Shown piece after piece: positions 1-64,000 of a DNA stretch of 64,000 nt. The first letter of the stretch is position 1; each line of letters opens with the position of its first letter. This DNA is from Yersinia enterocolitica. GTDB lineage: Bacteria > Pseudomonadota > Gammaproteobacteria > Enterobacterales > Enterobacteriaceae. The notes beneath the pieces are model-generated. The model was not told the origin of the DNA, made no database searches, and saw only the letters and a list, made by a program, of their open reading frames with translations. The DNA is taken from positions 1,302,001 to 1,366,000 of the forward strand of contig NBTC02000002.1 of the NCBI GenBank assembly GCA_002082245.2, in the 5' to 3' direction. The translations under genes were made by a program, and so were the position numbers.

Positions 1-714
1 AATCAGGCATTTTTTTCAGGGTATGCACAACTTCCCCGTTCAGTTGATGGATTGGCTGGCGCGCCAGAATGGGAAGCCATTCGCCAGATGCTGCCGTCGC
101 TGTCAGGAAGCAAAGTTGTAGATCTGGGTTGTGGCTATGGCTGGTTTTGTCGCTACGCACGCTCGCAAGGTGCCAGCGAAGTTTTAGGTCTGGATGTTTC
201 AACGCGAATGTTAAACCACGCTAAAGAGATGACCACTGACGAAAACATTATTTACCGTCAGGAAGACCTGGAACATTTGCATCTACCACCACAGCTGTTC
301 CAATTAGCCTATAGCTCACTCACATTGCATTATATAAAAGCACTGCCAGCACTGTTTGCCACGATTTATCAAGCACTAACTCCTGGGGGCAGTTTTGTTT
401 TTTCCGCCGAACACCCTATCTTTACCGCAGCAAAGCAACCTGGTTGGTTAATTGCCGATAATGGGCAAAAATCCTGGCCGGTGAACAGTTATCAGGCGGA
501 AGGGGAACGTATAACAAACTGGTTGGCAGAAGGCGTTATCAAGCAGCATCGGACATTAGGGACTTATATTAATTTTTTGATAAAACAAGGTTTTATAATT
601 ACGCATGTCGAAGAATGGGGACCAACAACACAGCAAATTATAGATTATCCTGAATTGGATGAAGAGAAAGAACGCCCTATGCTATTTTTACTTTCTGCGA
701 AGAAACCTGAATAG
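1..714 (+). CDS. class I SAM-dependent methyltransferase, 5' end cut by window edge
   Basis: The frame is open from the first base, so the start codon lies outside the window and 237 residues are visible. The residues before the internal TTG at 52 (reading AFFSGYAQLPRSVDGL) continue the protein naturally, so that TTG is not the start. A glycine-rich SAM-binding motif I (VVDLGCGYGWF, near base 115) is followed by an acidic residue after strand 2 (LGLDVS) and a late-strand LTPGGSFVFS segment, the usual order of a Rossmann-fold methyltransferase. The substrate cannot be read from the sequence. Small-molecule methyltransferases of this type are common orphan enzymes in enterobacteria. Confidence is high for the fold and none is claimed for the substrate. 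Confidence 0.85.
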   Translation, partial: NQAFFSGYAQLPRSVDGLAGAPEWEAIRQMLPSLSGSKVVDLGCGYGWFCRYARSQGASEVLGLDVSTRMLNHAKEMTTDENIIYRQEDLEHLHLPPQLFQLAYSSLTLHYIKALPALFATIYQALTPGGSFVFSAEHPIFTAAKQPGWLIADNGQKSWPVNSYQAEGERITNWLAEGVIKQHRTLGTYINFLIKQGFIITHVEEWGPTTQQIIDYPELDEEKERPMLFLLSAKKPE

Positions 715-898
715 AAATCGGGATGGTTTTTATTAAAAATTCCTGCATCAACTCGTGACTCTTGGGGAGGTTTACTCCCCCAGCGCCTGTTTGATATTGA
801 CTCGGCGAGCCTAAAAACCACTAACTCATTATAAAACCCCTTAATAGGGTTAAATGACCTATAGTATAAATTAAATGCAACGCTGTATGGGATCCATT

Positions 899-1054
899 AT
901 GTCTAATAAAAATCACGAAGAAACAACAGTTAATGAAGGTTTGGCTAAAATTCATGAAGCTTCAGAACAACTTACCGAAGAGCAAATTGAACAGTTGGCT
1001 GAAGAAGCCAAAGCCGCAGCCAGAGAGAATGTACAAAAGCATACACACGACTAA
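899..1054 (+). CDS. small charged hypothetical protein (51 aa)
   Basis: This is a short frame starting at ATG 899 and ending with TAA at 1052-1054. The product is very hydrophilic, rich in Glu, Ala, Lys and Gln. The middle (LAKIHEASEQLTEEQIEQL and onward) looks like one amphipathic helix, and the end is His-rich. There is no signal peptide or membrane segment. It lies 21 bp before a DUF1737 gene on the same strand, so the two may be co-transcribed. No clear Shine-Dalgarno sequence is visible upstream, which lowers confidence. I do not recognise the family; a small cytosolic helix-forming protein is all the sequence supports. Confidence 0.5.
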   Translation: MSNKNHEETTVNEGLAKIHEASEQLTEEQIEQLAEEAKAAARENVQKHTHD

Positions 1055-1075
1055 TCAACAAAATGGGGGATGTAT

Positions 1076-1267
1076 ATGAACACTGTGCCGCCAGATGGAT
1101 TACCAATATACCGGCTGATTACCGGACCAGATGATTCATCATTTTGTCACCGAGTGTCTGATCAATTGAAGCTTGGCTATGTATTATACGGCTCACAATC
1201 AATCGCTTATGACCCAGAGAAAAAGACGATAATTGCAGCACAAGCGATCATTTGGCCTGGGAATTGA
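1076..1267 (+). CDS. DUF1737-type small protein (63 aa)
   Basis: The product begins MNTVPPDGLPIYRLITGPDD and contains FCHRVSDQLKLGYVLYGS and IIAAQAIIWP, the pattern I associate with DUF1737 proteins. Their function is unknown. ATG 1076 is preferred because GGGGG at 1065-1069 lies 6 bp before it; the in-frame ATG at 1070 directly abuts that purine run and would add only two residues. The small acidic gene at 899-1054 is immediately upstream. The protein is soluble, with no signal peptide. The family call rests on recall of the motif pattern and is moderately secure. Confidence 0.7.
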   Translation: MNTVPPDGLPIYRLITGPDDSSFCHRVSDQLKLGYVLYGSQSIAYDPEKKTIIAAQAIIWPGN

Positions 1268-1511
1268 GACTGATGGTAATAAAAGCTACCCGATCCACAG
1301 TTGGTAATTTGTGATACGGATAAATAGCTTCTTGGATTGAGTTTTACGTCTGTAAAATGTCATCTCACTGATGAGAAAATAACTATTTTTCAATGCGTTA
1401 AATTTATTTTTGATGTTGTTTTGTAGCCACACCCAGTAGTCTTTGGTCACTACTGCTAATCTTTGTTAGCGACACTTCGCGCTAAGTGGATAAGACAAGT
1501 AACAGGAGACG
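1268..1511. other. intergenic region before the diguanylate cyclase gene
   Basis: This is 244 bp of AT-rich DNA with no convincing ORF or RNA gene. The only clear signal is AGGAG at 1503-1507, the ribosome binding site of the next gene. Confidence 0.5.
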
Positions 1512-2504
1512 ATGAATATGCAAGCTCCCCCGATACCTCAAGATGAGGCTAAGAGAATTGCTACATTACGCTCTTATAATATTCTCGATACCTCTCCCGA
1601 AGAACGCTTTGATCGTATCACCCGCTTAGCTAAACGTTTATTTAATGTGCCAATAGCGCTTATATCTATCGTCGACGTAAACCGGCAATGGTTTAAATCA
1701 CATCCCGGACTGGAAACCAGCGAAACCCCCAGGGATATATCTTTTTGTGGTCATGCGATTTTAGGTGACGATATCCTTTTGGTACCCAATGCCCTTAACG
1801 ACCTTCGTTTTAGTGACAACCCACTCGTTACCGACGATCCTGGCATTCGTTTTTATGCGGGTTGTCCGCTGGTTGTTCCCAATGGCAGTAAACTTGGCAC
1901 ACTCTGTATTATCGATCTTAAACCGCGCTCTTTAGATGAATACGACCAACAACTTTTATGTGACTTAGCGAAAATGGCTGAGCAAGAAATTGCTGCCGTT
2001 CAATTAGCAACTATTGACGAACTAACACAGTTAACCAACCGTCGAGGCTTTGAAATTCTGGCTCAGCATGCATTAACATTTTGCTCACATAATAATATTC
2101 CTGCCACTTTGATTTTCTTTGATCTAAATGATTTTAAAGAAATAAATGACAGTTATGGTCATGCTGAAGGTGATAAGGCATTAGTGACTTTCGCTGAGGA
2201 GTTACAGTTTTTCTTCCGTGACACAGATGTTGTCGCCCGATTGGGTGGCGACGAATTTGTCACATTACTCACGGCATCAGGTTGTAGTGATATGCCAGCA
2301 ATATTAAGCCGCTTTAAGAATGCGTTAGAATTACGCAATAGCCAAGAATTGCGTGGTTATAATATTGATTTTAGCGTGGGGTACGCTAATTGCAATTTAG
2401 AGAAAGATACACCGATTAATGAACTACTCGCCGCCGCCGATTCATCCATGTACATGCATAAATTAGAGCTACGCACTAAAAAAAACCCTTTTTCTAAGAG
2501 TTAA
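1512..2504 (+). CDS. GAF-GGDEF diguanylate cyclase (330 aa)
   Basis: This protein probably makes cyclic di-GMP from two GTP. Residues about 25-155 form a GAF sensor domain (RLAKRLFNVPIALISIVD, then FCGHAI and FYAGCPLVVP), and residues about 167-325 form the cyclase domain. The signature is intact (LGGDEF, residues 245-249), with the metal-binding region FFDLNDFKEIND upstream. An RxxD product-inhibition site (RDTD, residues 236-239) lies exactly five residues before GGDEF, so feedback control by c-di-GMP is expected. There is no membrane segment, so it is a cytosolic enzyme with a GAF input whose ligand is unknown. AGGAG sits 4 bp before ATG 1512; an in-frame ATG two codons later is also possible. 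Confidence 0.93.
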   Translation: MNMQAPPIPQDEAKRIATLRSYNILDTSPEERFDRITRLAKRLFNVPIALISIVDVNRQWFKSHPGLETSETPRDISFCGHAILGDDILLVPNALNDLRFSDNPLVTDDPGIRFYAGCPLVVPNGSKLGTLCIIDLKPRSLDEYDQQLLCDLAKMAEQEIAAVQLATIDELTQLTNRRGFEILAQHALTFCSHNNIPATLIFFDLNDFKEINDSYGHAEGDKALVTFAEELQFFFRDTDVVARLGGDEFVTLLTASGCSDMPAILSRFKNALELRNSQELRGYNIDFSVGYANCNLEKDTPINELLAAADSSMYMHKLELRTKKNPFSKS

Positions 2505-2628
2505 TGTCATGTGTTATTACACTTCTCAAAGCACCAGTAAGTCGTCGTGTTAATAATTAATCAAATCAAAACTAAATGCCTAAACAATAAATCTGCCAGG
2601 AGAGATATACCCGATATGCTCCTAAATG

Positions 2629-2653
2629 GTGCCGACTCCCTAAATAGGGGCAC
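2629..2653. repeat. bulged inverted repeat upstream of small peptide gene
   Basis: GTGC, a five-base bulge, then CCCT-AAAT-AGGG and GCAC form a compact hairpin on either strand. No U-run follows, so it is not a standard terminator. It lies about 100 bp before the 27-codon gene and might mark the end of the upstream transcript or a leader structure. Confidence 0.3.
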
Positions 2654-2751
2654 TAATTTAGTTATCCATAATAAAAATAAACTATTTTTCAATTAGTTAG
2701 ATATGGCGCAAATATTGCTTGATTAAAGACCATAACAGCAAGGAGGAAGAA

Positions 2752-2835
2752 ATGAGAGCAATGTCTGCGTACTACTTACAATATACTGTATTTCTGCTAC
2801 TGGTTGCTGGAACCATCAATTTTATTTTTCAGTAA
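2752..2835 (+). CDS. 27-residue hydrophobic membrane peptide
   Basis: This frame is too short for routine gene callers but well supported by its signals. A perfect AGGAGG (2741-2746) lies 5 bp before ATG 2752, and a strong intrinsic terminator follows 5 bp after the TAA. The peptide has a short polar start (MRAMSAYYLQ) and then one hydrophobic stretch (TVFLLLVAGTINFIF), consistent with a single membrane-spanning helix. It resembles the general class of enterobacterial stress-related small membrane proteins, but I do not recognise it as any named member. A regulatory leader peptide is an alternative, though no control gene follows in the same direction. Confidence 0.6.
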   Translation: MRAMSAYYLQYTVFLLLVAGTINFIFQ

Positions 2836-2840
2836 CCACT

Positions 2841-2875
2841 AAAAGAGTCTCGCTAATGCGCGGCTCTTTTGTTTT
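2841..2875 (+). terminator. intrinsic terminator of the 27-codon gene
   Basis: AAAAGAG pairs with CTCTTTT, with an inner CGC-TAAT-GCG stem, and is followed by GTTTT. It sits 5 bp after the small gene and defines a compact monocistronic unit. Confidence 0.8.
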
Positions 2876-3514
2876 ATCTCGGGTAAAAAGTACAATAAAT
2901 TGTCGTATTAATACGCAAAAAAATAATTGTTTGACTCATTGATCCTCACCCTACATGGCAGTCATACAGCCATTACGCCTCGACGTTTAGCCTAAAGTCG
3001 AAAGAATATTCTCAGGAAAGGTAGTATCAAACGTTTGAGCGATTTCCGCTTTCGACCACCATAGGTATTTACTGTTTACAGACCTCTCATATCACGGCCC
3101 CTGGATATTATGGAAAATTGAGATTTTTATTGTGCAATGTTAGTGAATAAAGCATTACGATTATCACAACTACGGAGAAAATAAAACTATTCAGCGCAAG
3201 CCTATAATCATAATTGATGTTTATTCAACTTTATTTACTCAATTAACATTTGGGTTTTAACGTGTTTTACCCATATTCCTGGTTAAGATATACATAAAAA
3301 AGTCAATTATTTAAATCGAGATTTACTATTTATATATCATAAGAAATAGGCTGAGAGAAGATATTGAGATACTAATAAGGCTTGTTCGTGGTTAACCTAT
3401 CAATTTAATCCAGCATATAAAATAAACAGATGGAATATTAAATATTACCGATACAAATATGGCACGAAAATATAAATAAAACATATGAAATTTAGTGTAA
3501 CTTATTGATTTTGT
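2876..3514. other. 639 bp of AT-rich DNA without a recognisable gene
   Basis: No ORF with a credible start and no known RNA was recognised. CGAC and GTCG flank a TTTAGCCTAAA palindrome near 2981-3001. The stretch 3150-3510 is very AT-rich, as often seen at accessory sites next to tRNA genes, but no integrase or attachment duplication is visible. Confidence 0.4.
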
Positions 3515-3590
<76 letters not shown>

Positions 3591-3957
3591 AACGGCGATA
3601 ATTATTCTCCTGTTAGCCTTGGCTGTCAAACATTTCATCGGATTTTTCTGTTTATACTGTTTATATCCCTCTCTGGAGATTAATTATTCATCTGTTCTTT
3701 ACGATTATTGTTAGTTATGTGACTTCATGTTGTAATTCCAGATGCTGTGATGAACTTAACAAAATTCAGTGTGTGAAATATAAACACTGGAAAACGAGGC
3801 GTATTGTGCAATTATTGTTGCGAAGATATTAAATAATTCGCAAATTGTACTTAAAACATAGCAAAAAACTAACAGACAGACAGACAGACAGGTTAAGACC
3901 AAAGAGCCAACATAGAGCTCAACAACTTCACAAATACAGGAAGAGGGAATGGGAAAG
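3591..3957. other. cycA upstream region
   Basis: This 367 bp region separates the tRNA from cycA. It is AT-rich and contains a short CAGA repeat 66 bp before the cycA start. A 72-codon reverse frame here has no ribosome binding site or family resemblance. The long leader fits a gene under post-transcriptional control. Confidence 0.5.
3873..3891 (+). repeat. CAGA tetranucleotide repeat in the cycA leader
   Basis: There are four complete CAGA units plus CAG. In E. coli the cycA leader is a target of the small RNA GcvB, which pairs with CA-rich sequence; whether this repeat serves that role is inference. Confidence 0.7.
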
Positions 3958-5379
3958 ATGGTAGACCAATCCAAGATAGTGGCAGAACAGTTGCCGGAAC
4001 CTGAAGAGCACCTTCAACGAAGTCTCTCCAACCGCCATATCCAGCTAATTGCTATTGGCGGGGCTATAGGTACCGGATTGTTTATGGGATCGGGTAAAAC
4101 CATCAGCCTTGCCGGGCCGTCGATTATTTTCGTTTATATGATAATCGGTTTTATGCTGTTTTTCGTGATGCGGGCCATGGGTGAGCTGCTGCTATCGAAT
4201 CTGAAATATAAATCATTTAGTGATTTCGCTGCCGACTTACTCGGTCCTTGGGCTGGTTTTTTCACCGGCTGGACCTACTGGTTTTGTTGGGTCATCACCG
4301 GTATCGCTGATGTGGTTGCCATCACGGCTTACGCCCAATTTTGGTTCCCCGGTTTCTCCCAGTGGGTTGCCTCACTGCTAGTGGTTTTACTGTTGCTATC
4401 ACTGAATTTGGCCACGGTGAAAATGTTCGGTGAAATGGAGTTCTGGTTTGCCATGATTAAAATTGTGGCAATTGTGGCACTGATCTTTGCCGGCTTAACC
4501 ATGGTGTTAATGAGCTATCAGTCCCCTTCGGGTACCACCGCGTCATTTACCCATTTATGGAATGATGGCGGGATGTTCCCGAAAGGAATCAGTGGATTCT
4601 TTGCGGGCTTCCAGATAGCCGTTTTTGCTTTTGTCGGTATTGAGTTAGTTGGGACCACCGCCGCTGAAACCAAAGATCCTGAAGTGGTATTACCGCGTGC
4701 TATTAACTCCATCCCTATCCGCATCATCATGTTCTATGTTTTCTCATTGATTATGATTATGTCAGTGACACCATGGAGTTCAGTAGTTGCCGATAAAAGC
4801 CCGTTTGTTGAGTTATTCGTTCTGGTCGGGTTACCCGCCGCTGCGAGTGTGATCAACTTTGTGGTCCTAACCTCGGCGGCTTCGTCAGCTAACAGTGGCG
4901 TGTTTTCCACCAGCCGTATGTTGTTCGGTTTGGCAAAAGAAGGTGATGCACCAAAGCAATTTGGTAAGCTGTCGCGCCGTTCCGTCCCCGCATCCGGCCT
5001 GACATTTTCTTGTATCTGTTTGCTAGGTGGTGTGGTTCTCATTTACCTAATCCCGAACGTAATGACGGTGTTTACACTGGTCACCACAGTTTCAGCGATT
5101 CTGTTTATGTTCGTCTGGACCATCATCCTTTGCTCTTACCTGGTGTATCGCAAAAGACGCCCGGCATTACATAAGAAATCCATCTATAAAATGCCCGCTG
5201 GTATTTTCATGTCGTGGGTATGTATGGCGTTCTTTGCCTTTGTCCTGGTGCTGTTAACCTTGGAAAGTGATACCCGCCAAGCGCTGATAGTGACGCCGCT
5301 GTGGTTTGTCATTCTGACCATTGGCTATCTCATCTTGAAGAAGCGCAGAAGCTACTTGTACGATAACCGTAATCAGTAA
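3958..5379 (+). CDS. cycA: D-serine/D-alanine/glycine:H+ symporter CycA
   Basis: This is an inner-membrane amino-acid permease of the APC superfamily, importing glycine, D-alanine, D-serine and, in relatives, D-cycloserine. The sequence is nearly colinear with E. coli CycA, including SNRHIQLIAIGGAIGTGLF near the first helix, GPWAGFFTGWTYWFCWV, and TSAASSANSGVFSTSRMLF. About twelve hydrophobic segments run through its 473 residues. The start at 3958 (MVDQ) matches the E. coli start; an in-frame ATG at 3949 would add three residues, and both share a purine-rich leader. The gene stands alone between the tRNA and a strong terminator, and its long leader suggests small-RNA control, known for this gene in E. 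coli. Confidence 0.95.
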   Translation: MVDQSKIVAEQLPEPEEHLQRSLSNRHIQLIAIGGAIGTGLFMGSGKTISLAGPSIIFVYMIIGFMLFFVMRAMGELLLSNLKYKSFSDFAADLLGPWAGFFTGWTYWFCWVITGIADVVAITAYAQFWFPGFSQWVASLLVVLLLLSLNLATVKMFGEMEFWFAMIKIVAIVALIFAGLTMVLMSYQSPSGTTASFTHLWNDGGMFPKGISGFFAGFQIAVFAFVGIELVGTTAAETKDPEVVLPRAINSIPIRIIMFYVFSLIMIMSVTPWSSVVADKSPFVELFVLVGLPAAASVINFVVLTSAASSANSGVFSTSRMLFGLAKEGDAPKQFGKLSRRSVPASGLTFSCICLLGGVVLIYLIPNVMTVFTLVTTVSAILFMFVWTIILCSYLVYRKRRPALHKKSIYKMPAGIFMSWVCMAFFAFVLVLLTLESDTRQALIVTPLWFVILTIGYLILKKRRSYLYDNRNQ

Positions 5380-5419
5380 GGCATCATCATCACCTATAGC
5401 GGTTGTTTTATTATCATCA

Positions 5420-5449
5420 CCTTACTCCCTGCACGGGAGTAAGGTTTTT
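5420..5449 (+). terminator. intrinsic terminator of cycA
   Basis: A perfect 10-bp stem, CCTTACTCCC with GGGAGTAAGG around TGCAC, is followed by TTTTT. It lies about 40 bp after the cycA stop. Confidence 0.93.
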
Positions 5450-5461
5450 ATATAGATATAC

Positions 5462-6271
5462 TTAGGCTGCCGTGATTGCTTCGCGTAATCGGCGTGGCGT
5501 TAAGCCAAAATGCCGCTGAAAACGTGAAGTAAAGCGGGACGGTGAAATATAACCGTGCTGTGCAGCGATCTCGCCAATCGAAAGTGATGTGGTTTGTAAT
5601 GCATTTAATGCACACCCCATACGAACCTCTTCCAGAATCACGCGAAAACTACGATCTTCTTGCATCAGTTTGCGCCGCAAAGTTGAATCCCCAATATGCA
5701 AAGAGTGGGCGACGTCACTCACGCTCCAGTTGCGCGCCGGATCGAGCAGTAAAATTTGTTGTACCTGTTCCGCCCATTTATCTCGTCGGTCGATTAATAA
5801 CGTCCCTGCCTGTCCAGCCAAGTGCAGCGCCAATAAAACCCCCATCGCCGCATGCTGTAAGAGCGCATCTGGCGCATGACACTTCACGTTGAGCAATAAG
5901 CTATCCCATGCAAGGCGGGTATGGCTATCCAGAGGAACACACAGCGATGCAGTTGCCACTGGCGTCACCGCAGAGGCACCGTACCAGTGGCGAAACTGGC
6001 GTAATAAACTTTGCGGCAGATAGACCATATCAGAACAATAATGCCCCCGATCCGGGGTATTCGCGATACTGACTTCGATACCGGCAGGAAACAAAATAAG
6101 CGACGATTGCCCCGCACTGGCAGCCTGTGCCCCCCATTGCACCAATTTACTGCCCTGACGGACATGGCACAGTGCCGGTGAAAACACCGTGACCCGATGC
6201 AACGTATGTGCTCGGCGGGCAACAATTTCAGCGCTGGAGATAGTCATCTGGCTATGATTTATCTGCTGCAT
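5462..6271 (-). CDS. AraC-family transcriptional regulator (269 aa)
   Basis: The C-terminal 100 residues form the double helix-turn-helix of AraC regulators: WSVSDVAHSLHIGDSTLRRK for the first unit, then LSIGEIAAQHGYISPSRFTS and FQRHFGLTPRRLR for the second. The N-terminal 160 residues look like a small cupin-type sensing domain (ALCHVRQGSKLVQW, LILFPAGIEVSI). The inducer is unknown. The gene lies 23 bp after the PEBP-like gene on the same strand, so the two may be co-transcribed. It is the nearest candidate regulator of that gene. No symbol can be assigned. Confidence 0.88.
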   Translation of the reverse strand: MQQINHSQMTISSAEIVARRAHTLHRVTVFSPALCHVRQGSKLVQWGAQAASAGQSSLILFPAGIEVSIANTPDRGHYCSDMVYLPQSLLRQFRHWYGASAVTPVATASLCVPLDSHTRLAWDSLLLNVKCHAPDALLQHAAMGVLLALHLAGQAGTLLIDRRDKWAEQVQQILLLDPARNWSVSDVAHSLHIGDSTLRRKLMQEDRSFRVILEEVRMGCALNALQTTSLSIGEIAAQHGYISPSRFTSRFQRHFGLTPRRLREAITAA

Positions 6272-6294
6272 ACTTCCTGCTCTTGGATTAATAA

Positions 6295-6843
6295 TTAGCG
6301 GCCATAAGTGGCAACCAGTTGCGTTTTCGCAATCACATTACTGTTGAGCATAAAACCCACCAATGCACCACTGGCATCACTATTGAGGGGTAATTTATCT
6401 GTTTTCAATGCCCACACAGTGAACTGATAGCGATGAGGTTTATCTCCTGCTGGTGGGCAAGCCCCTCCGAATCCCGCATAGCCGAAGTCATTGCGCCCCT
6501 GAACGGCACCAACAGGTAAAGTGCCATTTTTGCTCTGCCCAGCATTTGTTGCCAATGAATGAACATCGGCGGGGATATTCACCACCGTCCAATGCCACCA
6601 GCCACTCCCCGTCGGGGCATCAGGATCATAAGCGGTAATGGCGAAGCTTTTGGTTCCTGCGGGCGCACCCTGCCATGAAAGCTGTGGCGATTGATTCCCG
6701 CCATCACAGCCAAATCCGTTAAAAACCTGCTGGGTTTGTAAGGGTCTACCTTCAGGCATATCGCTACTTTTGACGCTGAAGGTTTGTGCCTGAGCAGATA
6801 ATGACACTGCGATAATCGCCAGAGACAGTGCTATCTTTTTCAT
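6295..6843 (-). CDS. periplasmic YbhB/YbcL-family (PEBP) protein
   Basis: This is a phosphatidylethanolamine-binding / Raf-kinase-inhibitor-like protein of 182 residues. A clean signal peptide (MKKIALSLAIIAVSLSAQAQ) predicts export to the periplasm, as in E. coli YbcL and unlike cytosolic YbhB. The family ligand-pocket motif is intact (AYDPDAPTGSGWWHWTV), as is the second motif (FGGACPPAGDKPHRYQFTVW). The biochemical role of bacterial PEBP proteins is poorly defined. The AraC-type regulator gene follows 23 bp downstream on the same strand. Confidence 0.88.
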   Translation of the reverse strand: MKKIALSLAIIAVSLSAQAQTFSVKSSDMPEGRPLQTQQVFNGFGCDGGNQSPQLSWQGAPAGTKSFAITAYDPDAPTGSGWWHWTVVNIPADVHSLATNAGQSKNGTLPVGAVQGRNDFGYAGFGGACPPAGDKPHRYQFTVWALKTDKLPLNSDASGALVGFMLNSNVIAKTQLVATYGR

Positions 6844-7138
6844 GATGGTTCTCCTGTGAGGTAAGTTAGTAGCTTACGCAAACAGGCTTGTTTACATTGT
6901 GCCATAACGCTCTGTTAGTGTGCCAAAAAGCTCAATCAAGAGCGTTAAGGCGTTTTATAACCAAGACGTCACGCCATGTGCAGGGTCGTCGCGGTAAAAT
7001 GCTCGCAACAGCGGTTAAATAAGTCGTGATAAGCGTGTCAGAAAGCTGTCGGGAACATGTCATGCTGCTGTCGTGGCAGTGACGAGGGCTTAAGCATAGG
7101 TTTGTTGATATCGCTTCAAACCTCATAGGAAAATCAGT
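6844..7138. other. divergent promoter region of the PEBP and XRE genes
   Basis: This 295 bp region lies between two divergent genes and must hold both promoters. AGGA at about 7127-7130 serves the rightward gene. A 64-codon reverse frame lacks support. Confidence 0.45.
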
Positions 7139-7621
7139 ATGAACATGTATCGTATTCGTGAATTGCGGTTGGCCCGGGCCTGGTCACAAGAACAGTTGGC
7201 TGAACTTTGCAGTCTGAGTGTACGCACGATTCAACGCATAGAGAATGGTGAACAAGCCAGCTTGGAAACACTGAGTGCTATTGCGGCCGTCATGGATCTG
7301 AAAGTCAGTGAGCTGTATTGCCCAAATGTCTCTCAGGAACAGAGCACCCCGTCGCAAGCTGTTGACCAACGCGTCATTGATGCCCGCAAAGCGGTTGAGG
7401 ATGAAATGTCTTTACTGCGTCAGTTACTGCGGGCGGTTATTCTGTGTGCAGTGCTGTTTGCTATCAATTGGTTTACTTCACCTGGCTATATGTGGGCCTG
7501 GTGGGTAGTGCTAGGGCTAAGTATCCCGCTGTGTCTGCGCGCAATAAATCTGTTATTGCTGGGTAATTGGGTCGAGCGCTGGCAGCAAAAACGCCTGCAA
7601 AAGAAGTTACGTAATCTGTAA
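7139..7621 (+). CDS. XRE-family helix-turn-helix regulator with membrane tail (160 aa)
   Basis: Residues 5-60 form a typical Cro/CI-type helix-turn-helix (LRLARAWSQEQLAELCSLSV, TIQRIENGEQASLETLSAIA). After a charged linker come two hydrophobic segments (about residues 97-112 and 116-138: AVILCAVLFAINWFTSPGYM and WWVVLGLSIPLCLRAINLLL), resembling the 2TM tail found on some XRE regulators. The protein is therefore probably a membrane-anchored DNA-binding protein. AGGA lies about 9 bp before ATG 7139. It is divergent from the PEBP gene and upstream of wrbA; its target is unknown. Confidence 0.85.
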   Translation: MNMYRIRELRLARAWSQEQLAELCSLSVRTIQRIENGEQASLETLSAIAAVMDLKVSELYCPNVSQEQSTPSQAVDQRVIDARKAVEDEMSLLRQLLRAVILCAVLFAINWFTSPGYMWAWWVVLGLSIPLCLRAINLLLLGNWVERWQQKRLQKKLRNL

Positions 7622-7798
7622 CAATATTGCGCTAATAAAACCAGCAGAAAGAGAAGGTTAGCTCATATCCCATTCATTTTGCGCACGACTAATAAGTTGC
7701 AGCCTGATTGTATTGGCGTATGGTTAATAGGTGTCATTAGCAGCGACTATGATTACATCATCAGCATTATTCAATAAATTTGATTGGAGCATAGCGAG

Positions 7799-8398
7799 AT
7801 GGCGAAAATTTTAGTGCTTTACTATTCCATGTATGGGCATATTGAAACACTTGCCGGTGCGATTGCCGAAGGTGCCCAAAAAGTCAGCGGTGTTGAAGTG
7901 ACCATCAAACGGGTCCCTGAAACCATGCCACCAGACGCCTTCGCCAATGCCGGCGGCAAAAACAACCAGCAAGCCCCGGTCGCAACGCCGCAAGAACTGG
8001 CCGATTACGATGGCATCATTTTTGGTACCCCAACCCGTTTCGGTAATATGGCAGGGCAAATGCGTACCTTCCTCGATCAAACCGGCGGGCTATGGGCTTC
8101 TGGTGCACTGTACGGCAAAGTTGCCAGTGTATTCTCCTCAACCGGTACTGGCGGCGGACAAGAGCACACCATCACCTCCACATGGACCACATTAGCCCAC
8201 CACGGTTTTATCATCGTGCCAATCGGCTATGGGGCCAAAGAGTTATTTGATGTTTCACAGACCCGTGGCGGTACCCCATATGGTGCAACAACCATTGCCG
8301 GTGGTGATGGCTCCCGTCAGCCAACTGCTGAAGAGCTTGCTATCGCCCGTTTCCAGGGCGAGCATGTGGCAAAAATTACCGCCAAACTGGTAAGCTAA
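7799..8398 (+). CDS. wrbA: NAD(P)H:quinone oxidoreductase WrbA
   Basis: This is a flavodoxin-like FMN enzyme that reduces quinones by two electrons and helps protect against oxidative stress. The 199-residue length matches the family. The FMN phosphate loop is at the N-terminus ([13 protein letters not shown]), followed by the isoalloxazine-contacting segments [20 protein letters not shown] and [15 protein letters not shown] 7799 gives the family start MAKIL; an upstream TTG at 7784 would only add leader residues. The gene ends before a bidirectional-looking terminator shared with the convergent efeB. Confidence 0.97.
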
Positions 8399-8513
8399 CG
8401 CCCTTCAGACCTAATACCGCAGCGGGGTTAGTTTCGCTCAATATTCAGCCCATATCAGGGCTTGGCAAGTAGCGTTCAAATCTGCTTTGAGCATCAACCC
8501 TGCTGTCTGGCAA

Positions 8514-8545
8514 TAAAAAAGCACCGCATGAAAGCGGTGCTTTTT
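8514..8545. terminator. bidirectional terminator between wrbA and efeB
   Basis: GCACCGC-ATGAAA-GCGGTGC is flanked by an A-run on the left and a T-run on the right, so it can stop transcription from wrbA and from the convergent efe operon. Confidence 0.93.
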
Positions 8546-8563
8546 CTTACTCATTAAACGGAG

Positions 8564-9868
8564 TTAGGCTTCAAGCAACCCTTGTGCCAGATAGTGGTTA
8601 GCATCAACCACCCCAGGTAACACGAAGAAATATCCCCCACCGATCGGTTTGACATACTCTTCTAACGCCTCACCGTTCAACCGTTTTTGTACCGTCAGGA
8701 ACGCCTTTTCCAAATCAGATTGGTAGCAGACAAACAGCAAGCCCATGTCCAGTTGCCCTGAATTTGACACTCCCAGCGAGTAACTGTAGCCACGGCGTAA
8801 CATCAGGTTACTCTGAGTTTCTGCGGTACGTGGATTTGCCAGCCGGATATGTGCATCTAACTTAATCACGTTGCCATCGGGATCTTTGGTGTAATCCGGC
8901 TCATCATGTTCATGTAGGCTCCCCAAGGGGGCACCGCTATGTTTATCACGGCCAAAGATAGTCTGCTGTTCTTGTAACGGTGTGCGATCCCAAAATTCCA
9001 CTTTAAAGCGAATAATCCGCGCCGCCTGATAGCTACCCCCGACTGCCCATGCGGGCTCGCCGATATTGCCCTGAACCCATACCACTTGATTAATCAGCGG
9101 CTTATCGCTGGTTTTGGGATTCGCAGTCCCATCTTTAAAACCCAACAAATTGATCGACGTTTCTTTACCTTTGCTACGGGCCGCATGAGCAGAAATAAAA
9201 CCTTCACGCTTCCACCGCACACTGAGTAAATCTGGCGTGTGCTTGATAATATCGCGCAGAGCGTGAATCACCGTTTCGTTGGTATTAGCACAAATTTGCA
9301 GCAAGATATCACCATGACACAAACCCGCATCCAGTGAATCATTGGGGAAGCGCGTCATTCTTTGTAGCCGCAGTGGTTTCTGCCCCTGCAAACCAAACCG
9401 CTCATCAAACAAGGAATCCCCCACAGAAACCGTAATGGTCAGGTTATCCGGGTAAATTTCCGGCCCCATAATTCCAGAATCCAGCGGTGGCAATTTGGCA
9501 TTAACCGAAGGTGCATGCCCGCCGCGGGTCAGGAAGGCCAGCCGCTCCGTCAGCAGTTTGAATAATCGGGTCAAGGCCGCCTTATCGGTGGCCAGTACAT
9601 CAAATGCTACCAGCATCATGGCCGCTTGCTGTGGGGTTAATACCCCTGACTGATGCTGACCATAAAAGGGCTGCTTCTGCCAGCGTTCATCTTGCACAAG
9701 TGCAGCCTCGGGTGCAGGGCAATCTGCCGCTCGGGCTATCTTTGCCCCGCCAAGAGCCAAGGCACCACTCATCATGCCCATACCCAGCAGTAAACGCCGA
9801 CGGGAGGGCAACGCCGCCCCGCTATCATGTTGATACGACCCGTGTTGCGGGTCGGTTTTCTTACTCAT
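8564..9868 (-). CDS. efeB: deferrochelatase/peroxidase EfeB (DyP-type, Tat-exported)
   Basis: This is a heme-dependent dye-decolourising peroxidase of the ferrous iron uptake system EfeUOB; it is periplasmic and proposed to act on heme or on iron oxidation state. The N-terminus carries a twin-arginine signal ([20 protein letters not shown]) ending near ARAADC. The DyP distal motif GFKDGTANP is intact, and [17 protein letters not shown] is also conserved. At 434 residues it is a normal size. It is last in the efeU-efeO-efeB operon, 9 bp after efeO, which implies translational coupling. Expression should follow the Fur-type site upstream of efeU. Confidence 0.97.
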
Positions 9869-9877
9869 CTTAATGCC

Positions 9878-11005
9878 TCAATCCAAACCCAATACGCCAC
9901 GAAGCTGAGCAAGGTCTTCCGCCAGTGCCGTAATCGGCCCTTTCATAGCATTACGATCGGCGTCAGTTAACTTCTCGTAAGACTCATAACCCTCTTTCGT
10001 GCGATATTTCGCCAATACGCTATCGACGGTTTTGAAGTTAGCATCGATTTTTTGCAGCAGCGGCTGGTCGGCTTTTTCCAGCAATGGCCGCAGCAGATTA
10101 ACAATTTTCTGTGCTCCATCAACGTTGGCCTGGAAATCCCACAGATCAGTACGACTATAACGGTCTTCTTCACCACTGATTTTGCTGGCCGCAACCTCTT
10201 CGATTAAGCCCGCAGCACCACCAACCACTTTATTTGGCGCAAATGTCAGGCCGGTGATGCGTTGTTGCAGTTCCAGGGTGTCCTTGTACAGTTGGTCGGC
10301 GAATTTATCCGCGCCTTTAGTGGTGTTGTCACCAAACAGGATTTTTTCTAACCGATGAAAACCGGTAAATTTCGGATCAGCGGCCTTCTGCTCAAAATCG
10401 TCCTCACGGGCATCGATACTGCCATCCAAATCTGAGAACAGTTCAGCAATCGGCTCGATACGCTCATAATGCTGGCGGGTTGGCGCATACAACTTGCGCG
10501 CCAGAGCCAAATCGCCTTTCTTGATTGCATCAGTAAAGGCTTTAGTTTGCGTGACTAATTGGGCAACTTCTTGTGTTACATAGACTTTATATTCAGCAAT
10601 TGGCCCGACCAATGCCATCGCGTCCGGTTTTACCGCCGCGTTATCACCAGCCGCCGTGACTGTCAATTTACCTTTCGGGTTGCTGAGTAAGCCACAGGTC
10701 ATATCGTATTCACCCGGCTCCAGATTAGCCGTCATCTTCTGGGTAAAGCCCGGGGCAATATTTTCGCGTTCCTCAACCACCATCACGCCTTTGAGGATCT
10801 CCCACTCCAACCCTTTCTGACTGGCATTATGAACAATAAATTGAGTTTTACCGGCAGGAATAGACAGCACCATCGGCTCACACTGCTTATCGTTAACGGT
10901 AATTTTAATTTGTGGAATATCAGCTGCTTGTACGTTGATAGCTACAGCAGGTAGTGCCAGTAACGCGGCGTGCAATGCAGTGCGACGGAAGAACCGGTTA
11001 GACAT
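9878..11005 (-). CDS. efeO: iron uptake protein EfeO (cupredoxin plus M75 domain)
   Basis: This is the periplasmic component of the Efe ferrous iron importer. A signal peptide (LHAALLALPAVAINVQA) is followed by a cupredoxin-like domain (about residues 30-120, including PGEYDMTCGLLSNPKGKL) and an imelysin/M75 domain with the HxxE-type element GFHRLEKILFG. The 375-residue length is normal for EfeO. It starts 15 bp after efeU and is followed closely by efeB. In the family, EfeO is thought to bind and present iron to the EfeU permease. Confidence 0.97.
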   Translation of the reverse strand: MSNRFFRRTALHAALLALPAVAINVQAADIPQIKITVNDKQCEPMVLSIPAGKTQFIVHNASQKGLEWEILKGVMVVEERENIAPGFTQKMTANLEPGEYDMTCGLLSNPKGKLTVTAAGDNAAVKPDAMALVGPIAEYKVYVTQEVAQLVTQTKAFTDAIKKGDLALARKLYAPTRQHYERIEPIAELFSDLDGSIDAREDDFEQKAADPKFTGFHRLEKILFGDNTTKGADKFADQLYKDTLELQQRITGLTFAPNKVVGGAAGLIEEVAASKISGEEDRYSRTDLWDFQANVDGAQKIVNLLRPLLEKADQPLLQKIDANFKTVDSVLAKYRTKEGYESYEKLTDADRNAMKGPITALAEDLAQLRGVLGLD

Positions 11006-11020
11006 GTGAAAATTCCTGAA

Positions 11021-11869
11021 TTATTGGTTAGTTTTCCGCGCAGCAGGGGTAATTGTGGCCGCCGTAGTGCGTGGTGGAAGGAAAAAGAGGATCAGTGCCG
11101 GAATCAGATAGATAAAGTAGACCGCAACTTCGCTGATTGTTGGTGCTTCCTGATAGCCAAACATCCCTTCAAGGAAGGTGCCGAGCAGTGAATGAGTGGA
11201 GAGCACATTCGTCAAATCGAACGCGATATCCTGAAAATGATTCCACAGACCGGCTTCATGGAAAGCTCTGATGGCTCCGGCTGCCAGGCCTGCGGCGACA
11301 AACAAGATAAACAGGCTGGTCCATTTGAAAAATTTAGCCAGATGCAACTTAACGCCGCCCCAGTAGATAGCCATCCCCACCAAAATGGCGCAGGTCAGGC
11401 CAAGTATTGCGCCAATTGGCGCGCCAATCCCGACATCCTGCTGGAAAGCCGCCAGTAAGAAGAATACCGATTCAAGCCCTTCACGGGCCACGGCAAAAAA
11501 GACCATCGCCACCAATGCCCAGCCCTGACTGCGGCCTGAGTTGAGTGCATTATCAATTGCCCCTTCCAGATGGACTTTGACTGACTTGGATACCTTGCGC
11601 ATCCAGAAAACCATATAGGTTAAAATACAAACTGCGACCACCGCAATAATACCTTCAAACAGCTCTTGCTGTTTTTGCGGAAACTCACCCGTGGTTTCAT
11701 TAATAAAGATGCCGATAGCAAGGCATAGCGCGGCTGCCGTTACCACTCCAATCCACACTGCCCCCATCCATTGACCGCGTTGAGTACGCTTAAGGTAACT
11801 GGCTATCAAGCTAACAATCAGCGCGGCTTCCAGCCCTTCACGAAACATAATTAGAAATGGGACAAACAT
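11021..11869 (-). CDS. efeU: ferrous iron permease EfeU, intact
   Basis: This is an Ftr1-like inner-membrane iron permease. Both REGLE iron-binding motifs are present (LIMFREGLEAALIV near the N-terminus and AVAREGLESVFF in the middle), with about seven hydrophobic helices. The frame is full length and unbroken, in contrast to the frameshifted E. coli K-12 copy. The start at 11869 (MFVPF) matches the family and has GGGG upstream; an in-frame GTG at 11878 would add three residues. It is first in the efeUOB operon, with a Fur-box-like sequence about 85 bp upstream. Confidence 0.96.
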   Translation of the reverse strand: MFVPFLIMFREGLEAALIVSLIASYLKRTQRGQWMGAVWIGVVTAAALCLAIGIFINETTGEFPQKQQELFEGIIAVVAVCILTYMVFWMRKVSKSVKVHLEGAIDNALNSGRSQGWALVAMVFFAVAREGLESVFFLLAAFQQDVGIGAPIGAILGLTCAILVGMAIYWGGVKLHLAKFFKWTSLFILFVAAGLAAGAIRAFHEAGLWNHFQDIAFDLTNVLSTHSLLGTFLEGMFGYQEAPTISEVAVYFIYLIPALILFFLPPRTTAATITPAARKTNQ

Positions 11870-11954
11870 GCTAAGCACCCCTGCGCTGGATATGGGTATA
11901 AATATGTAATTATGAGTAACGTCAATTTTCGTAAAGAAAAGTAAAACTAAGAAC

Positions 11955-11973
11955 GATAGTGATTATCATTCTG
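11955..11973 (-). promoter_or_regulatory. Fur box upstream of efeU
   Basis: GATAGTGATTATCATTCTG matches 15 of 19 positions of the Fur consensus. It lies 86 bp before the efeU start in a region with no other gene, so iron-dependent repression of efeUOB by Fur is the natural inference. Confidence 0.8.
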
Positions 11974-12131
11974 GCAAAAAGAAATTCAAGAGGCTAAATA
12001 AGAATATTGTTAAACAAACTGTGGCAAGTTGTTTCTGCTAGGTTAAATAACAAATAAATTCATTAAGATACGTTTTTTTAGGTCGCACCGCCCTCTCAGC
12101 CTATTTATCGATATCTGGCGCAATTTTCAGC
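11974..12131. other. rest of the efeU-putP intergenic region
   Basis: With the Fur site and the putP terminator, this completes 338 bp between efeU and the putP stop. It is AT-rich and no gene is seen. Confidence 0.4.
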
Positions 12132-12160
12132 AAAAAAAAGCCTCCTGTTGTACAGGAGGC
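12132..12160 (-). terminator. intrinsic terminator of putP
   Basis: On the reverse strand GCCTCCTG-TACAA-CAGGAGGC is followed by eight Ts. It lies about 50 bp after the putP stop. Confidence 0.92.
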
Positions 12161-12207
12161 GATGTTAAGCAACAGTAAATGCTATTAATAACTGCATGTG
12201 TGCGCTA

Positions 12208-13692
12208 TTAAATGGTTTTAAACTCCGCTTCAGCATTACGGAAACGTTCAGTAATGGTATTACTTGGCGTATTGCCCAACAAGCTCACCACCACAATGGC
12301 GATACTGGCAAATAGGAAGCCTGGTATAATTTCATACAAGCCCAACCAGGCATATTGCTTCCAGACGATAACCGTAATAGCACCGAGCAACATCCCTGCC
12401 AGTGCGCCATTGCGAGTCATTCGTGGCCAAATCACCGAGATAAGAACCACAGGACCAAATGCGGCGCCAAAACCAGCCCATGCATAGCTAACCAGACCAA
12501 GAACCCGATTATCCGGGTCCGCTGCCAGTGCGATAGCTATCAATGCCACCAGCAACACCATGGCACGGCCGACCCACACTAACTCTTTCTGGCTGGCCTT
12601 TTTACGCAGGAATGCTTTGTACAGGTCTTCCGTCAACGCACTAGAACACACCAGTAACTGGCAGCTTAAGGTACTCATGACGGCTGCCAGAATAGCGGAC
12701 AGTAAAATACCGGCAATCCATGGATTGAAGAGTAATTTAGCTAACTCAATGAAAACACGTTCGCCATTTTGGCTCACATTCCCAGCTTGTTCAGGATGGT
12801 TTTCAAAGTAAGCAATACCAAAGAAGCCCACCGCGATGGTCCCTGCCAGACAGAGGATCATCCAAGTCATACTGATGCGGCGTGCACTACGAATAGTACG
12901 GTGAGAGTCTGCCGCCATAAAACGCGCCAGAATATGTGGCTGACCAAAATAACCCAATCCCCAACCGAGTAGAGAGAGGATGGCAACCAGATTCAGCCCT
13001 TTAAACATGTCGATATTCGCGGGATTTTTCGCAGCAATGACCATCATGGAAGTGTCGATACCTCCCACCGCCAGAATAACAATAATCGGGGTCAGGATCA
13101 GAGCAAAAATCATCAGCGTTGCTTGTACTGTATCCGTCCAGCTTACTGCGAGGAAACCGCCAATAAAGGTATAGGCGATGGTGGCCGCAGCACCAGCCCA
13201 TAATGCGGTGCCATAGCTCATATCAAACGTACTTTCGAATAAACGCGCACCGGCAACGATTCCTGAAGCGCAATAAATAGTGAAGAAAACCAAGATAACT
13301 ACCGCTGATATCACCCGCAGCAATTTACTCTTATCTTCAAAACGGCTGGTGAAATAATCAGGCAATGTCAGTGCATTGTTATTGGCTTCGGTATGAACCC
13401 GCAAACGGCCTGCGACCAACTTCCAGTTAAGATAAGCACCAATCGTTAAACCAATGGCTATCCAGCTCTCGGAAATACCCGACAGGAATATTGCCCCCGG
13501 TAATCCCATTAATAACCAGCCACTCATATCGGAAGCACCGGCAGATAATGCAGTGACCACACTGCCTAAACTTCGCCCACCCAGAATATAATCATCAAAG
13601 TTATTGGTTGCCCGGTAGGCCATGAGGCCAATTAATATCATCCCAAAAATGTAAACTAAAAAAGTCACCAACATTGGCGTATTCATGGTCAT
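12208..13692 (-). CDS. putP: sodium/proline symporter PutP
   Basis: This is an inner-membrane Na+-coupled proline importer of the SSS family, supplying substrate for the divergent PutA. The sequence is close to E. coli PutP throughout: FDDYILGGRSLGSVVTALSA, GASDMSGWLLMGLPGA, and GWGLGYFGQPHILARFMAAD. About thirteen hydrophobic segments fit its 494 residues. The start MTMNTPML aligns with E. coli MAISTPML; a start at the second Met is possible. A PutA-operator-like TGCAAC overlaps the start codon, so repression by PutA in the absence of proline is likely. Confidence 0.97.
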   Translation of the reverse strand: MTMNTPMLVTFLVYIFGMILIGLMAYRATNNFDDYILGGRSLGSVVTALSAGASDMSGWLLMGLPGAIFLSGISESWIAIGLTIGAYLNWKLVAGRLRVHTEANNNALTLPDYFTSRFEDKSKLLRVISAVVILVFFTIYCASGIVAGARLFESTFDMSYGTALWAGAAATIAYTFIGGFLAVSWTDTVQATLMIFALILTPIIVILAVGGIDTSMMVIAAKNPANIDMFKGLNLVAILSLLGWGLGYFGQPHILARFMAADSHRTIRSARRISMTWMILCLAGTIAVGFFGIAYFENHPEQAGNVSQNGERVFIELAKLLFNPWIAGILLSAILAAVMSTLSCQLLVCSSALTEDLYKAFLRKKASQKELVWVGRAMVLLVALIAIALAADPDNRVLGLVSYAWAGFGAAFGPVVLISVIWPRMTRNGALAGMLLGAITVIVWKQYAWLGLYEIIPGFLFASIAIVVVSLLGNTPSNTITERFRNAEAEFKTI

Positions 13693-14217
13693 GCAACGTC
13701 TCCATAGTGCGTATTATCGTTTTAATATATCCCGCTATTTTGAGTTCTTTCCGCTCAGTGCGGTGTCATGTTTTCACTCTGGAGAGCCGGAACGTGACAC
13801 TCAGTTGCACCAGAGATGAATCTCGAACTCAAATAAACTACCAGCACAACTATTCGCTGGCGAACGGCCATCTCGCGGTGGCTATCCTAGTGGAGGAGTT
13901 TCCTTACTCACAACAAATTAAACAAATTTTTTACAAAAAATTCACCCTGCATCACATTACGCCATGTTAGAGGTTACACCTTCCATTGCAAAATGAGTCA
14001 TACCTAAGGTTAATCCCTCACAAAGCCTACCATTGTTAGCATTAGCCTTAGTTAAACATAATATTCGATCCCTCCTACGCCCCGCTCGATTGTTAAAAAC
14101 AAGACTGAATTCACACTTCATTCACGCCGTGATTTAACACGGTTGCACAAAGTTGCAACATGCCTGATATTATCAGGAATCAAATCATAATCCCCCTTAT
14201 TAAAGGAGCCGGACAGC
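13693..14217. promoter_or_regulatory. putP-putA divergent control region
   Basis: This 525 bp region between divergent put genes contains several copies of GTTGCA, the core reported for PutA operators in E. coli. They are at 13804-13809, 14142-14147 and 14152-14157, with an inverted copy at 13692-13697 touching the putP start. The pair at 14142-14157 lies in direct orientation 10 bp apart, one helical turn. PutA carries the ribbon-helix-helix domain needed to bind them. Confidence 0.75.
14163..14177. promoter_or_regulatory. palindrome CCTGATA-T-TATCAGG before putA
   Basis: A perfect 7-bp inverted repeat lies 40 bp before the putA start, just after the tandem GTTGCA sites. It could be an additional operator or part of the leader. 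Confidence 0.4.
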
Positions 14218-17200
14218 ATGGGTAGCACCACAATGGGCGTGAAACTCGATGAAGCAACACGCGACCGTATCAAGGGCGCGGCACAGCGTATTGACCGCAC
14301 GCCACACTGGCTGATCAAGCAGGCCATTTTTAACTATTTGGAACGACTGGAAAGTGGCAGTGAGCTACCCGAATTGCCAACACCCCATGTGACCCCTATC
14401 GCGGAAACGGACGATATTATGCCGCAAGTCACTGAAAGCGCACATCAACCATTTTTAGATTTTGCCGAGCAAGTGCTACCACAATCAGTAACTCGTGCGG
14501 CCATCACTGCGGCCTATCGTCGTCCCGAAACTGAAGCCATACCGATGTTATTGGAGCAAGCACGTTTACCGGCCGATTTAGCGCAAGAAACCCATAAGCT
14601 GGCCTACTCCATTGCTGAAAAATTGCGTAACCAGAAGAGTGCTAATGGTCGCGCGGGTATCGTGCAAAGCTTACTGCAAGAGTTCTCCCTCTCTTCACAA
14701 GAGGGTGTGGCATTGATGTGTCTCGCGGAAGCACTACTGCGTATTCCTGATAAGCCCACTCGTGATGCACTGATCCGCGATAAAATCAGTAACGGCAACT
14801 GGCACTCTCATTTGGGGCGCAGCCCGTCGATGTTTGTCAATGCGGCGACCTGGGGGCTGCTCTTTACCGGCCATCTGGTCTCTACTCATAATGAGGCTAA
14901 GCTCTCCGGCTCCTTAAATCGTATTATCGGTAAAGGTGGTGAGCCATTGATCCGCAAAGGTGTGGATATGGCGATGCGCCTGATGGGCGAGCAATTTGTG
15001 ACCGGCGAGACCATTGCCGAGGCATTGGCGAACGCCCGTAAACTGGAAGATAAAGGATTCCGTTACTCTTACGATATGTTGGGTGAGGCAGCACTGACAG
15101 AGGTAGATGCTCAGGCTTATCTACTCTCCTATCAACAAGCAATCCATGCTATCGGCAAAGCCTCAAATGGCAGGGGAATTTATGAAGGGCCAGGTATCTC
15201 AATTAAGCTGTCCGCCCTGCACCCTCGCTATAGCCGTGCTCAATATGAACGAGTAATGGATGAGCTGTATCCACGGCTATTATCGTTGACCTTGCAAGCA
15301 CGGCAGTATGATATTGGCATTAACATTGATGCAGAAGAGGCTGATCGTCTGGAAATCTCCCTCGATCTGCTGGAAAAACTCTGTTTCGAGCCAAAATTGG
15401 CAGGCTGGAATGGTATCGGTTTCGTCATTCAGGCATACCAAAAACGTTGCCCCGCCACTATTGATGCTGTGATAGATATGGCCCAGCGCAGCCGCCGCCG
15501 GCTGATGATTCGCTTAGTCAAAGGCGCATACTGGGACAGCGAGATTAAACGCGCTCAAGTTGATGGGTTAGAAGGTTATCCGGTTTATACCCGCAAGGTG
15601 TATACCGATGTCTCTTATCTGGCTTGCGCGCGTAAATTACTGGCCGTACCTAATCTGATTTATCCCCAATTTGCCACTCATAACGCGCATACCTTGTCCG
15701 CTATCTATCATCTTGCAGGGCAAAATTATTACCCCGGCCAGTATGAGTTCCAATGCCTGCATGGCATGGGGGAACCGCTATATGAACAAGTCGTCGGGAA
15801 AGTTGCCGAGGGTAAGCTTAATCGCCCATGTCGTATTTACGCTCCGGTCGGTACCCACGAAACCTTACTGGCGTATCTAGTGCGCCGCCTGCTGGAAAAC
15901 GGGGCCAACACATCGTTTGTCAATCGCATTGCCGATGCCACTCTGCCATTGGATGAACTGGTCGCTGATCCTGTTAGTGCTGTAGAAGCCATTGCCGCCA
16001 GTGAAGGGCAACTTGGTTTGCCTCATCCACGAATCCCGTTACCACGCGACCTCTACGGTAAAGATAGAGCCAATTCCAGCGGATTAGATTTGGCCAACGA
16101 ACACCGTTTGGCCTCGCTCTCCAGTGCTCTCCTCACCAGTGCCAGCCAGATATGGCGGGCAGAACCGATGATTGACGCAGAAAGAGATAACGGTATAGGA
16201 CTTGATAACCTAATAGCGCAAGCCGTTATCAACCCGGCAGAACCCGCTGATATCGTCGGTTACGTTCGCGAAACAACGGATGCTGAAATCAGTCGTGCGC
16301 TAGATGCGGCTGGCAGCGCGGGGGCTATCTGGTTTGCAACGCCACCGGCTGAGCGTGCGGCTATTTTAGTGCGCGCCGCCGAACTGATGGAAAGTCAGAT
16401 GCAAGCATTGATGGGGATACTGGTACGAGAGGCGGGTAAAACCTTGAGTAATGCCATTGCCGAAGTGCGTGAAGCTGTTGATTTCCTGCACTATTATGCT
16501 GGAATGGTACGAAACGATTTCTCCAATGATAGCCACCGCCCTCTTGGCCCTGTGGTTTGTATCAGCCCGTGGAACTTCCCGTTGGCAATATTTACCGGCC
16601 AGATTGCCGCAGCATTAGCTGCCGGTAACAGTGTCTTGGCAAAACCGGCAGAACAAACGCCACTGATTGCTGCGCAAGCTGTACGTATCTTGCTAGAGGC
16701 CGGTATTCCTCACGGCGTACTGCAACTATTACCAGGACGAGGCGACAACGTTGGGGCGACATTGGTCAATGACAACCGTGTGCGCGGCGTGATGTTTACC
16801 GGCTCAACCGAAGTCGCTGCTATTTTGCAACGCAGCATCGCAGGCCGCCTTGATCCTCAGGGCCGCCCAACGCCGCTGATTGCCGAAACCGGTGGCCTCA
16901 ATGCCATGATTGTTGATTCCTCTGCATTGACGGAACAGGTGGTGACCGATGTCGTCGCATCAGCCTTTGACAGCGCGGGCCAACGTTGTTCGGCCTTGCG
17001 TATTCTTTGCATTCAGGATGATGTTGCTGAGCACACGTTGCAAATGTTGCGTGGCGCGATGGCCGAGTGCCGGATGGGTAATCCAGAACGCCTGTCTACA
17101 GATATTGGGCCGGTGATTGATGCCGAGGCCAAAGCTGGGATTGAGCGCCATATTCAGGCCATGCGCGCCAAAGGGCGTAAAGTTTACCAGGCTGCCCGCA

Positions 17201-18207
17201 CCAACAGTCAGGACGAAACCGAGTGGCAACGCGGTACCTTTATTAAGCCAACATTAATAGAGCTGGATAGCTTTGATGAGTTGAAAAAAGAGATCTTCGG
17301 GCCGGTACTGCATGTGGTACGTTTCCAGCGTCAGAACCTTGGCGCCTTAGTCGATCAAATCAACGCATCCGGCTATGGTTTAACCTTGGGCATTCACACT
17401 CGTATTGATGAAACTATCGCCCAAGTCACTGAAAAAGCTAAGGTAGGCAACCTCTACGTTAACCGCAATATGGTTGGGGCAGTGGTTGGCGTACAACCTT
17501 TTGGTGGTGAAGGGTTGTCAGGAACCGGCCCTAAAGCGGGTGGTCCACTGTATCTGTATCGCCTGTTGTGCAGCCGCCCAGAAGATGCAGTTCTTAAGAC
17601 ACTGGCACATCAAAATATTGAGCAACCACAGAATATGGCTGGTCGCGAAGCATTACAAATAGCCCATCGCGCCCTAATACAATGGGCTGACAAACAACAA
17701 TATGCTGAATTAGTACCTTTAGCGCAGCGCTATGGCGAACTGGCGCAAGGTGGCACCATACAGTTATTGCCTGGGCCAACCGGTGAGCGCAACAGTTATA
17801 CCCTACTACCACGTGAACGTGTTCTTTGTCTGGCGGATAATGACACTGATGCTCTAATACAACTGGCAGCCGTTCTGGCAATCGGCTGCGAGATCTTATG
17901 GCCAGAACAGGGGATACAAAAGGATCTGTTACGCCAGCTACCGGCGGTAGTGCAATCCCAAATTACCCTTACCCATGACTGGCAAACCGCCAACGTACCG
18001 TTTGATGCCGTTATCTATCACGGTGATGCTGATCAATTGCGCACCTTGTGTGAGCAGATAGCGCAAATTGAGGGGCCAATTGTCTCGGTACAGGGCTTCG
18101 CCCGTGGTGAAACAAATATACTGCTGGAACGTCTGCTGATTGAGCACTCACTGAGTGTGAATACCGCCGCCGCGGGAGGAAATGCCAGCCTGATGACCAT
18201 CGGCTAG
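14218..18207 (+). CDS. putA: trifunctional proline utilisation protein PutA
   Basis: PutA oxidises proline to glutamate in two steps and represses the put genes when proline is low. Its 1329 residues contain an N-terminal ribbon-helix-helix DNA-binding domain (VKLDEATRDRIKGAAQRIDR, residues 8-27), an FAD proline dehydrogenase barrel (about 85-570, with GIYEGPGISIKLSALHPRYS and MIRLVKGAYWD) and a P5C dehydrogenase domain (about 650-1125). The aldehyde dehydrogenase Glu and Cys are present (AETGG, residue 890; GQRCS, residue 924). AAGGAG lies 9 bp before ATG 14218. A C-terminal domain of about 200 residues is typical of long PutAs. The enzyme is peripheral at the inner membrane when reduced. 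Confidence 0.98.
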   Translation: MGSTTMGVKLDEATRDRIKGAAQRIDRTPHWLIKQAIFNYLERLESGSELPELPTPHVTPIAETDDIMPQVTESAHQPFLDFAEQVLPQSVTRAAITAAYRRPETEAIPMLLEQARLPADLAQETHKLAYSIAEKLRNQKSANGRAGIVQSLLQEFSLSSQEGVALMCLAEALLRIPDKPTRDALIRDKISNGNWHSHLGRSPSMFVNAATWGLLFTGHLVSTHNEAKLSGSLNRIIGKGGEPLIRKGVDMAMRLMGEQFVTGETIAEALANARKLEDKGFRYSYDMLGEAALTEVDAQAYLLSYQQAIHAIGKASNGRGIYEGPGISIKLSALHPRYSRAQYERVMDELYPRLLSLTLQARQYDIGINIDAEEADRLEISLDLLEKLCFEPKLAGWNGIGFVIQAYQKRCPATIDAVIDMAQRSRRRLMIRLVKGAYWDSEIKRAQVDGLEGYPVYTRKVYTDVSYLACARKLLAVPNLIYPQFATHNAHTLSAIYHLAGQNYYPGQYEFQCLHGMGEPLYEQVVGKVAEGKLNRPCRIYAPVGTHETLLAYLVRRLLENGANTSFVNRIADATLPLDELVADPVSAVEAIAASEGQLGLPHPRIPLPRDLYGKDRANSSGLDLANEHRLASLSSALLTSASQIWRAEPMIDAERDNGIGLDNLIAQAVINPAEPADIVGYVRETTDAEISRALDAAGSAGAIWFATPPAERAAILVRAAELMESQMQALMGILVREAGKTLSNAIAEVREAVDFLHYYAGMVRNDFSNDSHRPLGPVVCISPWNFPLAIFTGQIAAALAAGNSVLAKPAEQTPLIAAQAVRILLEAGIPHGVLQLLPGRGDNVGATLVNDNRVRGVMFTGSTEVAAILQRSIAGRLDPQGRPTPLIAETGGLNAMIVDSSALTEQVVTDVVASAFDSAGQRCSALRILCIQDDVAEHTLQMLRGAMAECRMGNPERLSTDIGPVIDAEAKAGIERHIQAMRAKGRKVYQAARTNSQDETEWQRGTFIKPTLIELDSFDELKKEIFGPVLHVVRFQRQNLGALVDQINASGYGLTLGIHTRIDETIAQVTEKAKVGNLYVNRNMVGAVVGVQPFGGEGLSGTGPKAGGPLYLYRLLCSRPEDAVLKTLAHQNIEQPQNMAGREALQIAHRALIQWADKQQYAELVPLAQRYGELAQGGTIQLLPGPTGERNSYTLLPRERVLCLADNDTDALIQLAAVLAIGCEILWPEQGIQKDLLRQLPAVVQSQITLTHDWQTANVPFDAVIYHGDADQLRTLCEQIAQIEGPIVSVQGFARGETNILLERLLIEHSLSVNTAAAGGNASLMTIG

Positions 18208-18249
18208 CTAACTAAGCTCACTCTTTTTCGCACTTAGAGTGCCTGCACC

Positions 18250-18277
18250 AATAAGGTCCTTCGGGACCTTATTCTTT
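18250..18277 (+). terminator. intrinsic terminator of putA
   Basis: AATAAGGTCC-TTCG-GGACCTTATT forms a 10-bp stem with a stable UUCG loop, followed by a short T-rich tail. Confidence 0.9.
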
Positions 18278-18519
18278 ACGTAGACTCCGGTCGCAACTGA
18301 CGGGTTATTATTCGATATGTGCCGCATTCCCCGATGTAAAACGGGTATGAAACTATTTTCCTCTGGTAGCCTCTCGCATATTTCACATCACTCTGTTGAG
18401 CCTTCCCTGGTAATTAACTCATTATAAATTCAGACAAATGACGGAACTGTATACGCCCCTAGCTTTCTTCTTAGTGAAGATCTTATGTACAACCCTCCTC
18501 AGGAGTGATAATAATATTC
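18278..18519 (+). promoter_or_regulatory. upstream region of the TumE/TumA-like pair
   Basis: Two palindromic elements stand out: TCTTC-TTAGT-GAAGA at 18466-18480, and CTCCT-C-AGGAG at 18495-18505, the second containing the likely Shine-Dalgarno AGGAG. Toxin-antitoxin operons are usually autoregulated through such sites, so these are candidate operators; the second could also mask the ribosome binding site. Confidence 0.45.
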
Positions 18520-18813
18520 ATGTCTGATAAAAAGATTGTCGATGAGACTCATCAAATTGCTAACCGGCGGGGTAATGGTCAATTACGCCGTGAAATATGG
18601 GCTGATCGGGCCGGTACTATCACCCGTTATAACTTAGCCTATATCAATCACCATTTATCACTGGGTGATAATGGTTGCGTAATAGGTTACGACAATGCGC
18701 ATGGTTTTCACCATCGCCATTACTTAGGTGGCATTGAAGCAGTTGATTTTGTCAGCTTTGAACAGATAGAGGATTGCTTTCAGAAGGATTGGACTTCATT
18801 AAGGAGAAGTTAA
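18520..18813 (+). CDS. TumE-family toxin-like protein (DUF6516 type)
   Basis: This protein of 97 residues has the pattern YNLAYINHHL, CVIGYDNAHGFHHRHYLGG, then a closing FVSFEQIEDCF segment, which I recognise from TumE/DUF6516 toxin-antitoxin proteins. The Asp-Asn plus HHRH cluster is the likely functional centre. The stop overlaps the start of the next gene (TAATG), so the two are translationally coupled, as toxin-antitoxin pairs often are. ATG 18520 is preferred; AGGAG is 14 bp upstream, rather far, and an in-frame GTG at 18505 overlaps it. The toxin order (toxin first) fits this family. No activity is proven by sequence alone. Confidence 0.72.
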   Translation: MSDKKIVDETHQIANRRGNGQLRREIWADRAGTITRYNLAYINHHLSLGDNGCVIGYDNAHGFHHRHYLGGIEAVDFVSFEQIEDCFQKDWTSLRRS

Positions 18814-19184
18814 TGGACAAACTGGTCATCAAAACAGCAACGGAAGATGATTTTTTCAAACGAGGCAAACAAGTCGCGGTTCTGGCAGATGCAGGGAAAG
18901 CCTTACCTGAAGAACACACTATTACCTTTGAAGACCCATTAGCGATGGTGCGGATATTAAGTGCTGCGCGCATTGTTCTGCTGCGGGCGGTAAAAATGCA
19001 CCCTGGCTCTATCACCTCCCTTTCAACCCGTTTAAAAAGGGATCGCAGTGCCGTCACCCGCGATGTGGCTATTTTGAAAAAAGCAGGGTTGGTCACCGTC
19101 GAACAAAAAGTATTACCGGGCCATGGGCAGATGAAGGAAGTTAAAGCTACCGCGCTTCGCCTTAAGCTGGAAGCCTTTTTGTAA
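18813..19184 (+). CDS. TumA-like helix-turn-helix antitoxin/regulator (123 aa)
   Basis: This gene is coupled to the preceding toxin-like gene by TAATG and has its own AAGGAG at 18801-18806. The product has a winged-helix region (MVRILSAARIVLLRAVKMHP, SITSLSTRLKRDRSAVTRDV, LKKAGLVTV) as in MarR-like and HVO_A0114-type DNA-binding proteins that accompany TumE toxins. It probably neutralises the toxin and represses the operon. It is small and cytosolic, with no membrane segment. A solitary regulator role is the alternative if the first protein is not a toxin. Confidence 0.75.
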   Translation: MDKLVIKTATEDDFFKRGKQVAVLADAGKALPEEHTITFEDPLAMVRILSAARIVLLRAVKMHPGSITSLSTRLKRDRSAVTRDVAILKKAGLVTVEQKVLPGHGQMKEVKATALRLKLEAFL

Positions 19185-19261
19185 GATGATTTGATAAAAC
19201 TGGGGGCCCAAAAGTGCCCCCTATTTCGCTGAATTTGGCTATCAGCTTCGCAGTAAATGAC

Positions 19262-20017
19262 TCAGTGATTGTTCAGGAACTTATCAAGGAATAACCGAGT
19301 ACGCTCATGCTGCGGATGAGCAAATAACTCTTTTGCTGGACCTTGCTCAACAATCCGTCCGTGATCCATAAAAATAGCCCTGTCAGCCACATCGCGGGCA
19401 AAGCTCATTTCATGCGTCACAATCACCATGGTGCGTTTTTCCTCAGCCAGTGCGCGGATAGTGTTGAGAACCTCCCCCACCAGTTCAGGATCTAACGCTG
19501 ACGTCGGTTCATCAAACAGAATAACCTGTGGTTGCATCGCTAATGCTCGTGCTATGGCAACCCGCTGCTGCTGACCACCGGATAAACGGCGTGGGTAAGC
19601 ATCTTCTTTCCCACTTAGCCCTACTTTTGCCAGCAGTTCACGAGCACGTTTCTCCGCAGAGGCTCGCTTTTCGCCTTTAACAATAACCGGCCCTTCAATA
19701 ATATTCTCCAGCACCGAACGGTGTGGAAACAAATTGAAGCTCTGAAACACAAACCCGACCTGTTGGCGCAGTGCACGCACCTGACGTTGCTGCTTGCTGA
19801 TAGGTATGCTGCCATCAATCTCAATATCACCGACACGAATAATCCCTGAATCAGGGAGCTCCAGTAGATTAATACTGCGCAATAAAGTCGTTTTACCTGA
19901 GCCACTCGGCCCGATGATCGCCACCACTTCACCGCTATTTACTTCAAGTGAGATACCGTGCAGCACCTGCTGACCTTTAAACTGTTTGGTCAGTTGTTTA
20001 ATGTCTATGGCACTCAT
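19262..20017 (-). CDS. tcyN: cystine ABC transporter ATP-binding protein TcyN
   Basis: This is the ATPase of the L-cystine importer (formerly YecC). Walker A (IIGPSGSGKTT), Q-loop (VGFVFQSFNLFPHRS), ABC signature (RRLSGGQQQRVAIARALA), Walker B (VILFDEPTSALD) and H-loop (IVTHEMSF) are all intact in 251 residues. It follows tcyL by 2 bp, in the order tcyJ-tcyL-tcyN. The protein is cytosolic and associates with TcyL. Sequence identity to the E. coli protein is evident through most of the length. Confidence 0.96.
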   Translation of the reverse strand: MSAIDIKQLTKQFKGQQVLHGISLEVNSGEVVAIIGPSGSGKTTLLRSINLLELPDSGIIRVGDIEIDGSIPISKQQRQVRALRQQVGFVFQSFNLFPHRSVLENIIEGPVIVKGEKRASAEKRARELLAKVGLSGKEDAYPRRLSGGQQQRVAIARALAMQPQVILFDEPTSALDPELVGEVLNTIRALAEEKRTMVIVTHEMSFARDVADRAIFMDHGRIVEQGPAKELFAHPQHERTRLFLDKFLNNH

Positions 20018-20019
20018 GG

Positions 20020-20682
20020 CTACTCCTGATCCTGACGATTAACATGGGCTTCCAGCCGATTTTGTAATGCTGACAACAATGTCGCCATGACCCAATAAAT
20101 CAACGAGGCCGCCAGATACATAGTGAAAACTTCCAATGTACGGGAAGTGACCAATTGCGCCTGACGGAAAAGTTCAGGAACCTGGATAGTCGCCGCCAAA
20201 GAGGTATCTTTTACCAGACCGATAAAACTGTTCCCTAGCGGAGGTAATGCGGTGCGCCCGGCTTGCGGCAATATCACCCGATAAAGTGTCTGCCAACGTG
20301 TCATACCGATACTGGCCGCAGCTTCCCACTGCCCTTTCTCAATTGACGAAATAGCAGCACGCAATGTCTCAGATGTATAAGCGGCGGTATTAAGTGATAG
20401 ACCGATCAATGCAGCAGGCATCGGATCCAGTTCAATGCCGAACTGTGGCAGACCATAATAGATCATAAATAGCTGAGCTATTAATGGAGTACCACGGAAA
20501 ATGGAGACATAGAAACGAGAAAGGAGTGATAACGGCAAGAAACGAGATAACCGCATCATGGCCAACATAAAACCTAATGCCAGACCAAAAAACATCCCCC
20601 CCAGACTGAGCTGGAGGGTAAACCAGGCACCTTTCAATAAAAATGGTGCTGAATCCAGCACCAATTGAATACTTTCTTGCAT
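20020..20682 (-). CDS. tcyL: cystine ABC transporter permease TcyL
   Basis: This is an inner-membrane permease of the His/Glu/Gln/Arg/opine type, 220 residues (formerly YecS). The start MQESIQLVLDSAPFLLKGAW matches the family, and the EAA loop region is present (IEKGQWEAAASIGMTRWQT), where it contacts the ATPase. About five membrane helices are visible. Its start overlaps the tcyJ stop (TAATG) and it is followed by tcyN, giving a coupled three-gene transporter. Confidence 0.96.
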   Translation of the reverse strand: MQESIQLVLDSAPFLLKGAWFTLQLSLGGMFFGLALGFMLAMMRLSRFLPLSLLSRFYVSIFRGTPLIAQLFMIYYGLPQFGIELDPMPAALIGLSLNTAAYTSETLRAAISSIEKGQWEAAASIGMTRWQTLYRVILPQAGRTALPPLGNSFIGLVKDTSLAATIQVPELFRQAQLVTSRTLEVFTMYLAASLIYWVMATLLSALQNRLEAHVNRQDQE

Positions 20683-21482
20683 TATTTAGTTACGTCCGCA
20701 CCAAAATATTTCTCAGAGATTTTGGCCAACGTGCCATCTTTTTGCATCTCAGTGATCGCCTGATTGATTGCCGCTAACAACTCTGGGTTGTTCTTACGCA
20801 ATGCTACGCCAGACTCCTGACGAGCAAACGCCGGGCCTGCAACAGCAAGAGTACCATTGGTTTTCTTTACCAGATCCAATGCAGCTAAACGGTCAACCAA
20901 AATGGCGTCCGTACGGCCTACACGCAGATCCTGATATTTAGTTGGGTCATCATCATAGGTACGAATATCAACACCTTTCAGGTTGTCACGTAACCATTGT
21001 TCGTAGTTACTACCCAAGCCAACACCGACTTTCTTGCCTTGCAAATCTTCAGGTTTAGTGAAGTTACCTTCGTTACCTTTCTTAGTCAGCACCTGAATAC
21101 CAGAAATGGTATAAGGCGTTGAGAAATCATATTTTTTCTTACGCTCTTCAGAAATGGTGACTTGGTTAATCGCCACATCAATACGCTTGGACTCCAATGA
21201 AGCCAACATGCCATCCCATTTAGTCGGGGTGATTTTGGCCTTAACGCCCATGTGTTCTGCTAATGCATTAGCAAAATCCACTTCAAACCCAGTGAGTTTC
21301 CCATCTTCACCTTGGAAACTGAACGGCGGATAAGTGCCCTCTAGCCCAACAATCAGAGTTCCTCGATCTTTGACCTGACTCAGCAAATCACCTGCAGCAT
21401 AAGACTTCACATTCAAGCCTGTTGCCAGTGCGACTGCCACCATGCCCAGAACTAACCGGCGACGAACAATTGAAAAACCCAT
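20682..21482 (-). CDS. tcyJ: periplasmic cystine-binding protein TcyJ (FliY)
   Basis: This is the substrate-binding protein of the cystine importer, also known as FliY because of its place beside the flagellar genes. A signal peptide runs to about KSYA, then mature sequence GTLIVGLEGTYPPFSFQGED and KIDVAINQVTISEERKKKY-like segments match the family. The start at 21482 (MGFSI) is chosen because GGGG lies 5 bp upstream; an in-frame start at 21500 would add six residues. It is first in tcyJLN, with dcyD just upstream on the same strand. No flagellar role is expected despite the name. Confidence 0.95.
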   Translation of the reverse strand: MGFSIVRRRLVLGMVAVALATGLNVKSYAAGDLLSQVKDRGTLIVGLEGTYPPFSFQGEDGKLTGFEVDFANALAEHMGVKAKITPTKWDGMLASLESKRIDVAINQVTISEERKKKYDFSTPYTISGIQVLTKKGNEGNFTKPEDLQGKKVGVGLGSNYEQWLRDNLKGVDIRTYDDDPTKYQDLRVGRTDAILVDRLAALDLVKKTNGTLAVAGPAFARQESGVALRKNNPELLAAINQAITEMQKDGTLAKISEKYFGADVTK

Positions 21483-21601
21483 AAATACCCCGACTGTCAT
21501 GTTTATTTTTTGATATTCAGCACTTTATCAGTGCTGTTAATGGAATAAAGGAATATAAACTAATAACGATAGCTATAAACGGAATAAGCAATAACTAAAG
21601 G

Positions 21602-22594
21602 TTACACCCGTGGATGATAAGCAAACAATGCGGGTGCACCACCGGTGTGGATAAACAGAATTGGACCCTCATCGCGAAACTTTTTCTGCGCAAGACCATC
21701 CAGTAAACCCGCCATCGCCTTGCCGGTATACACCGGATCGAGCAGTACACCTTCAAGCCTTGCCAACAGCCCAATAGCTGCCAACCCTTCATCGTTCGGC
21801 ATGCCATATTGCGGGGCGAAATAATCATCCCACAAGATAATTTCTGCCTGCTCCCCAGTAATCCCCAGGGACGCAGCTAACTCTTGCTGAATATGCGCCA
21901 CTTTAGGGCGTTGCTCATCGGCTTTACGCGATACGGTCACCCCAATCAACTCGGCATTAGGCAATAATTGTTGCAACCCTACTGCCAGACCTGCGTGGGT
22001 GCCCGCACTACCCGATGCCACCACCACCGAGCTAAAAGTGACATTCCCAGCCGACTGAGCCGCAATCTCTAATGCACATTGCACATAACCTAAAGCGCCT
22101 AAGGCATTAGAACCACCAACCGGCACCACATACGGCCGAAAGCCCTGAGCCTCCAGACGGGTTGCCAGCTCAGCCAATTGTTGGTTCGGGTCATGTAACC
22201 CGTCGCACATCACTACTTCTACGTTAAATAGATCCAATAGCAACCGATTGCCGTTAGTCAGATAATTTTCCTGTGCCGTGCCAATCGGGTTTTCAAGCAA
22301 TGCGACACAACGCAGCCCCAATTTCGCCGCAACTGCTGCTGTTTGGCGGACATGATTAGACTGAATAGCGCCCGCGGTAACCAGCGTATCCGCGCCCTGA
22401 CTTAACGCATCTGCTGCCAAAAACTCTAACTTACGCAATTTGTTCCCCCCTAATGCCAGAGGTGTTACATCATCACGTTTGATATAAATTTCACGCCCCA
22501 GATAATCGGAGAGTCGAGATAGTTTTTCCAATGGCGTCGGATTGCCGACCAGATCTAGACGCGGAAATTGCGCCAGTTTGTGTTGAAACGTCAC
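21602..22594 (-). CDS. dcyD: D-cysteine desulfhydrase DcyD
   Basis: This PLP enzyme converts D-cysteine to pyruvate, H2S and ammonia, protecting against D-cysteine and yielding sulfur. The PLP-binding lysine lies in [15 protein letters not shown], and the phosphate-binding loop [14 protein letters not shown] follows. Its 330 residues match the family length. The start codon is GTG at 22594, with GGGGGA just upstream. It precedes tcyJLN on the same strand with a 119-bp gap, linking D-cysteine breakdown with cystine uptake, as in other enterobacteria. Confidence 0.96.
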
Positions 22595-22628
22595 GGATCC
22601 CCCAGGGAATTAATAAGTCAACTGTTGC

Positions 22629-22700
22629 CCAACGAACTTGGCGTGTAGGTAGGTACGGATAAGTCAATGTAACTAACCCCTGCGGCTGCAAGTACCAAGA
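22629..22700. repeat. degenerate, internally deleted ERIC-like element
   Basis: Segments such as TTGGCGTG, AGGTAGGT, and TGCGGCTGCAAGTAC follow each other in the order seen at the two ends of the fuller ERIC copy at 39773-39960, with the centre missing. It lies directly upstream of dcyD. Confidence 0.5.
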
Positions 22701-22839
22701 GGAAATATAGATTTATCAGATGTAACACCAATAATCACTTATTTTTATTATAGATGTCGTTGACGATAGCGCAGGGGAATAACGTAATATGCGGAATAAA
22801 TAGACGATACTCAGCGATTTCAAGCTATAGAGGGCGGCA

Positions 22840-22918
22840 CTACTCAGCTTAATCAAGTCAGTCATTCGAGGGAACGAGGGTAGCTAACACCTCTACAGGG
22901 TACAGAATGAAGGGTATT
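22840..22918. repeat. right-half ERIC-like remnant
   Basis: AGCTTAATCAAGTCAGT, GGTAGCTAACACCTCT and a closing GAAGGGTATT resemble the right half of an ERIC element. Together with 22629-22700 it occupies much of the 444-bp dcyD-fliZ gap. Confidence 0.5.
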
Positions 22919-22920
22919 AA

Positions 22921-22944
22921 CCCGGCACGGGGAACCTTGCCGGG
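22921..22944 (-). terminator. GC-rich hairpin after fliZ
   Basis: CCCGGCA pairs with TGCCGGG across a 10-base loop. It lies about 95 bp after the fliZ stop; only a weak T-rich tail follows, so termination of the fliAZ transcript is likely but not certain. Confidence 0.5.
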
Positions 22945-23038
22945 CGTAAAATAATGACTGAAGGGTTTCGCGTTACACTCGCGACGCTGTTAGCGAAAAT
23001 ACAGAGTTTTCTCAACTGCCTGAATGCACGTACCAGTC

Positions 23039-23548
23039 TCAGTAATTTTTTTGCCATTCCAGATACTGATCATATTTACGCAAGGCAATACGATAATTGT
23101 TATGCGCCGCATTAGGCAACTCATCAATAATGCGCTGATGCATGGTCTCACTGGCAAACTTTTCGGCCGGATAATTAGTGGCAACCAACATTTCATCCAG
23201 ACGACGTAGGCGCACAACATATTCGCGAACAGTACTATGGCTCATCTCAGTTTGTTCAAATAAATATTGCTTGAACGCCATAATATCGAAATAACCGGGC
23301 GTGCTATTACAATATATTTCGCTGCAAAAACGACATAATGCAGTCAACTCATGCTGAAGCTTTGACCATACTTGATCGTCAATGGGCTGATCCATACCGG
23401 AGATAGCTTCTTTATTAATGATTTGTCCACGGAAAACCAACGCCATACGATCAAGTTCTTTATGACAATGTGAACAATGGGTTTGGCCGTGTTTATAATC
23501 TTTTAAATAACGGCTCAGTGGCCGTTTTTTTAACTGAAGTCCTGGCAT
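23039..23548 (-). CDS. fliZ: flagellar regulator FliZ
   Basis: FliZ is a DNA-binding regulator that promotes flagellar class 2/3 expression and opposes sigma-S programmes in relatives. The sequence matches the family: LKKRPLSRYLKDYKHGQTHC, HCHKELDRMALVFRGQIINK, and a core-binding-like region with STVREYVVRLRRLDEML, resembling part of a tyrosine-recombinase N-domain. Its 169 residues are normal. It lies 54 bp after fliA on the same strand, forming the fliAZ operon. Three CxxC-type cysteines sit in the N-terminal half. Confidence 0.96.
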   Translation of the reverse strand: MPGLQLKKRPLSRYLKDYKHGQTHCSHCHKELDRMALVFRGQIINKEAISGMDQPIDDQVWSKLQHELTALCRFCSEIYCNSTPGYFDIMAFKQYLFEQTEMSHSTVREYVVRLRRLDEMLVATNYPAEKFASETMHQRIIDELPNAAHNNYRIALRKYDQYLEWQKNY

Positions 23549-23602
23549 AAGAAGACCTGCATTAATAAAATAGAAACTGTGATATCACTGAGCGGAAGTG
23601 AA

Positions 23603-24325
23603 TTAAGAGTCGTTATTCAGGCGGGCGCGTAAGCGTTTTATCGCCTGGCTATGAAGCTGGCTGACGCGGGACTCCCCGACCTCAAGCACCGCTCCGATTT
23701 CTTTCAGGTTCAGCTCTTCCTGGTAATACAACGTCAGCACCATCTTTTCGCGTTCCGGCAATGCCTCGATCGCTTCAATCACGCGTTGACGCAGATTTCC
23801 TTCCAACAAATGTTGCAATGGATTGGCATCCTCATGCCCTTCCAGCAGGGGTTCGACACTTTCACCATGCTCTTCCCGCCATTCGTCATAGGAGAAAAGC
23901 TGGCTATTGTTGGTATCCAACAAAATCTGACGGTACTCCGCCAAATTAATATCAAGAATTTGCGCTACTTCCTGCTCAGTTGCAGGGCGCCCCACCCGTT
24001 GTTCAACCTGTTGCATGGCACTGGCTACTTCACGTGCATTACGCCGCACACTGCGTGGAGCCCAATCTCGGCTACGCAGTTCATCTAGCATGGCACCCCG
24101 TATACGCTGTACCGCATAAGTGGTAAACGCAGTCCCTTGCAAAGCGTCATAACGCTCGACAGCATTCAGCAGACCAATACCTCCAGCCTGCAACAAATCA
24201 TCCAACTCCACGCTGGCCGGCAGGCGAACCTGCAAACGCAGTGCCTCATGGCGAACCAAAGGAACATAGCGTTGCCAGAGGGAATTTTTGTCCATCACGC
24301 CTTCGGCGGTATACAGATCACTCAC
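23603..24325 (-). CDS. fliA: RNA polymerase sigma factor FliA (sigma 28)
   Basis: This is the flagellar sigma factor that transcribes late genes (filament, cap, anti-sigma, chemotaxis) and is held by FlgM until the hook is complete. Region 2 is highly conserved (LPASVELDDLLQAGGIGLLN, TAFTTYAVQRIRGAMLDELR), as is region 4 (LPEREKMVLTLYYQEELNLK). Its 240 residues match the E. coli form. The gene heads fliAZ. Four sites in this window fit its consensus promoter. No sigma-28 site was identified in its own upstream region. Confidence 0.98.
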   Translation of the reverse strand: MSDLYTAEGVMDKNSLWQRYVPLVRHEALRLQVRLPASVELDDLLQAGGIGLLNAVERYDALQGTAFTTYAVQRIRGAMLDELRSRDWAPRSVRRNAREVASAMQQVEQRVGRPATEQEVAQILDINLAEYRQILLDTNNSQLFSYDEWREEHGESVEPLLEGHEDANPLQHLLEGNLRQRVIEAIEALPEREKMVLTLYYQEELNLKEIGAVLEVGESRVSQLHSQAIKRLRARLNNDS

Positions 24326-24575
24326 TAGACAGGCACCTAAGGGTAAGAGAGTCGTACCATTATCCTGTCAGGTCAGCCAGACAATCGCTGGAATAGGCCT
24401 ATAAAAGGGCGGCTATTTGGCTTATGCCCGTTAATTTTACTGTTAACCTATTGCAGTCATTGAAAAAACAGAGCGATAAATAGAGATGAAAACCGCTAAA
24501 AATAAGCCATTAGCGTCTGGTTTAAACTTATTCCCACTGGAAAAAGTGCTCTTTTCTCTTTCCAGTGAGTAATAT
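24326..24575. other. fliC-fliA intergenic region with two inverted repeats
   Basis: No gene is seen between the fliA start and the fliC terminator. Two inverted repeats occur: CGCTAA/TTAGCG at 24494-24515 and CACTGGAAA/TTTCCAGTG at 24535-24567. They could be leader structures of fliA or attenuators of read-through from fliC. Confidence 0.5.
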
Positions 24576-24598
24576 AAAAACCCCGCCGCAGCGGGGTT
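24576..24598 (-). terminator. intrinsic terminator of fliC
   Basis: On the reverse strand AACCCCGC and GCGGGGTT form a GC-rich stem followed by a T-run, 25 bp after the flagellin stop. Confidence 0.93.
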
Positions 24599-24623
24599 GA
24601 CATAATGTGGTCTTTCTGGCGAA

Positions 24624-26117
24624 TTAACGCAGCAGAGACAGCACAGTTTGTGGTACTTGGTTTGCTTGTGCCAATACTGAAGTCCCTGCTTGTTGCAGGA
24701 TTTGAGCACGGCTCATGTTAGAAACTTCAGTAGAGTAATCAGCATCCTGGATACGGCTACGAGCTGAAGTCAGGTTATTGATGGTGTTACCCAAGTTGGT
24801 GATAGCTGAGTCAAAACGGTTTTGTACCGCACCCAGGCCACTACGCAGCGCATCAACTTGTGCCAGCGCTTTATCAACAGTCGCCAGTTGGTTATCAGTT
24901 GATTTCTGAGATGCAGCAGCATCTTCATTGATCAGGGTGGTGTTGCCGTTAGCAGTACGTGACATGTACATTACTTTGCCACCCGCATCGGTGATTTCAT
25001 CACCTTTGGCGTTAGCGGTGTATGCAGTGCCGTTAACAGTCAAAGTACTGCCAGTTTTGGTAGCACCTTGTAAATCCAGATCAGCTAAGGTTGCAGCACG
25101 GTTGGTTTCAGCAGCTTTTGTGGTTAAACCACCACCAACAACAGAGGCGAATAAAGCGCTAGAAGTTTTCACTTCAGCAGCGGTACCGGCAGGTGCAGTA
25201 CTGGCTGAAGTTGTGAAATCAACACTTTTACCGTCAACTGTAGCACTGAAAACACCGTTACCATTCGCGTCAGCCGCAGTCTTAACGGTAAATTCCATGC
25301 CTTGAGCAGTGAATTTATCACCTGTTGCTTTACCAACAGACGCAGCAGCGATAGAAGTAGCTTCTGCGCCAGCGACTGCTGTAGTTGTGTAAACAGTTGA
25401 TGCTGTGTTAGCAGCAGTCGCAGTGCCGGAGAATGCACCGGTACCCGCATCAATATATTGTGCTACACCAGCTTTAGTCACTGCACCGCTGTTGATATCA
25501 GTTTTATATGCAACACCGCCGACATCAAAGTTGTTAGTCCCAGTAGCTTTGAACTGAGAAGTCAGATCATCAACAGAGGCTTGTTTTGCACCATCAACGT
25601 TGAAGCCTTGCAGACCCAAACTTTTTGAGTCGATTTTTTCCAGATTGATGCTGATAGTTTCGCCATCGTTAGCGCCAACCTGAACTTTCATGCTACTGTT
25701 GCCAGCCAGAACTTTCACGCCGTTGAACTGAGTTTGGTCAGATACACGGTCGATTTCATCCAGACGTTGTTTAATTTCGTCCTGGATTGATTTCAGGTCA
25801 GAAGATGAGTTAGAACCGGTAGCAGCCTGAACACTCAACTCACGCACACGTTGCAAGTTGTTGTTGATTTCGCCCAACGCACCTTCAGTGGTTTGCGCCA
25901 GAGAGATACCGTCGTTTGCGTTACGGGAAGCCTGAGTCAGGCCTTTGATGTTAGAAGTGAAACGGTTAGCGATTGCCTGACCCGCAGCATCGTCTTTCGC
26001 ACTGTTGATACGTTGACCAGAGGACAAACGCTCAATGGCGGAACCTAAAGCTGACTGGGATTTGTTCATGTTGTTCTGAGTCGTCAGAGACAGAATGTTA
26101 GTGTTAATTACCGCCAT
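24624..26117 (-). CDS. fliC: flagellin FliC (497 aa)
   Basis: This is the filament subunit, exported through the flagellar channel. The N-terminal D0/D1 region is strictly conserved (MAVINTNILSLTTQNNMNKS, LSSGQRINSAKDDAAGQAIA), as is the C-terminal D0 (VSNMSRAQILQQAGTSVLAQ). The centre (about residues 175-400) is Thr/Ala/Gly-rich and variable, forming the exposed D2/D3 domains. At 497 residues it is longer than the roughly 370-residue tandem flagellins of Y. enterocolitica, and only one copy is present here. A ribosome binding site AAGGAA precedes the ATG. Transcription comes from a sigma-28 promoter divergent from fliD. Confidence 0.97.
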   Translation of the reverse strand: MAVINTNILSLTTQNNMNKSQSALGSAIERLSSGQRINSAKDDAAGQAIANRFTSNIKGLTQASRNANDGISLAQTTEGALGEINNNLQRVRELSVQAATGSNSSSDLKSIQDEIKQRLDEIDRVSDQTQFNGVKVLAGNSSMKVQVGANDGETISINLEKIDSKSLGLQGFNVDGAKQASVDDLTSQFKATGTNNFDVGGVAYKTDINSGAVTKAGVAQYIDAGTGAFSGTATAANTASTVYTTTAVAGAEATSIAAASVGKATGDKFTAQGMEFTVKTAADANGNGVFSATVDGKSVDFTTSASTAPAGTAAEVKTSSALFASVVGGGLTTKAAETNRAATLADLDLQGATKTGSTLTVNGTAYTANAKGDEITDAGGKVMYMSRTANGNTTLINEDAAASQKSTDNQLATVDKALAQVDALRSGLGAVQNRFDSAITNLGNTINNLTSARSRIQDADYSTEVSNMSRAQILQQAGTSVLAQANQVPQTVLSLLR

Positions 26118-26189
26118 AATGTTATTCCTTAAATGCTGTTGGGTTATGGTTTGGGCTTACTGCCCACGGCTTCATCACCGTCACAACTT

Positions 26190-26216
26190 GTATCGGCGCT
26201 CTTTAAGGAACCTTTA
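26190..26216 (-). promoter_or_regulatory. sigma-28 promoter of fliC
   Basis: The reverse strand reads TAAA, 15 bases, then GCCGATAC, one mismatch from the FliA consensus TAAA-N15-GCCGATAA, about 73 bp before the fliC start. Confidence 0.93.
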
Positions 26217-26351
26217 GCCATTCTGTGAAATAATTTTAAATTTAGGTAAAATTATTTTTTCTCTCTTCTTTAATTATCACTCGATTCAATAGGGCAAATA
26301 GCGCCCTGTTATCCCCCGTTATTCCAGCCATCATAAATTCCATTTTATGTG

Positions 26352-26378
26352 TAAACTTTTCAATTCTCTGGCCGATAA
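26352..26378 (+). promoter_or_regulatory. sigma-28 promoter of fliDST
   Basis: TAAA (26352-26355), exactly 15 bases, then GCCGATAA (26371-26378): a perfect match to the FliA consensus, 36 bp before the fliD start. Confidence 0.95.
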
Positions 26379-26413
26379 CCCCTGTAACGACACTTGAATA
26401 TTAAGGATTAGAC

Positions 26414-27814
26414 ATGGCAAGTATCAGTTCTCTGGGTATCGGTTCAAATTTGGAGCTAGGCACTTTACTGGATAAGTTAAGTGCCGGGGAACAAACCCGC
26501 TTAACTCCGCTAACCAACCAGCAGACCAGTTATAAAGGCAAGCTTACTGCCTATGGTGTGTTACAAAGCGCCCTGGCTAAAGTCGAAACGGCATCTGCAG
26601 CACTAAAAAAAGCCGATACCCTAGCCACGACCTCTGTTAACAGCACCAATACCGCTTTTGCCGCCACTACCAGCAGTGGTGCGACAGCAGGTAATTACAC
26701 GATTGAAGTGACTAATTTGGCTAAAGCGCAATCATTACTCTCTTCTGATGTGCCGAACGCCACAGATAAACTGGGTAATAGTAACGACAGCCGGACAATT
26801 ACTATCACTCAACCCGGTCAAGCAAAACCACTGGAAGTAAAACTGACCAGTGAGCAGACCTCGTTGACCGGTATTCGCGATGCGATTAATAAACAAGAAG
26901 GTAGTGTCAGCGCCAGTATCATGAAAGCGGATGATGATACTTACTACCTCGCATTAACTTCCAAGGAAACAGGGACGAAGTCAGAAATGACAGTCAGTGT
27001 TTCTGGTGATGATACTTTAAACAACTTTTTGAACTACACCCCAAGCACCACCGGTGGTAGTGGCGCTTTAACGCAAAAAGTAAAAGCTGAAGATGCAACA
27101 CTGACAGTAAATGGCGTATCCATTACCCGTCAAAGCAATACCATTACTGATGCACCACAAGGCGTTACACTCAGCCTGAAAGCCTTAACAAAAAAAGATG
27201 AACCTGAGCAACTGACAATTACACGTGACTCCACCGCGACCAAAGCTGCGATTCAAACATTTGTCGATGCGTATAATTCATTACAAACCACGTTTGCTTC
27301 TTTAACCAAATATACTGCGGTTGAAGCGGGTAAGGATCAATCAACCAGTAATGGCGCATTAGTTGGCGATGGCACATTGCGCAGCATCCAAACGCAATTG
27401 AAGAGCCAATTAGCCTCTGCCCAGGCCGGTGATGTGAAAACCCTGGCAGCGATGGGTATTACTCAAGATCTTGATGGAAAATTAGTCATTGATTCGAAGA
27501 AACTTGATAAAGCACTGACTGACCAGCCGAATAACGTAACAGCATTTTTTGTCGGCGATGGCAAAACCACCGGTTTCGCCACTCAGATGGATAACCTGCT
27601 AAATACCGCACTGGATTCCACCAAAGGCTCATTAAAGACAGCCACTGATGGTATTAACAAGACATTAAAATCATTAGAGAAACAGGTTACTTCAACCACT
27701 GATAGCATTAATGCCACCATTGAACGCTATAAGGCACAATTTACCCAGTTGGACAAATTGGTGAGTTCATTAACCAATACCGGTAATTTCTTAACTCAAC
27801 AATTCTCTTCATAA
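26414..27814 (+). CDS. fliD: flagellar filament cap protein FliD
   Basis: FliD forms the pentameric cap that inserts flagellin at the filament tip. The N-terminus MASISSLGIGSNLELGTLLD is typical, and both ends are predicted coiled coils (LEKQVTSTTDSINATIERY near the C-terminus). The central part is Thr/Ser-rich with FliD_C-type segments (STATKAAIQTFVDAYNSLQT). Its 466 residues are normal. It heads fliDST behind a perfect sigma-28 promoter and is divergent from fliC, so cap and filament are switched on together. Confidence 0.97.
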   Translation: MASISSLGIGSNLELGTLLDKLSAGEQTRLTPLTNQQTSYKGKLTAYGVLQSALAKVETASAALKKADTLATTSVNSTNTAFAATTSSGATAGNYTIEVTNLAKAQSLLSSDVPNATDKLGNSNDSRTITITQPGQAKPLEVKLTSEQTSLTGIRDAINKQEGSVSASIMKADDDTYYLALTSKETGTKSEMTVSVSGDDTLNNFLNYTPSTTGGSGALTQKVKAEDATLTVNGVSITRQSNTITDAPQGVTLSLKALTKKDEPEQLTITRDSTATKAAIQTFVDAYNSLQTTFASLTKYTAVEAGKDQSTSNGALVGDGTLRSIQTQLKSQLASAQAGDVKTLAAMGITQDLDGKLVIDSKKLDKALTDQPNNVTAFFVGDGKTTGFATQMDNLLNTALDSTKGSLKTATDGINKTLKSLEKQVTSTTDSINATIERYKAQFTQLDKLVSSLTNTGNFLTQQFSS

Positions 27815-27824
27815 AGGATAGAGC

Positions 27825-28223
27825 ATGTACAGCCGATCAGGGGTTCAAGCTTACGCAAACGTAGGAGTCGAAAGTGGTGTAATGAGTGCCAGCCCTCATC
27901 AATTGATCGTGATGCTCTTCGACGGGGCGCAAAGCGCCCTGGTTCGTGCTCGCATCTTGATGAGTCAGGGAGATATTCCGGCCAAAGGTGCTGCACTGTC
28001 AAAAGCCATTAATATTATTGATAATGGGCTGAGTGCAGGACTGGATATGGAAAAAGGCGGTGAGCTGGCACAGAATTTGTCAGCTTTATATGACTATATG
28101 TCGCGGCGCTTGCTGCATGCCAATTTGCATAATGACGAACAGGCAATTAATGAAGTGTCTGCTTTGCTCGAAAATATTGCAGACGCCTGGCGGCAGATCG
28201 GCCCCAATTATCAACCTGATTAG
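27825..28223 (+). CDS. fliS: flagellin export chaperone FliS
   Basis: FliS binds the C-terminal end of newly made flagellin in the cytosol and delivers it to FlhA. The N-terminus ([20 protein letters not shown], with [18 protein letters not shown]) is the family signature. Its 132 residues are all helical, as expected. It lies 10 bp after fliD and before fliT in one transcript. Confidence 0.96.
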
Positions 28224-28234
28224 GACCTCATTTA

Positions 28235-28597
28235 ATGGAACGTCACCAGCACCTTTTGTCCGAATATCAACAAATCCTGACACTCAGTGAGCAAATGCTT
28301 GCATTAGCCACTGAGGGGAATTGGGATGCGCTGGTTGATCTCGAAATGACTTACCTTAAAGCGGTAGAAAGCACGGCAAATGTCACTATATCCTCATGCT
28401 CATCTCAGGTGTTGCAAGAGCTGTTACGTGAGAAATTGAGAGCTATTTTGGAAAATGAAATAGAAATTAAACGTCTATTACAGTTACGTCTCGATGCACT
28501 CAGTGAATTAGTCGGGCAATCAACCCGACAGCAAGCTGTTAATAATACTTATGGTCAATTCCCTGATCATGCATTGCTGCTGGGTGAAACACAGTAG
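28235..28597 (+). CDS. fliT: FliD chaperone and FlhDC antagonist FliT
   Basis: In enterobacteria FliT holds FliD before export and, when free, interferes with the FlhDC activator. The small (120 aa) helical protein matches the family in its first part ([37 protein letters not shown]). It is 11 bp after fliS and last in fliDST. FliT is one of the least conserved flagellar proteins, so the assignment rests on both sequence and position. Confidence 0.92.
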
Positions 28598-28736
28598 CGG
28601 TCAGTTGCCGAAAACGATTACACCTTTTGTTGTAAAGAAATTACATGTCACTGCAATTATTAACATGCCAATTAATTTTTATTGTCATTGTTTTTAACAT
28701 GGGATTATATTGACAGTAACAATCACTCATATCGAG

Positions 28737-28781
28737 CTGGCTATTATTCTCACCCTTAATATTTTTCGCTAAAATAGCCAG
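28737..28781. repeat. inverted repeat CTGGCTATT / AATAGCCAG
   Basis: A perfect 9-bp inverted repeat with a 27-base spacer lies between fliT and the AraC-type gene. It lacks a proper T-run. It could be a weak terminator of fliDST or an operator for the downstream regulator gene. Confidence 0.5.
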
Positions 28782-28870
28782 TTGCTGTAAATTTTCTATT
28801 AAAATGAGTTGCTACTCTGCCACTCAAAGCGTAAAGATATTCTCAGGCTAAAATTGTGAAATGAATATCG

Positions 28871-29761
28871 ATGGAACGTACAATTAATTTTTGCCCCGGT
28901 GTGGGTAGCTCGGCACATGTTATTCAACACACAGAGCTACTACTCACCTCCGTCTATATTGAGCATCCATTGCTCATTATGGTTAACCGTGGGTACAAAA
29001 TCATTCGCTGGGATAATCAGGAATGTATTATACAAGCCGGTGAAATAGTCGCAGTGAGTAGTGGTCAAACAGTTGATGTAATTAATGGCTTATCTGACGA
29101 CGGACTATTTTTTAGCCACCAACTTCGCTGTGATCCCCGTTTGATTGCTACCTTTGCCAATCATCCAGCATCCGCTGGTCTTGGGTATGTTCCAGGCGTT
29201 ATGCCGGTACGTAATTTAGCACCTGAATTCATCAATACATTCGGCAATACGTTTAAAGCAATATCTGACATTGGTGATATTCCGCCAACTATCGTCAGAC
29301 ACCGCATGCTTGAATTGTTACTTTGGTTGGCTCAGCGTGGCGTTAAATTTATATTAAATGAAAGTGATTCGTTAAGTGAGAGAGTGCGCCGTTGTTTGGC
29401 GACAGATCCATACAAAATATGGTCGGCATCAGAAGTTGCAGACCATATGGCGATGAGCGAAGTTGTATTACGCCGAAAATTAGCTGCCGAAAAAATACTA
29501 TTACGTGACTTAATGATTGATGTCCGCATGACCAGTGCATTGCGTTTATTGCAAGGTACTGATTGGCCAATATCATTAATAGCCAGCCAAGTGGGTTACG
29601 AGAGTGCATCACGTTTTGCTGAACGTTTTCGCAAACGTTTTGGCTTTGCCCCTACCGCCATCCGTGGGCACCATCGCTTACATCCGACAGATAATGATCC
29701 ACCCCCTGACAACTATCATCGCTATTTAGGTCTGCATGCGTCTGATTTAGGGCCAATATGA
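28871..29761 (+). CDS. AraC-family regulator inside the flagellar cluster (296 aa)
   Basis: The C-terminal AraC helix-turn-helix pair is clear: WSASEVADHMAMSEVVLRRK, then WPISLIASQVGYESASRFAE and FRKRFGFAPTAIRGH. The N-terminal 170 residues resemble a cupin-like sensing domain (ERTINFCPGVGS, LIMVNRGYKIIRWDNQE). The ATG at 28871 has no strong Shine-Dalgarno sequence, but no in-frame upstream start is available because a stop lies 12 bp before. It stands between fliDST and the HD-GYP gene. It is not a known member of the flagellar regulon, so its targets are unknown. Confidence 0.87.
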   Translation: MERTINFCPGVGSSAHVIQHTELLLTSVYIEHPLLIMVNRGYKIIRWDNQECIIQAGEIVAVSSGQTVDVINGLSDDGLFFSHQLRCDPRLIATFANHPASAGLGYVPGVMPVRNLAPEFINTFGNTFKAISDIGDIPPTIVRHRMLELLLWLAQRGVKFILNESDSLSERVRRCLATDPYKIWSASEVADHMAMSEVVLRRKLAAEKILLRDLMIDVRMTSALRLLQGTDWPISLIASQVGYESASRFAERFRKRFGFAPTAIRGHHRLHPTDNDPPPDNYHRYLGLHASDLGPI

Positions 29762-30082
29762 GCCTATTGAGGTGATACTTTTAATAATTTCCGATATGGC
29801 CTGTTTAATGCCGGTCAGTAAATTCGCTGCATCCCATTCGACTCATCAAGTCCTTTTAACCGCCTAAAAATCGGGCTGCTAAATACTGCTTTTAGATATT
29901 CTGCACGTTAAAACATTTTTTTTCTGACTGTGATTGGTTTTTTCATCCAACAATTCCGATGCAATATAAAACAAAGCTTTTACAATCATGCAATTACATA
30001 CAACCTACTGAAAGATAGGGAAATATGCTGATTATGTCAGTACATTCTATGATTATAAGTAATTAAATAATAAACTTCCGGG
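29762..30082. other. intergenic region upstream of the HD-GYP gene
   Basis: These 321 bp are AT-rich and contain no recognisable gene. TCCGATGC near 29958 resembles a sigma-28 -10 element but has no matching -35 at 15 bp, so no promoter is claimed. Confidence 0.45.
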
Positions 30083-33052
30083 ATGGCTATGATGCTAAGT
30101 AATCTATTCGGGCTAAAAAACCGCTATCCTTTGCATATCCAGATTGCCGCTCTCTTCACCTTGTTGATCGTCTCAATAGGTACCGTCATTATTATTTTTG
30201 GTCATAGCCAACTGACTAAATTGACTGAAATCAGCACCAATCGGCAGTATCAAAAAACCGGAGAGGCGATTGCCGCTGAATTGGATGCCGTAACACGACC
30301 AATGATAATGTCGGTTAATATTCTTGCCAGTATGCAAATCACAGAACTATCGACCCTTGAACAACGAATGGCCTTTGTCGATAAATTTATTGAAATTCTG
30401 AAGCAGAATAGTTATGCCAGTGCCGTGTATAGCGCCTATGCTAATGGTGATTTTTTTATGCTGCGGCGTTTAACGGAAGCTAACCGTACATTATTCCATG
30501 CCCCTGAAGATGCCGAATGGATGGTTCAAAGTAATCGTTTTCTTGATAGTTTACCGGAGAAACGTTTTATTTATCTTAATAAGCAGCAGCGAGTGATTGC
30601 TGTTATGCCGCGTGAAAATGATAACTACGATCCACGGCGGCGGGATTGGTTTATTCTGGCCGCCGCAAGTCCTATGCTGATCACCTCCCCTATTTATATT
30701 TTTAAAGGCACCGGAGAAGTCGGTTTTACTTATAGCCGTCAAGCTGAGAATAAACAGACAATTATTGGATTGGACGTTTCCCTAGCTTCACTTTCGCAAT
30801 TTTTAATAAAACAAAATCTACCGCCAGGTAGCCAGGCCATTATTATTAATTCCCATGGTGAAGTTATCGCTAGCCTGCCAAAACCTAAAGATAAGGCGGC
30901 AGATAACACCAATGCAGACCGGCAAATCCCTGTATTGCAAGTTTTGCTCAATAGTCAAAAGAATAGTCAGACAGCTAGCAACTCACCGGTAAACAATGCT
31001 AATCGTAGTATCATGTTTGAAGCACAAAATCAGCGCTGGTTCGGCTCAGTTGTTGAGATTAATAGCAACGGCAATGCCTATCAGTTGATTATTGCGACAC
31101 CCGCCAGCTATCTGACAGCCGATGCAAATTCTATTCGTAATCACTCAACCTTTATTGCATTTATTCTGTTAATGCTCAGCTTGCCGTTAGTTTGGTATTT
31201 CTCCAGAAAAATATCCAAACCCCTTATTCGTCTACGCCAGGACGCGGATTCCATCAGCAATCTCCATTTCGAAGAGCGCGAATTAGAACGCTCTGTGATT
31301 GAGGAAGTTGACGAGCTCCACAAATCAATGTCAAAAATGAAATCAACACTGAAGCAGTTTATTTCGATGGGAAATATGCTGACAGCAGAAAGTAATTTCT
31401 TCCGGCAGATGCAAGGGCTATTAAGTGAAACCACAGAAATTGCTGCCATGACCGGAGGGATTATTTTTCTGTCAGATAAAGATGAGGGAACCTTCACACC
31501 AACGGCATTTCGCTGGAATGGTGAAAATATCCCGGTAGCAGAAATGTCCTCATTACAAATTAAAGAAGACAATCTCACGACTTTCCTGCCGGTACTCGAA
31601 GGGAAAACCATTGTAGGAACGCTCAATAAAGATAATATCTTTAGCCAATTACATGACTTCCTACAACCTTATTTGCCCCTCCGCTTTGTTGCCGTACCGA
31701 TGAAGACCCATGATAACCAATTGCTCGGATTCCTACTGTTATTTAACCCTTATGAGCTAAATGCTGAGCGTGAACGCTCAAAAATTCAATTAGTTAATGC
31801 CCTGGTGGGCAGTTTATCAGTTTCAGTAGAAACACAGCGATTATTGCAAGAACAAAAAAACCTGCTCAACGCATTTATTGAGCTTATTGCCGGAGCTATC
31901 GATGCCAAAAGTGCCTATACCGGTGGGCATTGTCAGCGTGTGCCTGAAATAACTAAAATGCTCGCCCGTGCCGCAGTCAATATTAAAGAGGGGCCTTTCG
32001 CCAACTTTACGTTATCAGAGAATGAGTGGGAAGAGTTACATACAGCCTGCTGGTTACATGACTGTGGCAAGATTACCACGCCGGAATTTGTAGTCGATAA
32101 ATCAACAAAACTGGAGCTAATTTATGATCGCATCCATGAAATACGCATGCGGTTTGAAGTCTTAAAACGTGAGAAAGAAATCGCCTTCTTACGCCAATAT
32201 GGTGCGATGAGCGCCAGTGAAGCCGAGCAACAGTTGTTAGCTGAGGAATTACGCCAATTAGATGAAGATTTTTACTTTATTGCCAACTGCAATGTGGGTG
32301 GCGAGTATATGTCTGACGAAGCTATCGCGCGTATCCAGCAAATTGCCGCTTACCATTGGACTCGCACATTAGATGATAATGCAGGTATCGCCCAAGAAGA
32401 GCGAGTGCGTAAAGCCAGACAACCCGCCGCTCCACTGCCGGTACAGGAGCCGATGCTGGCGGATAAAGATGAACATATTATTTTCCGTGATAATAAAAAT
32501 AAACGCCCGGAATATTTTGATTTCAAAGTACAAGAACCGAGGTTCCTCTATAACCGTGGCGAAATTTATAACCTCAGTATTCGCCGTGGCACCCTGACAG
32601 ACGAGGATCGTTATAAAATAAACGAACACATCATGCAGACCATCGTGATGTTAAATAAACTCCCCTTCCCACGAACCATGGCAAATGTCCCAGTGATTGC
32701 GGGTGGGCATCATGAACGCATGGACGGTAAAGGGTATCCTTATCAGCTCACCTATAAACAGATGAGTATTCCGGTGAGGATGATGGCCATAGCTGACGTA
32801 TTTGAGGCTCTGACGGCTGCCGATCGACCTTATAAACCAGGGAAGTTGTTGTCTGAAGCCCTCAATATCATGGTCAACATGGTGAATGAGAATCATCTGG
32901 ACCGGGAACTGTTTATTTTGTTCCTGCAATCGGGTATCTGGCACGAATATGCCGTTGCTTATCTACAAGCAGATAAAATTGATCCAATTGATATTCCTGT
33001 ATTATTGCAAAAAATTGGCCACCAGAATATCTCATTGGCAAAGACAGGATAA
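30083..33052 (+). CDS. PDC-HAMP-GAF-like-HD-GYP membrane phosphodiesterase (989 aa)
   Basis: This is probably a membrane receptor that hydrolyses cyclic di-GMP. One helix at about residues 18-40 and another at about 354-372 flank a large periplasmic PDC/Cache-like sensor. A HAMP segment (ISKPLIRLRQDADSISNL) and a GAF-like region (about 430-590) follow. The HD-GYP domain holds H616, the HD pair at 659-660 with K663 (HDCGK), HHERMDGKGYP (876-886) and ADVFEALTAADRPYK. Between HD and GYP there are about 225 residues, far more than the roughly 60 usual for the family, due to a charged insertion. The start could also be ATG 30089, which has better spacing from CGGG. Confidence 0.92.
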   Translation: MAMMLSNLFGLKNRYPLHIQIAALFTLLIVSIGTVIIIFGHSQLTKLTEISTNRQYQKTGEAIAAELDAVTRPMIMSVNILASMQITELSTLEQRMAFVDKFIEILKQNSYASAVYSAYANGDFFMLRRLTEANRTLFHAPEDAEWMVQSNRFLDSLPEKRFIYLNKQQRVIAVMPRENDNYDPRRRDWFILAAASPMLITSPIYIFKGTGEVGFTYSRQAENKQTIIGLDVSLASLSQFLIKQNLPPGSQAIIINSHGEVIASLPKPKDKAADNTNADRQIPVLQVLLNSQKNSQTASNSPVNNANRSIMFEAQNQRWFGSVVEINSNGNAYQLIIATPASYLTADANSIRNHSTFIAFILLMLSLPLVWYFSRKISKPLIRLRQDADSISNLHFEERELERSVIEEVDELHKSMSKMKSTLKQFISMGNMLTAESNFFRQMQGLLSETTEIAAMTGGIIFLSDKDEGTFTPTAFRWNGENIPVAEMSSLQIKEDNLTTFLPVLEGKTIVGTLNKDNIFSQLHDFLQPYLPLRFVAVPMKTHDNQLLGFLLLFNPYELNAERERSKIQLVNALVGSLSVSVETQRLLQEQKNLLNAFIELIAGAIDAKSAYTGGHCQRVPEITKMLARAAVNIKEGPFANFTLSENEWEELHTACWLHDCGKITTPEFVVDKSTKLELIYDRIHEIRMRFEVLKREKEIAFLRQYGAMSASEAEQQLLAEELRQLDEDFYFIANCNVGGEYMSDEAIARIQQIAAYHWTRTLDDNAGIAQEERVRKARQPAAPLPVQEPMLADKDEHIIFRDNKNKRPEYFDFKVQEPRFLYNRGEIYNLSIRRGTLTDEDRYKINEHIMQTIVMLNKLPFPRTMANVPVIAGGHHERMDGKGYPYQLTYKQMSIPVRMMAIADVFEALTAADRPYKPGKLLSEALNIMVNMVNENHLDRELFILFLQSGIWHEYAVAYLQADKIDPIDIPVLLQKIGHQNISLAKTG

Positions 33053-33064
33053 CGACAAGGCGTG

Positions 33065-33313
33065 TTATTTTCCTGAGTGGTGAGTGTTATTTTTACTCCA
33101 TTCACCGCTCTCATTTTTACGATAGCTTTGTTTTACCGCACTCCAGGCGACTTTATGGGCAGTCTCTTCATGCGAGTCATGTCCGCGCCGTTCATCACTG
33201 TCCTGATATTGATCCCATGCACTGTTAAATGCCGCACGATATATATCTTGCGCATGGGCGGGGAGAACACTCCTCACTGAGTCTGGTAGTAATTCATTAG
33301 ATTTATAAGGCAT
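33065..33313 (-). CDS. chaB: ChaB-family protein
   Basis: This small cytosolic protein (82 aa) is related to E. coli ChaB, historically linked to the cation antiporter ChaA. The family sequence is clear: MPYKSNELLPDSVRSVLPAH, then AQDIYRAAFNSAWDQYQD and HEETAHKVAWSAVKQSYRK. No chaA lies beside it here, so any transport role is doubtful; its biochemical function is not established. It is convergent with the HD-GYP gene, only 12 bp from its stop. Confidence 0.95.
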   Translation of the reverse strand: MPYKSNELLPDSVRSVLPAHAQDIYRAAFNSAWDQYQDSDERRGHDSHEETAHKVAWSAVKQSYRKNESGEWSKNNTHHSGK

Positions 33314-33335
33314 AACCCATTCTTTTTTCAGCTAA

Positions 33336-33473
33336 TTACCAATACATAAACATATAACTTACAGCAATAAATAAAATAATAATCCCGATTATATAACCTA
33401 CCTTTGTCGGAAAAGCTTTCTCACCCGTTTTCGATGAGGGATCACTGTTTGTCTTTCTATTTTCTTCACTCAT
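33336..33473 (-). CDS. 45-residue single-helix membrane protein
   Basis: This is a short reverse-strand frame from ATG at 33473 to TAA at 33336-33338. GAGGA lies 7 bp before the start. The first 25 residues are polar and charged (MSEENRKTNSDPSSKTGEK), followed by a strongly hydrophobic helix (VGYIIGIIILFIAVSYMFMY) ending at the stop. This is a tail-anchored layout. It is upstream of chaB on the same strand with a 22-bp gap, so the two are probably co-transcribed. I do not recognise the family. Confidence 0.68.
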   Translation of the reverse strand: MSEENRKTNSDPSSKTGEKAFPTKVGYIIGIIILFIAVSYMFMYW

Positions 33474-33692
33474 TATCTAATCCTCATTATGCTAATAGGT
33501 GATATGTACCTAAATGAAGCATTCTTTTTTAAATAGATGAATAATAAATATAGCAGTGATAGTGGTCAGATAATTCTCAATTGTAAAAAAACATCAGCAA
33601 CAAACAGAGTGTGCAGCAGCTAGAATTAGCGCTATGATTTTTAACTTTCTACTTATATATTTTATTACTTAGATAACAGGGGGCTGTCGGGC

Positions 33693-34298
33693 ATGTTCTA
33701 TCATTACGGTGAAACAGAAATTAACCATCTCAAACGGCGTGATAAAAAGATGGCCGCAGCCATCGAACGGCTGGGGATGATAACTCGCCCGCTATCCCCT
33801 GATTTATTTGCTGCATTGATCAGAAATATCGTTGACCAACAAATTTCGGTCAAGGCGGCACTAACGGTCAACTCACGGTTGGTCGCATTGCTCGGGGTCG
33901 TGACGCCAATAACTGTCGCAACTGCAACGGTAGAGGCTATTCAAGGGTGTGGTATGACGATGAGGAAAGCGGGATACATTAAAGGTGCTGCAGATGCTGC
34001 ACTTAATGGCACGCTGGATTTATCTGCTATTTCTCTGCTGCCCGATAACGACGTTATTGCACAGCTATCAAACCTCAACGGTGTTGGCATCTGGACCGCA
34101 GAAATGTTATTGATCTCCTCACTTGCACGACCCGATGTCGTCAGTTGGGGAGATTTAGCGATCCGGCGCGGCATGATGAATCTATATGGCCATAAAACGC
34201 TGCCACGAGAACGCTTTGAGCGTTACCGCCGCCGTTACACACCCTATGGAACAACGGCATCCCTCTATCTATGGGCACTGTCACATGAGACGGTATAA
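33693..34298 (+). CDS. DNA-3-methyladenine glycosylase, AlkA-like (HhH-GPD)
   Basis: This is a base-excision repair enzyme of the helix-hairpin-helix superfamily. The hairpin and catalytic region is LNGVGIWTAEMLLISSLARP followed by VVSWGDLAIRRGM, where the Asp before LAIRR corresponds to the catalytic Asp of AlkA. The early element LIRNIVDQQISVKAA is also typical. At 201 residues it lacks the N-terminal domain of E. coli AlkA, as in many short 3-methyladenine glycosylase II proteins. It sits between the chaB unit and fliE with no functional tie to motility. Confidence 0.9.
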   Translation: MFYHYGETEINHLKRRDKKMAAAIERLGMITRPLSPDLFAALIRNIVDQQISVKAALTVNSRLVALLGVVTPITVATATVEAIQGCGMTMRKAGYIKGAADAALNGTLDLSAISLLPDNDVIAQLSNLNGVGIWTAEMLLISSLARPDVVSWGDLAIRRGMMNLYGHKTLPRERFERYRRRYTPYGTTASLYLWALSHETV

Positions 34299-34304
34299 GT
34301 AGCC

Positions 34305-34616
34305 TCACACCCCCATATTCATTACATCTTGATAAGCCGCAACTAACTTATTACGAACTTGAATGCCCAGTTGTAAAGATACTGATGATTTTTGCATATC
34401 TACCATCACATCATTCAGGCCAACACCGGGCACACCCAATTCAAAATTCTGTGCCTGAGTGCGGGCATGCTCTTGGTTTTCACTGATTTTGCCGATGGCC
34501 GCTTTCAACTCACTGGCGAAACCGGCCTCTGCTGGCAACATCTTTGCAGAACCGGATGCCTGCAATGCAGTGACCTGCAACTGCTGTAAAACCCCTTCAA
34601 TACCTTGAACAGACAT
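34305..34616 (-). CDS. fliE: flagellar basal-body protein FliE
   Basis: FliE is the small rod-base adaptor joining the MS ring to the rod. It has 103 residues; MSVQGIEGVLQQLQVTALQA and LNDVMVDMQKSSVSLQLGIQ match the family. The start at 34616 is chosen because GAGG lies 6 bp upstream; a further ATG at 34622 is too close to that site. It is transcribed alone and divergently from fliFGHIJK, as in other enterobacteria. Confidence 0.96.
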   Translation of the reverse strand: MSVQGIEGVLQQLQVTALQASGSAKMLPAEAGFASELKAAIGKISENQEHARTQAQNFELGVPGVGLNDVMVDMQKSSVSLQLGIQVRNKLVAAYQDVMNMGV

Positions 34617-34945
34617 GCTCATCCTCAAACGATGTAATGGGTCAAATAACAACATGGAAAGTGAGTCCGTAAATGCAGTTATTCACCATTCGCCACGTGT
34701 CACTATTTTCAGGATGACACCCTAACACATCATTTTTGGACTAAAGCCGCTAATTAGACACAAAAATACCGGCTTATTGAGCCATCGAATTCATCACTTA
34801 CAGCAAATAATGGCATGCCCATAAAAGGGGAGATCAGCTATTGATGCTTTATCGCTCACAGCACTTGGGAGTCTGTTTTGTTTCGACACATTAGTTACAT
34901 AAAAAATACTAACTCAAACGTTGTTCAGCTTGGCCAAGGACGTGT
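34617..34945. promoter_or_regulatory. fliE-fliF divergent promoter region
   Basis: This 329 bp region between divergent early flagellar genes must contain the FlhDC-dependent class 2 promoters. An inverted repeat AAGCCG/CGGCTT (34744-34775) is visible. FlhDC sites are too degenerate to place by eye. Confidence 0.5.
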
Positions 34946-36667
34946 ATGAATGCCTCGATAACTGGCGGTGAAAATCGTGAAAATGTTTTTACGACAACAC
35001 TGGCACGCCTACGCGCGAATCCAAAAATCCCACTGCTGATTGCTGCGGCTGCGGCCGTCGCTATTATTGTCGCGCTGATGTTATGGGCTAAAAGCCCGGA
35101 TTATCGCGTCCTTTATAGCAACCTAAATGATCGTGACGGTGGCGATATCGTTACGCAACTGACACAACTGAATATCCCTTATCGCTTCGCGGATAATGGT
35201 GGCGCGTTGTTGGTCCCGGCAGATAAGGTGCATGAAACCCGTCTGCGTCTGGCCCAACAAGGCTTGCCTAAAGGCGGTGCGGTAGGTTTTGAACTGCTGG
35301 ACCAGGAAAAATTTGGCATCAGCCAGTTCAGTGAACAAGTTAACTATCAACGGGCATTGGAAGGTGAACTGGCGCGCACTATTGGCACCCTCGGGCCAGT
35401 GATGAATGTGCGTGTTCACTTGGCAATGCCAAAACCTTCTCTCTTTGTTCGGGAACAAAAGTCTCCCACCGCCTCTGTAACACTCGCATTGCAACCAGGT
35501 CGTGCCCTTGATGATGGTCAGATTAACGCCATCGTATATATGGTCTCCAGTAGCGTGGCCGGTTTACCGCCGGGTAACGTGACTGTCGTTGACCAAACCG
35601 GCCGTTTGTTGACGCAATCCGACAGTGCGGGCCGTGATTTAAACGCCGCACAACTCAAATTTACTAACGAAGTTGAAAATCGCTTCCAACGTCGCATTGA
35701 AACCATACTCGCCCCGATGGTCGGTAGCGGTAATGTGCATGCGCAGGTCACGGCTCAAGTTGATTTTGCCAGCCGTGAACAGACCGATGAAGAGTATAAG
35801 CCTAATCAGGCCGCCGACAAAGGCGCGGTCCGCTCACAGCAAGTTAGCACCAGTGAACAGCTGGGGGGAACCAATGTCGGTGGTGTTCCGGGGGCATTAT
35901 CCAATCAGCCATCTGCCACACCGGTCGCACCGATTGAAACCCCAGCAGCGACACCTGCTGCCGGTGCTGCTGGTGCTGCTGGTGCCACGGCCAACAATGC
36001 CAACGCGGCTAATCGTCCGGCCACTGCCGCTAAATCGACAGCGACATCAAGCAACAGCCGCCACGACCAAACCACTAACTTTGAAGTTGACCGCACAATC
36101 CGTCATACCCAGCAACAAGCTGGCATGGTGCAGCGCCTCTCGGTTGCCGTTGTTGTTAATTACGGCAGTGATAAGGCGGGCAAGCCAGTTGCGCTGACCA
36201 AAGATCAATTGGCACAAGTGGAATCCCTGACACGCGAGGCGATGGGCTTCTCTACTGATCGTGGCGACACATTAAATGTGGTGAATACACCATTTAACGC
36301 CACCGATGATGCCAGCGGTAACACACTGCCCTTCTGGCAACAACAATCGTTCTTTGATCAGATGTTAAATGCTGGTCGTTATCTGCTTATCTTGCTGGTG
36401 GCATGGATCTTATGGCGCAAATTAGTGCGCCCTATGGTCGCTAAGAAACAAGTTGCTGATAAGGCTGCGGCATCGGTCAATAACATTGTCCAGACTGCGG
36501 TAGCGTCTGAAAATGCCAAACAGAGTAAAGAAGAGCTGGCCTTACGTAAGAAAAATCAGCAGCGAGTGAGTGCTGAAGTTCAGGCCCAGCGTATACGCGA
36601 ACTTGCGGATAAAGACCCACGTGTTGTCGCGCTGGTTATCCGTCAATGGATGAGTAATGACCAATGA
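34946..36667 (+). CDS. fliF: MS-ring protein FliF
   Basis: FliF builds the membrane ring that anchors the rotor and surrounds the export gate. There are two membrane helices, near residues 28-48 ([20 protein letters not shown]) and near 470-488 ([12 protein letters not shown]). Between them lies the periplasmic ring-building region with [20 protein letters not shown] and [20 protein letters not shown] Pro/Ala/Thr-rich low-complexity stretch interrupts it (about 325-370). The C-terminal cytosolic tail binds FliG. It is 573 residues and overlaps fliG by 4 bp (ATGA). Confidence 0.97.
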
Positions 36668-37656
36668 GCCTGACCGGAACTGAAAAAAGCGCCATCATGC
36701 TGATGACTCTGGGTGAAGACCATGCCGCCGAGGTGTTTAAACACCTCTCCTCGCGCGAAGTGCAGCAACTCAGTACCACCATGGCCAGTATGCGTCAGGT
36801 TTCTCACCAGCAACTGATTGATGTATTGGCTGAATTTGAAGACGATGCCGAGCAATATGCCGCACTGAGCGTGAACGCCAGTGATTACCTGCGCAGTGTG
36901 CTGATAAAAGCCCTGGGGGAAGAGCGCGCATCCAGCTTGTTGGAAGATATTCTGGAATCGCGCGAAACCACCAGTGGCATGGAAACGCTCAACTTTATGG
37001 AGCCGCAGATGGCGGCCGACCTGATCCGCGACGAACATCCGCAGATTATCGCCACCATCCTGGTCCATCTGAAACGCGCTCAGGCCGCCGATATACTGGC
37101 GCTGTTCGACGAGCGCCTGCGCAACGATGTGATGTTGCGTATCGCCACCTTTGGTGGTGTCCAGCCCGCCGCATTGGCTGAGTTGACCGAAGTATTGAAC
37201 AACCTGCTCGATGGCCAGAACCTCAAACGCAGCAAAATGGGCGGTATCCGCACAGCGGCCGAGATTATCAACCTGATGAAAACACAACAGGAAGAGACGG
37301 TCATGGATGCAGTGCGCGAATACGACGGCGAATTGGCTCAAAAAATTATCGACGAAATGTTCCTGTTCGAGAATTTGGTCAGTGTCGACGACCGCAGCAT
37401 TCAGCGTTTACTGCAAGAGATAGACAACGAATCACTGTTGATCGCCCTGAAAGGTGCCGATCAAGCATTGCGCGAGCGTTTCCTCAGCAACATGTCATTG
37501 CGTGCAGCAGAAATCTTGCGCGACGATCTGGCAACCCGTGGACCGGTACGTATGTCACTGGTCGAAAACGAACAGAAAGCCATCTTGCTTATCGTCCGTC
37601 GTCTGGCGGAAAGCGGCGAGATAGTCATTGGTGGTGGCGAGGATATCTATGTCTGA
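36664..37656 (+). CDS. fliG: rotor switch protein FliG
   Basis: FliG couples ion flow through MotAB to rotation. It has 330 residues, with the N-terminal FliF-binding domain ([20 protein letters not shown]), a middle domain ([20 protein letters not shown], with the EHPQ motif) and a C-terminal torque domain carrying charged residues (LREFLSNM-like and [19 protein letters not shown]). Base composition is slightly more GC-rich than its neighbours. It starts within the fliF stop and overlaps fliH at its end. Confidence 0.98.
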
Positions 37657-38377
37657 CAGGATAAATGCCCTGCCCTGGCAACCTTGGTCACTCAACGACT
37701 TTGCCACTACATCGGATACTACTCCGCCAGCGGCTGCGCCGGATATCAGTATGCTGTTTACTGATGAACCGGATACGGGTAGCGATAGTGAATCAACCGG
37801 GGTCAGTGAGCAGCAAGCGCTGGTAAATCTGCAACTCGAAGCCGAGAAGCAGGGCCGCCAACAAGGGTTCGCTAAAGGGTTACAAGAAGGGTTGGATAAA
37901 GGTTACCAGACCGGTCTGGAGGAAGGTCATCAACAGGCACTGGCCGATGCTCAAAAGCAATTGGCCCCGATGACTGCCCACTGGCAACTGATGGTGAACG
38001 ACTTCCAAAGTACCCTTGATGCACTCGACAGCGTGATAGCCTCGCGGTTAATGCAAATGGCCCTGGCCGCCGCGAAACAAATTCTCGGGCAACCTGCAAT
38101 CTGCGATGGCACGGCATTATTGGCCCAAATCCAACAACTGATTCAGCAGGAACCGATGTTCACCGGTAAGCCACAACTGCGGGTTAATCCCGATGATCTG
38201 GCTGTCGTCGAGCAACGCTTAGGCAGCACCTTAAGTCTGCATGGCTGGCGCTTGCTGGGTGATAGTCAAATTCATCCGGGTGGCTGCAAAGTCAGCGCCG
38301 AAGAAGGTGATCTGGATGCCAGTTTGGCGACCCGCTGGCATGAGTTGTGCCGCCTCGCCGCGCCGGGAGAATTATGA
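37649..38377 (+). CDS. fliH: export ATPase regulator FliH
   Basis: FliH is the stator that ties the FliI ATPase to the C ring and export gate. It has 242 residues, with an N-terminal Trp-containing anchor ([13 protein letters not shown]) that binds FliN/FlhA in relatives. A run of GxxxG-type repeats follows ([20 protein letters not shown]), then the C-terminal V-ATPase-like domain. The start at 37649 overlaps the fliG stop by 8 bp. The stop overlaps fliI. Confidence 0.96.
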
Positions 38378-39741
38378 TGACCGCGCGCCTTGGTCGTTGG
38401 CTCGCCTCTTTAGATAAATTCGAAGAGCGCATCAGCCAGTCAACCACTATCCGCCGCTACGGACGGTTGACTCGCGCCACCGGTTTAGTCTTGGAAGCCA
38501 CAGGGTTACAACTGCCATTGGGCGCAACTTGTCTGATTGAGCGCCACGATAACGGCGAAGTGCAGGAAGTTGAAAGTGAAGTGGTCGGTTTTAACGGCCA
38601 TCGCCTGTTTCTGATGCCGTTGGAAGAAGTCGAAGGCATTGTGCCAGGAGCCAGAGTCTATGCCCGGGTGACCACCGGTGGTGCTTCAGCCAGTAAACAA
38701 CTGCCGCTCGGCCCGGAACTCCTGGGGCGAGTATTGGATGGCAGTGCCAAACCGCTTGATGGTCTACCTGCACCAGAAACCAGTTATCGCGCCCCACTGA
38801 TCACCCCGCCAATCAATCCATTGCAACGTACCGCGATTGTGCAGGTACTCGATGTCGGTGTGCGGACGATTAATGCCCTACTCACCGTTGGCCGTGGGCA
38901 ACGTATGGGTCTGTTCGCCGGCTCTGGGGTAGGTAAAAGTGTGCTGCTCGGCATGATGGCACGTTATACCCAAGCAGATGTCATTGTGGTGGGTCTGATT
39001 GGCGAACGTGGCCGTGAAGTAAAAGACTTTATCGAGAATATTTTAGGGCCGGAAGGCCGTGCTCGTTCGGTAGTGATAGCCGCTCCTGCCGACGTATCGC
39101 CATTACTGCGTATGCAAGGTGCCGCTTATGCAACTCGCATTGCAGAAGATTTCCGTGACCGTGGTCAGCACGTATTGCTGATTATGGACTCGCTGACTCG
39201 CTATGCCATGGCGCAACGTGAAATTGCGTTGGCCATCGGCGAACCACCGGCAACCAAGGGTTATCCACCCTCCGTATTCGCTAAATTACCGGCGCTGGTG
39301 GAGCGTGCGGGTAACGGTGTCACCGGCGGTGGCTCGATTACTGCATTTTATACCGTATTAACCGAAGGCGATGACCAGCAAGACCCGATTGCAGACTCGG
39401 CACGCGCCATTCTCGACGGCCATGTGGTGTTATCACGCCGTCTGGCTGAATCTGGCCACTATCCGGCCATCGATATTGAAGCATCGATCAGTCGTGCCAT
39501 GACATCACTGATCGATGAGAACCATTACAGTCAAGTTCGCCAGTTTAAACAACTACTTGCCAGTTATCAGCGTAACCGAGACTTGGTCAGTGTGGGTGCC
39601 TATGCCGCCGGTAGTGATCCGCTATTGGATAAGGCCATTGCTCTTTACCCGCAAATGGAAATCTTCTTACAGCAAGGCATGTTCGAACGCAGCAGTTACG
39701 ACGATGCATGCCAGCATCTGAAGAGTCTGTTTCCGGGTTGA
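38377..39741 (+). CDS. fliI: flagellum-specific ATPase FliI
   Basis: FliI is the hexameric ATPase that energises substrate entry. It has 454 residues with Walker A ([19 protein letters not shown]), Walker B ([19 protein letters not shown]), and [16 protein letters not shown]. The N-terminus is family-typical ([20 protein letters not shown]). ATG 38377 shares its A with the fliH stop; an alternative ATG at 38374 adds one Met. The last gene of the coupled fliFGHI run, it is separated from fliJ by an ERIC element. Confidence 0.98.
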
Positions 39742-39772
39742 TAGCCAGTGACTCAAGCCACCGCCCCTGTCG

Positions 39773-39960
39773 TATACCCAAAGAAATTGGCGTGGCAGGT
39801 AGGCAGCAAGTGAATGACAAATCGGTCGGGAACCGATTTGAACAGCATTTATGCTAGCCCGTAGGATGAGCCTCATTAATCCCAATGAGCTTACACAGTC
39901 AAGTAATTTGGGTAAGTGAACGTAGCCAACAACCCTGCGGCTTCAAGTACGGAGGGTATA
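39773..39960. repeat. ERIC-type repeat with internal insertion
   Basis: TATACCC at the left and GGGTATA at the right bound a 188-bp element. Its outer segments are ERIC-like (AAAGAAATTGGCGTG, AGGTAGGCAGCAAGTGAAT, CCAATGAGCTTACAC, TGCGGCTTCAAGTAC). A standard ERIC is about 127 bp, so about 60 bp are extra; the extra part holds its own hairpin, CAAATCGGT/ACCGATTTG. It sits between fliI and fliJ and will be transcribed as part of the operon mRNA. Confidence 0.8.
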
Positions 39961-39969
39961 AGGAATACG

Positions 39970-40416
39970 ATGAAAAGTCAGTCACCTCTCATCACCCTGC
40001 GCGATCTGGCCCAGAAAGCCGTCGAACAGGCAAGCACGCAACTGGGTCAGGTTCGCCTGTCCTATCAGAATGCTGAGCAGCAACTCACGATGTTGCTGAC
40101 TTATCAGGATGAATACCGGGTGCGGTTGAATGACACACTGAGTAACGGGATGGCCTCCTCCAGTTGGCAAAACTATCAGCAATTTATTCAGACGTTGGAG
40201 CAAGCTATTGACCAACATCGTAATCAGTTGGCTCAGTGGAATGTCAAAGTTGAGCAGGCAGTTAAGCATTGGCAAGAAAAGCAGCAACGGTTAAATGCAT
40301 TTGAAACCTTGAATGAGCGGGCTGAAACCACCGCGCGCTTGCAAGAAAACCGTTTGGATCAAAAATTGATGGATGAGTTCGCACAGCGCGCCTCACAAAG
40401 GAGTCTTAATTCATGA
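39970..40416 (+). CDS. fliJ: flagellar export chaperone FliJ
   Basis: FliJ is the coiled-coil central stalk of the export ATPase. It has 148 residues, nearly all heptad-rich helix (LRDLAQKAVEQASTQLGQVR, ERAETTARLQENRLDQKLMD). The start at 39970 (MKSQSP) gives the normal family length; upstream in-frame codons run through the ERIC repeat and are not part of the gene. GGAGGG, 13 bp upstream inside the ERIC end, and AAGGAA nearby provide the ribosome binding site. It overlaps fliK by 4 bp. Confidence 0.95.
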   Translation: MKSQSPLITLRDLAQKAVEQASTQLGQVRLSYQNAEQQLTMLLTYQDEYRVRLNDTLSNGMASSSWQNYQQFIQTLEQAIDQHRNQLAQWNVKVEQAVKHWQEKQQRLNAFETLNERAETTARLQENRLDQKLMDEFAQRASQRSLNS

Positions 40417-41771
40417 ATCTGTCCCTATTGCCTGCCACTGCAACTGCCAGTGAAACTGAGGGCGCATCATCCTCTTCATCGATTGCTGCGTTATTTACTG
40501 ATGCTGGGCTGCCGGCTGATTTTGCCAAATTATTGGGTGACCAACTGGGTAAAGAGCTGACGGTTATGGATGCCTCGACCCTGAAATCATCGCTGGCTGC
40601 AACCACTGATATCACTGCCGATGTGGATGGAGGAAAGTCAATCAGTGGTAACAGTAAATTGAATCAGTTATTGGCCGCCTTAGGTGATATCAGTGCCACG
40701 TTGCCTGCAGGCCTGACCCACGCAGGGCAGACTGGAGACGCGGCTAATGTGAAGAAAACCACCTTAGATGATGACAGCACGCTGGATAAAACCACCGCGC
40801 TGGCCGAATCCAGTGCGTTGCAGTCGTTATTAGCCATGTTACCCCACCAGGTTGCTACCACGCTGGGCAGCGCCAACAATGGGCAGAAAACGCAGTTGAC
40901 TGACGGCAATGGCCTGACCAGCGACAAAACCAGCGCTAAGCAGGACTTAGCCACTCTGACCAGTCTGACCTCACAAGATAAAGGTTTGGCGGCATTGATC
41001 GGCGGCACAATCGGCACTGCGAAAAGTGACAATGCCAGCAACAACGCACTGCCAGCGGCCACCCCCGGTAAGACAAAAACCACCACAGCTCAAGATAAAT
41101 TGGTGCGCCTAACAGCAGCACAGGATGCAGATAGCAGTCTCAGCGCGAAAGCAGTTCCTGTAGCAGTACAGGCTGACAAAACTATTGCCACAGCCGCCGT
41201 GGATAAAATAGCCGTGAGTTCAGCCACGGTAACACCATCACTCCCTCCGGTTTCCAGCCCGGTCCTGCCAGCGACGGCCAGTGGTGCGGTTAGCGTGCCA
41301 GTCAGTGGCCATTTAAGTGCTCAGTTAGGTAGCCAGGAATGGCAACAATCGCTGGGTCAGCAAGTGGTGATGTTCAGCCGTAACGGCCAACAAAATGCTG
41401 AACTGCGGCTACATCCGCAAGAGTTGGGGGCATTGCAAATCAGCCTGAAAATGGAAGATAACCAAGCTCAGTTGCACTTTGCTTCAGCTCACAGCCAGGT
41501 TCGGGCAGCTATTGAAGCGGCGATGCCAAGTTTACGCTCGGCATTGGCTGAAAGTGGTATCCAGTTGGGCCAAAGCAGTGTCGGCAGTGAAGGACAGTGG
41601 CAACAGGCACAACAACAGAGCCAACAAAATCAGCAGAGTTTCGCATCACACGGCCAACCCGCTTACGGTAGCAGCGCATCGGGTGATGTACCGAACAGCA
41701 CACCGCTAGTGACACCTGCGGCGTTGCAATCACTGGCTAATGGTAATGGTGGTGTTGATATTTTCGCCTAA
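40413..41771 (+). CDS. fliK: hook-length control protein FliK
   Basis: FliK is the secreted ruler that sets hook length and switches export specificity through FlhB. It has 452 residues. The N-terminal two thirds are Thr/Ser/Ala-rich and poorly conserved, as usual. The C-terminal FliK domain is clear (QQVVMFSRNGQQNAELRLHP, QELGALQISLKMEDNQAQLH). A Gln-rich stretch follows (near residues 390-410). It starts within the fliJ stop. Confidence 0.94.
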   Translation: MNLSLLPATATASETEGASSSSSIAALFTDAGLPADFAKLLGDQLGKELTVMDASTLKSSLAATTDITADVDGGKSISGNSKLNQLLAALGDISATLPAGLTHAGQTGDAANVKKTTLDDDSTLDKTTALAESSALQSLLAMLPHQVATTLGSANNGQKTQLTDGNGLTSDKTSAKQDLATLTSLTSQDKGLAALIGGTIGTAKSDNASNNALPAATPGKTKTTTAQDKLVRLTAAQDADSSLSAKAVPVAVQADKTIATAAVDKIAVSSATVTPSLPPVSSPVLPATASGAVSVPVSGHLSAQLGSQEWQQSLGQQVVMFSRNGQQNAELRLHPQELGALQISLKMEDNQAQLHFASAHSQVRAAIEAAMPSLRSALAESGIQLGQSSVGSEGQWQQAQQQSQQNQQSFASHGQPAYGSSASGDVPNSTPLVTPAALQSLANGNGGVDIFA

Positions 41772-41999
41772 AACGGGTGTTAATTTCAGCAAAAGGTGAC
41801 AAACGGACAAGTTAGGCCGTTTTTCGCCACCTATTCTGCCTATTGGCATTAAAGATACGCGGGATAATCATCAGTAATAATTCGGATAGCATGGGGTTAT
41901 TTGTCGGTGGTCAGCGGTTTGTGCCATCCAGCAATGAGATACCCCAGGTTATTGTCGTGATTCACCGGTTTGATACCGAAACAGGAATTTGTCTTCTCC
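41772..41999. other. fliK-fliL gap
   Basis: This is 228 bp without a gene. AACGG/CCGTT followed by TTT near 41802-41825 is a weak terminator-like element. A separate promoter for fliLMNOPQR, as known in other enterobacteria, would lie here. Confidence 0.5.
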
Positions 42000-42470
42000 A
42001 TGTCTGATAATACCTTCCCGGCCAAGCGTAAGAGTTCGATCTGGGTGATCCTGCTAGTGCTGATTGCTGTGGCAGCATCTGCAGGTGGCGGTTATAGCTG
42101 GTGGATACTCCATAAGAGTAAACCTACCGCTGCGAAAGCCGTTCCTGTTATTCCGGTGTTTATGCCGCTGGAGACCTTTACGGTCAATCTGATCACGCCA
42201 GATAACAATCTGGATCGCGTGCTTTATATCGGATTAACGTTAAGGCTGCCCGACGATACGACTCGCGCTAAACTCAATGACTATCTGCCGGAAGTTCGCA
42301 GCCGCTTGCTGTTGCTACTTTCTCGGCAGTCCGCCGATAGCCTGTCAAATGAAGAAGGCAAACAGCGTTTAGTCGGTGAAATTAAAAACGTACTTAGCCC
42401 GCCAATGGTTAAAGGCCAACCTAATCAGGTAGTCAGCGATGTGCTGTTTACCGCATTTATATTGCGATAA
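42000..42470 (+). CDS. fliL: stator-associated protein FliL
   Basis: FliL is an inner-membrane protein around the MotAB stators. It has 156 residues with one helix near residues 13-35 ([20 protein letters not shown]) and a periplasmic domain ([39 protein letters not shown]). The start at 42000 matches the family; upstream in-frame codons have no similarity. It leads fliLMNOPQR and is 5 bp from fliM. Confidence 0.96.
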
Positions 42471-42475
42471 TCATT

Positions 42476-43480
42476 ATGGGCGATAGCATTCTTTCACAAG
42501 CAGAGATTGACGCACTGTTAAACGGTGACAGCGGTGGCGATGAGCCAGTTGCTGTCGTCGGTAATGAAACAGACGTTAAACCTTACGATCCGACGACCCA
42601 GCGACGTGTGGTGCGTGAACGCCTGCAAGCGTTGGAGATCATCAATGAACGTTTTGCTCGTCAGTTCCGTATGGGGCTGTTTAACCTGTTACGTCGCAGC
42701 CCGGATATCACCGTCGGCCCGATAAAAATTCAGCCATACCACGACTTTGCCCGTAATCTGCCGGTACCGACCAATCTCAACCTGATTCATCTCAAACCGC
42801 TACGCGGCACCGCGCTATTCGTTTTCGCCCCGAGCCTGGTCTTTATTGCGGTTGATAATCTGTTCGGTGGTGATGGTCGCTTCCCCACCAAAGTAGAAGG
42901 TCGCGAGTTTACCCACACCGAACAACGTGTGATTAACCGCATGTTACGGCTGGCACTGGATGCCTACCGTGATGCCTGGGCACCTATCTATAAAATTGAT
43001 GTGGAATATGTCCGTTCTGAAATACAGGTGAAATTCACCAATATCACCACCTCCCCCAACGATATCGTGGTCACCACCCCTTTCCATGTGGAGATCGGTG
43101 CGTTGAGCGGTGAGTTCAACATCTGTATTCCCTTCGCCATGATCGAGCCATTGCGTGAGCTGCTAACCAACCCACCGTTGGAAAATTCCCGACAGGAAGA
43201 TAGCCACTGGCGCGAAACACTGGTGAAGCAAGTGCAGCACTCCGAGCTGGAGCTGGTGGCTAATTTTGTCGATATCCCGCTGAGACTATCGCAGATACTC
43301 AAGCTGCAACCAGGGGATGTATTACCCATAGATAAACCGGATCGACTGATTGCGCATGTCGACGGCGTACCGGTACTGACCAGTCAGTACGGGACATTAA
43401 ACGGGCAATATGCCCTACGTGTTGAACATTTGATTAACCCTATTTTGAATGCTCTGAATGAGGAACAGCCCAATGAGTGA
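42476..43480 (+). CDS. fliM: rotor switch protein FliM
   Basis: FliM is the C-ring component that binds phosphorylated CheY. Its 334 residues begin with the CheY-binding peptide (ILSQAEIDALLNGD), followed by a CheC-like middle domain (FARQFRMGLFNLLRRSPDIT, DNLFGGDGRFPTKVEGREFT) and a C-terminal SpoA-type domain. It overlaps fliN by 8 bp. Confidence 0.98.
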   Translation: MGDSILSQAEIDALLNGDSGGDEPVAVVGNETDVKPYDPTTQRRVVRERLQALEIINERFARQFRMGLFNLLRRSPDITVGPIKIQPYHDFARNLPVPTNLNLIHLKPLRGTALFVFAPSLVFIAVDNLFGGDGRFPTKVEGREFTHTEQRVINRMLRLALDAYRDAWAPIYKIDVEYVRSEIQVKFTNITTSPNDIVVTTPFHVEIGALSGEFNICIPFAMIEPLRELLTNPPLENSRQEDSHWRETLVKQVQHSELELVANFVDIPLRLSQILKLQPGDVLPIDKPDRLIAHVDGVPVLTSQYGTLNGQYALRVEHLINPILNALNEEQPNE

Positions 43481-43889
43481 CCCTAAGCTTCCGTCTGATG
43501 ATGGAAAGGAATCCGTGGACGATCTGTGGGCTGATGCGTTTAATGAGCAGCAGGCAGCGGATAAACCAGCGGCCACCACCGAGGGGGTATTTAAATCACT
43601 GGAAGCGCCGGATGCCTTGGGTAACCTACAGGATATCGATTTAATTCTGGATATCCCGGTAAAGCTGACCGTTGAACTGGGTCGCACCAAAATGACCATC
43701 AAAGAGTTACTGCGCTTGTCTCAAGGCTCGGTCGTCTCCCTTGATGGACTGGCCGGTGAGCCATTGGATATTTTGATTAACGGTTATCTGATTGCGCAGG
43801 GTGAAGTGGTGGTAGTCGCTGATAAATATGGCGTACGTATCACTGACATCATTACTCCGTCAGAACGTATGCGCCGTCTGAGCCGCTAA
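43473..43889 (+). CDS. fliN: rotor switch protein FliN
   Basis: FliN forms the base of the C ring and docks FliH-FliI. It has 138 residues with a variable acidic N-terminus and a strictly conserved SpoA domain (IDLILDIPVKLTVELGRTKM, LDGLAGEPLDILINGYLIAQ). The start at 43473 (MSDPK) matches the family; an upstream in-frame Met is inside fliM. Its stop overlaps the fliO start (TAATG). Confidence 0.98.
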   Translation: MSDPKLPSDDGKESVDDLWADAFNEQQAADKPAATTEGVFKSLEAPDALGNLQDIDLILDIPVKLTVELGRTKMTIKELLRLSQGSVVSLDGLAGEPLDILINGYLIAQGEVVVVADKYGVRITDIITPSERMRRLSR

Positions 43890-44368
43890 TGACCGCAGCA
43901 CAGGTTGATACTGCCGCATCCACGGTTACGACACCGGTTACTGGCTTTGCGGCCAGCCACCCAGGTACTGCGGTGCAACAGACGGCACCAGCGATACCTG
44001 CCGGCTCGGTGTTAACGCAGGTTGGCAGCGTGTTAGGCGGTATTTTACTGCTGATTTTATGTGGTGCCTGGCTGGTACGCCGTTTAGGTTTTGCCCCGCA
44101 GGCACGTAACAACAAATTATTGAATGTGAAGGCCAGTTGTCAGGTTGGTCAGCGCGAACGGGTGGTCATTGTTGAAGTAGACAATACCTGGCTGGTGTTA
44201 GGCGTAACTGCACAGCAGGTGACACAACTCCACACTCTGACACGTCCTGCGATTGATGAAGCCACAGCGGCTTCGTCGCCCGACCGTGCGAAACCGGCCG
44301 ATTTTCGCCAGCTACTGAACAACCATCTATTTAACAAGAAATCGAAACACCCGGAAAAATCGGCATGA
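43889..44368 (+). CDS. fliO: export gate assembly protein FliO
   Basis: FliO is a small membrane protein that scaffolds FliP assembly. It has 159 residues, with one helix at about residues 45-67 ([20 protein letters not shown]) and a cytosolic FliO domain ([36 protein letters not shown]). It is longer at both ends than the 121-residue E. coli form. It overlaps fliN and fliP. Confidence 0.93.
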
Positions 44369-45204
44369 TGTCTCTTCGCCCCGTGCTTACCGCAGCAAAT
44401 AGCGTAACAACCGCAGCGGCCAACACTGATTTCACTTATCGGTTGCTGCTGCGCCGTCTTCTGGCTGCACTCATCAATAAAACCACCCTACTGCTATTAG
44501 GCTTACTCTGCTCTCCGGCGGTACTGGCTCAACTACCCGGTATCATCAGCCAGCCATTGGCTAATGGTGGGCAGAGCTGGTCTTTACCGGTTCAGACCTT
44601 GGTTTTCATCACCACCCTAAGTTTCCTGCCTGCCGCCTTACTGATGATGACCAGTTTTACCCGTATTATTATTGTGCTCGGGTTGCTGCGCAACGCATTG
44701 GGTACCCCCTCTGCACCACCCAATCAGGTGATGTTGGGTCTGGCGCTGTTTCTGACATTTTTTATTATGTCGCCGGTATTTGACAAGGTGTATCAGGACG
44801 CTTATCTGCCTTTCAGTCAGGACAAGATAAGCATGGAAGTGGCAATGGATAAAGGCTCACAACCTTTACGTGAATTTATGCTGCGCCAAACCCGAGAATC
44901 AGATCTGGCACTGTATGCCCGGCTGGCCAATCTGCCGCCATTGGAAGGTCCCGAAGTGGTACCGATGCGCATTCTGCTACCTGCCTATGTCACCAGCGAG
45001 CTGAAAACCGCCTTCCAAATCGGTTTTACCGTGTTTATTCCCTTCCTGATTATCGATCTGGTGGTAGCCAGTGTGCTGATGGCATTGGGGATGATGATGG
45101 TTCCCCCAGCCAGTATCTCACTGCCCTTCAAGCTGATGCTATTTGTCTTGGTTGATGGTTGGCAGCTACTACTGGGTTCCCTGGCACAGAGTTTTTATAG
45201 CTAA
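44365..45204 (+). CDS. fliP: export gate protein FliP
   Basis: FliP forms the pentameric core of the export channel. The mature region is highly conserved ([60 protein letters not shown]). A cleavable signal peptide ends at VLAQ. The frame gives 279 residues against 245 in E. coli, the extra being N-terminal to the signal sequence; an internal start nearer to the signal is possible, but no better ribosome binding site was found. It overlaps fliO by 4 bp. Confidence 0.96.
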
Positions 45205-45216
45205 GGTAGACTCATC

Positions 45217-45486
45217 ATGACACCTGAATCGGTAATGGCCCTCGGCGTTGAGGCAATGAAGATTGCACTTGCTCTGGCTGCTCCCTTGTTATTAGCCGCC
45301 CTGATAAGCGGCCTGATCGTGAGCCTGTTGCAGGCAGCAACGCAAATTAACGAAATGACATTGTCATTCATCCCAAAAATACTGGCCGTGTTCGCCACGA
45401 TGGTGATCGCAGGCCCATGGATGCTGAACCTGATACTGGACTATATGCGTAATCTGTTCACCAGCCTGCCCACGTTGATTGGCTAA
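45217..45486 (+). CDS. fliQ: export gate protein FliQ
   Basis: FliQ is a hairpin protein of the export gate with 89 residues and two membrane helices ([20 protein letters not shown] and [20 protein letters not shown]) joined by [17 protein letters not shown], the family signature. It is 12 bp after fliP and 2 bp before fliR. Confidence 0.97.
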
Positions 45487-45488
45487 CG

Positions 45489-46271
45489 GTGCTTTCCCTC
45501 GATACCACTCAACTTAGCCTCTGGGTCAGCCAGTATTTCTGGCCGTTAATTCGGGTGCTGGCGCTGATCACCACCGCGCCGGTGTTAAGTGAGAAACAGA
45601 TAAACCGCAAAGTTAAAGTCGGTTTGGCGCTGTTAATTACTTTTCTGATTGCCCCTTCGCTGCCCCCGGTCAATATTCCCTTAGTCTCAACCGGTGCAGT
45701 CTGGGTCGCCGCCCAACAAGTGTTGATTGGGGTAGCCATCGGCTTGACCATGCAATTTGCTTTTGCTGCCATCCGGCTGGCCGGTGAAGTGATTGGTTTA
45801 CAGATGGGATTATCGTTCGCGACCTTCTTTGACCCCTCGGGGGGGCCGAATATGCCGGTTTTAGCCCGGTTACTTAACTTGCTGGCCCTGCTGTTATTCC
45901 TCACTTTTGATGGTCATTTATGGCTGATTTCATTGTTGGCCGACAGTTTTCATACCTTACCCATTCAGTTCGAACCGCTCAATGGTAATGGCTTTCTGGC
46001 ATTGACGCAGGCTGGCTCATTAATCTTTATGAATGGGCTGATGTTGGCATTGCCGCTGATCACGCTGTTGTTAACTCTGAATATGGCATTAGGCATGCTA
46101 AACCGAATGACCCCACAGCTTTCGGTGTTCGTTATCGGTTTTCCACTGACCTTGACCGTCGGGATCATCTCAATCGGATTGATAATGCCATTATTGCCCC
46201 CCTTTGCTGAGCATCTGTTCGGGGAAGTTTTTGACCGATTAGCAGGTGTATTGAGCGGATTGGCAAACTGA
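45489..46271 (+). CDS. fliR: export gate protein FliR
   Basis: FliR closes the helical FliPQR gate. It has 260 residues with about six hydrophobic segments; [20 protein letters not shown] and [20 protein letters not shown] are typical. The start codon is GTG at 45489, 2 bp after fliQ. It ends the fliL-R operon and is convergent with flgL. Confidence 0.96.
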
Positions 46272-46365
46272 GTCGCTGCAAAAAAATGGTATGTCACCCC
46301 AAACCTTAGTGGGAAAAGATGACACACCAAAAAGTGCACCCGGTTTAAGTACACTTAAGAGGGAA

Positions 46366-46386
46366 CCTGTGGGGTAGACCCACAGG
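46366..46386. terminator. hairpin between convergent fliR and flgL
   Basis: CCTGTGGG-GTAGA-CCCACAGG is a perfect 8-bp stem, 11 bp after the flgL stop. No T-run follows on either strand, so it may end both transcripts only with a factor or protect 3' ends. Confidence 0.55.
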
Positions 46387-46397
46387 CAGAAGACGGA

Positions 46398-47378
46398 TTA
46401 CTTATTAAGCTGGAACAGGGACAAACCCTGCATATTGGTAAATGTGGTATATGAAGCCTGTAGCGCAGCCTGCTGCATCACATATGACGAGATAGCCGCG
46501 GTCCAATCCACATCCTGCAAATCACTCAAACGCTGTTTATTAATCAAATTACGGTCACTGCCCAAACTATCCAGGTTGTCTAGCTCTTGCAGTTGGGTAC
46601 CGATTTCGGCTTGAACCGACAACACATTATTCAATGAGTTGGACATCCCACGGATACCTTTATCCATATCGGCATTAGCTTGATCTTTAACCGCATCAGT
46701 CGCCCCTTGTAACGGGACTTTCAGTGAGTTCAGCACGGTATCGATGGTATTGAAAATATTGCTTTCTGACGCAACCGGATTACCACCGGCATCATCAGGT
46801 TCAGGTTTCGCATTACTGGTCAATGCCATAAAGACACTGGAACCGGTATGTCCAACTGTAATCGAACGGTTAGCATCGACTTTCTGCTCAATAGCGACAT
46901 CGCCGCCCTGATAAGTCACATCACCGGTAGCACTAACCGCAAACGGCGCTTTATCACTTTTGAAGCCAGCAAAGATGTAACGACCGTTGCCATCAGTGGT
47001 GTTAGCCTGATTGACCAGTTGGTCTTTCAAACCCTGTAACTGAGTGGCGTAAGAGGCACGGTCATCATCACTCAACATATCGCTCTTCGCGCTAATGACT
47101 AAGGTCTGAATTGATTGAATGGTACTGGTCGCCTGCGCCAAAACCGTGGTTTCCAGCGAAGAACTTTGGCGAGCGAAACTGCGCGCTAAAGTATATTGGC
47201 TATTTTCCGATTGGGCTTGCGACACCATCACCGCTTGAGATGCGGCCATCGGGTCATCGGAAGGGTTAACCACCCGCTTGCCGGTGGAGAGTTGTTGGCC
47301 CGACTGCATCCACAGTGATTGGGCGTTAGTCACGCCCTGCATATTTTGCTGATACAGCATGCTGGTACTTAAGCGCAT
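46398..47378 (-). CDS. flgL: hook-filament junction protein FlgL
   Basis: FlgL (HAP3) joins hook to filament. It has 326 residues with flagellin-like ends: MRLSTSMLYQQNMQGVTNAQ and SSYVMQQAALQASYTTFTNM. The start at 47378 matches the family; a longer frame upstream is not supported. It follows flgK on the same strand and is served by the sigma-28 promoter before flgK. Confidence 0.96.
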   Translation of the reverse strand: MRLSTSMLYQQNMQGVTNAQSLWMQSGQQLSTGKRVVNPSDDPMAASQAVMVSQAQSENSQYTLARSFARQSSSLETTVLAQATSTIQSIQTLVISAKSDMLSDDDRASYATQLQGLKDQLVNQANTTDGNGRYIFAGFKSDKAPFAVSATGDVTYQGGDVAIEQKVDANRSITVGHTGSSVFMALTSNAKPEPDDAGGNPVASESNIFNTIDTVLNSLKVPLQGATDAVKDQANADMDKGIRGMSNSLNNVLSVQAEIGTQLQELDNLDSLGSDRNLINKQRLSDLQDVDWTAAISSYVMQQAALQASYTTFTNMQGLSLFQLNK

Positions 47379-47509
47379 GATGCCAGTTCCTTTTAGTAAT
47401 CGTTCAGCCCGCCAACCCCGTTTCAACAATCAATCTGTCTTAACAGGGATACTGACTAACCGCTAAATAAGATAAGTAGCGACAGGGACTCTCTGCCGCT
47501 GACAAAAAA

Positions 47510-49177
47510 TCAACCGCGCAGACTCAGCAACGCATTAAACAGCGTCGAAGCCGTCTGAATGACCTGGGCATTCGCCAGATAATATTGCTGGAAACGCTGT
47601 AAATCGCCGTACTCTTCATCCAGGTTCACGCCGGAAATAGACTGCTGCTCGGCGGTCAACTGTTTGACGATATTGGCTTGCGCCGTGCTGTTGGTTTTCG
47701 CGGTGCTGGTTTGGTTACCGACGTTACTGACCAAACCGGCATAAGCACCAGACAGCGTGGCTTTGCCATCAACCAGTTTTTTGGTTTGCAGATCTAACAA
47801 TGCCTGGGCGTTAACGTTGTCACTCGCGCCACCATCAGCGGTACCGGCAGCAGCAATCTTACTTGAGTCGGTGATATCGACCTGTAAATTAGCAGCCACG
47901 TTAGAGACGGTTTTGACGATGAATTTATCTCTGGCTTGCGCGCCGGCAGTGCCGTTATCAACACTGACGGCGACACCATCAAAGCTCAGCCCAGTGGTGT
48001 TACCACTGCCGTCTTTTACCGGGTTAGCCGGCACTTTGGTGTTATCAGACAGCCGTGTCACCTGCCAGTCAGTTCCATCAAACTCCACACTATAATCACT
48101 GGCTTTGACTTTTGAAGTATCGGTGTAGGACACCGTCAAGCTGGCATCACCCTGATTTCTTGCATTTTTCAACACATTTGGTTGTGCAAAGCTGAAGAAA
48201 TCAACGCCCGGATCACCGCTGGTATCAAATCCGGCTTTATGCTGAGTATTGAAGCTGTCTGCCATGACCAGGGCCAATTGCCCCAGTTGGTTACGTGCAC
48301 TGTCGAGTGCCTCACTGCGGAATTTCAGCGTACCCCCCAGGCTACCGGTGGTCAGGCGGCTTTCGTCCACTTCAAGCACATCGCCACTACCATATTTGTA
48401 GCCAATGGTTAATCGGGTAGCATCACTGCTGGAAGGTATGGCTTCGACTTTATAAGAATCCGGTCCTTGCACCAATGGCAGACCGCTGGCAAAAGAAACG
48501 TTGTAAGCATCGCCGTCTTGCTGGGTCACGGTCACGCCAACAATCTGGTTCAATTCGGTGACCAATTGGTCGCGCTGATCGAGTAACGCATTTGGCTCGC
48601 TGCCACTGCTGCCGCGCAAACGGGTAATTTGATCGTTTAACTTGGCAATTTGGTCAGCATAGTTATTGATTTGCGTAACGCTTTCGGTGATCTTCTGGTT
48701 TACGCCGGTATCCATATCACGCAGATATTTATCCGCATTCTGGAACTGGTTAACCAACCCTTCAGCCTTGCCCAATACCGTTTTACGGGCCGCATCATCA
48801 CCGGCATTACTCACCAAATTTTGCAGGTTACTGAAAAAGTCCTGCATGGTGCTGGAGAGGTTATTGGACGAATTAGAGAGCAAATTATCAATTTGCGAAA
48901 TTTGCTGATAGTAGGTAGTTAAGCCACTGCTTTGCGTTTGTGAAGAACGTAATTGGTTGGTAATAAACGAGTTATATTCGCGGTTAACACCGGTTACTGC
49001 AACGCCATTACCAATAAAGCCGGCGGGACTTAAGGTTCCACCATTTTGGGCAAAAATAGTATTCTGACGGTTATAGCCCGCCACCTGAAAATTAGTGATG
49101 TTATTACTGACGGTGCTCAGGGCATATTGCGCTGCGCTCAGACCACTCATCGCAGTATTCATTAAACTATTGGACAT
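47510..49177 (-). CDS. flgK: hook-filament junction protein FlgK
   Basis: FlgK (HAP1) is the first junction protein on the hook. It has 555 residues; SLMNTAMSGLSAAQYALSTV and NNITNFQVAGYNRQ at the N-terminus and NLDEEYGDLQRFQQYYLANA at the C-terminus are typical. The middle is variable. It heads flgKL behind a sigma-28 promoter, so it is made late with the filament genes. Confidence 0.97.
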   Translation of the reverse strand: MSNSLMNTAMSGLSAAQYALSTVSNNITNFQVAGYNRQNTIFAQNGGTLSPAGFIGNGVAVTGVNREYNSFITNQLRSSQTQSSGLTTYYQQISQIDNLLSNSSNNLSSTMQDFFSNLQNLVSNAGDDAARKTVLGKAEGLVNQFQNADKYLRDMDTGVNQKITESVTQINNYADQIAKLNDQITRLRGSSGSEPNALLDQRDQLVTELNQIVGVTVTQQDGDAYNVSFASGLPLVQGPDSYKVEAIPSSSDATRLTIGYKYGSGDVLEVDESRLTTGSLGGTLKFRSEALDSARNQLGQLALVMADSFNTQHKAGFDTSGDPGVDFFSFAQPNVLKNARNQGDASLTVSYTDTSKVKASDYSVEFDGTDWQVTRLSDNTKVPANPVKDGSGNTTGLSFDGVAVSVDNGTAGAQARDKFIVKTVSNVAANLQVDITDSSKIAAAGTADGGASDNVNAQALLDLQTKKLVDGKATLSGAYAGLVSNVGNQTSTAKTNSTAQANIVKQLTAEQQSISGVNLDEEYGDLQRFQQYYLANAQVIQTASTLFNALLSLRG

Positions 49178-49467
49178 GAAGAAATCCTTTTACCACAGAC
49201 GACGAGCATCGCAGCGCCTGCATTAATTAATATTGGGATACTGCCTGAGGAGACCTAAGCCTCCGCACAGCCTGTGATTATTATCGGCTCGACTTTGGAA
49301 AACTTGAGTCAAAATATGGGTGTAAATCTCGATCCTCACCAATCCAATAGGCGTTATTGTCGCAGACAGTTTGGGTGCAGCCAGCGCACACCATGACTTT
49401 GTAAATTATGGCTACGTAACGGTACCGAGCACTGTCCAATCCCAAAATGGAAAATAAAATAGCCTAT
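49178..49467. other. flgJ-flgK intergenic region
   Basis: This is 290 bp containing the flgK sigma-28 promoter. No strong terminator for flgJ is visible, so some read-through from the flgB-J operon into flgKL is possible. Confidence 0.5.
49281..49307 (-). promoter_or_regulatory. sigma-28 promoter of flgKL
   Basis: The reverse strand reads TCAA, exactly 15 bases, then GCCGATAA. The -10 is perfect and the -35 has one change from TAAA. It lies 104 bp before the flgK start. Confidence 0.88.
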
Positions 49468-50409
49468 TTAGAACAACTGACTTAGGTCGCTGCTGTATGC
49501 CTTTACTGCTTGTTCGCCGCTATTTTTCATTTGCTGGATCACGCTGACTAATTTTTGCGCATATTGCGGGTCGGTGGCATAACCGGCTTGTTGCAGCGCA
49601 TGTGCCCCCTGCTCAGGGCTTTGTGCTGCGGCAACATTGGCGTAGCGCGGGTTTTGTGTCAGTAATTTGACATAATCACTGACGGCCTCGACATATGAGC
49701 CATATACCCGGAAGCGAGCTTTGGTTTTCTTCGCCACACCTTGCTCATATTCGGTAGTCGTAATTTCACTGACTGGACCATCCCAGTTGCTACCCGCTTT
49801 GATGCCAAATACGTTGTAACTGGTTTTGCCGTCGGCCGTCGGAATTTCGCGCTGACCCCAGCCCGACTCCAGTGCCGCCTGAGCCACAATCAGCTGATGA
49901 GGAATGCCACTTTGCTGACTGGCAATTTGTGCCGGAATAGACATCCGCGCCACGAAATTACCGGTGCCCTGTGGCAATGACGCTGAGTTGTTGGCTGGCG
50001 GTGTTGGCATGGCGCGACGTACCATTTGTGCCAATGCCTGTGCTGGCAATGTTTGCAGCACTTCATTATCCAGCAGCATCGGCACCGTTCCTGCCGTTTC
50101 ACTTGGCGAGGTAGAGCCTGAAAGCTGCTCCACCATCATATCGGCCAGACCCAACCCCTTGACCGACATTTGCTGCGCGACTTGTTGGTCATACATCGAG
50201 GTATAAAGCCGGGTCTGATCACTGTTCATCACGCCATCTTGCGGCAAGGCAGAACGCATACTTTTCAGCATCATCTGCACAAACATCCCCTCTACCTGCT
50301 GGGCAACCTGCCTCAAGTTACCCTGTGGATCTCTTGCCGCATCACGTTTTAAGGTATTCAGTGATTGGGCGTCATACGCCGCCCCAGACATCGCCATCAA
50401 ATCACTCAT
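49468..50409 (-). CDS. flgJ: rod cap and muramidase FlgJ
   Basis: FlgJ caps the growing rod and opens the peptidoglycan. It has 313 residues: an N-terminal rod-binding domain (RQVAQQVEGMFVQMMLKSMR) and a C-terminal glucosaminidase domain with the catalytic-Glu region VAQAALESGWGQREI and SYNVFGIKAGSNWDG. It shares an end base with the flgI stop, so the two are translationally coupled. Confidence 0.97.
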   Translation of the reverse strand: MSDLMAMSGAAYDAQSLNTLKRDAARDPQGNLRQVAQQVEGMFVQMMLKSMRSALPQDGVMNSDQTRLYTSMYDQQVAQQMSVKGLGLADMMVEQLSGSTSPSETAGTVPMLLDNEVLQTLPAQALAQMVRRAMPTPPANNSASLPQGTGNFVARMSIPAQIASQQSGIPHQLIVAQAALESGWGQREIPTADGKTSYNVFGIKAGSNWDGPVSEITTTEYEQGVAKKTKARFRVYGSYVEAVSDYVKLLTQNPRYANVAAAQSPEQGAHALQQAGYATDPQYAQKLVSVIQQMKNSGEQAVKAYSSDLSQLF

Positions 50410-51530
50410 CAGATAATTTCCAATTTAGCCCGCAAGCAGCCAGCACTTTGCATTGCCTGCAAGATAGACATCAAATCGATCGGGGTTGCCCCCAGCGAGT
50501 TCAGGGCGCGGACCACATTATTCAGATTCGGGCTGGCATTGACGCGTTGCAATACCCCACCTTGTTGCTGAACGGAAATCTGAGTATTCGGGGTAACTAC
50601 GGTCTGCCCACCACCAAATGGGGTATCAGGCTGGCTGACGGTATTTTGCTTATCAATCACCACCGATAGATTCCCTTGCGCCACAGCACAAGAATCCAGC
50701 ATTACATTGCGGTTCATCACCACCGAGCCGGTACGAGAGTTGATAATCACCTTGGCATCACCCGCATCGACATTCACTGGGATATTTTGAATATCTGCCA
50801 GGAAACGCACTTGCGAGCTGCTGCCGCGCGGGACCAAAACCTGAATGGTGCGAGCATCAATCGCTGTGGCAGAACCAAAACCGCGCTGGCGGTTAATGGC
50901 ATCACTCACCTGTTGTGCCATGGTGAAATCCTCGGTATTCAATTGAAGATTAATCACACCATCGGTACCAAAGGTCGTCGGCAGCTCACGTTCGATAGTG
51001 GCACCATTGCTGATTCGCCCACCGGTCAGTTGGTTGACCTGTACACTACTGCCACCCGATGCCGCACCCGCACCGCCGACCAGCACGTTACCTTGTGCCA
51101 GGGCATAAACCTGATTATCCACCCCTTTCAATGGGGTCATCAGCAGGGTGCCGCCGCGAATACTTTTGGCATTACCCATTGAAGAAACCACAATATCAAT
51201 GGTTTGCCCGGCACGGGAGAATGCCGGTAACTTGGCCGTGACCATCACTGCTGCTACGTTTTTGAGCTGCATATTGGTACCTGGCGGTACGGTAATCCCC
51301 AACTGCGACAGCATGTTACTCAGGCTTTGCGTGGTAAACGGCGTTTGCATGGTCTGGTCACCGGAACCATCCAGGCCGACCACCAGGCCATAACCGATTA
51401 ACGCGTTATCACGTACTCCCTGAACGGTCACCAAATCGCGGATACGCTCTGCGGTGGCAGGTAATGACACCAGTGTGAGCAGCACAATAAGCTGTATAAC
51501 AAATAGAGTGACAAGTGACTGTTTACGCAT
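50409..51530 (-). CDS. flgI: P-ring protein FlgI
   Basis: FlgI forms the periplasmic bushing around the rod. It has 373 residues with a signal peptide ending SLPATA, then [20 protein letters not shown] and [20 protein letters not shown], both strongly conserved. The start at 51530 (MRKQSL) gives the correct signal peptide; the longer upstream frame lies in flgH and is spurious. It is 10 bp after flgH. Confidence 0.97.
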
Positions 51531-51540
51531 CGACGGCCTC

Positions 51541-52254
51541 TTAGTACGGTGAGATATTAAGGAAGAACCGCTGCAACCAGCCCATGGTCTGCGCTTCATT
51601 GATATAACCATTACCCACATACTCGATGCGCGCATCTGCAACCTGCGTTGAGGTCACAGTGTTGCTGCCGCTGATGGTGCGTGGGTTTACTACCCCAGAG
51701 AAGCGGATAAATTCAGTCCCCTGGTTGATTGCAATCTGTTTCTCACCGACCACATGCAAGTTGCCGTTAGCGAGCACGCGATCGACGGTAACGGTGATCG
51801 TGCCGCTGAAGGTGTTGTTGGCATTCGCCCCGCCCTTACCGCCAAAGGTATTGTCACCTGAGATATCCATATCAGCCCGCGCATTGCCCAATAATCCTTC
51901 CAGATAACGCGGCGCGGTGGCGACACCAAATTTGCTTGAACCATTACGGCTAGCGTTGGCAGAGGAGCTTTTGCTGGCACTGACATTTTCCTGCAAGGTA
52001 ATGGTCAGCGTGTCACCGACATTACGTGGGCGACGGTCTTCGAACAAAGGTTGATAACCATAGTTCATTGGCTGAGCAGCCTGGAAAATAGAGCCATTCG
52101 GCAACGGCGCACTGGCCGGTGCCGGTTGTGCCGAGGTGGTACCATCCACCAGTGGTTTATGCGGAATATACGCGCAGCCATTGAGCAGCATCGCCGTCAA
52201 CGGCATACAGACCCATTTCAATCCACCTGATTTGCGCAGCGGCTTTCTGTCCAT
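51541..52254 (-). CDS. flgH: L-ring lipoprotein FlgH
   Basis: FlgH forms the outer-membrane ring. It has 237 residues with a lipobox (AMLLNGC) after a short signal, then [20 protein letters not shown] and [20 protein letters not shown]. The signal has an unusually long charged n-region before the core; an internal start at the Met before PLTAMLL would leave a very short signal, so 52254 is kept. It follows flgG by 103 bp. Confidence 0.95.
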
Positions 52255-52357
52255 CTCTGATTATCAGTCCTGTAACCGGTAAGAGGCCACGCGGTCGGCC
52301 TCATCTACTCATTATTCTGTTGCAGTCAGGGGGCTAAATTACCCCCTGAAAGCGGAT

Positions 52358-53140
52358 TTACAATTGGGTCAGTTTTTGCAACATCTGGTCTGAAGTTGAA
52401 ACCGCTTTACTGTTGATTTCATAGGCTCGTTGCGTCTGGATCATATTGACCAACTCTTCCGCCACATTGACGTTAGAGGTTTCAACATAGCCCTGATACA
52501 GCAAGCCCCCGCCGTTCAGACCTGGCGTGGTTTCGTTTGGTGCACCGGAACTGGCGGTCTCCTGATACAGGTTTTCGCCAATACTTTCCAAGCCACTGTT
52601 ATTGATAAATGTGGTCAATGTCAGTTGCCCGACTTGCTGCGTGGCAGTTTGCCCCTGCAAGGTGACACTGACTATCCCGTCGCGCCCCACCGTCATGCTC
52701 AGAGCATTGGCCGGAATGGTAATTGCCGGTTGTACCTGAAAACCGCCGGATGTTACTAACTGGCCGTTTTGGTCCACCTGAAAAGACCCATCGCGAGTAT
52801 AAGCGTTGGTACCATCAGGCATTTGCACCTGAAAGAACCCTTCACCTTTAATGGCGATATCTTTGGTATTGTCGGTCTTGGACAGGTTGCCTTGACTGTG
52901 TAAACGCTCTGTCGCTACCGGGCGAACACCGGTACCAATCTGTAAACCCGATGGCAAGGTTGTCTGCTCGGAGGATTGCGCACCCGGCTGGCGCATCGTC
53001 TGGTAGAGCAAATCTTCAAATACCGCCCGCTGGCGCTTAAAGCCATTGGTGCTGACGTTCGCCAGGTTGTTGGCGATGACATCCATATTGGTCTGCTGTG
53101 CATCCAAACCAGTTTTGGCAATCCATAATGATCGGATCAT
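52358..53140 (-). CDS. flgG: distal rod protein FlgG
   Basis: FlgG builds the distal rod. It has 260 residues, with the rod/hook N-terminal motif ([40 protein letters not shown]) and the C-terminal motif ([20 protein letters not shown]). It lies 26 bp after flgF in the flgB-J operon. Confidence 0.98.
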
Positions 53141-53166
53141 CAGTTTATTCCTCTGCGCCTGCGCGC

Positions 53167-53922
53167 TTAGCCCATTGCTAACAGCTGATTAGCGCGCTGT
53201 TCATTTTCATCCACACTGTGAATGACTTTCATCTGCATTTCGAAACTGCGGGCATTGGCAATCATGTCTGTCATGGCTTCAACCGCTTTCACGTTGCTGC
53301 CCTCCAGTACACCCGGCATAATTTTAATCAGCGGGTCATTGGCCAACTGAGCACCACGCGCCTGTTGCGTCGCGGGAGTCAAATGGAACAAACCGTCATC
53401 ACCGTGCATCACTTCACCCGCATTGGCCCTAACCCGTTTGATTTGGCCGAGCTGAGCAATCGTATTCGGTGAGTCACCGGCGTTCAGCGCCGAAATGGTG
53501 CCATCAGCCGCAATAGTCACTGCGGCCTGCGGTGGCACTTCAATCGGGCCGTTATCGCCCATCAGCGGGTAGCCCTGCACGGTCATTTGACCGTTAGCCG
53601 CAACCTGAATATTCCCATTGCGAGTATAAGCCTCGGTACCATCAGGCAGTTGTACCGCCAGATAACCATCTTGCTGTAAGGCAACATCCAATGGGCGGCC
53701 GCTATAATTCATCGTCCCCTGACTGATATCCACACCGGGGGTCGATGCCGTCACCATGGTACGGGTTGCCATGCTCGGCCCGTCGATAGGTACGGCACGC
53801 ATCGCTGACAACTGCGCGCGGAAACCCGGCGTCGAGGCGTTAGCCAGATTGTTAGCCGTAACCGCTTGCTGCTCCAGCGACTGCCTGGCAGCCCCCATCG
53901 CGGTATATATTGCGTGATCCAT
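53167..53922 (-). CDS. flgF: proximal rod protein FlgF
   Basis: FlgF is a rod component of 251 residues with [38 protein letters not shown] and a C-terminal [20 protein letters not shown]. It lies 21 bp after flgE and is read into flgG. Confidence 0.97.
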
Positions 53923-53943
53923 GAGCTTATCCCGTCAGTTCGA

Positions 53944-55230
53944 TTAACGCAGGTTAACCAGAGTTTGTAAGATCTGATCCTGAGTTTTGATGGTCTGCGC
54001 ATTGGACTGATAGTTACGTTGCGCCACAATCATATTCACCAGTTCTTTACTCAAATCCACGTTAGAAGACTCCAACGCGCCACTGGTCAAGGTGCCGAAA
54101 CCACCACCACCGGCGGTACCGAGGATCGGGTTACCGGAAGATTTGGTTTCTTTCCAAACGTTATCGCCTTCAGGAGACAAACCTTCAGGGTTAGAGAAGT
54201 TAACCAGCACAATTTGGCCAAGCAGTTGGGTCTGCTGGTTTGAATAAGTGCCGACAACCGAGCCATCGTTGTTGATCTGGAAGCCGGTGAACTCACCTGC
54301 GGCATAGCCGGTTTGGTTTTGAGTCACAATACCGTCAGTACCGGTATTTTGCTGTTTGCTACCCCCAACATTCAGCGCGAAGGTTTGCGCCGGGGCACCA
54401 TTCACCACCGCCATAGGGACAGTCAGATTGAAGTCAGTGGTACTGGCAGCACCCGCGCCATTTTTCACGCTTTTCAGTGCGCCATTGGTATCAAATACCA
54501 TCGTTCCGCGCAGAGAGGCAGCGGCAGGGTCAGCAGGGTCAAAAGGTTTAGTCGCATCGGCCAATGTCCCGCTGCTGTCCTTGGTATAGACATTCCAGCT
54601 ATTACCATTGACGGCATCTTCAGCGGTTTTCACATAATACACATTGATAACGTGGCGGTTACCCAGGCTATCGTAGGTGGTCATGTTATTCACAAAGCTG
54701 TAAGTATCTGGCTTTTGCGGATCAAAGGTTGCGCTAATAACATCATGGGTTGAGGTCAGGTTAGCGACCATATTGCCCGAGGTGGTGGCTTTCGCGGCAA
54801 TCATATCCTGAGGAATCGACAGGGGTACCGGGTTTGCCCCTTGCTGTATGGTAGGAGGAGTTCCTGTTGCCGGATAACCGGTCAGACTCAGCCCTTGCAT
54901 GTTAACGATGTTACGGTTTTCATCAAGTTTGAACTGGCCGTTACGGGCAAAGTACACACCGCCGCTGCTATCTTGCATGCGGAAGAAACCACTCTGGCTG
55001 ATGGCTAAATCCAAACGGCGGTTGGTGGTGGTTGGCGTACCGTCGTTAAAGTCTTGAGTAATCCCGGCGACTTTAACCCCCATACCGGTCTGTGAACCTG
55101 CGAACATATCGGCAAAAGAAACTGAGCCGGCTTTAAAACCTGACGTCGCCGAGTTGGCGATATTGTTACCGATCACATCCAGATTGCTGGATGCTGCGTT
55201 CAAACCGCTGACTGCTTGAGAAAAGCCCAT
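53944..55230 (-). CDS. flgE: hook protein FlgE
   Basis: FlgE is the universal-joint subunit. It has 428 residues, with MGFSQAVSGLNAASSNLDVI and NNIANSATSGFKAGSVSFAD at the N-terminus and LTSGALESSNVDLSKELVNM at the C-terminus. It is separated from flgD by 145 bp, the largest gap within the flgB-J operon; this stretch is AT-rich and contains no gene. Confidence 0.98.
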   Translation of the reverse strand: MGFSQAVSGLNAASSNLDVIGNNIANSATSGFKAGSVSFADMFAGSQTGMGVKVAGITQDFNDGTPTTTNRRLDLAISQSGFFRMQDSSGGVYFARNGQFKLDENRNIVNMQGLSLTGYPATGTPPTIQQGANPVPLSIPQDMIAAKATTSGNMVANLTSTHDVISATFDPQKPDTYSFVNNMTTYDSLGNRHVINVYYVKTAEDAVNGNSWNVYTKDSSGTLADATKPFDPADPAAASLRGTMVFDTNGALKSVKNGAGAASTTDFNLTVPMAVVNGAPAQTFALNVGGSKQQNTGTDGIVTQNQTGYAAGEFTGFQINNDGSVVGTYSNQQTQLLGQIVLVNFSNPEGLSPEGDNVWKETKSSGNPILGTAGGGGFGTLTSGALESSNVDLSKELVNMIVAQRNYQSNAQTIKTQDQILQTLVNLR

Positions 55231-55375
55231 TTTCTTCTCCGTTAGATTCGGGGTCCGTTAAAGACCTTGAGCATTGATGACATATCAAACGCTATTTAAA
55301 AATTAAGGTAAGTTTTTTCAATTAGTTAACTCACCGTGGTGTTTGTTTGGTTACTGCTTAAGACTGATCTCTGAC

Positions 55376-56068
55376 CTACAAAATCTGACGGACTTTATCC
55401 ATGGTGATAGTCCCCGCCAGGCCCAGATCCAGCTTGGAACCGTCACTGCCACGGGTCACACCATTAACAACCGCATAGCTCAGCGGAGTAGCAACCAGTG
55501 ACTCGCTACCACTGCTGGCGGCGATCGTCACGGTGTAAGCACCATCTGGCGCATTACCGCCCGCTTCCAGTGAACCATCCCAGGTAAAGGAGTGGACACC
55601 TGCTGACAGACCACCGATTTCAATGGTGCGTACTGCCAGACCATTGCTGTCGCTGATGGTTGCCGTCACTTTGTCTGCTGAACGTTCTAACTCAACACCA
55701 AATGGCGTAGTAGTGACGGTGCCATCTTTACTGCCTGCCAACACCGTGGTGCCAGGGATCATCACGCCGTGGCCAATCAGGCTACTGGCTTGCAGCGACT
55801 GGCTGCTATCAATCTGCCCGGAGATGGAACCCAGCGTAGTATTCAACTTTTCAATGCCGCTTACGGTGTTGATTTGCGCCAATTGCGTTGTCAACTCGTT
55901 GTTTTGCATTGGGTTAGTCGGGTCCTGATTCTTTAACTGGGCAACCAGCAACGTCAGGAAACTGTTCTGCAAATCCTGACTGGTGCTACCGCTACCGGTG
56001 GTGGAATTGGTCCCGCTAGTGCTGGTAATACCGTAATCGCTATCGGTCAGGGAATTGGTAATGGCCAT
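55376..56068 (-). CDS. flgD: hook cap protein FlgD
   Basis: FlgD is the scaffold that assembles the hook and is then lost. It has 230 residues, with the conserved N-terminal FLTLLVAQLKNQDPTNPMQN and NELTTQLAQINTVSGIEKLN, then an immunoglobulin-like FlgD domain. It is 15 bp after flgC. Confidence 0.97.
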   Translation of the reverse strand: MAITNSLTDSDYGITSTSGTNSTTGSGSTSQDLQNSFLTLLVAQLKNQDPTNPMQNNELTTQLAQINTVSGIEKLNTTLGSISGQIDSSQSLQASSLIGHGVMIPGTTVLAGSKDGTVTTTPFGVELERSADKVTATISDSNGLAVRTIEIGGLSAGVHSFTWDGSLEAGGNAPDGAYTVTIAASSGSESLVATPLSYAVVNGVTRGSDGSKLDLGLAGTITMDKVRQIL

Positions 56069-56083
56069 GTATACAAGCTCCTG

Positions 56084-56488
56084 TTATTGACCCAGTGTTA
56101 GCGTCTTGAGCATCAGAGATTTAGTGGTATTAAGCACTTCAACGTTGGCTTGATAGCTACGCGAGGCCGAAATGGTGTTAATCATTTCCCCTGTTACATC
56201 AACGTTAGGCATGCGGACATAACCCTTGGCATCAGCCAGCGGATTACCCGGCTGATACACCAAACGATCCGGTGCGGGATCGTCAACGATTTGTGATACA
56301 CGTACCCCGCCGGTTTCCTGCCCTGGTTGAGCCGCTACCTGAAACACCACTTGCTTGGCACGATAAGGCTGACCATCCGGGCCGGTAACGCTATCGGCGT
56401 TGGCCATGTTACTGGCGCTGACGTTCAACCGTTGCGATTGGGCTGATAATGCCGAACCGGCAATATCAAAAATATTCAGTAAAGACAT
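56084..56488 (-). CDS. flgC: proximal rod protein FlgC
   Basis: FlgC is a rod subunit of 134 residues with [40 protein letters not shown], and the C-terminal [20 protein letters not shown]. It is 5 bp after flgB. Confidence 0.98.
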
Positions 56489-56493
56489 ACGTC

Positions 56494-56907
56494 TTATCCT
56501 TGTTGTAACACTGACATCATCCCTTTGATCTGGCCGCCAAGAACGGTCAAATCGGTCTGATATTTCAGGCTGTTATCGGCAAAATTAGTACGTTCACGAT
56601 CCATATCAACCGTGTTACCGTCCATCGCCGGCTGGTCTGGAACCCGGAATAAAAGGTCAAGGTCAGGTGGCGCAACGGTGCTTGCCGGGATATGACGGGC
56701 TGACGTTAAACTGAGCGACACCCCTGTACCTGTGGCACGGCCTTGCTCCATCACTTTTTTCAGTTGGCTGGAGAAATCAATATCACGTGCCTGAAAGCCG
56801 GGTGTATCCGCATTTGCAATATTGGACGACAGGATCTCCTGTCGTTGCGCACGCAAGTTAAGCGCCTCTTGTTGAAAACGCAGAGCACCGTCCAGTTTGT
56901 CGAGCAT
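56494..56907 (-). CDS. flgB: proximal rod protein FlgB
   Basis: FlgB is the first rod subunit, 137 residues, with [20 protein letters not shown] near the N-terminus. It heads the flgBCDEFGHIJ operon, divergent from flgA across a 183-bp region that should hold FlhDC-dependent promoters. Confidence 0.97.
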
Positions 56908-57090
56908 AGTCCCCCCGCAAGGTTAGAATTTGGAGTCGACAGCATAAACGCCGTATAGGAAAGCCTATCGCCAGAATAAGAGCAAAATGCGTCGCTATTT
57001 GTCCCCTTAACCTCATCGCGCTACAGGTACACTAGTGTGCAAAAGAGGTGTGCCCTGGTATTACCTGGTTACACCGGCAGAAGGAGATTG

Positions 57091-57771
57091 ATGACAATGA
57101 ATAAAAATGGCGTCATAAAGTTGGCTTGGGGGGTGCTATTGCTGAGTCAGACCGTCACTCATTCAGCGATGGCGGCAGATTTATCAACGCAGGTAAATCA
57201 ATTCTTCCAACAGCAATACCCGGATAAAGAGAGTCAGGTTAAGGTGGTTATCAAAACGCCACAGAACCAATGGCCACAATGCGAAGTGCCAGAAATTACG
57301 CTGCCTGCCAATGCGCGCCCGTGGGGCAATATCAGTTTGTCCGTACGCTGTGAGGGGGTTCGCCGTTTTATTCAGACACAAGTGCAGGTTAGTGGACAAT
57401 ATGCTGTGGCTGGCCGCCAACTGGCAGCTGGTGAGAAAATTGCCGTGTCTGATATTCAGATGAAACAAGGCCGGTTGGATACCCTCCCCCCCGGCGCCTT
57501 GCTGGATTCACATTTTGCTCAAGGTGCCGTCAGCTTGCGGCAAATCAGTGCCGGCCAGCCGCTGACGCGCAATATGCTGCGTCGATTATGGGTCATTAAA
57601 GCAGGGCAAGAGGTGCAAGTTTTGGCACAGGGAGAAGGATTTAATGTTAACAGCAATGGTAAAGCGATGAACAACGCCGCCATACAGGATAACGTTCGGG
57701 TGCGCATGGCATCTGGCCAAATCGTCAGTGGCACCGTGGCCGAAGATGGCACAATTCGGATTATGTTATAG
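57091..57771 (+). CDS. flgA: P-ring assembly chaperone FlgA
   Basis: FlgA is a periplasmic protein needed for P-ring polymerisation. It has 226 residues: a signal peptide ends at AMA-ADLS, followed by SAF-type domains (GQYAVAGRQLAAGEKIAVSD, VIKAGQEVQVLAQGEGFNVN). The start at 57091 has AAGGAG 4 bp upstream; ATG 57097 is 10 bp away and is an equally reasonable start. The upstream longer frame is not supported. It is divergent from flgB and followed by flgM with its own sigma-28 promoter. Confidence 0.95.
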   Translation: MTMNKNGVIKLAWGVLLLSQTVTHSAMAADLSTQVNQFFQQQYPDKESQVKVVIKTPQNQWPQCEVPEITLPANARPWGNISLSVRCEGVRRFIQTQVQVSGQYAVAGRQLAAGEKIAVSDIQMKQGRLDTLPPGALLDSHFAQGAVSLRQISAGQPLTRNMLRRLWVIKAGQEVQVLAQGEGFNVNSNGKAMNNAAIQDNVRVRMASGQIVSGTVAEDGTIRIML

Positions 57772-57775
57772 TGAT

Positions 57776-57802
57776 TAAAGTTTTTTTAACCTTTGCCGAT
57801 AA
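57776..57802 (+). promoter_or_regulatory. sigma-28 promoter of flgMN
   Basis: TAAA (57776-57779), 15 bases, then GCCGATAA (57795-57802), a perfect consensus, starting 4 bp after the flgA stop. flgM can therefore be transcribed both from flgA and from this late promoter. Confidence 0.95.
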
Positions 57803-57920
57803 CTCTGGTATGCAGTTATTTGCGGGTAGCACAGTGACAATCCCGCCTTTCTTTTTGTTAAAAGATAAAAGTCTCGCGGGTCGATAAACGTCAATCCCGC
57901 TATAGAGGGAGCAACACAAC

Positions 57921-58220
57921 ATGAGTATTGATCGCACTCAACCGTTATTACCGGTATCGCAAGTGCAGCCACGGGAAACCAGTGACATTGCGCAGCAGAT
58001 GCGTAAGCCTTCTGCCCAAACAAAAGCACAGGTGAGTGGTACTGAGGTTAAATTAAGTGATGCGCAGGCAAAACTGATGCAACCGGGCAGCCAGGACATC
58101 AACGTAGAACGTGTAGAAACCTTAAAACAGGCTATCCGTTCAGGTCAACTAACGATGGACACCGGTAAAATTGCCGATGCTCTGTTAAAGAATGTCGCGG
58201 ATGATCTGAGAAATAGCTAA
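57921..58220 (+). CDS. flgM: anti-sigma-28 factor FlgM
   Basis: FlgM binds FliA until hook completion, when it is secreted. It has 99 residues with a disordered N-terminal half and a conserved sigma-binding C-terminal half ([36 protein letters not shown]). The gene is expressed from flgA read-through and from a sigma-28 promoter, forming the classic feedback loop with fliA at 24 kb. Confidence 0.97.
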
Positions 58221-58230
58221 ACATAACAAA

Positions 58231-58284
58231 AGTCATTAACCCTAGAACAATCGTTAACCGCAAAACAGTCGTTAACCGTAAAAG
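58231..58284 (+). repeat. three 18-bp tandem repeats between flgM and flgN
   Basis: The units are AGTCATTAACCCTAGAAC (58231-58248), AATCGTTAACCGCAAAAC (58249-58266) and AGTCGTTAACCGTAAAAG (58267-58284). Each contains a TTAAC core. The third runs into the flgN Shine-Dalgarno AGGA. Copies 2 and 3 are the more similar pair. Confidence 0.9.
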
Positions 58285-58295
58285 GATACGTGGTG

Positions 58296-58733
58296 GTGGA
58301 AAGACTACAGACCAATTTGGACCAGCAACTGGAACTTCTCGAGTCACTGACGACTGTGGTAGCACAAGAGCAGCAATTACTCTGCTCCGGTCGGATTCAA
58401 GGTGTCGTGCTGCAAGGTGTGACGGAACAAAAAAGTTCAATACTGGCCACCTTGGCTTATCTGGATCAAACCCGGCTCACCACCGAAATTGCGGCCAATA
58501 TACAGGCGCCTTATAGCGAGATTCAAGAGTTGGCAATACGTTGGCAACGTATCTTGCAGTTGGCTGAGAACCTTCAGTACAGTAATTTGCACAATGGATT
58601 ATTGCTACAACAGCATATTGAGCATAATACTCAGGCGCTGGCAGTATTGAATACCCGCCACGGCCAGTCACTATACGGGCCAGATGGTCATTCTAAAGGT
58701 GCCAGTCTACTGGGCCGCAAGATCGGTATTTAA
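58296..58733 (+). CDS. flgN: FlgK/FlgL export chaperone FlgN
   Basis: FlgN carries FlgK and FlgL to the export gate and in relatives aids flgM translation. It is about 145 residues, helical, with LDQQLELLESLTTVVAQEQQ and the C-terminal LAVLNTRHGQSLYGPDGHSK. The start region reads GTGGTGGTG at 58290-58298; AGGA at 58283-58286 favours the second or third GTG. The third gives MERLQ and is used here, but the choice is uncertain by up to two residues. The 18-bp repeats lie immediately upstream. Confidence 0.93.
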   Translation: MERLQTNLDQQLELLESLTTVVAQEQQLLCSGRIQGVVLQGVTEQKSSILATLAYLDQTRLTTEIAANIQAPYSEIQELAIRWQRILQLAENLQYSNLHNGLLLQQHIEHNTQALAVLNTRHGQSLYGPDGHSKGASLLGRKIGI

Positions 58734-58744
58734 AACCTCATCCC

Positions 58745-58785
58745 TACGGATATAAACCGCCGCTCAGTCGAGGCTTATATCCGTA
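58745..58785. repeat. hairpin after flgN
   Basis: TACGGATATAA pairs with TTATATCCGTA, an 11-bp perfect stem with a 19-base loop, 12 bp after the flgN stop. It probably forms the 3' end of the flgMN transcript although no T-run follows. Confidence 0.65.
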
Positions 58786-58878
58786 CCGTTCCTCCGCGTT
58801 AATTGACTCGTGCCCTCAATGCTTTCTACCTACTTAAAAAATGAGTTTTCCTGTTTTTCTCCGATGTTTTAGTCTGCT

Positions 58879-58904
58879 GAAACTGAGCAAATGTGCTTAG
58901 TTTC
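58879..58904 (+). promoter_or_regulatory. hairpin abutting the ribosome binding site of the 52-residue peptide gene
   Basis: GAAACTGAGCA-AATG-TGCTTAGTTTC forms an 11-bp stem (one G-U pair in RNA) that ends on the base before AAGGAGGAG (58905-58913). It could control access to the ribosome binding site, or be a terminator-like element of the upstream transcript. Confidence 0.6.
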
Positions 58905-58915
58905 AAGGAGGAGAT

Positions 58916-59074
58916 ATGAAAAAAAGGTATGTAAGTCTGCTACTGGGGTGTTTTTTTTGCGGGGCGGCAGCACTGTCAATGAGTCAGGCAGTGCAGGCCG
59001 TTGAGACCAACAATCAGCTCGAACATCCGGTCTATTTCTGTATGACTTGCTATTACCCCTTCGTCTGGTTTTAG
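58916..59074 (+). CDS. 52-residue exported Cys-containing peptide, unrecognised
   Basis: The gene lies between flgN and flhE and is too short for standard callers. It has an excellent ribosome binding site (AAGGAGGAG, 2 bp before ATG). The product has a textbook signal peptide: MKKRYVSLLLGCFFCGAAAL followed by SMSQAVQA, with cleavage likely after QAVQA. The mature part would be about 24 residues (beginning VETNNQLEHPVYF) with a CMTC pair and an aromatic-rich end (YYPFVWF). The first Cys in LLLGC might instead act as a lipobox, but the residues after it are hydrophobic, which argues against it. The stop overlaps the flhE stop tail-to-tail by four bases. I do not recognise the family. Confidence 0.72.
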   Translation: MKKRYVSLLLGCFFCGAAALSMSQAVQAVETNNQLEHPVYFCMTCYYPFVWF

Positions 59075-59490
59075 CGATAATTGACCAGCACCTGATTGCT
59101 GATCACTTGCAACGGCGGGTTGACTCGGCCTTTACCGGCAATAAAGTAAACAAACCTCAGTTGAGTTGCTGCCGCCTCTCCCGCCAGTCCCCGGCTCTGT
59201 CCGCTGCCACCCTCAAGTGGCATACAACGGGTCGGGGTGCATAATTTAACCTGTAACCCCTCTGGCGCTGTCGACATTAATTGGTAGCGCCAGCCAACCG
59301 ACACGATGCGCGCATTTTCCTGCGCCAGCGCTACCGGTGGTTGCAGTACCGCCGACGAGGTAGCTACCCCGCGCAAACCCTGCGTAACCCCAATATCGTC
59401 CGCCACCCAAGTGCCTGAAGCGACAGCATTCAACGGCAATACACATACCGGAAGTAGTGTAGCCAACATTAGGGAGAGACGAGTTAGCAT
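59071..59490 (-). CDS. flhE: flagellar protein FlhE
   Basis: FlhE is a periplasmic protein of enterobacterial flagella, reported to limit proton leakage through the export gate. It has 139 residues with a signal peptide (LSLMLATLLPVCVLPLNAVA), then GTWVADDIGVTQGLRGVATS and a Cys pair in KLCTPTRCMPL. The ATG at 59490 overlaps the flhA stop (TGATG-type). It is last in flhBAE and is convergent with the 52-residue peptide gene. Confidence 0.95.
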   Translation of the reverse strand: MLTRLSLMLATLLPVCVLPLNAVASGTWVADDIGVTQGLRGVATSSAVLQPPVALAQENARIVSVGWRYQLMSTAPEGLQVKLCTPTRCMPLEGGSGQSRGLAGEAAATQLRFVYFIAGKGRVNPPLQVISNQVLVNYR

Positions 59491-61568
59491 CAAGCAGCTC
59501 CTATCGTTGATGTCATACGGATCTGGCGATTATCGCCAATTTCCAGATTAGACAGCACCACCATCTGCGGCAAACTGCGGCGCAAGAAACGGGCTAAAAG
59601 TGCCCGCAGTGCATGGTTAACCAGCAACACCGGCGGTGCACCCAGCATCTCCTGACGTTGCAGCGCTTGTTTAGATTGATCCAACAAACGGTCAGCCAGA
59701 CCTGGCTCCAGACCACCCCCACCTTGCAGCGCCTGTAGTAACAAACGCTCTAATGCCGCATCCAGCCCGATGACCTGAATCTCGCCGGTTCCTGGGAACC
59801 ATTGTTGCGCAATGGAGCGCCCTAACGCCACTCGAACTACCGCTGTTAATTCGTAAGGGTCGGTCTGGTTTGGCGCATGTTCAGCCAGTGTCTCGATAAT
59901 GGTGCGCATATCGCGAATGGATACCCGCTCCATTAGTAGATTTTGCAGTACTTTATGCAGCGTGGTTAAGGTGACGACGCCGGGAATGAAGTCTTCCGTC
60001 AGCTTCGGCATCTCTTGCGCAACTCTGTCCAGCAATTGCTGGGTTTCCTGGCGGCCAAACAGTTCGCTAGCAAATTGGCTAATCAGATGGTTTAGATGGG
60101 TCGCCACGACGGTGCTGGCCTCAACCACGGTAAAACCTTGAATCTGCGCCTGCTCACGTAATGCACTTTCAATCCAAACCGCCGCCAATCCGAAGGCGGG
60201 ATCATGGGTGGCCTCACCGGGTAACGAGCCAACCGCATTGCCGGGGTTAATGGCTAACCAACGGCCGGGATGAGCTTCGCCACTGCCAATCTCGACCCCT
60301 TTCATTAATATCCGATAGTTTGCTGGCGGCAGTTCCAGATTATCTCTGATATGCACCACCGGTGGCAGGTATCCCATCTCTTGAGCAAACTTTTTACGAA
60401 TACTGCGAATCCGCCCCAACAGCTCACCATTTTGCTGGAAATCCACCATCGGAATCAGGCGATACCCCACCTCCATACCCAGCGGATCTTCCAGTTGAAC
60501 ATCTGACCAGGTCGCTTCAGTGGCTTGTTGCTGGTCTTGCACCACCGGTGATTCTGCCACCATCGGTTGCTTCATTTGCTTACCACGTAAGCGCCAGGCT
60601 AATGCCAACAGTGCGCTGGTGAATAGCAGGAAGACAAAGTTAGGCATGCCAGGCACCATCCCCAGTAACCCGAGGACACTGGCACTCAGCACCATCACGC
60701 GAGGGTTATTAAATAGCTGGGTGACCATTTGCTGGCCAACATCCTGGTCGGTACTGACGCGGGTCACGATAACGCCCGCCGCCGTCGAGATAACCAATGC
60801 CGGGATTTGTGCTACCAAGCCGTCACCAATCGTCAGCAAGGTATAGGTTTCTGCTGCATGGCCCACCGCCATGTCGTGCTGAAGCACCCCGACCAGTAAG
60901 CCGCCGACCACGTTAATCACCATGATCAGTAACCCGGCAACCGCATCACCACGAACAAATTTACTGGCCCCATCCATTGAACCGTAGAAGTCAGCTTCTT
61001 GCGTAACATCGGAACGGCGTTTTTTGGCTTCGTCTTCACCAATCAAGCCGGCATTTAAGTCGGCATCGATCGCCATCTGCTTACCGGGCATACCATCCAG
61101 AACAAAGCGCGCCCCCACTTCGGCAATACGCCCCGCCCCTTTGGTGATAACCATAAAGTTGATTATGACCAAAATAATAAAGACCACGATGCCGATGGCA
61201 AAGTTGCCACCAACCAGAAAGTGACCAAACGCTTCCACCACACGGCCCGCAGCCGCCGCACCGGTATGCCCATCCATCAGAATGATACGGGTGGAGGCGA
61301 CGTTTAGCGATAAACGCAACAGCGTTGAGAACAACAGAATGGTTGGGAAGGCGGCAAAATCCAGCGTGCGTTGGGTAAACATGGCAACCAACAGCACCAT
61401 AATGGACAGCGCGATATTAAAGGTAAACAGCAAATCAAGGATGAAGGGCGGCAGCGGCAGCACCATCATCGACAAGATCATCAGGATAAGAATTGGCCCG
61501 GCAAGGATTTGCCACTGCGTATCTTTAAAATTGCCCGGTAAACGTAGCAGGGCGGCCAAATTAGCCAT
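59490..61568 (-). CDS. flhA: export gate protein FlhA
   Basis: FlhA is the nonameric export gate with eight membrane helices and a large cytosolic domain that docks chaperone-substrate complexes. It has 692 residues; LLRLSLNVASTRIILMDGHT, VITKGAGRIAEVGARFVLDG and MPGKQMAIDADLNAGLI mark the family. Its start overlaps the flhB stop (TAATG-type), and its stop overlaps flhE. Confidence 0.98.
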   Translation of the reverse strand: MANLAALLRLPGNFKDTQWQILAGPILILMILSMMVLPLPPFILDLLFTFNIALSIMVLLVAMFTQRTLDFAAFPTILLFSTLLRLSLNVASTRIILMDGHTGAAAAGRVVEAFGHFLVGGNFAIGIVVFIILVIINFMVITKGAGRIAEVGARFVLDGMPGKQMAIDADLNAGLIGEDEAKKRRSDVTQEADFYGSMDGASKFVRGDAVAGLLIMVINVVGGLLVGVLQHDMAVGHAAETYTLLTIGDGLVAQIPALVISTAAGVIVTRVSTDQDVGQQMVTQLFNNPRVMVLSASVLGLLGMVPGMPNFVFLLFTSALLALAWRLRGKQMKQPMVAESPVVQDQQQATEATWSDVQLEDPLGMEVGYRLIPMVDFQQNGELLGRIRSIRKKFAQEMGYLPPVVHIRDNLELPPANYRILMKGVEIGSGEAHPGRWLAINPGNAVGSLPGEATHDPAFGLAAVWIESALREQAQIQGFTVVEASTVVATHLNHLISQFASELFGRQETQQLLDRVAQEMPKLTEDFIPGVVTLTTLHKVLQNLLMERVSIRDMRTIIETLAEHAPNQTDPYELTAVVRVALGRSIAQQWFPGTGEIQVIGLDAALERLLLQALQGGGGLEPGLADRLLDQSKQALQRQEMLGAPPVLLVNHALRALLARFLRRSLPQMVVLSNLEIGDNRQIRMTSTIGAA

Positions 61569-62716
61569 TAGTCAGTCTCACTCTCTGTTGCAAAATCCAG
61601 TGCTTCCGGCACTGGCAGATGTTCAGGTTTTTTCGGGATTAGCCCGCCTTCCCGTTTCCAACGCTTCAACTGGTATACCCAGGCAAGAACTTCTGCCACC
61701 GCGGCATAAAGGGTGGCTGGAATATGTTGGCCTACCTCGCTGTGCCGAAACAGTGCCCTGGCCAGCGGCGGCGCTTCTAATAACGGAATACGATGCTCTG
61801 CACCTAACTCGCGGATACGCAGTGCCACTGCGCCAGCACCTTTCGCCAGCACCTTGGGTGCACTCATTTTTGCTTCGTTGTATTGCAAGGCAACAGCATA
61901 GTGGGTTGGGTTGGTCACTATTACATCAGCTTTAGGGACATCAGCCATCATTCGGCGACGAGCCATAGCCCGTTGCTGCTGACGAATGCGCCCTTTCACA
62001 TGTGGATCACCTTCTTGATCTTTGAATTCATCACGTATCTCTTGTTTGGTCATACGTAATTTTTTAATGTGGCTGGTTATTTGGAAAAACACGTCGAATC
62101 CGACCATCGGGGTCAGGCCTAATACCACCACCAGTCCGCAGAAAATAATCAAGTGGACAGCATCACTTAAAGCCGCCACTGGCGGGGCTGCCATCAACCG
62201 CATCATATCTGGCCAGTTATGCCAGAGGAATATTCCCGTGACCCAACCGACCAGCGTGGCCTTGAGGATGGCTTTCAGCAATTCGGCCAGTGCCTGAGAA
62301 GAAAACATGCGCTTTAAGCCCGCAATCAGACTCATCCGCTGAAAATCGAACTTGATGGATTCTCCGCTGAACAGCACCCCACCTAACAGCATCGGTACTG
62401 CTAGCGCCACGATCACCAATCCGGCAAAGATGGGCAGTAATGCCATCATCGTTTGACTCAGCAGCGTCCCTATTTGGCGCAACATTTGCTTATCATCGCT
62501 GATAATGCCATGGTCAAAATGCAGTCCTTGGGCAATCATCGCCGCCAGTTGGCGAGCCATCGACTCCCCAGATACCCACAGGATCGCCAAACCGGCCCCG
62601 AGCATCAGCATCGAGGTCAGTTCGCGCGAACGCGGTATTTGGCCTTTTTCGCGAGCCTTCTCCAGCTTGTGGGCTGTGGGTTCCTCGCTCTTTTCCGCGT
62701 CGCTATCTTCAGCCAC
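61568..62716 (-). CDS. flhB: export switch protein FlhB
   Basis: FlhB switches export from hook to filament substrates after autocleavage. It has 382 residues with four membrane helices in the first half and the intact self-cleavage motif NPTH (VTNPTHYAVALQYNEAKMSA). KLRMTKQEIRDEFKDQEGDP precedes it, as in the family. It heads flhBAE; the 365 bp upstream hold the operon promoter. Confidence 0.98.
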   Translation of the reverse strand: MAEDSDAEKSEEPTAHKLEKAREKGQIPRSRELTSMLMLGAGLAILWVSGESMARQLAAMIAQGLHFDHGIISDDKQMLRQIGTLLSQTMMALLPIFAGLVIVALAVPMLLGGVLFSGESIKFDFQRMSLIAGLKRMFSSQALAELLKAILKATLVGWVTGIFLWHNWPDMMRLMAAPPVAALSDAVHLIIFCGLVVVLGLTPMVGFDVFFQITSHIKKLRMTKQEIRDEFKDQEGDPHVKGRIRQQQRAMARRRMMADVPKADVIVTNPTHYAVALQYNEAKMSAPKVLAKGAGAVALRIRELGAEHRIPLLEAPPLARALFRHSEVGQHIPATLYAAVAEVLAWVYQLKRWKREGGLIPKKPEHLPVPEALDFATESETD

Positions 62717-63081
62717 AGCAGGTTTTCCTGTTCAGCGTAAGCGTTCCCATATCAGATAATTAGGAAATAAAAAATTGCTGTCTAGCATGACAAATATTCA
62801 GCAAGGTTATGGATGGAACAAAGCAGCAATTAGGGGGTTATTTCTCGGATGAATACATCATGTCAGGCTCAGTAGCCTGTTGGGGGACTGGCTGTCGTCA
62901 AATTTGATAGCTAGGAACGTCTACAGCCAGTGATAGATGAAGGAAAAGGGATGAAGAACACGATCAGCCGCAACGCCAGGAATAGCCGGTTTTAAATGAG
63001 ATTATCACGACGATAAATCCAGAGAGAAATAATGGCAGATGAGATATCCCCTCACCTGCCTATTATGGTCGATCAGTCGGC
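62717..63081. other. cheZ-flhB intergenic region
   Basis: This 365 bp region contains no ORF with support. It holds the cheZ terminator-like hairpin at its right end and should carry the FlhDC-dependent promoter of flhBAE, which cannot be placed by eye. Confidence 0.5.
63028..63067 (-). terminator. hairpin after cheZ
   Basis: On the reverse strand GGCAGGTGAG pairs with CTCATCTGCC across a 7-base loop, with flanking AT pairs, followed by ATTATTTCTC. It lies just after the cheZ stop and probably ends the chemotaxis operon. Confidence 0.7.
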
Positions 63082-63726
63082 TTAGAAGCCTAAACTGTCT
63101 AGCAGATCATCAACTTGATCCTGGTTGGCAATAACACCAGCACCATTCTTATCCAGTTGTGGCCCATTGAGTAGACTGTCAGCAGATTTTTGCGGTTTAG
63201 ATGGCATATCTGGGATATTTTCCATCAGTACCATTAATAGCTGCTTCTCAATCTCTTGCACCACATCCATCATGCGTTTGATAACCTGACCGGTAAGGTC
63301 CTGGAAATCTTGCGCCATCATGATTTCCAACAATTGTGCATTGGTAAATGAGGTATGTTGCGGTACGACTTCCAGATATTCACGGGTATCAGTGACCAGA
63401 GAGCGGGCATCTGACAGCTCGACAGGATTAGCAAACCATTCGTCCCAACGAACTTTAAGCGCCTTCGCCGATGACTCCAGCTCATTTTGGCGCGGCTGTG
63501 CTGCCTCAACACAGTTCAGTGCTCTTTCTGCGGCCTGAGCCGTCATATGAACGACATAATCCAGTCGATCACGCGCATCTGGAATGGCTTCCGCAGCCTG
63601 TGCAATCGCCTGATCAAGACCTAATTCGCGCAGGCTGTCGCGTAACATCCGCGTCAATTGGCCAATGCGGCTTATTATATCACTGGCCGATGCCGCATCT
63701 GTTGCGGGCATTTGATGGTTACTCAT
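63082..63726 (-). CDS. cheZ: CheY-P phosphatase CheZ
   Basis: CheZ dephosphorylates CheY-P, ending the tumble signal. It has 214 residues in a long helical hairpin; the catalytic segment is [19 protein letters not shown], containing the Asp and Gln of the active site. The C-terminal CheY-binding peptide is intact ([12 protein letters not shown]). It is 9 bp after cheY and last in its operon. Confidence 0.97.
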
Positions 63727-63735
63727 CTCGCCTCC

Positions 63736-64000
<265 letters not shown>

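Follow-up and report, generated by a model that had tools for sequence, protein, structure and literature searches.

A Yersinia-specific gene beside flhE encodes a probably exported two-cysteine peptide and carries a selected RNA hairpin in its leader

MgrB is a tiny membrane peptide that has two periplasmic cysteines and controls a sensor kinase, and passages of PMC8404706 describe its activity as dependent on these two cysteines and on the periplasmic redox state. A portion of PMC11247099 presents FlhE as a chaperone that counters periplasmic flagella; neither "Yersinia" nor "disulfide" appears in the main text of that paper. At the RNA level, a hairpin at the 5′ end hinders RppH and can make an mRNA more stable according to excerpts of PMC3997798, whose reference list names papers on the 5′ stem-loops of the ompA and papA mRNAs. 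Here, we compared these systems with a 52-codon frame located between flgN and flhE in a 64,000-nucleotide stretch of Yersinia enterocolitica DNA (hereafter, the window).

The encoded peptide resembled MgrB (PF13998; a 47-aa membrane inhibitor of PhoQ, as given in the same passages of PMC8404706) in its size, N-terminal hydrophobic helix, two cysteines of predicted periplasmic location, and aromatic end. However, the cysteines of MgrB are C28 and C39, whereas those of the peptide form CxxC or CC, so that the MgrB spacing was not observed. Since the PF13998 profile also gave no match in any of the 21 orthologous peptides described below, membership of the MgrB family was rejected. MgrB itself was found above the cut-off elsewhere in the genome in 24 of 25 Yersinia genomes; the sole exception, G024 (inferred to be Y. 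vastinensis), may reflect a loss or an assembly gap. FlhE shares with the peptide a neighbouring gene position, the same predicted compartment, and a cysteine pair, but it also occurs without the peptide, and the likeness is drawn from locus and compartment rather than from sequence similarity. In the leader of the peptide gene, as in those of ompA and papA (titles cited in PMC3997798), a hairpin precedes the ribosome binding site and would lie close to the 5′ end; the leader differs from them in that its 5′ position is predicted from sequence and in that Rfam gave no family match to it (the best, MIR394 with E 7.2, was a chance one).

The peptide gene occupies positions 58916..59074 on the plus strand, with the ATG at 58916 and the stop codon TAG at 59072–59074. 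Its upstream neighbour is flgN (58290..58733, plus strand; Pfam PF05130, E 1.2e-24), and the convergent flhE (59071..59493, minus strand; Pfam PF06366, E 9.1e-32) lies downstream. The two convergent genes overlap by four bases, as had been noted, and the flhE stop codon (59071–59073) lies inside this overlap. After flgN, an imperfect inverted repeat, GGATATAAACC... / ...GGCTTATATCC, was present at 58751–58787; it has no T run and was not listed by the terminator scan.

A search of the 25 Yersinia genomes yielded matches in 22, and in 21 of them (L001–L021) the orthologue adjoined flhE; the 22nd match (L022, in G008) was spurious. An overlap of 4–14 bases with flhE was observed in 15 of the 20 measured loci and a distance of 11–18 bases in the other 5, L017 being excluded. 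The gene flgN lay within the 1.5-kb flank in 15 of the 21 loci and not in the other six. In the three of these six that were tested (L003, L011, and L021), an inverse-autotransporter gene of the invasin family (PF11924) was found upstream of and divergent from the peptide gene, and the two genes have a common upstream region. The coordinates of the invasin-family genes were L003:1-1128 (−), L011:1-1233 (−), L021:2003-3127 (+), and L031:2647-3420 (+). The last of these is in G022 (inferred to be Y. similis), in which the invasin-family gene stood at the junction and the peptide gene was missing. Three further genomes (G008, G016, and G021) kept flgN and flhE and had no peptide gene. In G021, a hydrophobic frame of 42–44 aa reaching the flhE stop was rejected as an orthologue: it lies within a pyrimidine-rich run and has neither a cysteine nor a leader match. 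Since 4 of the 25 genomes lack the gene, the role of the peptide is dispensable.

The original prediction had named an unconserved frame and frequent stops as what would speak against a gene; the opposite was observed. In 10 disjoint species pairs, pooled pN/pS was 0.29 in the peptide frame, whereas the two remaining forward frames gave 1.07 and 1.55. The pairs differed in the peptide frame by 118.7 synonymous and 134.3 nonsynonymous changes, and stop-holding codon pairs numbered 0 there versus 39 and 18 in the other two forward frames. L007 was in no pair, the number of orthologues being odd. Change relative to the available sites was therefore mostly synonymous in the peptide frame alone among the three forward frames, and constraint was alike in the signal part (pN/pS 0.28) and the mature part (0.32). 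On the basis of the orthologue beside flhE in 21 of 25 genomes and this frame-specific pattern, we concluded that the 52-codon frame is a genuine protein-coding gene.

Among the genomes and proteins searched, the gene was found in Yersinia only and once per genome. The 392 genomes of the family contained nothing convincing outside Yersinia: 26 genomes had a match at E ≤0.05, including 22 from other genera (best E 0.003), and these other-genus matches were only partial, a number of them containing stops or falling within long frames. An alignment search of approximately 5.8 billion proteins gave 16 relatives of 47–66 aa; the 13 with a named source were all from Yersinia and called hypothetical or uncharacterised. 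They included Y. intermedia P0003 and Y. enterocolitica CH49_1985 (P0015), the latter identical to the L021 product. The description of the gene as unannotated thus stood as far as a functional name is concerned, but its relatives are already listed as proteins. These relatives are listed without function, and literature searches gave no paper on them; the main text of a survey of small peptides in Y. pestis (PMC8563848) contains neither "flagell" nor "flhE". No Pfam or NCBIfam family was above the cut-off for the window peptide, its weak matches to SNAPC3 and Lar being far below the cut-offs. At E 0.01, none of the 21 members matched a Pfam family, and the best hit of a PDB profile search had E 0.98. 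A match to TraU, seen in one of the 21 members only (E 0.0019), was dismissed. A tree was built from 26 rows covering the 1.2 kb up to and including flhE. Its best topology needed two changes, such as a gain plus a loss, and the fork placing G022 inside the carriers had weak support (81/51); the peptide gene may have a single origin.

The small peptide with a signal-peptide-like start and a mature cysteine pair that had been foreseen for the window was recovered in all 21 orthologues. Each has a basic start followed by a hydrophobic stretch, and inspection of the alignment rows showed that 20 of the 21 have small residues at −3 and −1 of the aligned site. Judged by these three features of Sec-exported small proteins, the peptide is probably exported. 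In the window, the signal-peptide-like part corresponds to 58916–58999 and the mature part to 59000–59071, the cleavage site being placed by the −3/−1 rule only. This rule was broken in L007 alone. Within Y. aleksiciae, the end of the signal peptide reads ...AAPVAE... or ...AAPAAE... (L007 versus P0005), and so the exception varies within the species. The mature part would comprise 21–25 residues in 19 of 21 peptides, 28 in L016, and 40 in L017. AlphaFold2 proposed a single helix over residues 2–32 at low confidence (mean pLDDT 63), and for this reason an uncleaved membrane anchor instead of a cleaved signal peptide is possible. A lipoprotein was ruled out, because no lipobox cysteine was kept where the signal sequence ends; the cysteine in column 15 was absent in several of the 21 rows.

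Exactly two cysteines were present in the mature part of all 21 peptides (codons 59039–59041 and 59048–59050 in the window). They are arranged as CxxC in 18 and are adjacent (CC) in L018, L019, and L021, and the 21 rows also share an invariant proline followed by an aromatic residue. Since histidine near the cysteines is not constant, a metal site was rejected, and the two cysteines are probably joined as a disulfide.

Directly upstream of the gene, the predicted hairpin of 11 base pairs was found at 58879..58904 on the plus strand. It consists of GAAACTGAGCA-AATG-TGCTTAGTTTC, includes one G-U pair, and ends directly before AAGGAGG. The strong Shine-Dalgarno sequence claimed for this gene, AAGGAGGAG, was confirmed at 58905..58913, and its columns are conserved in the leader alignment. 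The hairpin belongs to the minimum free energy fold of 58850–58960; judged from this one sequence, however, the fold stands out only slightly from shuffled controls (z −1.97; an equally good fold in 9 of 200), and hence our claim for it rests on the comparison across species. In the alignment of 21 leaders from 21 species, the conserved core of eight pairs (58881–58888 with 58895–58902) had 164 of 168 cells in standard pairs, and sliding the partners by 1–3 columns lowered the pairing to 8–57%. Four of the eight core pairs were changed on both sides in some species. None of 500 shuffles, which ignore relatedness, reached the covariation score of the core; in weaker measures, the double-change pairs were reached by 31 and the further pair types by 142 of 500. 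The non-Watson-Crick cells of the core comprised 30 G-U, 0 A-C, and 4 other. The presence of G-U and the absence of A-C, which would be G-U in the antisense strand, indicate selection on the sense RNA rather than on a DNA palindrome. Therefore, we concluded that the hairpin is real and selected in the sense-strand RNA.

A covariance model was built from 17 of the 21 leaders, the four with a longer Shine-Dalgarno spacer being excluded. It matched the junction in 20 of the 25 Yersinia genomes, including three of the four excluded leaders, and missed L006 (G014); it gave no match in any of the four Yersinia genomes without the peptide gene. Among 99 genomes of the family it had three matches, two in Yersinia and one in G038, the last rejected for the lack of an ATG at its end. 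One leader of this kind was present per genome where it was found. Six weak second matches occurred in the genus: one was in G011, and five (L130–L134, from five Yersinia genomes) represented one orthologous Shine-Dalgarno stretch, followed by a gene that we take to be dhaM, and were judged to be due to chance.

Upstream of the hairpin, TAGTCT at 58870..58875 (plus strand) is a putative −10 promoter element. Its T, A, and last T (alignment columns 30, 31, and 35) are invariant in all 21 leaders, and the conserved stem follows after five or six bases with no gaps in between. This fixed, ungapped distance suggests that the hairpin forms the 5′ end of the peptide mRNA. No good −35 element was found, and the consensus promoter scan did not list the TAGTCT site; "flhE" was not found in passages of a paper on Y. 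enterocolitica start sites (PMC6478967). If TA...T is the −10 element, the leaders would be 34–41 nt long and start at or near the first base of the stem; this start follows from a rule and may be off by some bases, and in the window it would fall inside the 11-pair stem. In these predicted transcripts the hairpin was part of the best fold in 20 of 21 cases at 25 °C, the exception being L005.

Taken as a whole, the explanation that we prefer, to which we give about an even chance, is a Yersinia-specific, Sec-exported envelope peptide with two cysteines, its own promoter, a hairpin leader that stabilises the 5′ end, and an MgrB-like mode of action. A promoter of its own would probably drive the gene and yield a short mRNA, of which the conserved hairpin would be the 5′ end. 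There, the hairpin would slow decay that depends on the 5′ end and leave the strong Shine-Dalgarno sequence free. After Sec export, the C-terminal 21–25 residues (in 19 of 21 species) with the two cysteines would reach the periplasm, where the disulfide would probably form. By analogy, the peptide would most likely modulate an envelope protein as a small accessory factor, acting in the manner of MgrB but unrelated to it.

A flagellar accessory role, in which FlhE or the export apparatus would be the periplasmic partner of the peptide, accords with the gene being beside flhE in all 21 loci and between flgN and flhE in 15 of them, and both proteins would be periplasmic; we nevertheless consider it unlikely. 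The FlhE C-x4-C pair was present in all 26 members of the tree set, among them the four Yersinia genomes that lack the peptide as well as a member of another genus, and four further genera without the peptide had C-x4-C in three cases and C-x5-C in one. The FlhE pair therefore does not track the peptide, and the proposed partnership through the two cysteine pairs lost its specific basis. The promoter evidence also argues against this role. The consensus for sigma-28, the sigma factor of late flagellar genes, is TAAA-N15-GCCGATAA. No such promoter was found in the 21 leaders, whose best sites were no better than those of 24–100% of shuffles, whereas the flgM control was found, with a score of 10 of 12; a TCCGATGT-like block considered as a sigma-28 lead was rejected by the same scan. 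Moreover, of the six loci with no flgN close by, three have an invasin-family gene in between.

The hairpin might instead be a regulatory switch, such as an RNA thermometer or a target of an sRNA or protein, rather than a stabiliser. It does touch the Shine-Dalgarno sequence, and if the transcript in the window starts further up, a UUUUUCUCC on its upstream side could pair with that sequence. However, the conserved stem excludes the Shine-Dalgarno sequence, and inspection of the leader alignment by eye showed that the upstream partner is not kept across species. Predicted openness of the Shine-Dalgarno sequence ranged from about 0.3 to 0.98 across leaders, and at 25 and 37 °C it revealed neither a common lid nor a common switch. 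The loop was variable while the stem was kept, which fits a role of the structure itself better than one of a partner binding the loop. A switch is thus improbable. The original prediction of a hairpin on the ribosome binding site under RNA-structure control holds in that a selected hairpin abuts this site; the hairpin does not cover it, and the leaders have no common occluding fold that would support a lid.

Similarly doubtful is a small membrane-active peptide, either type I toxin-like or secreted and bacteriocin-like. Its hydrophobic N-terminal helix, aromatic end, two cysteines, and structured leader would suit such a product, and since the terminator scan found no terminator-like site in window positions 58600–59600, convergent flhE transcripts could act as antisense. 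Against this, 20 of the 21 peptides retain the signal-peptidase-like site, the mature part is constrained like the rest, and the G-U bias of the leader marks the sense RNA as the selected one; furthermore, no exporter or immunity gene was noticed at the junction in the window. Heat-stable enterotoxin-type peptides have six mature cysteines, unlike the two found here in all 21 peptides. The suggestion of a toxin or signal peptide thus gained no support. Finally, that the frame is a chance one across a conserved regulatory stretch, as its absence outside Yersinia might suggest, is hardly credible in view of the in-frame constraint without stops and the neutral-like ratios and many stops of the two other forward frames.

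In a bolder version of the preferred reading, to which we give only a slim chance, the peptide would be the founding member of a group of Yersinia-specific, redox-sensitive periplasmic regulator peptides that inform a sensor kinase or export machine of oxidation in the envelope. Its dose would be set by its 5′ hairpin leader, and its gene would lie at a junction of flagellar genes and, in some species, a divergent invasin-family gene. In those species, studies of either promoter should consider the other. More broadly, the locus adds a family of small, probably exported proteins outside Pfam and NCBIfam coverage in a much-studied genus, and its roughly 200 bases bear distinct marks of selection on the protein and on the RNA. 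This uncharacterised, genus-specific, probably exported small protein with its selected RNA leader, on which literature searches gave no paper, offers a test case for the origin of genus-specific small envelope proteins and for their tuning by a 5′ hairpin leader.
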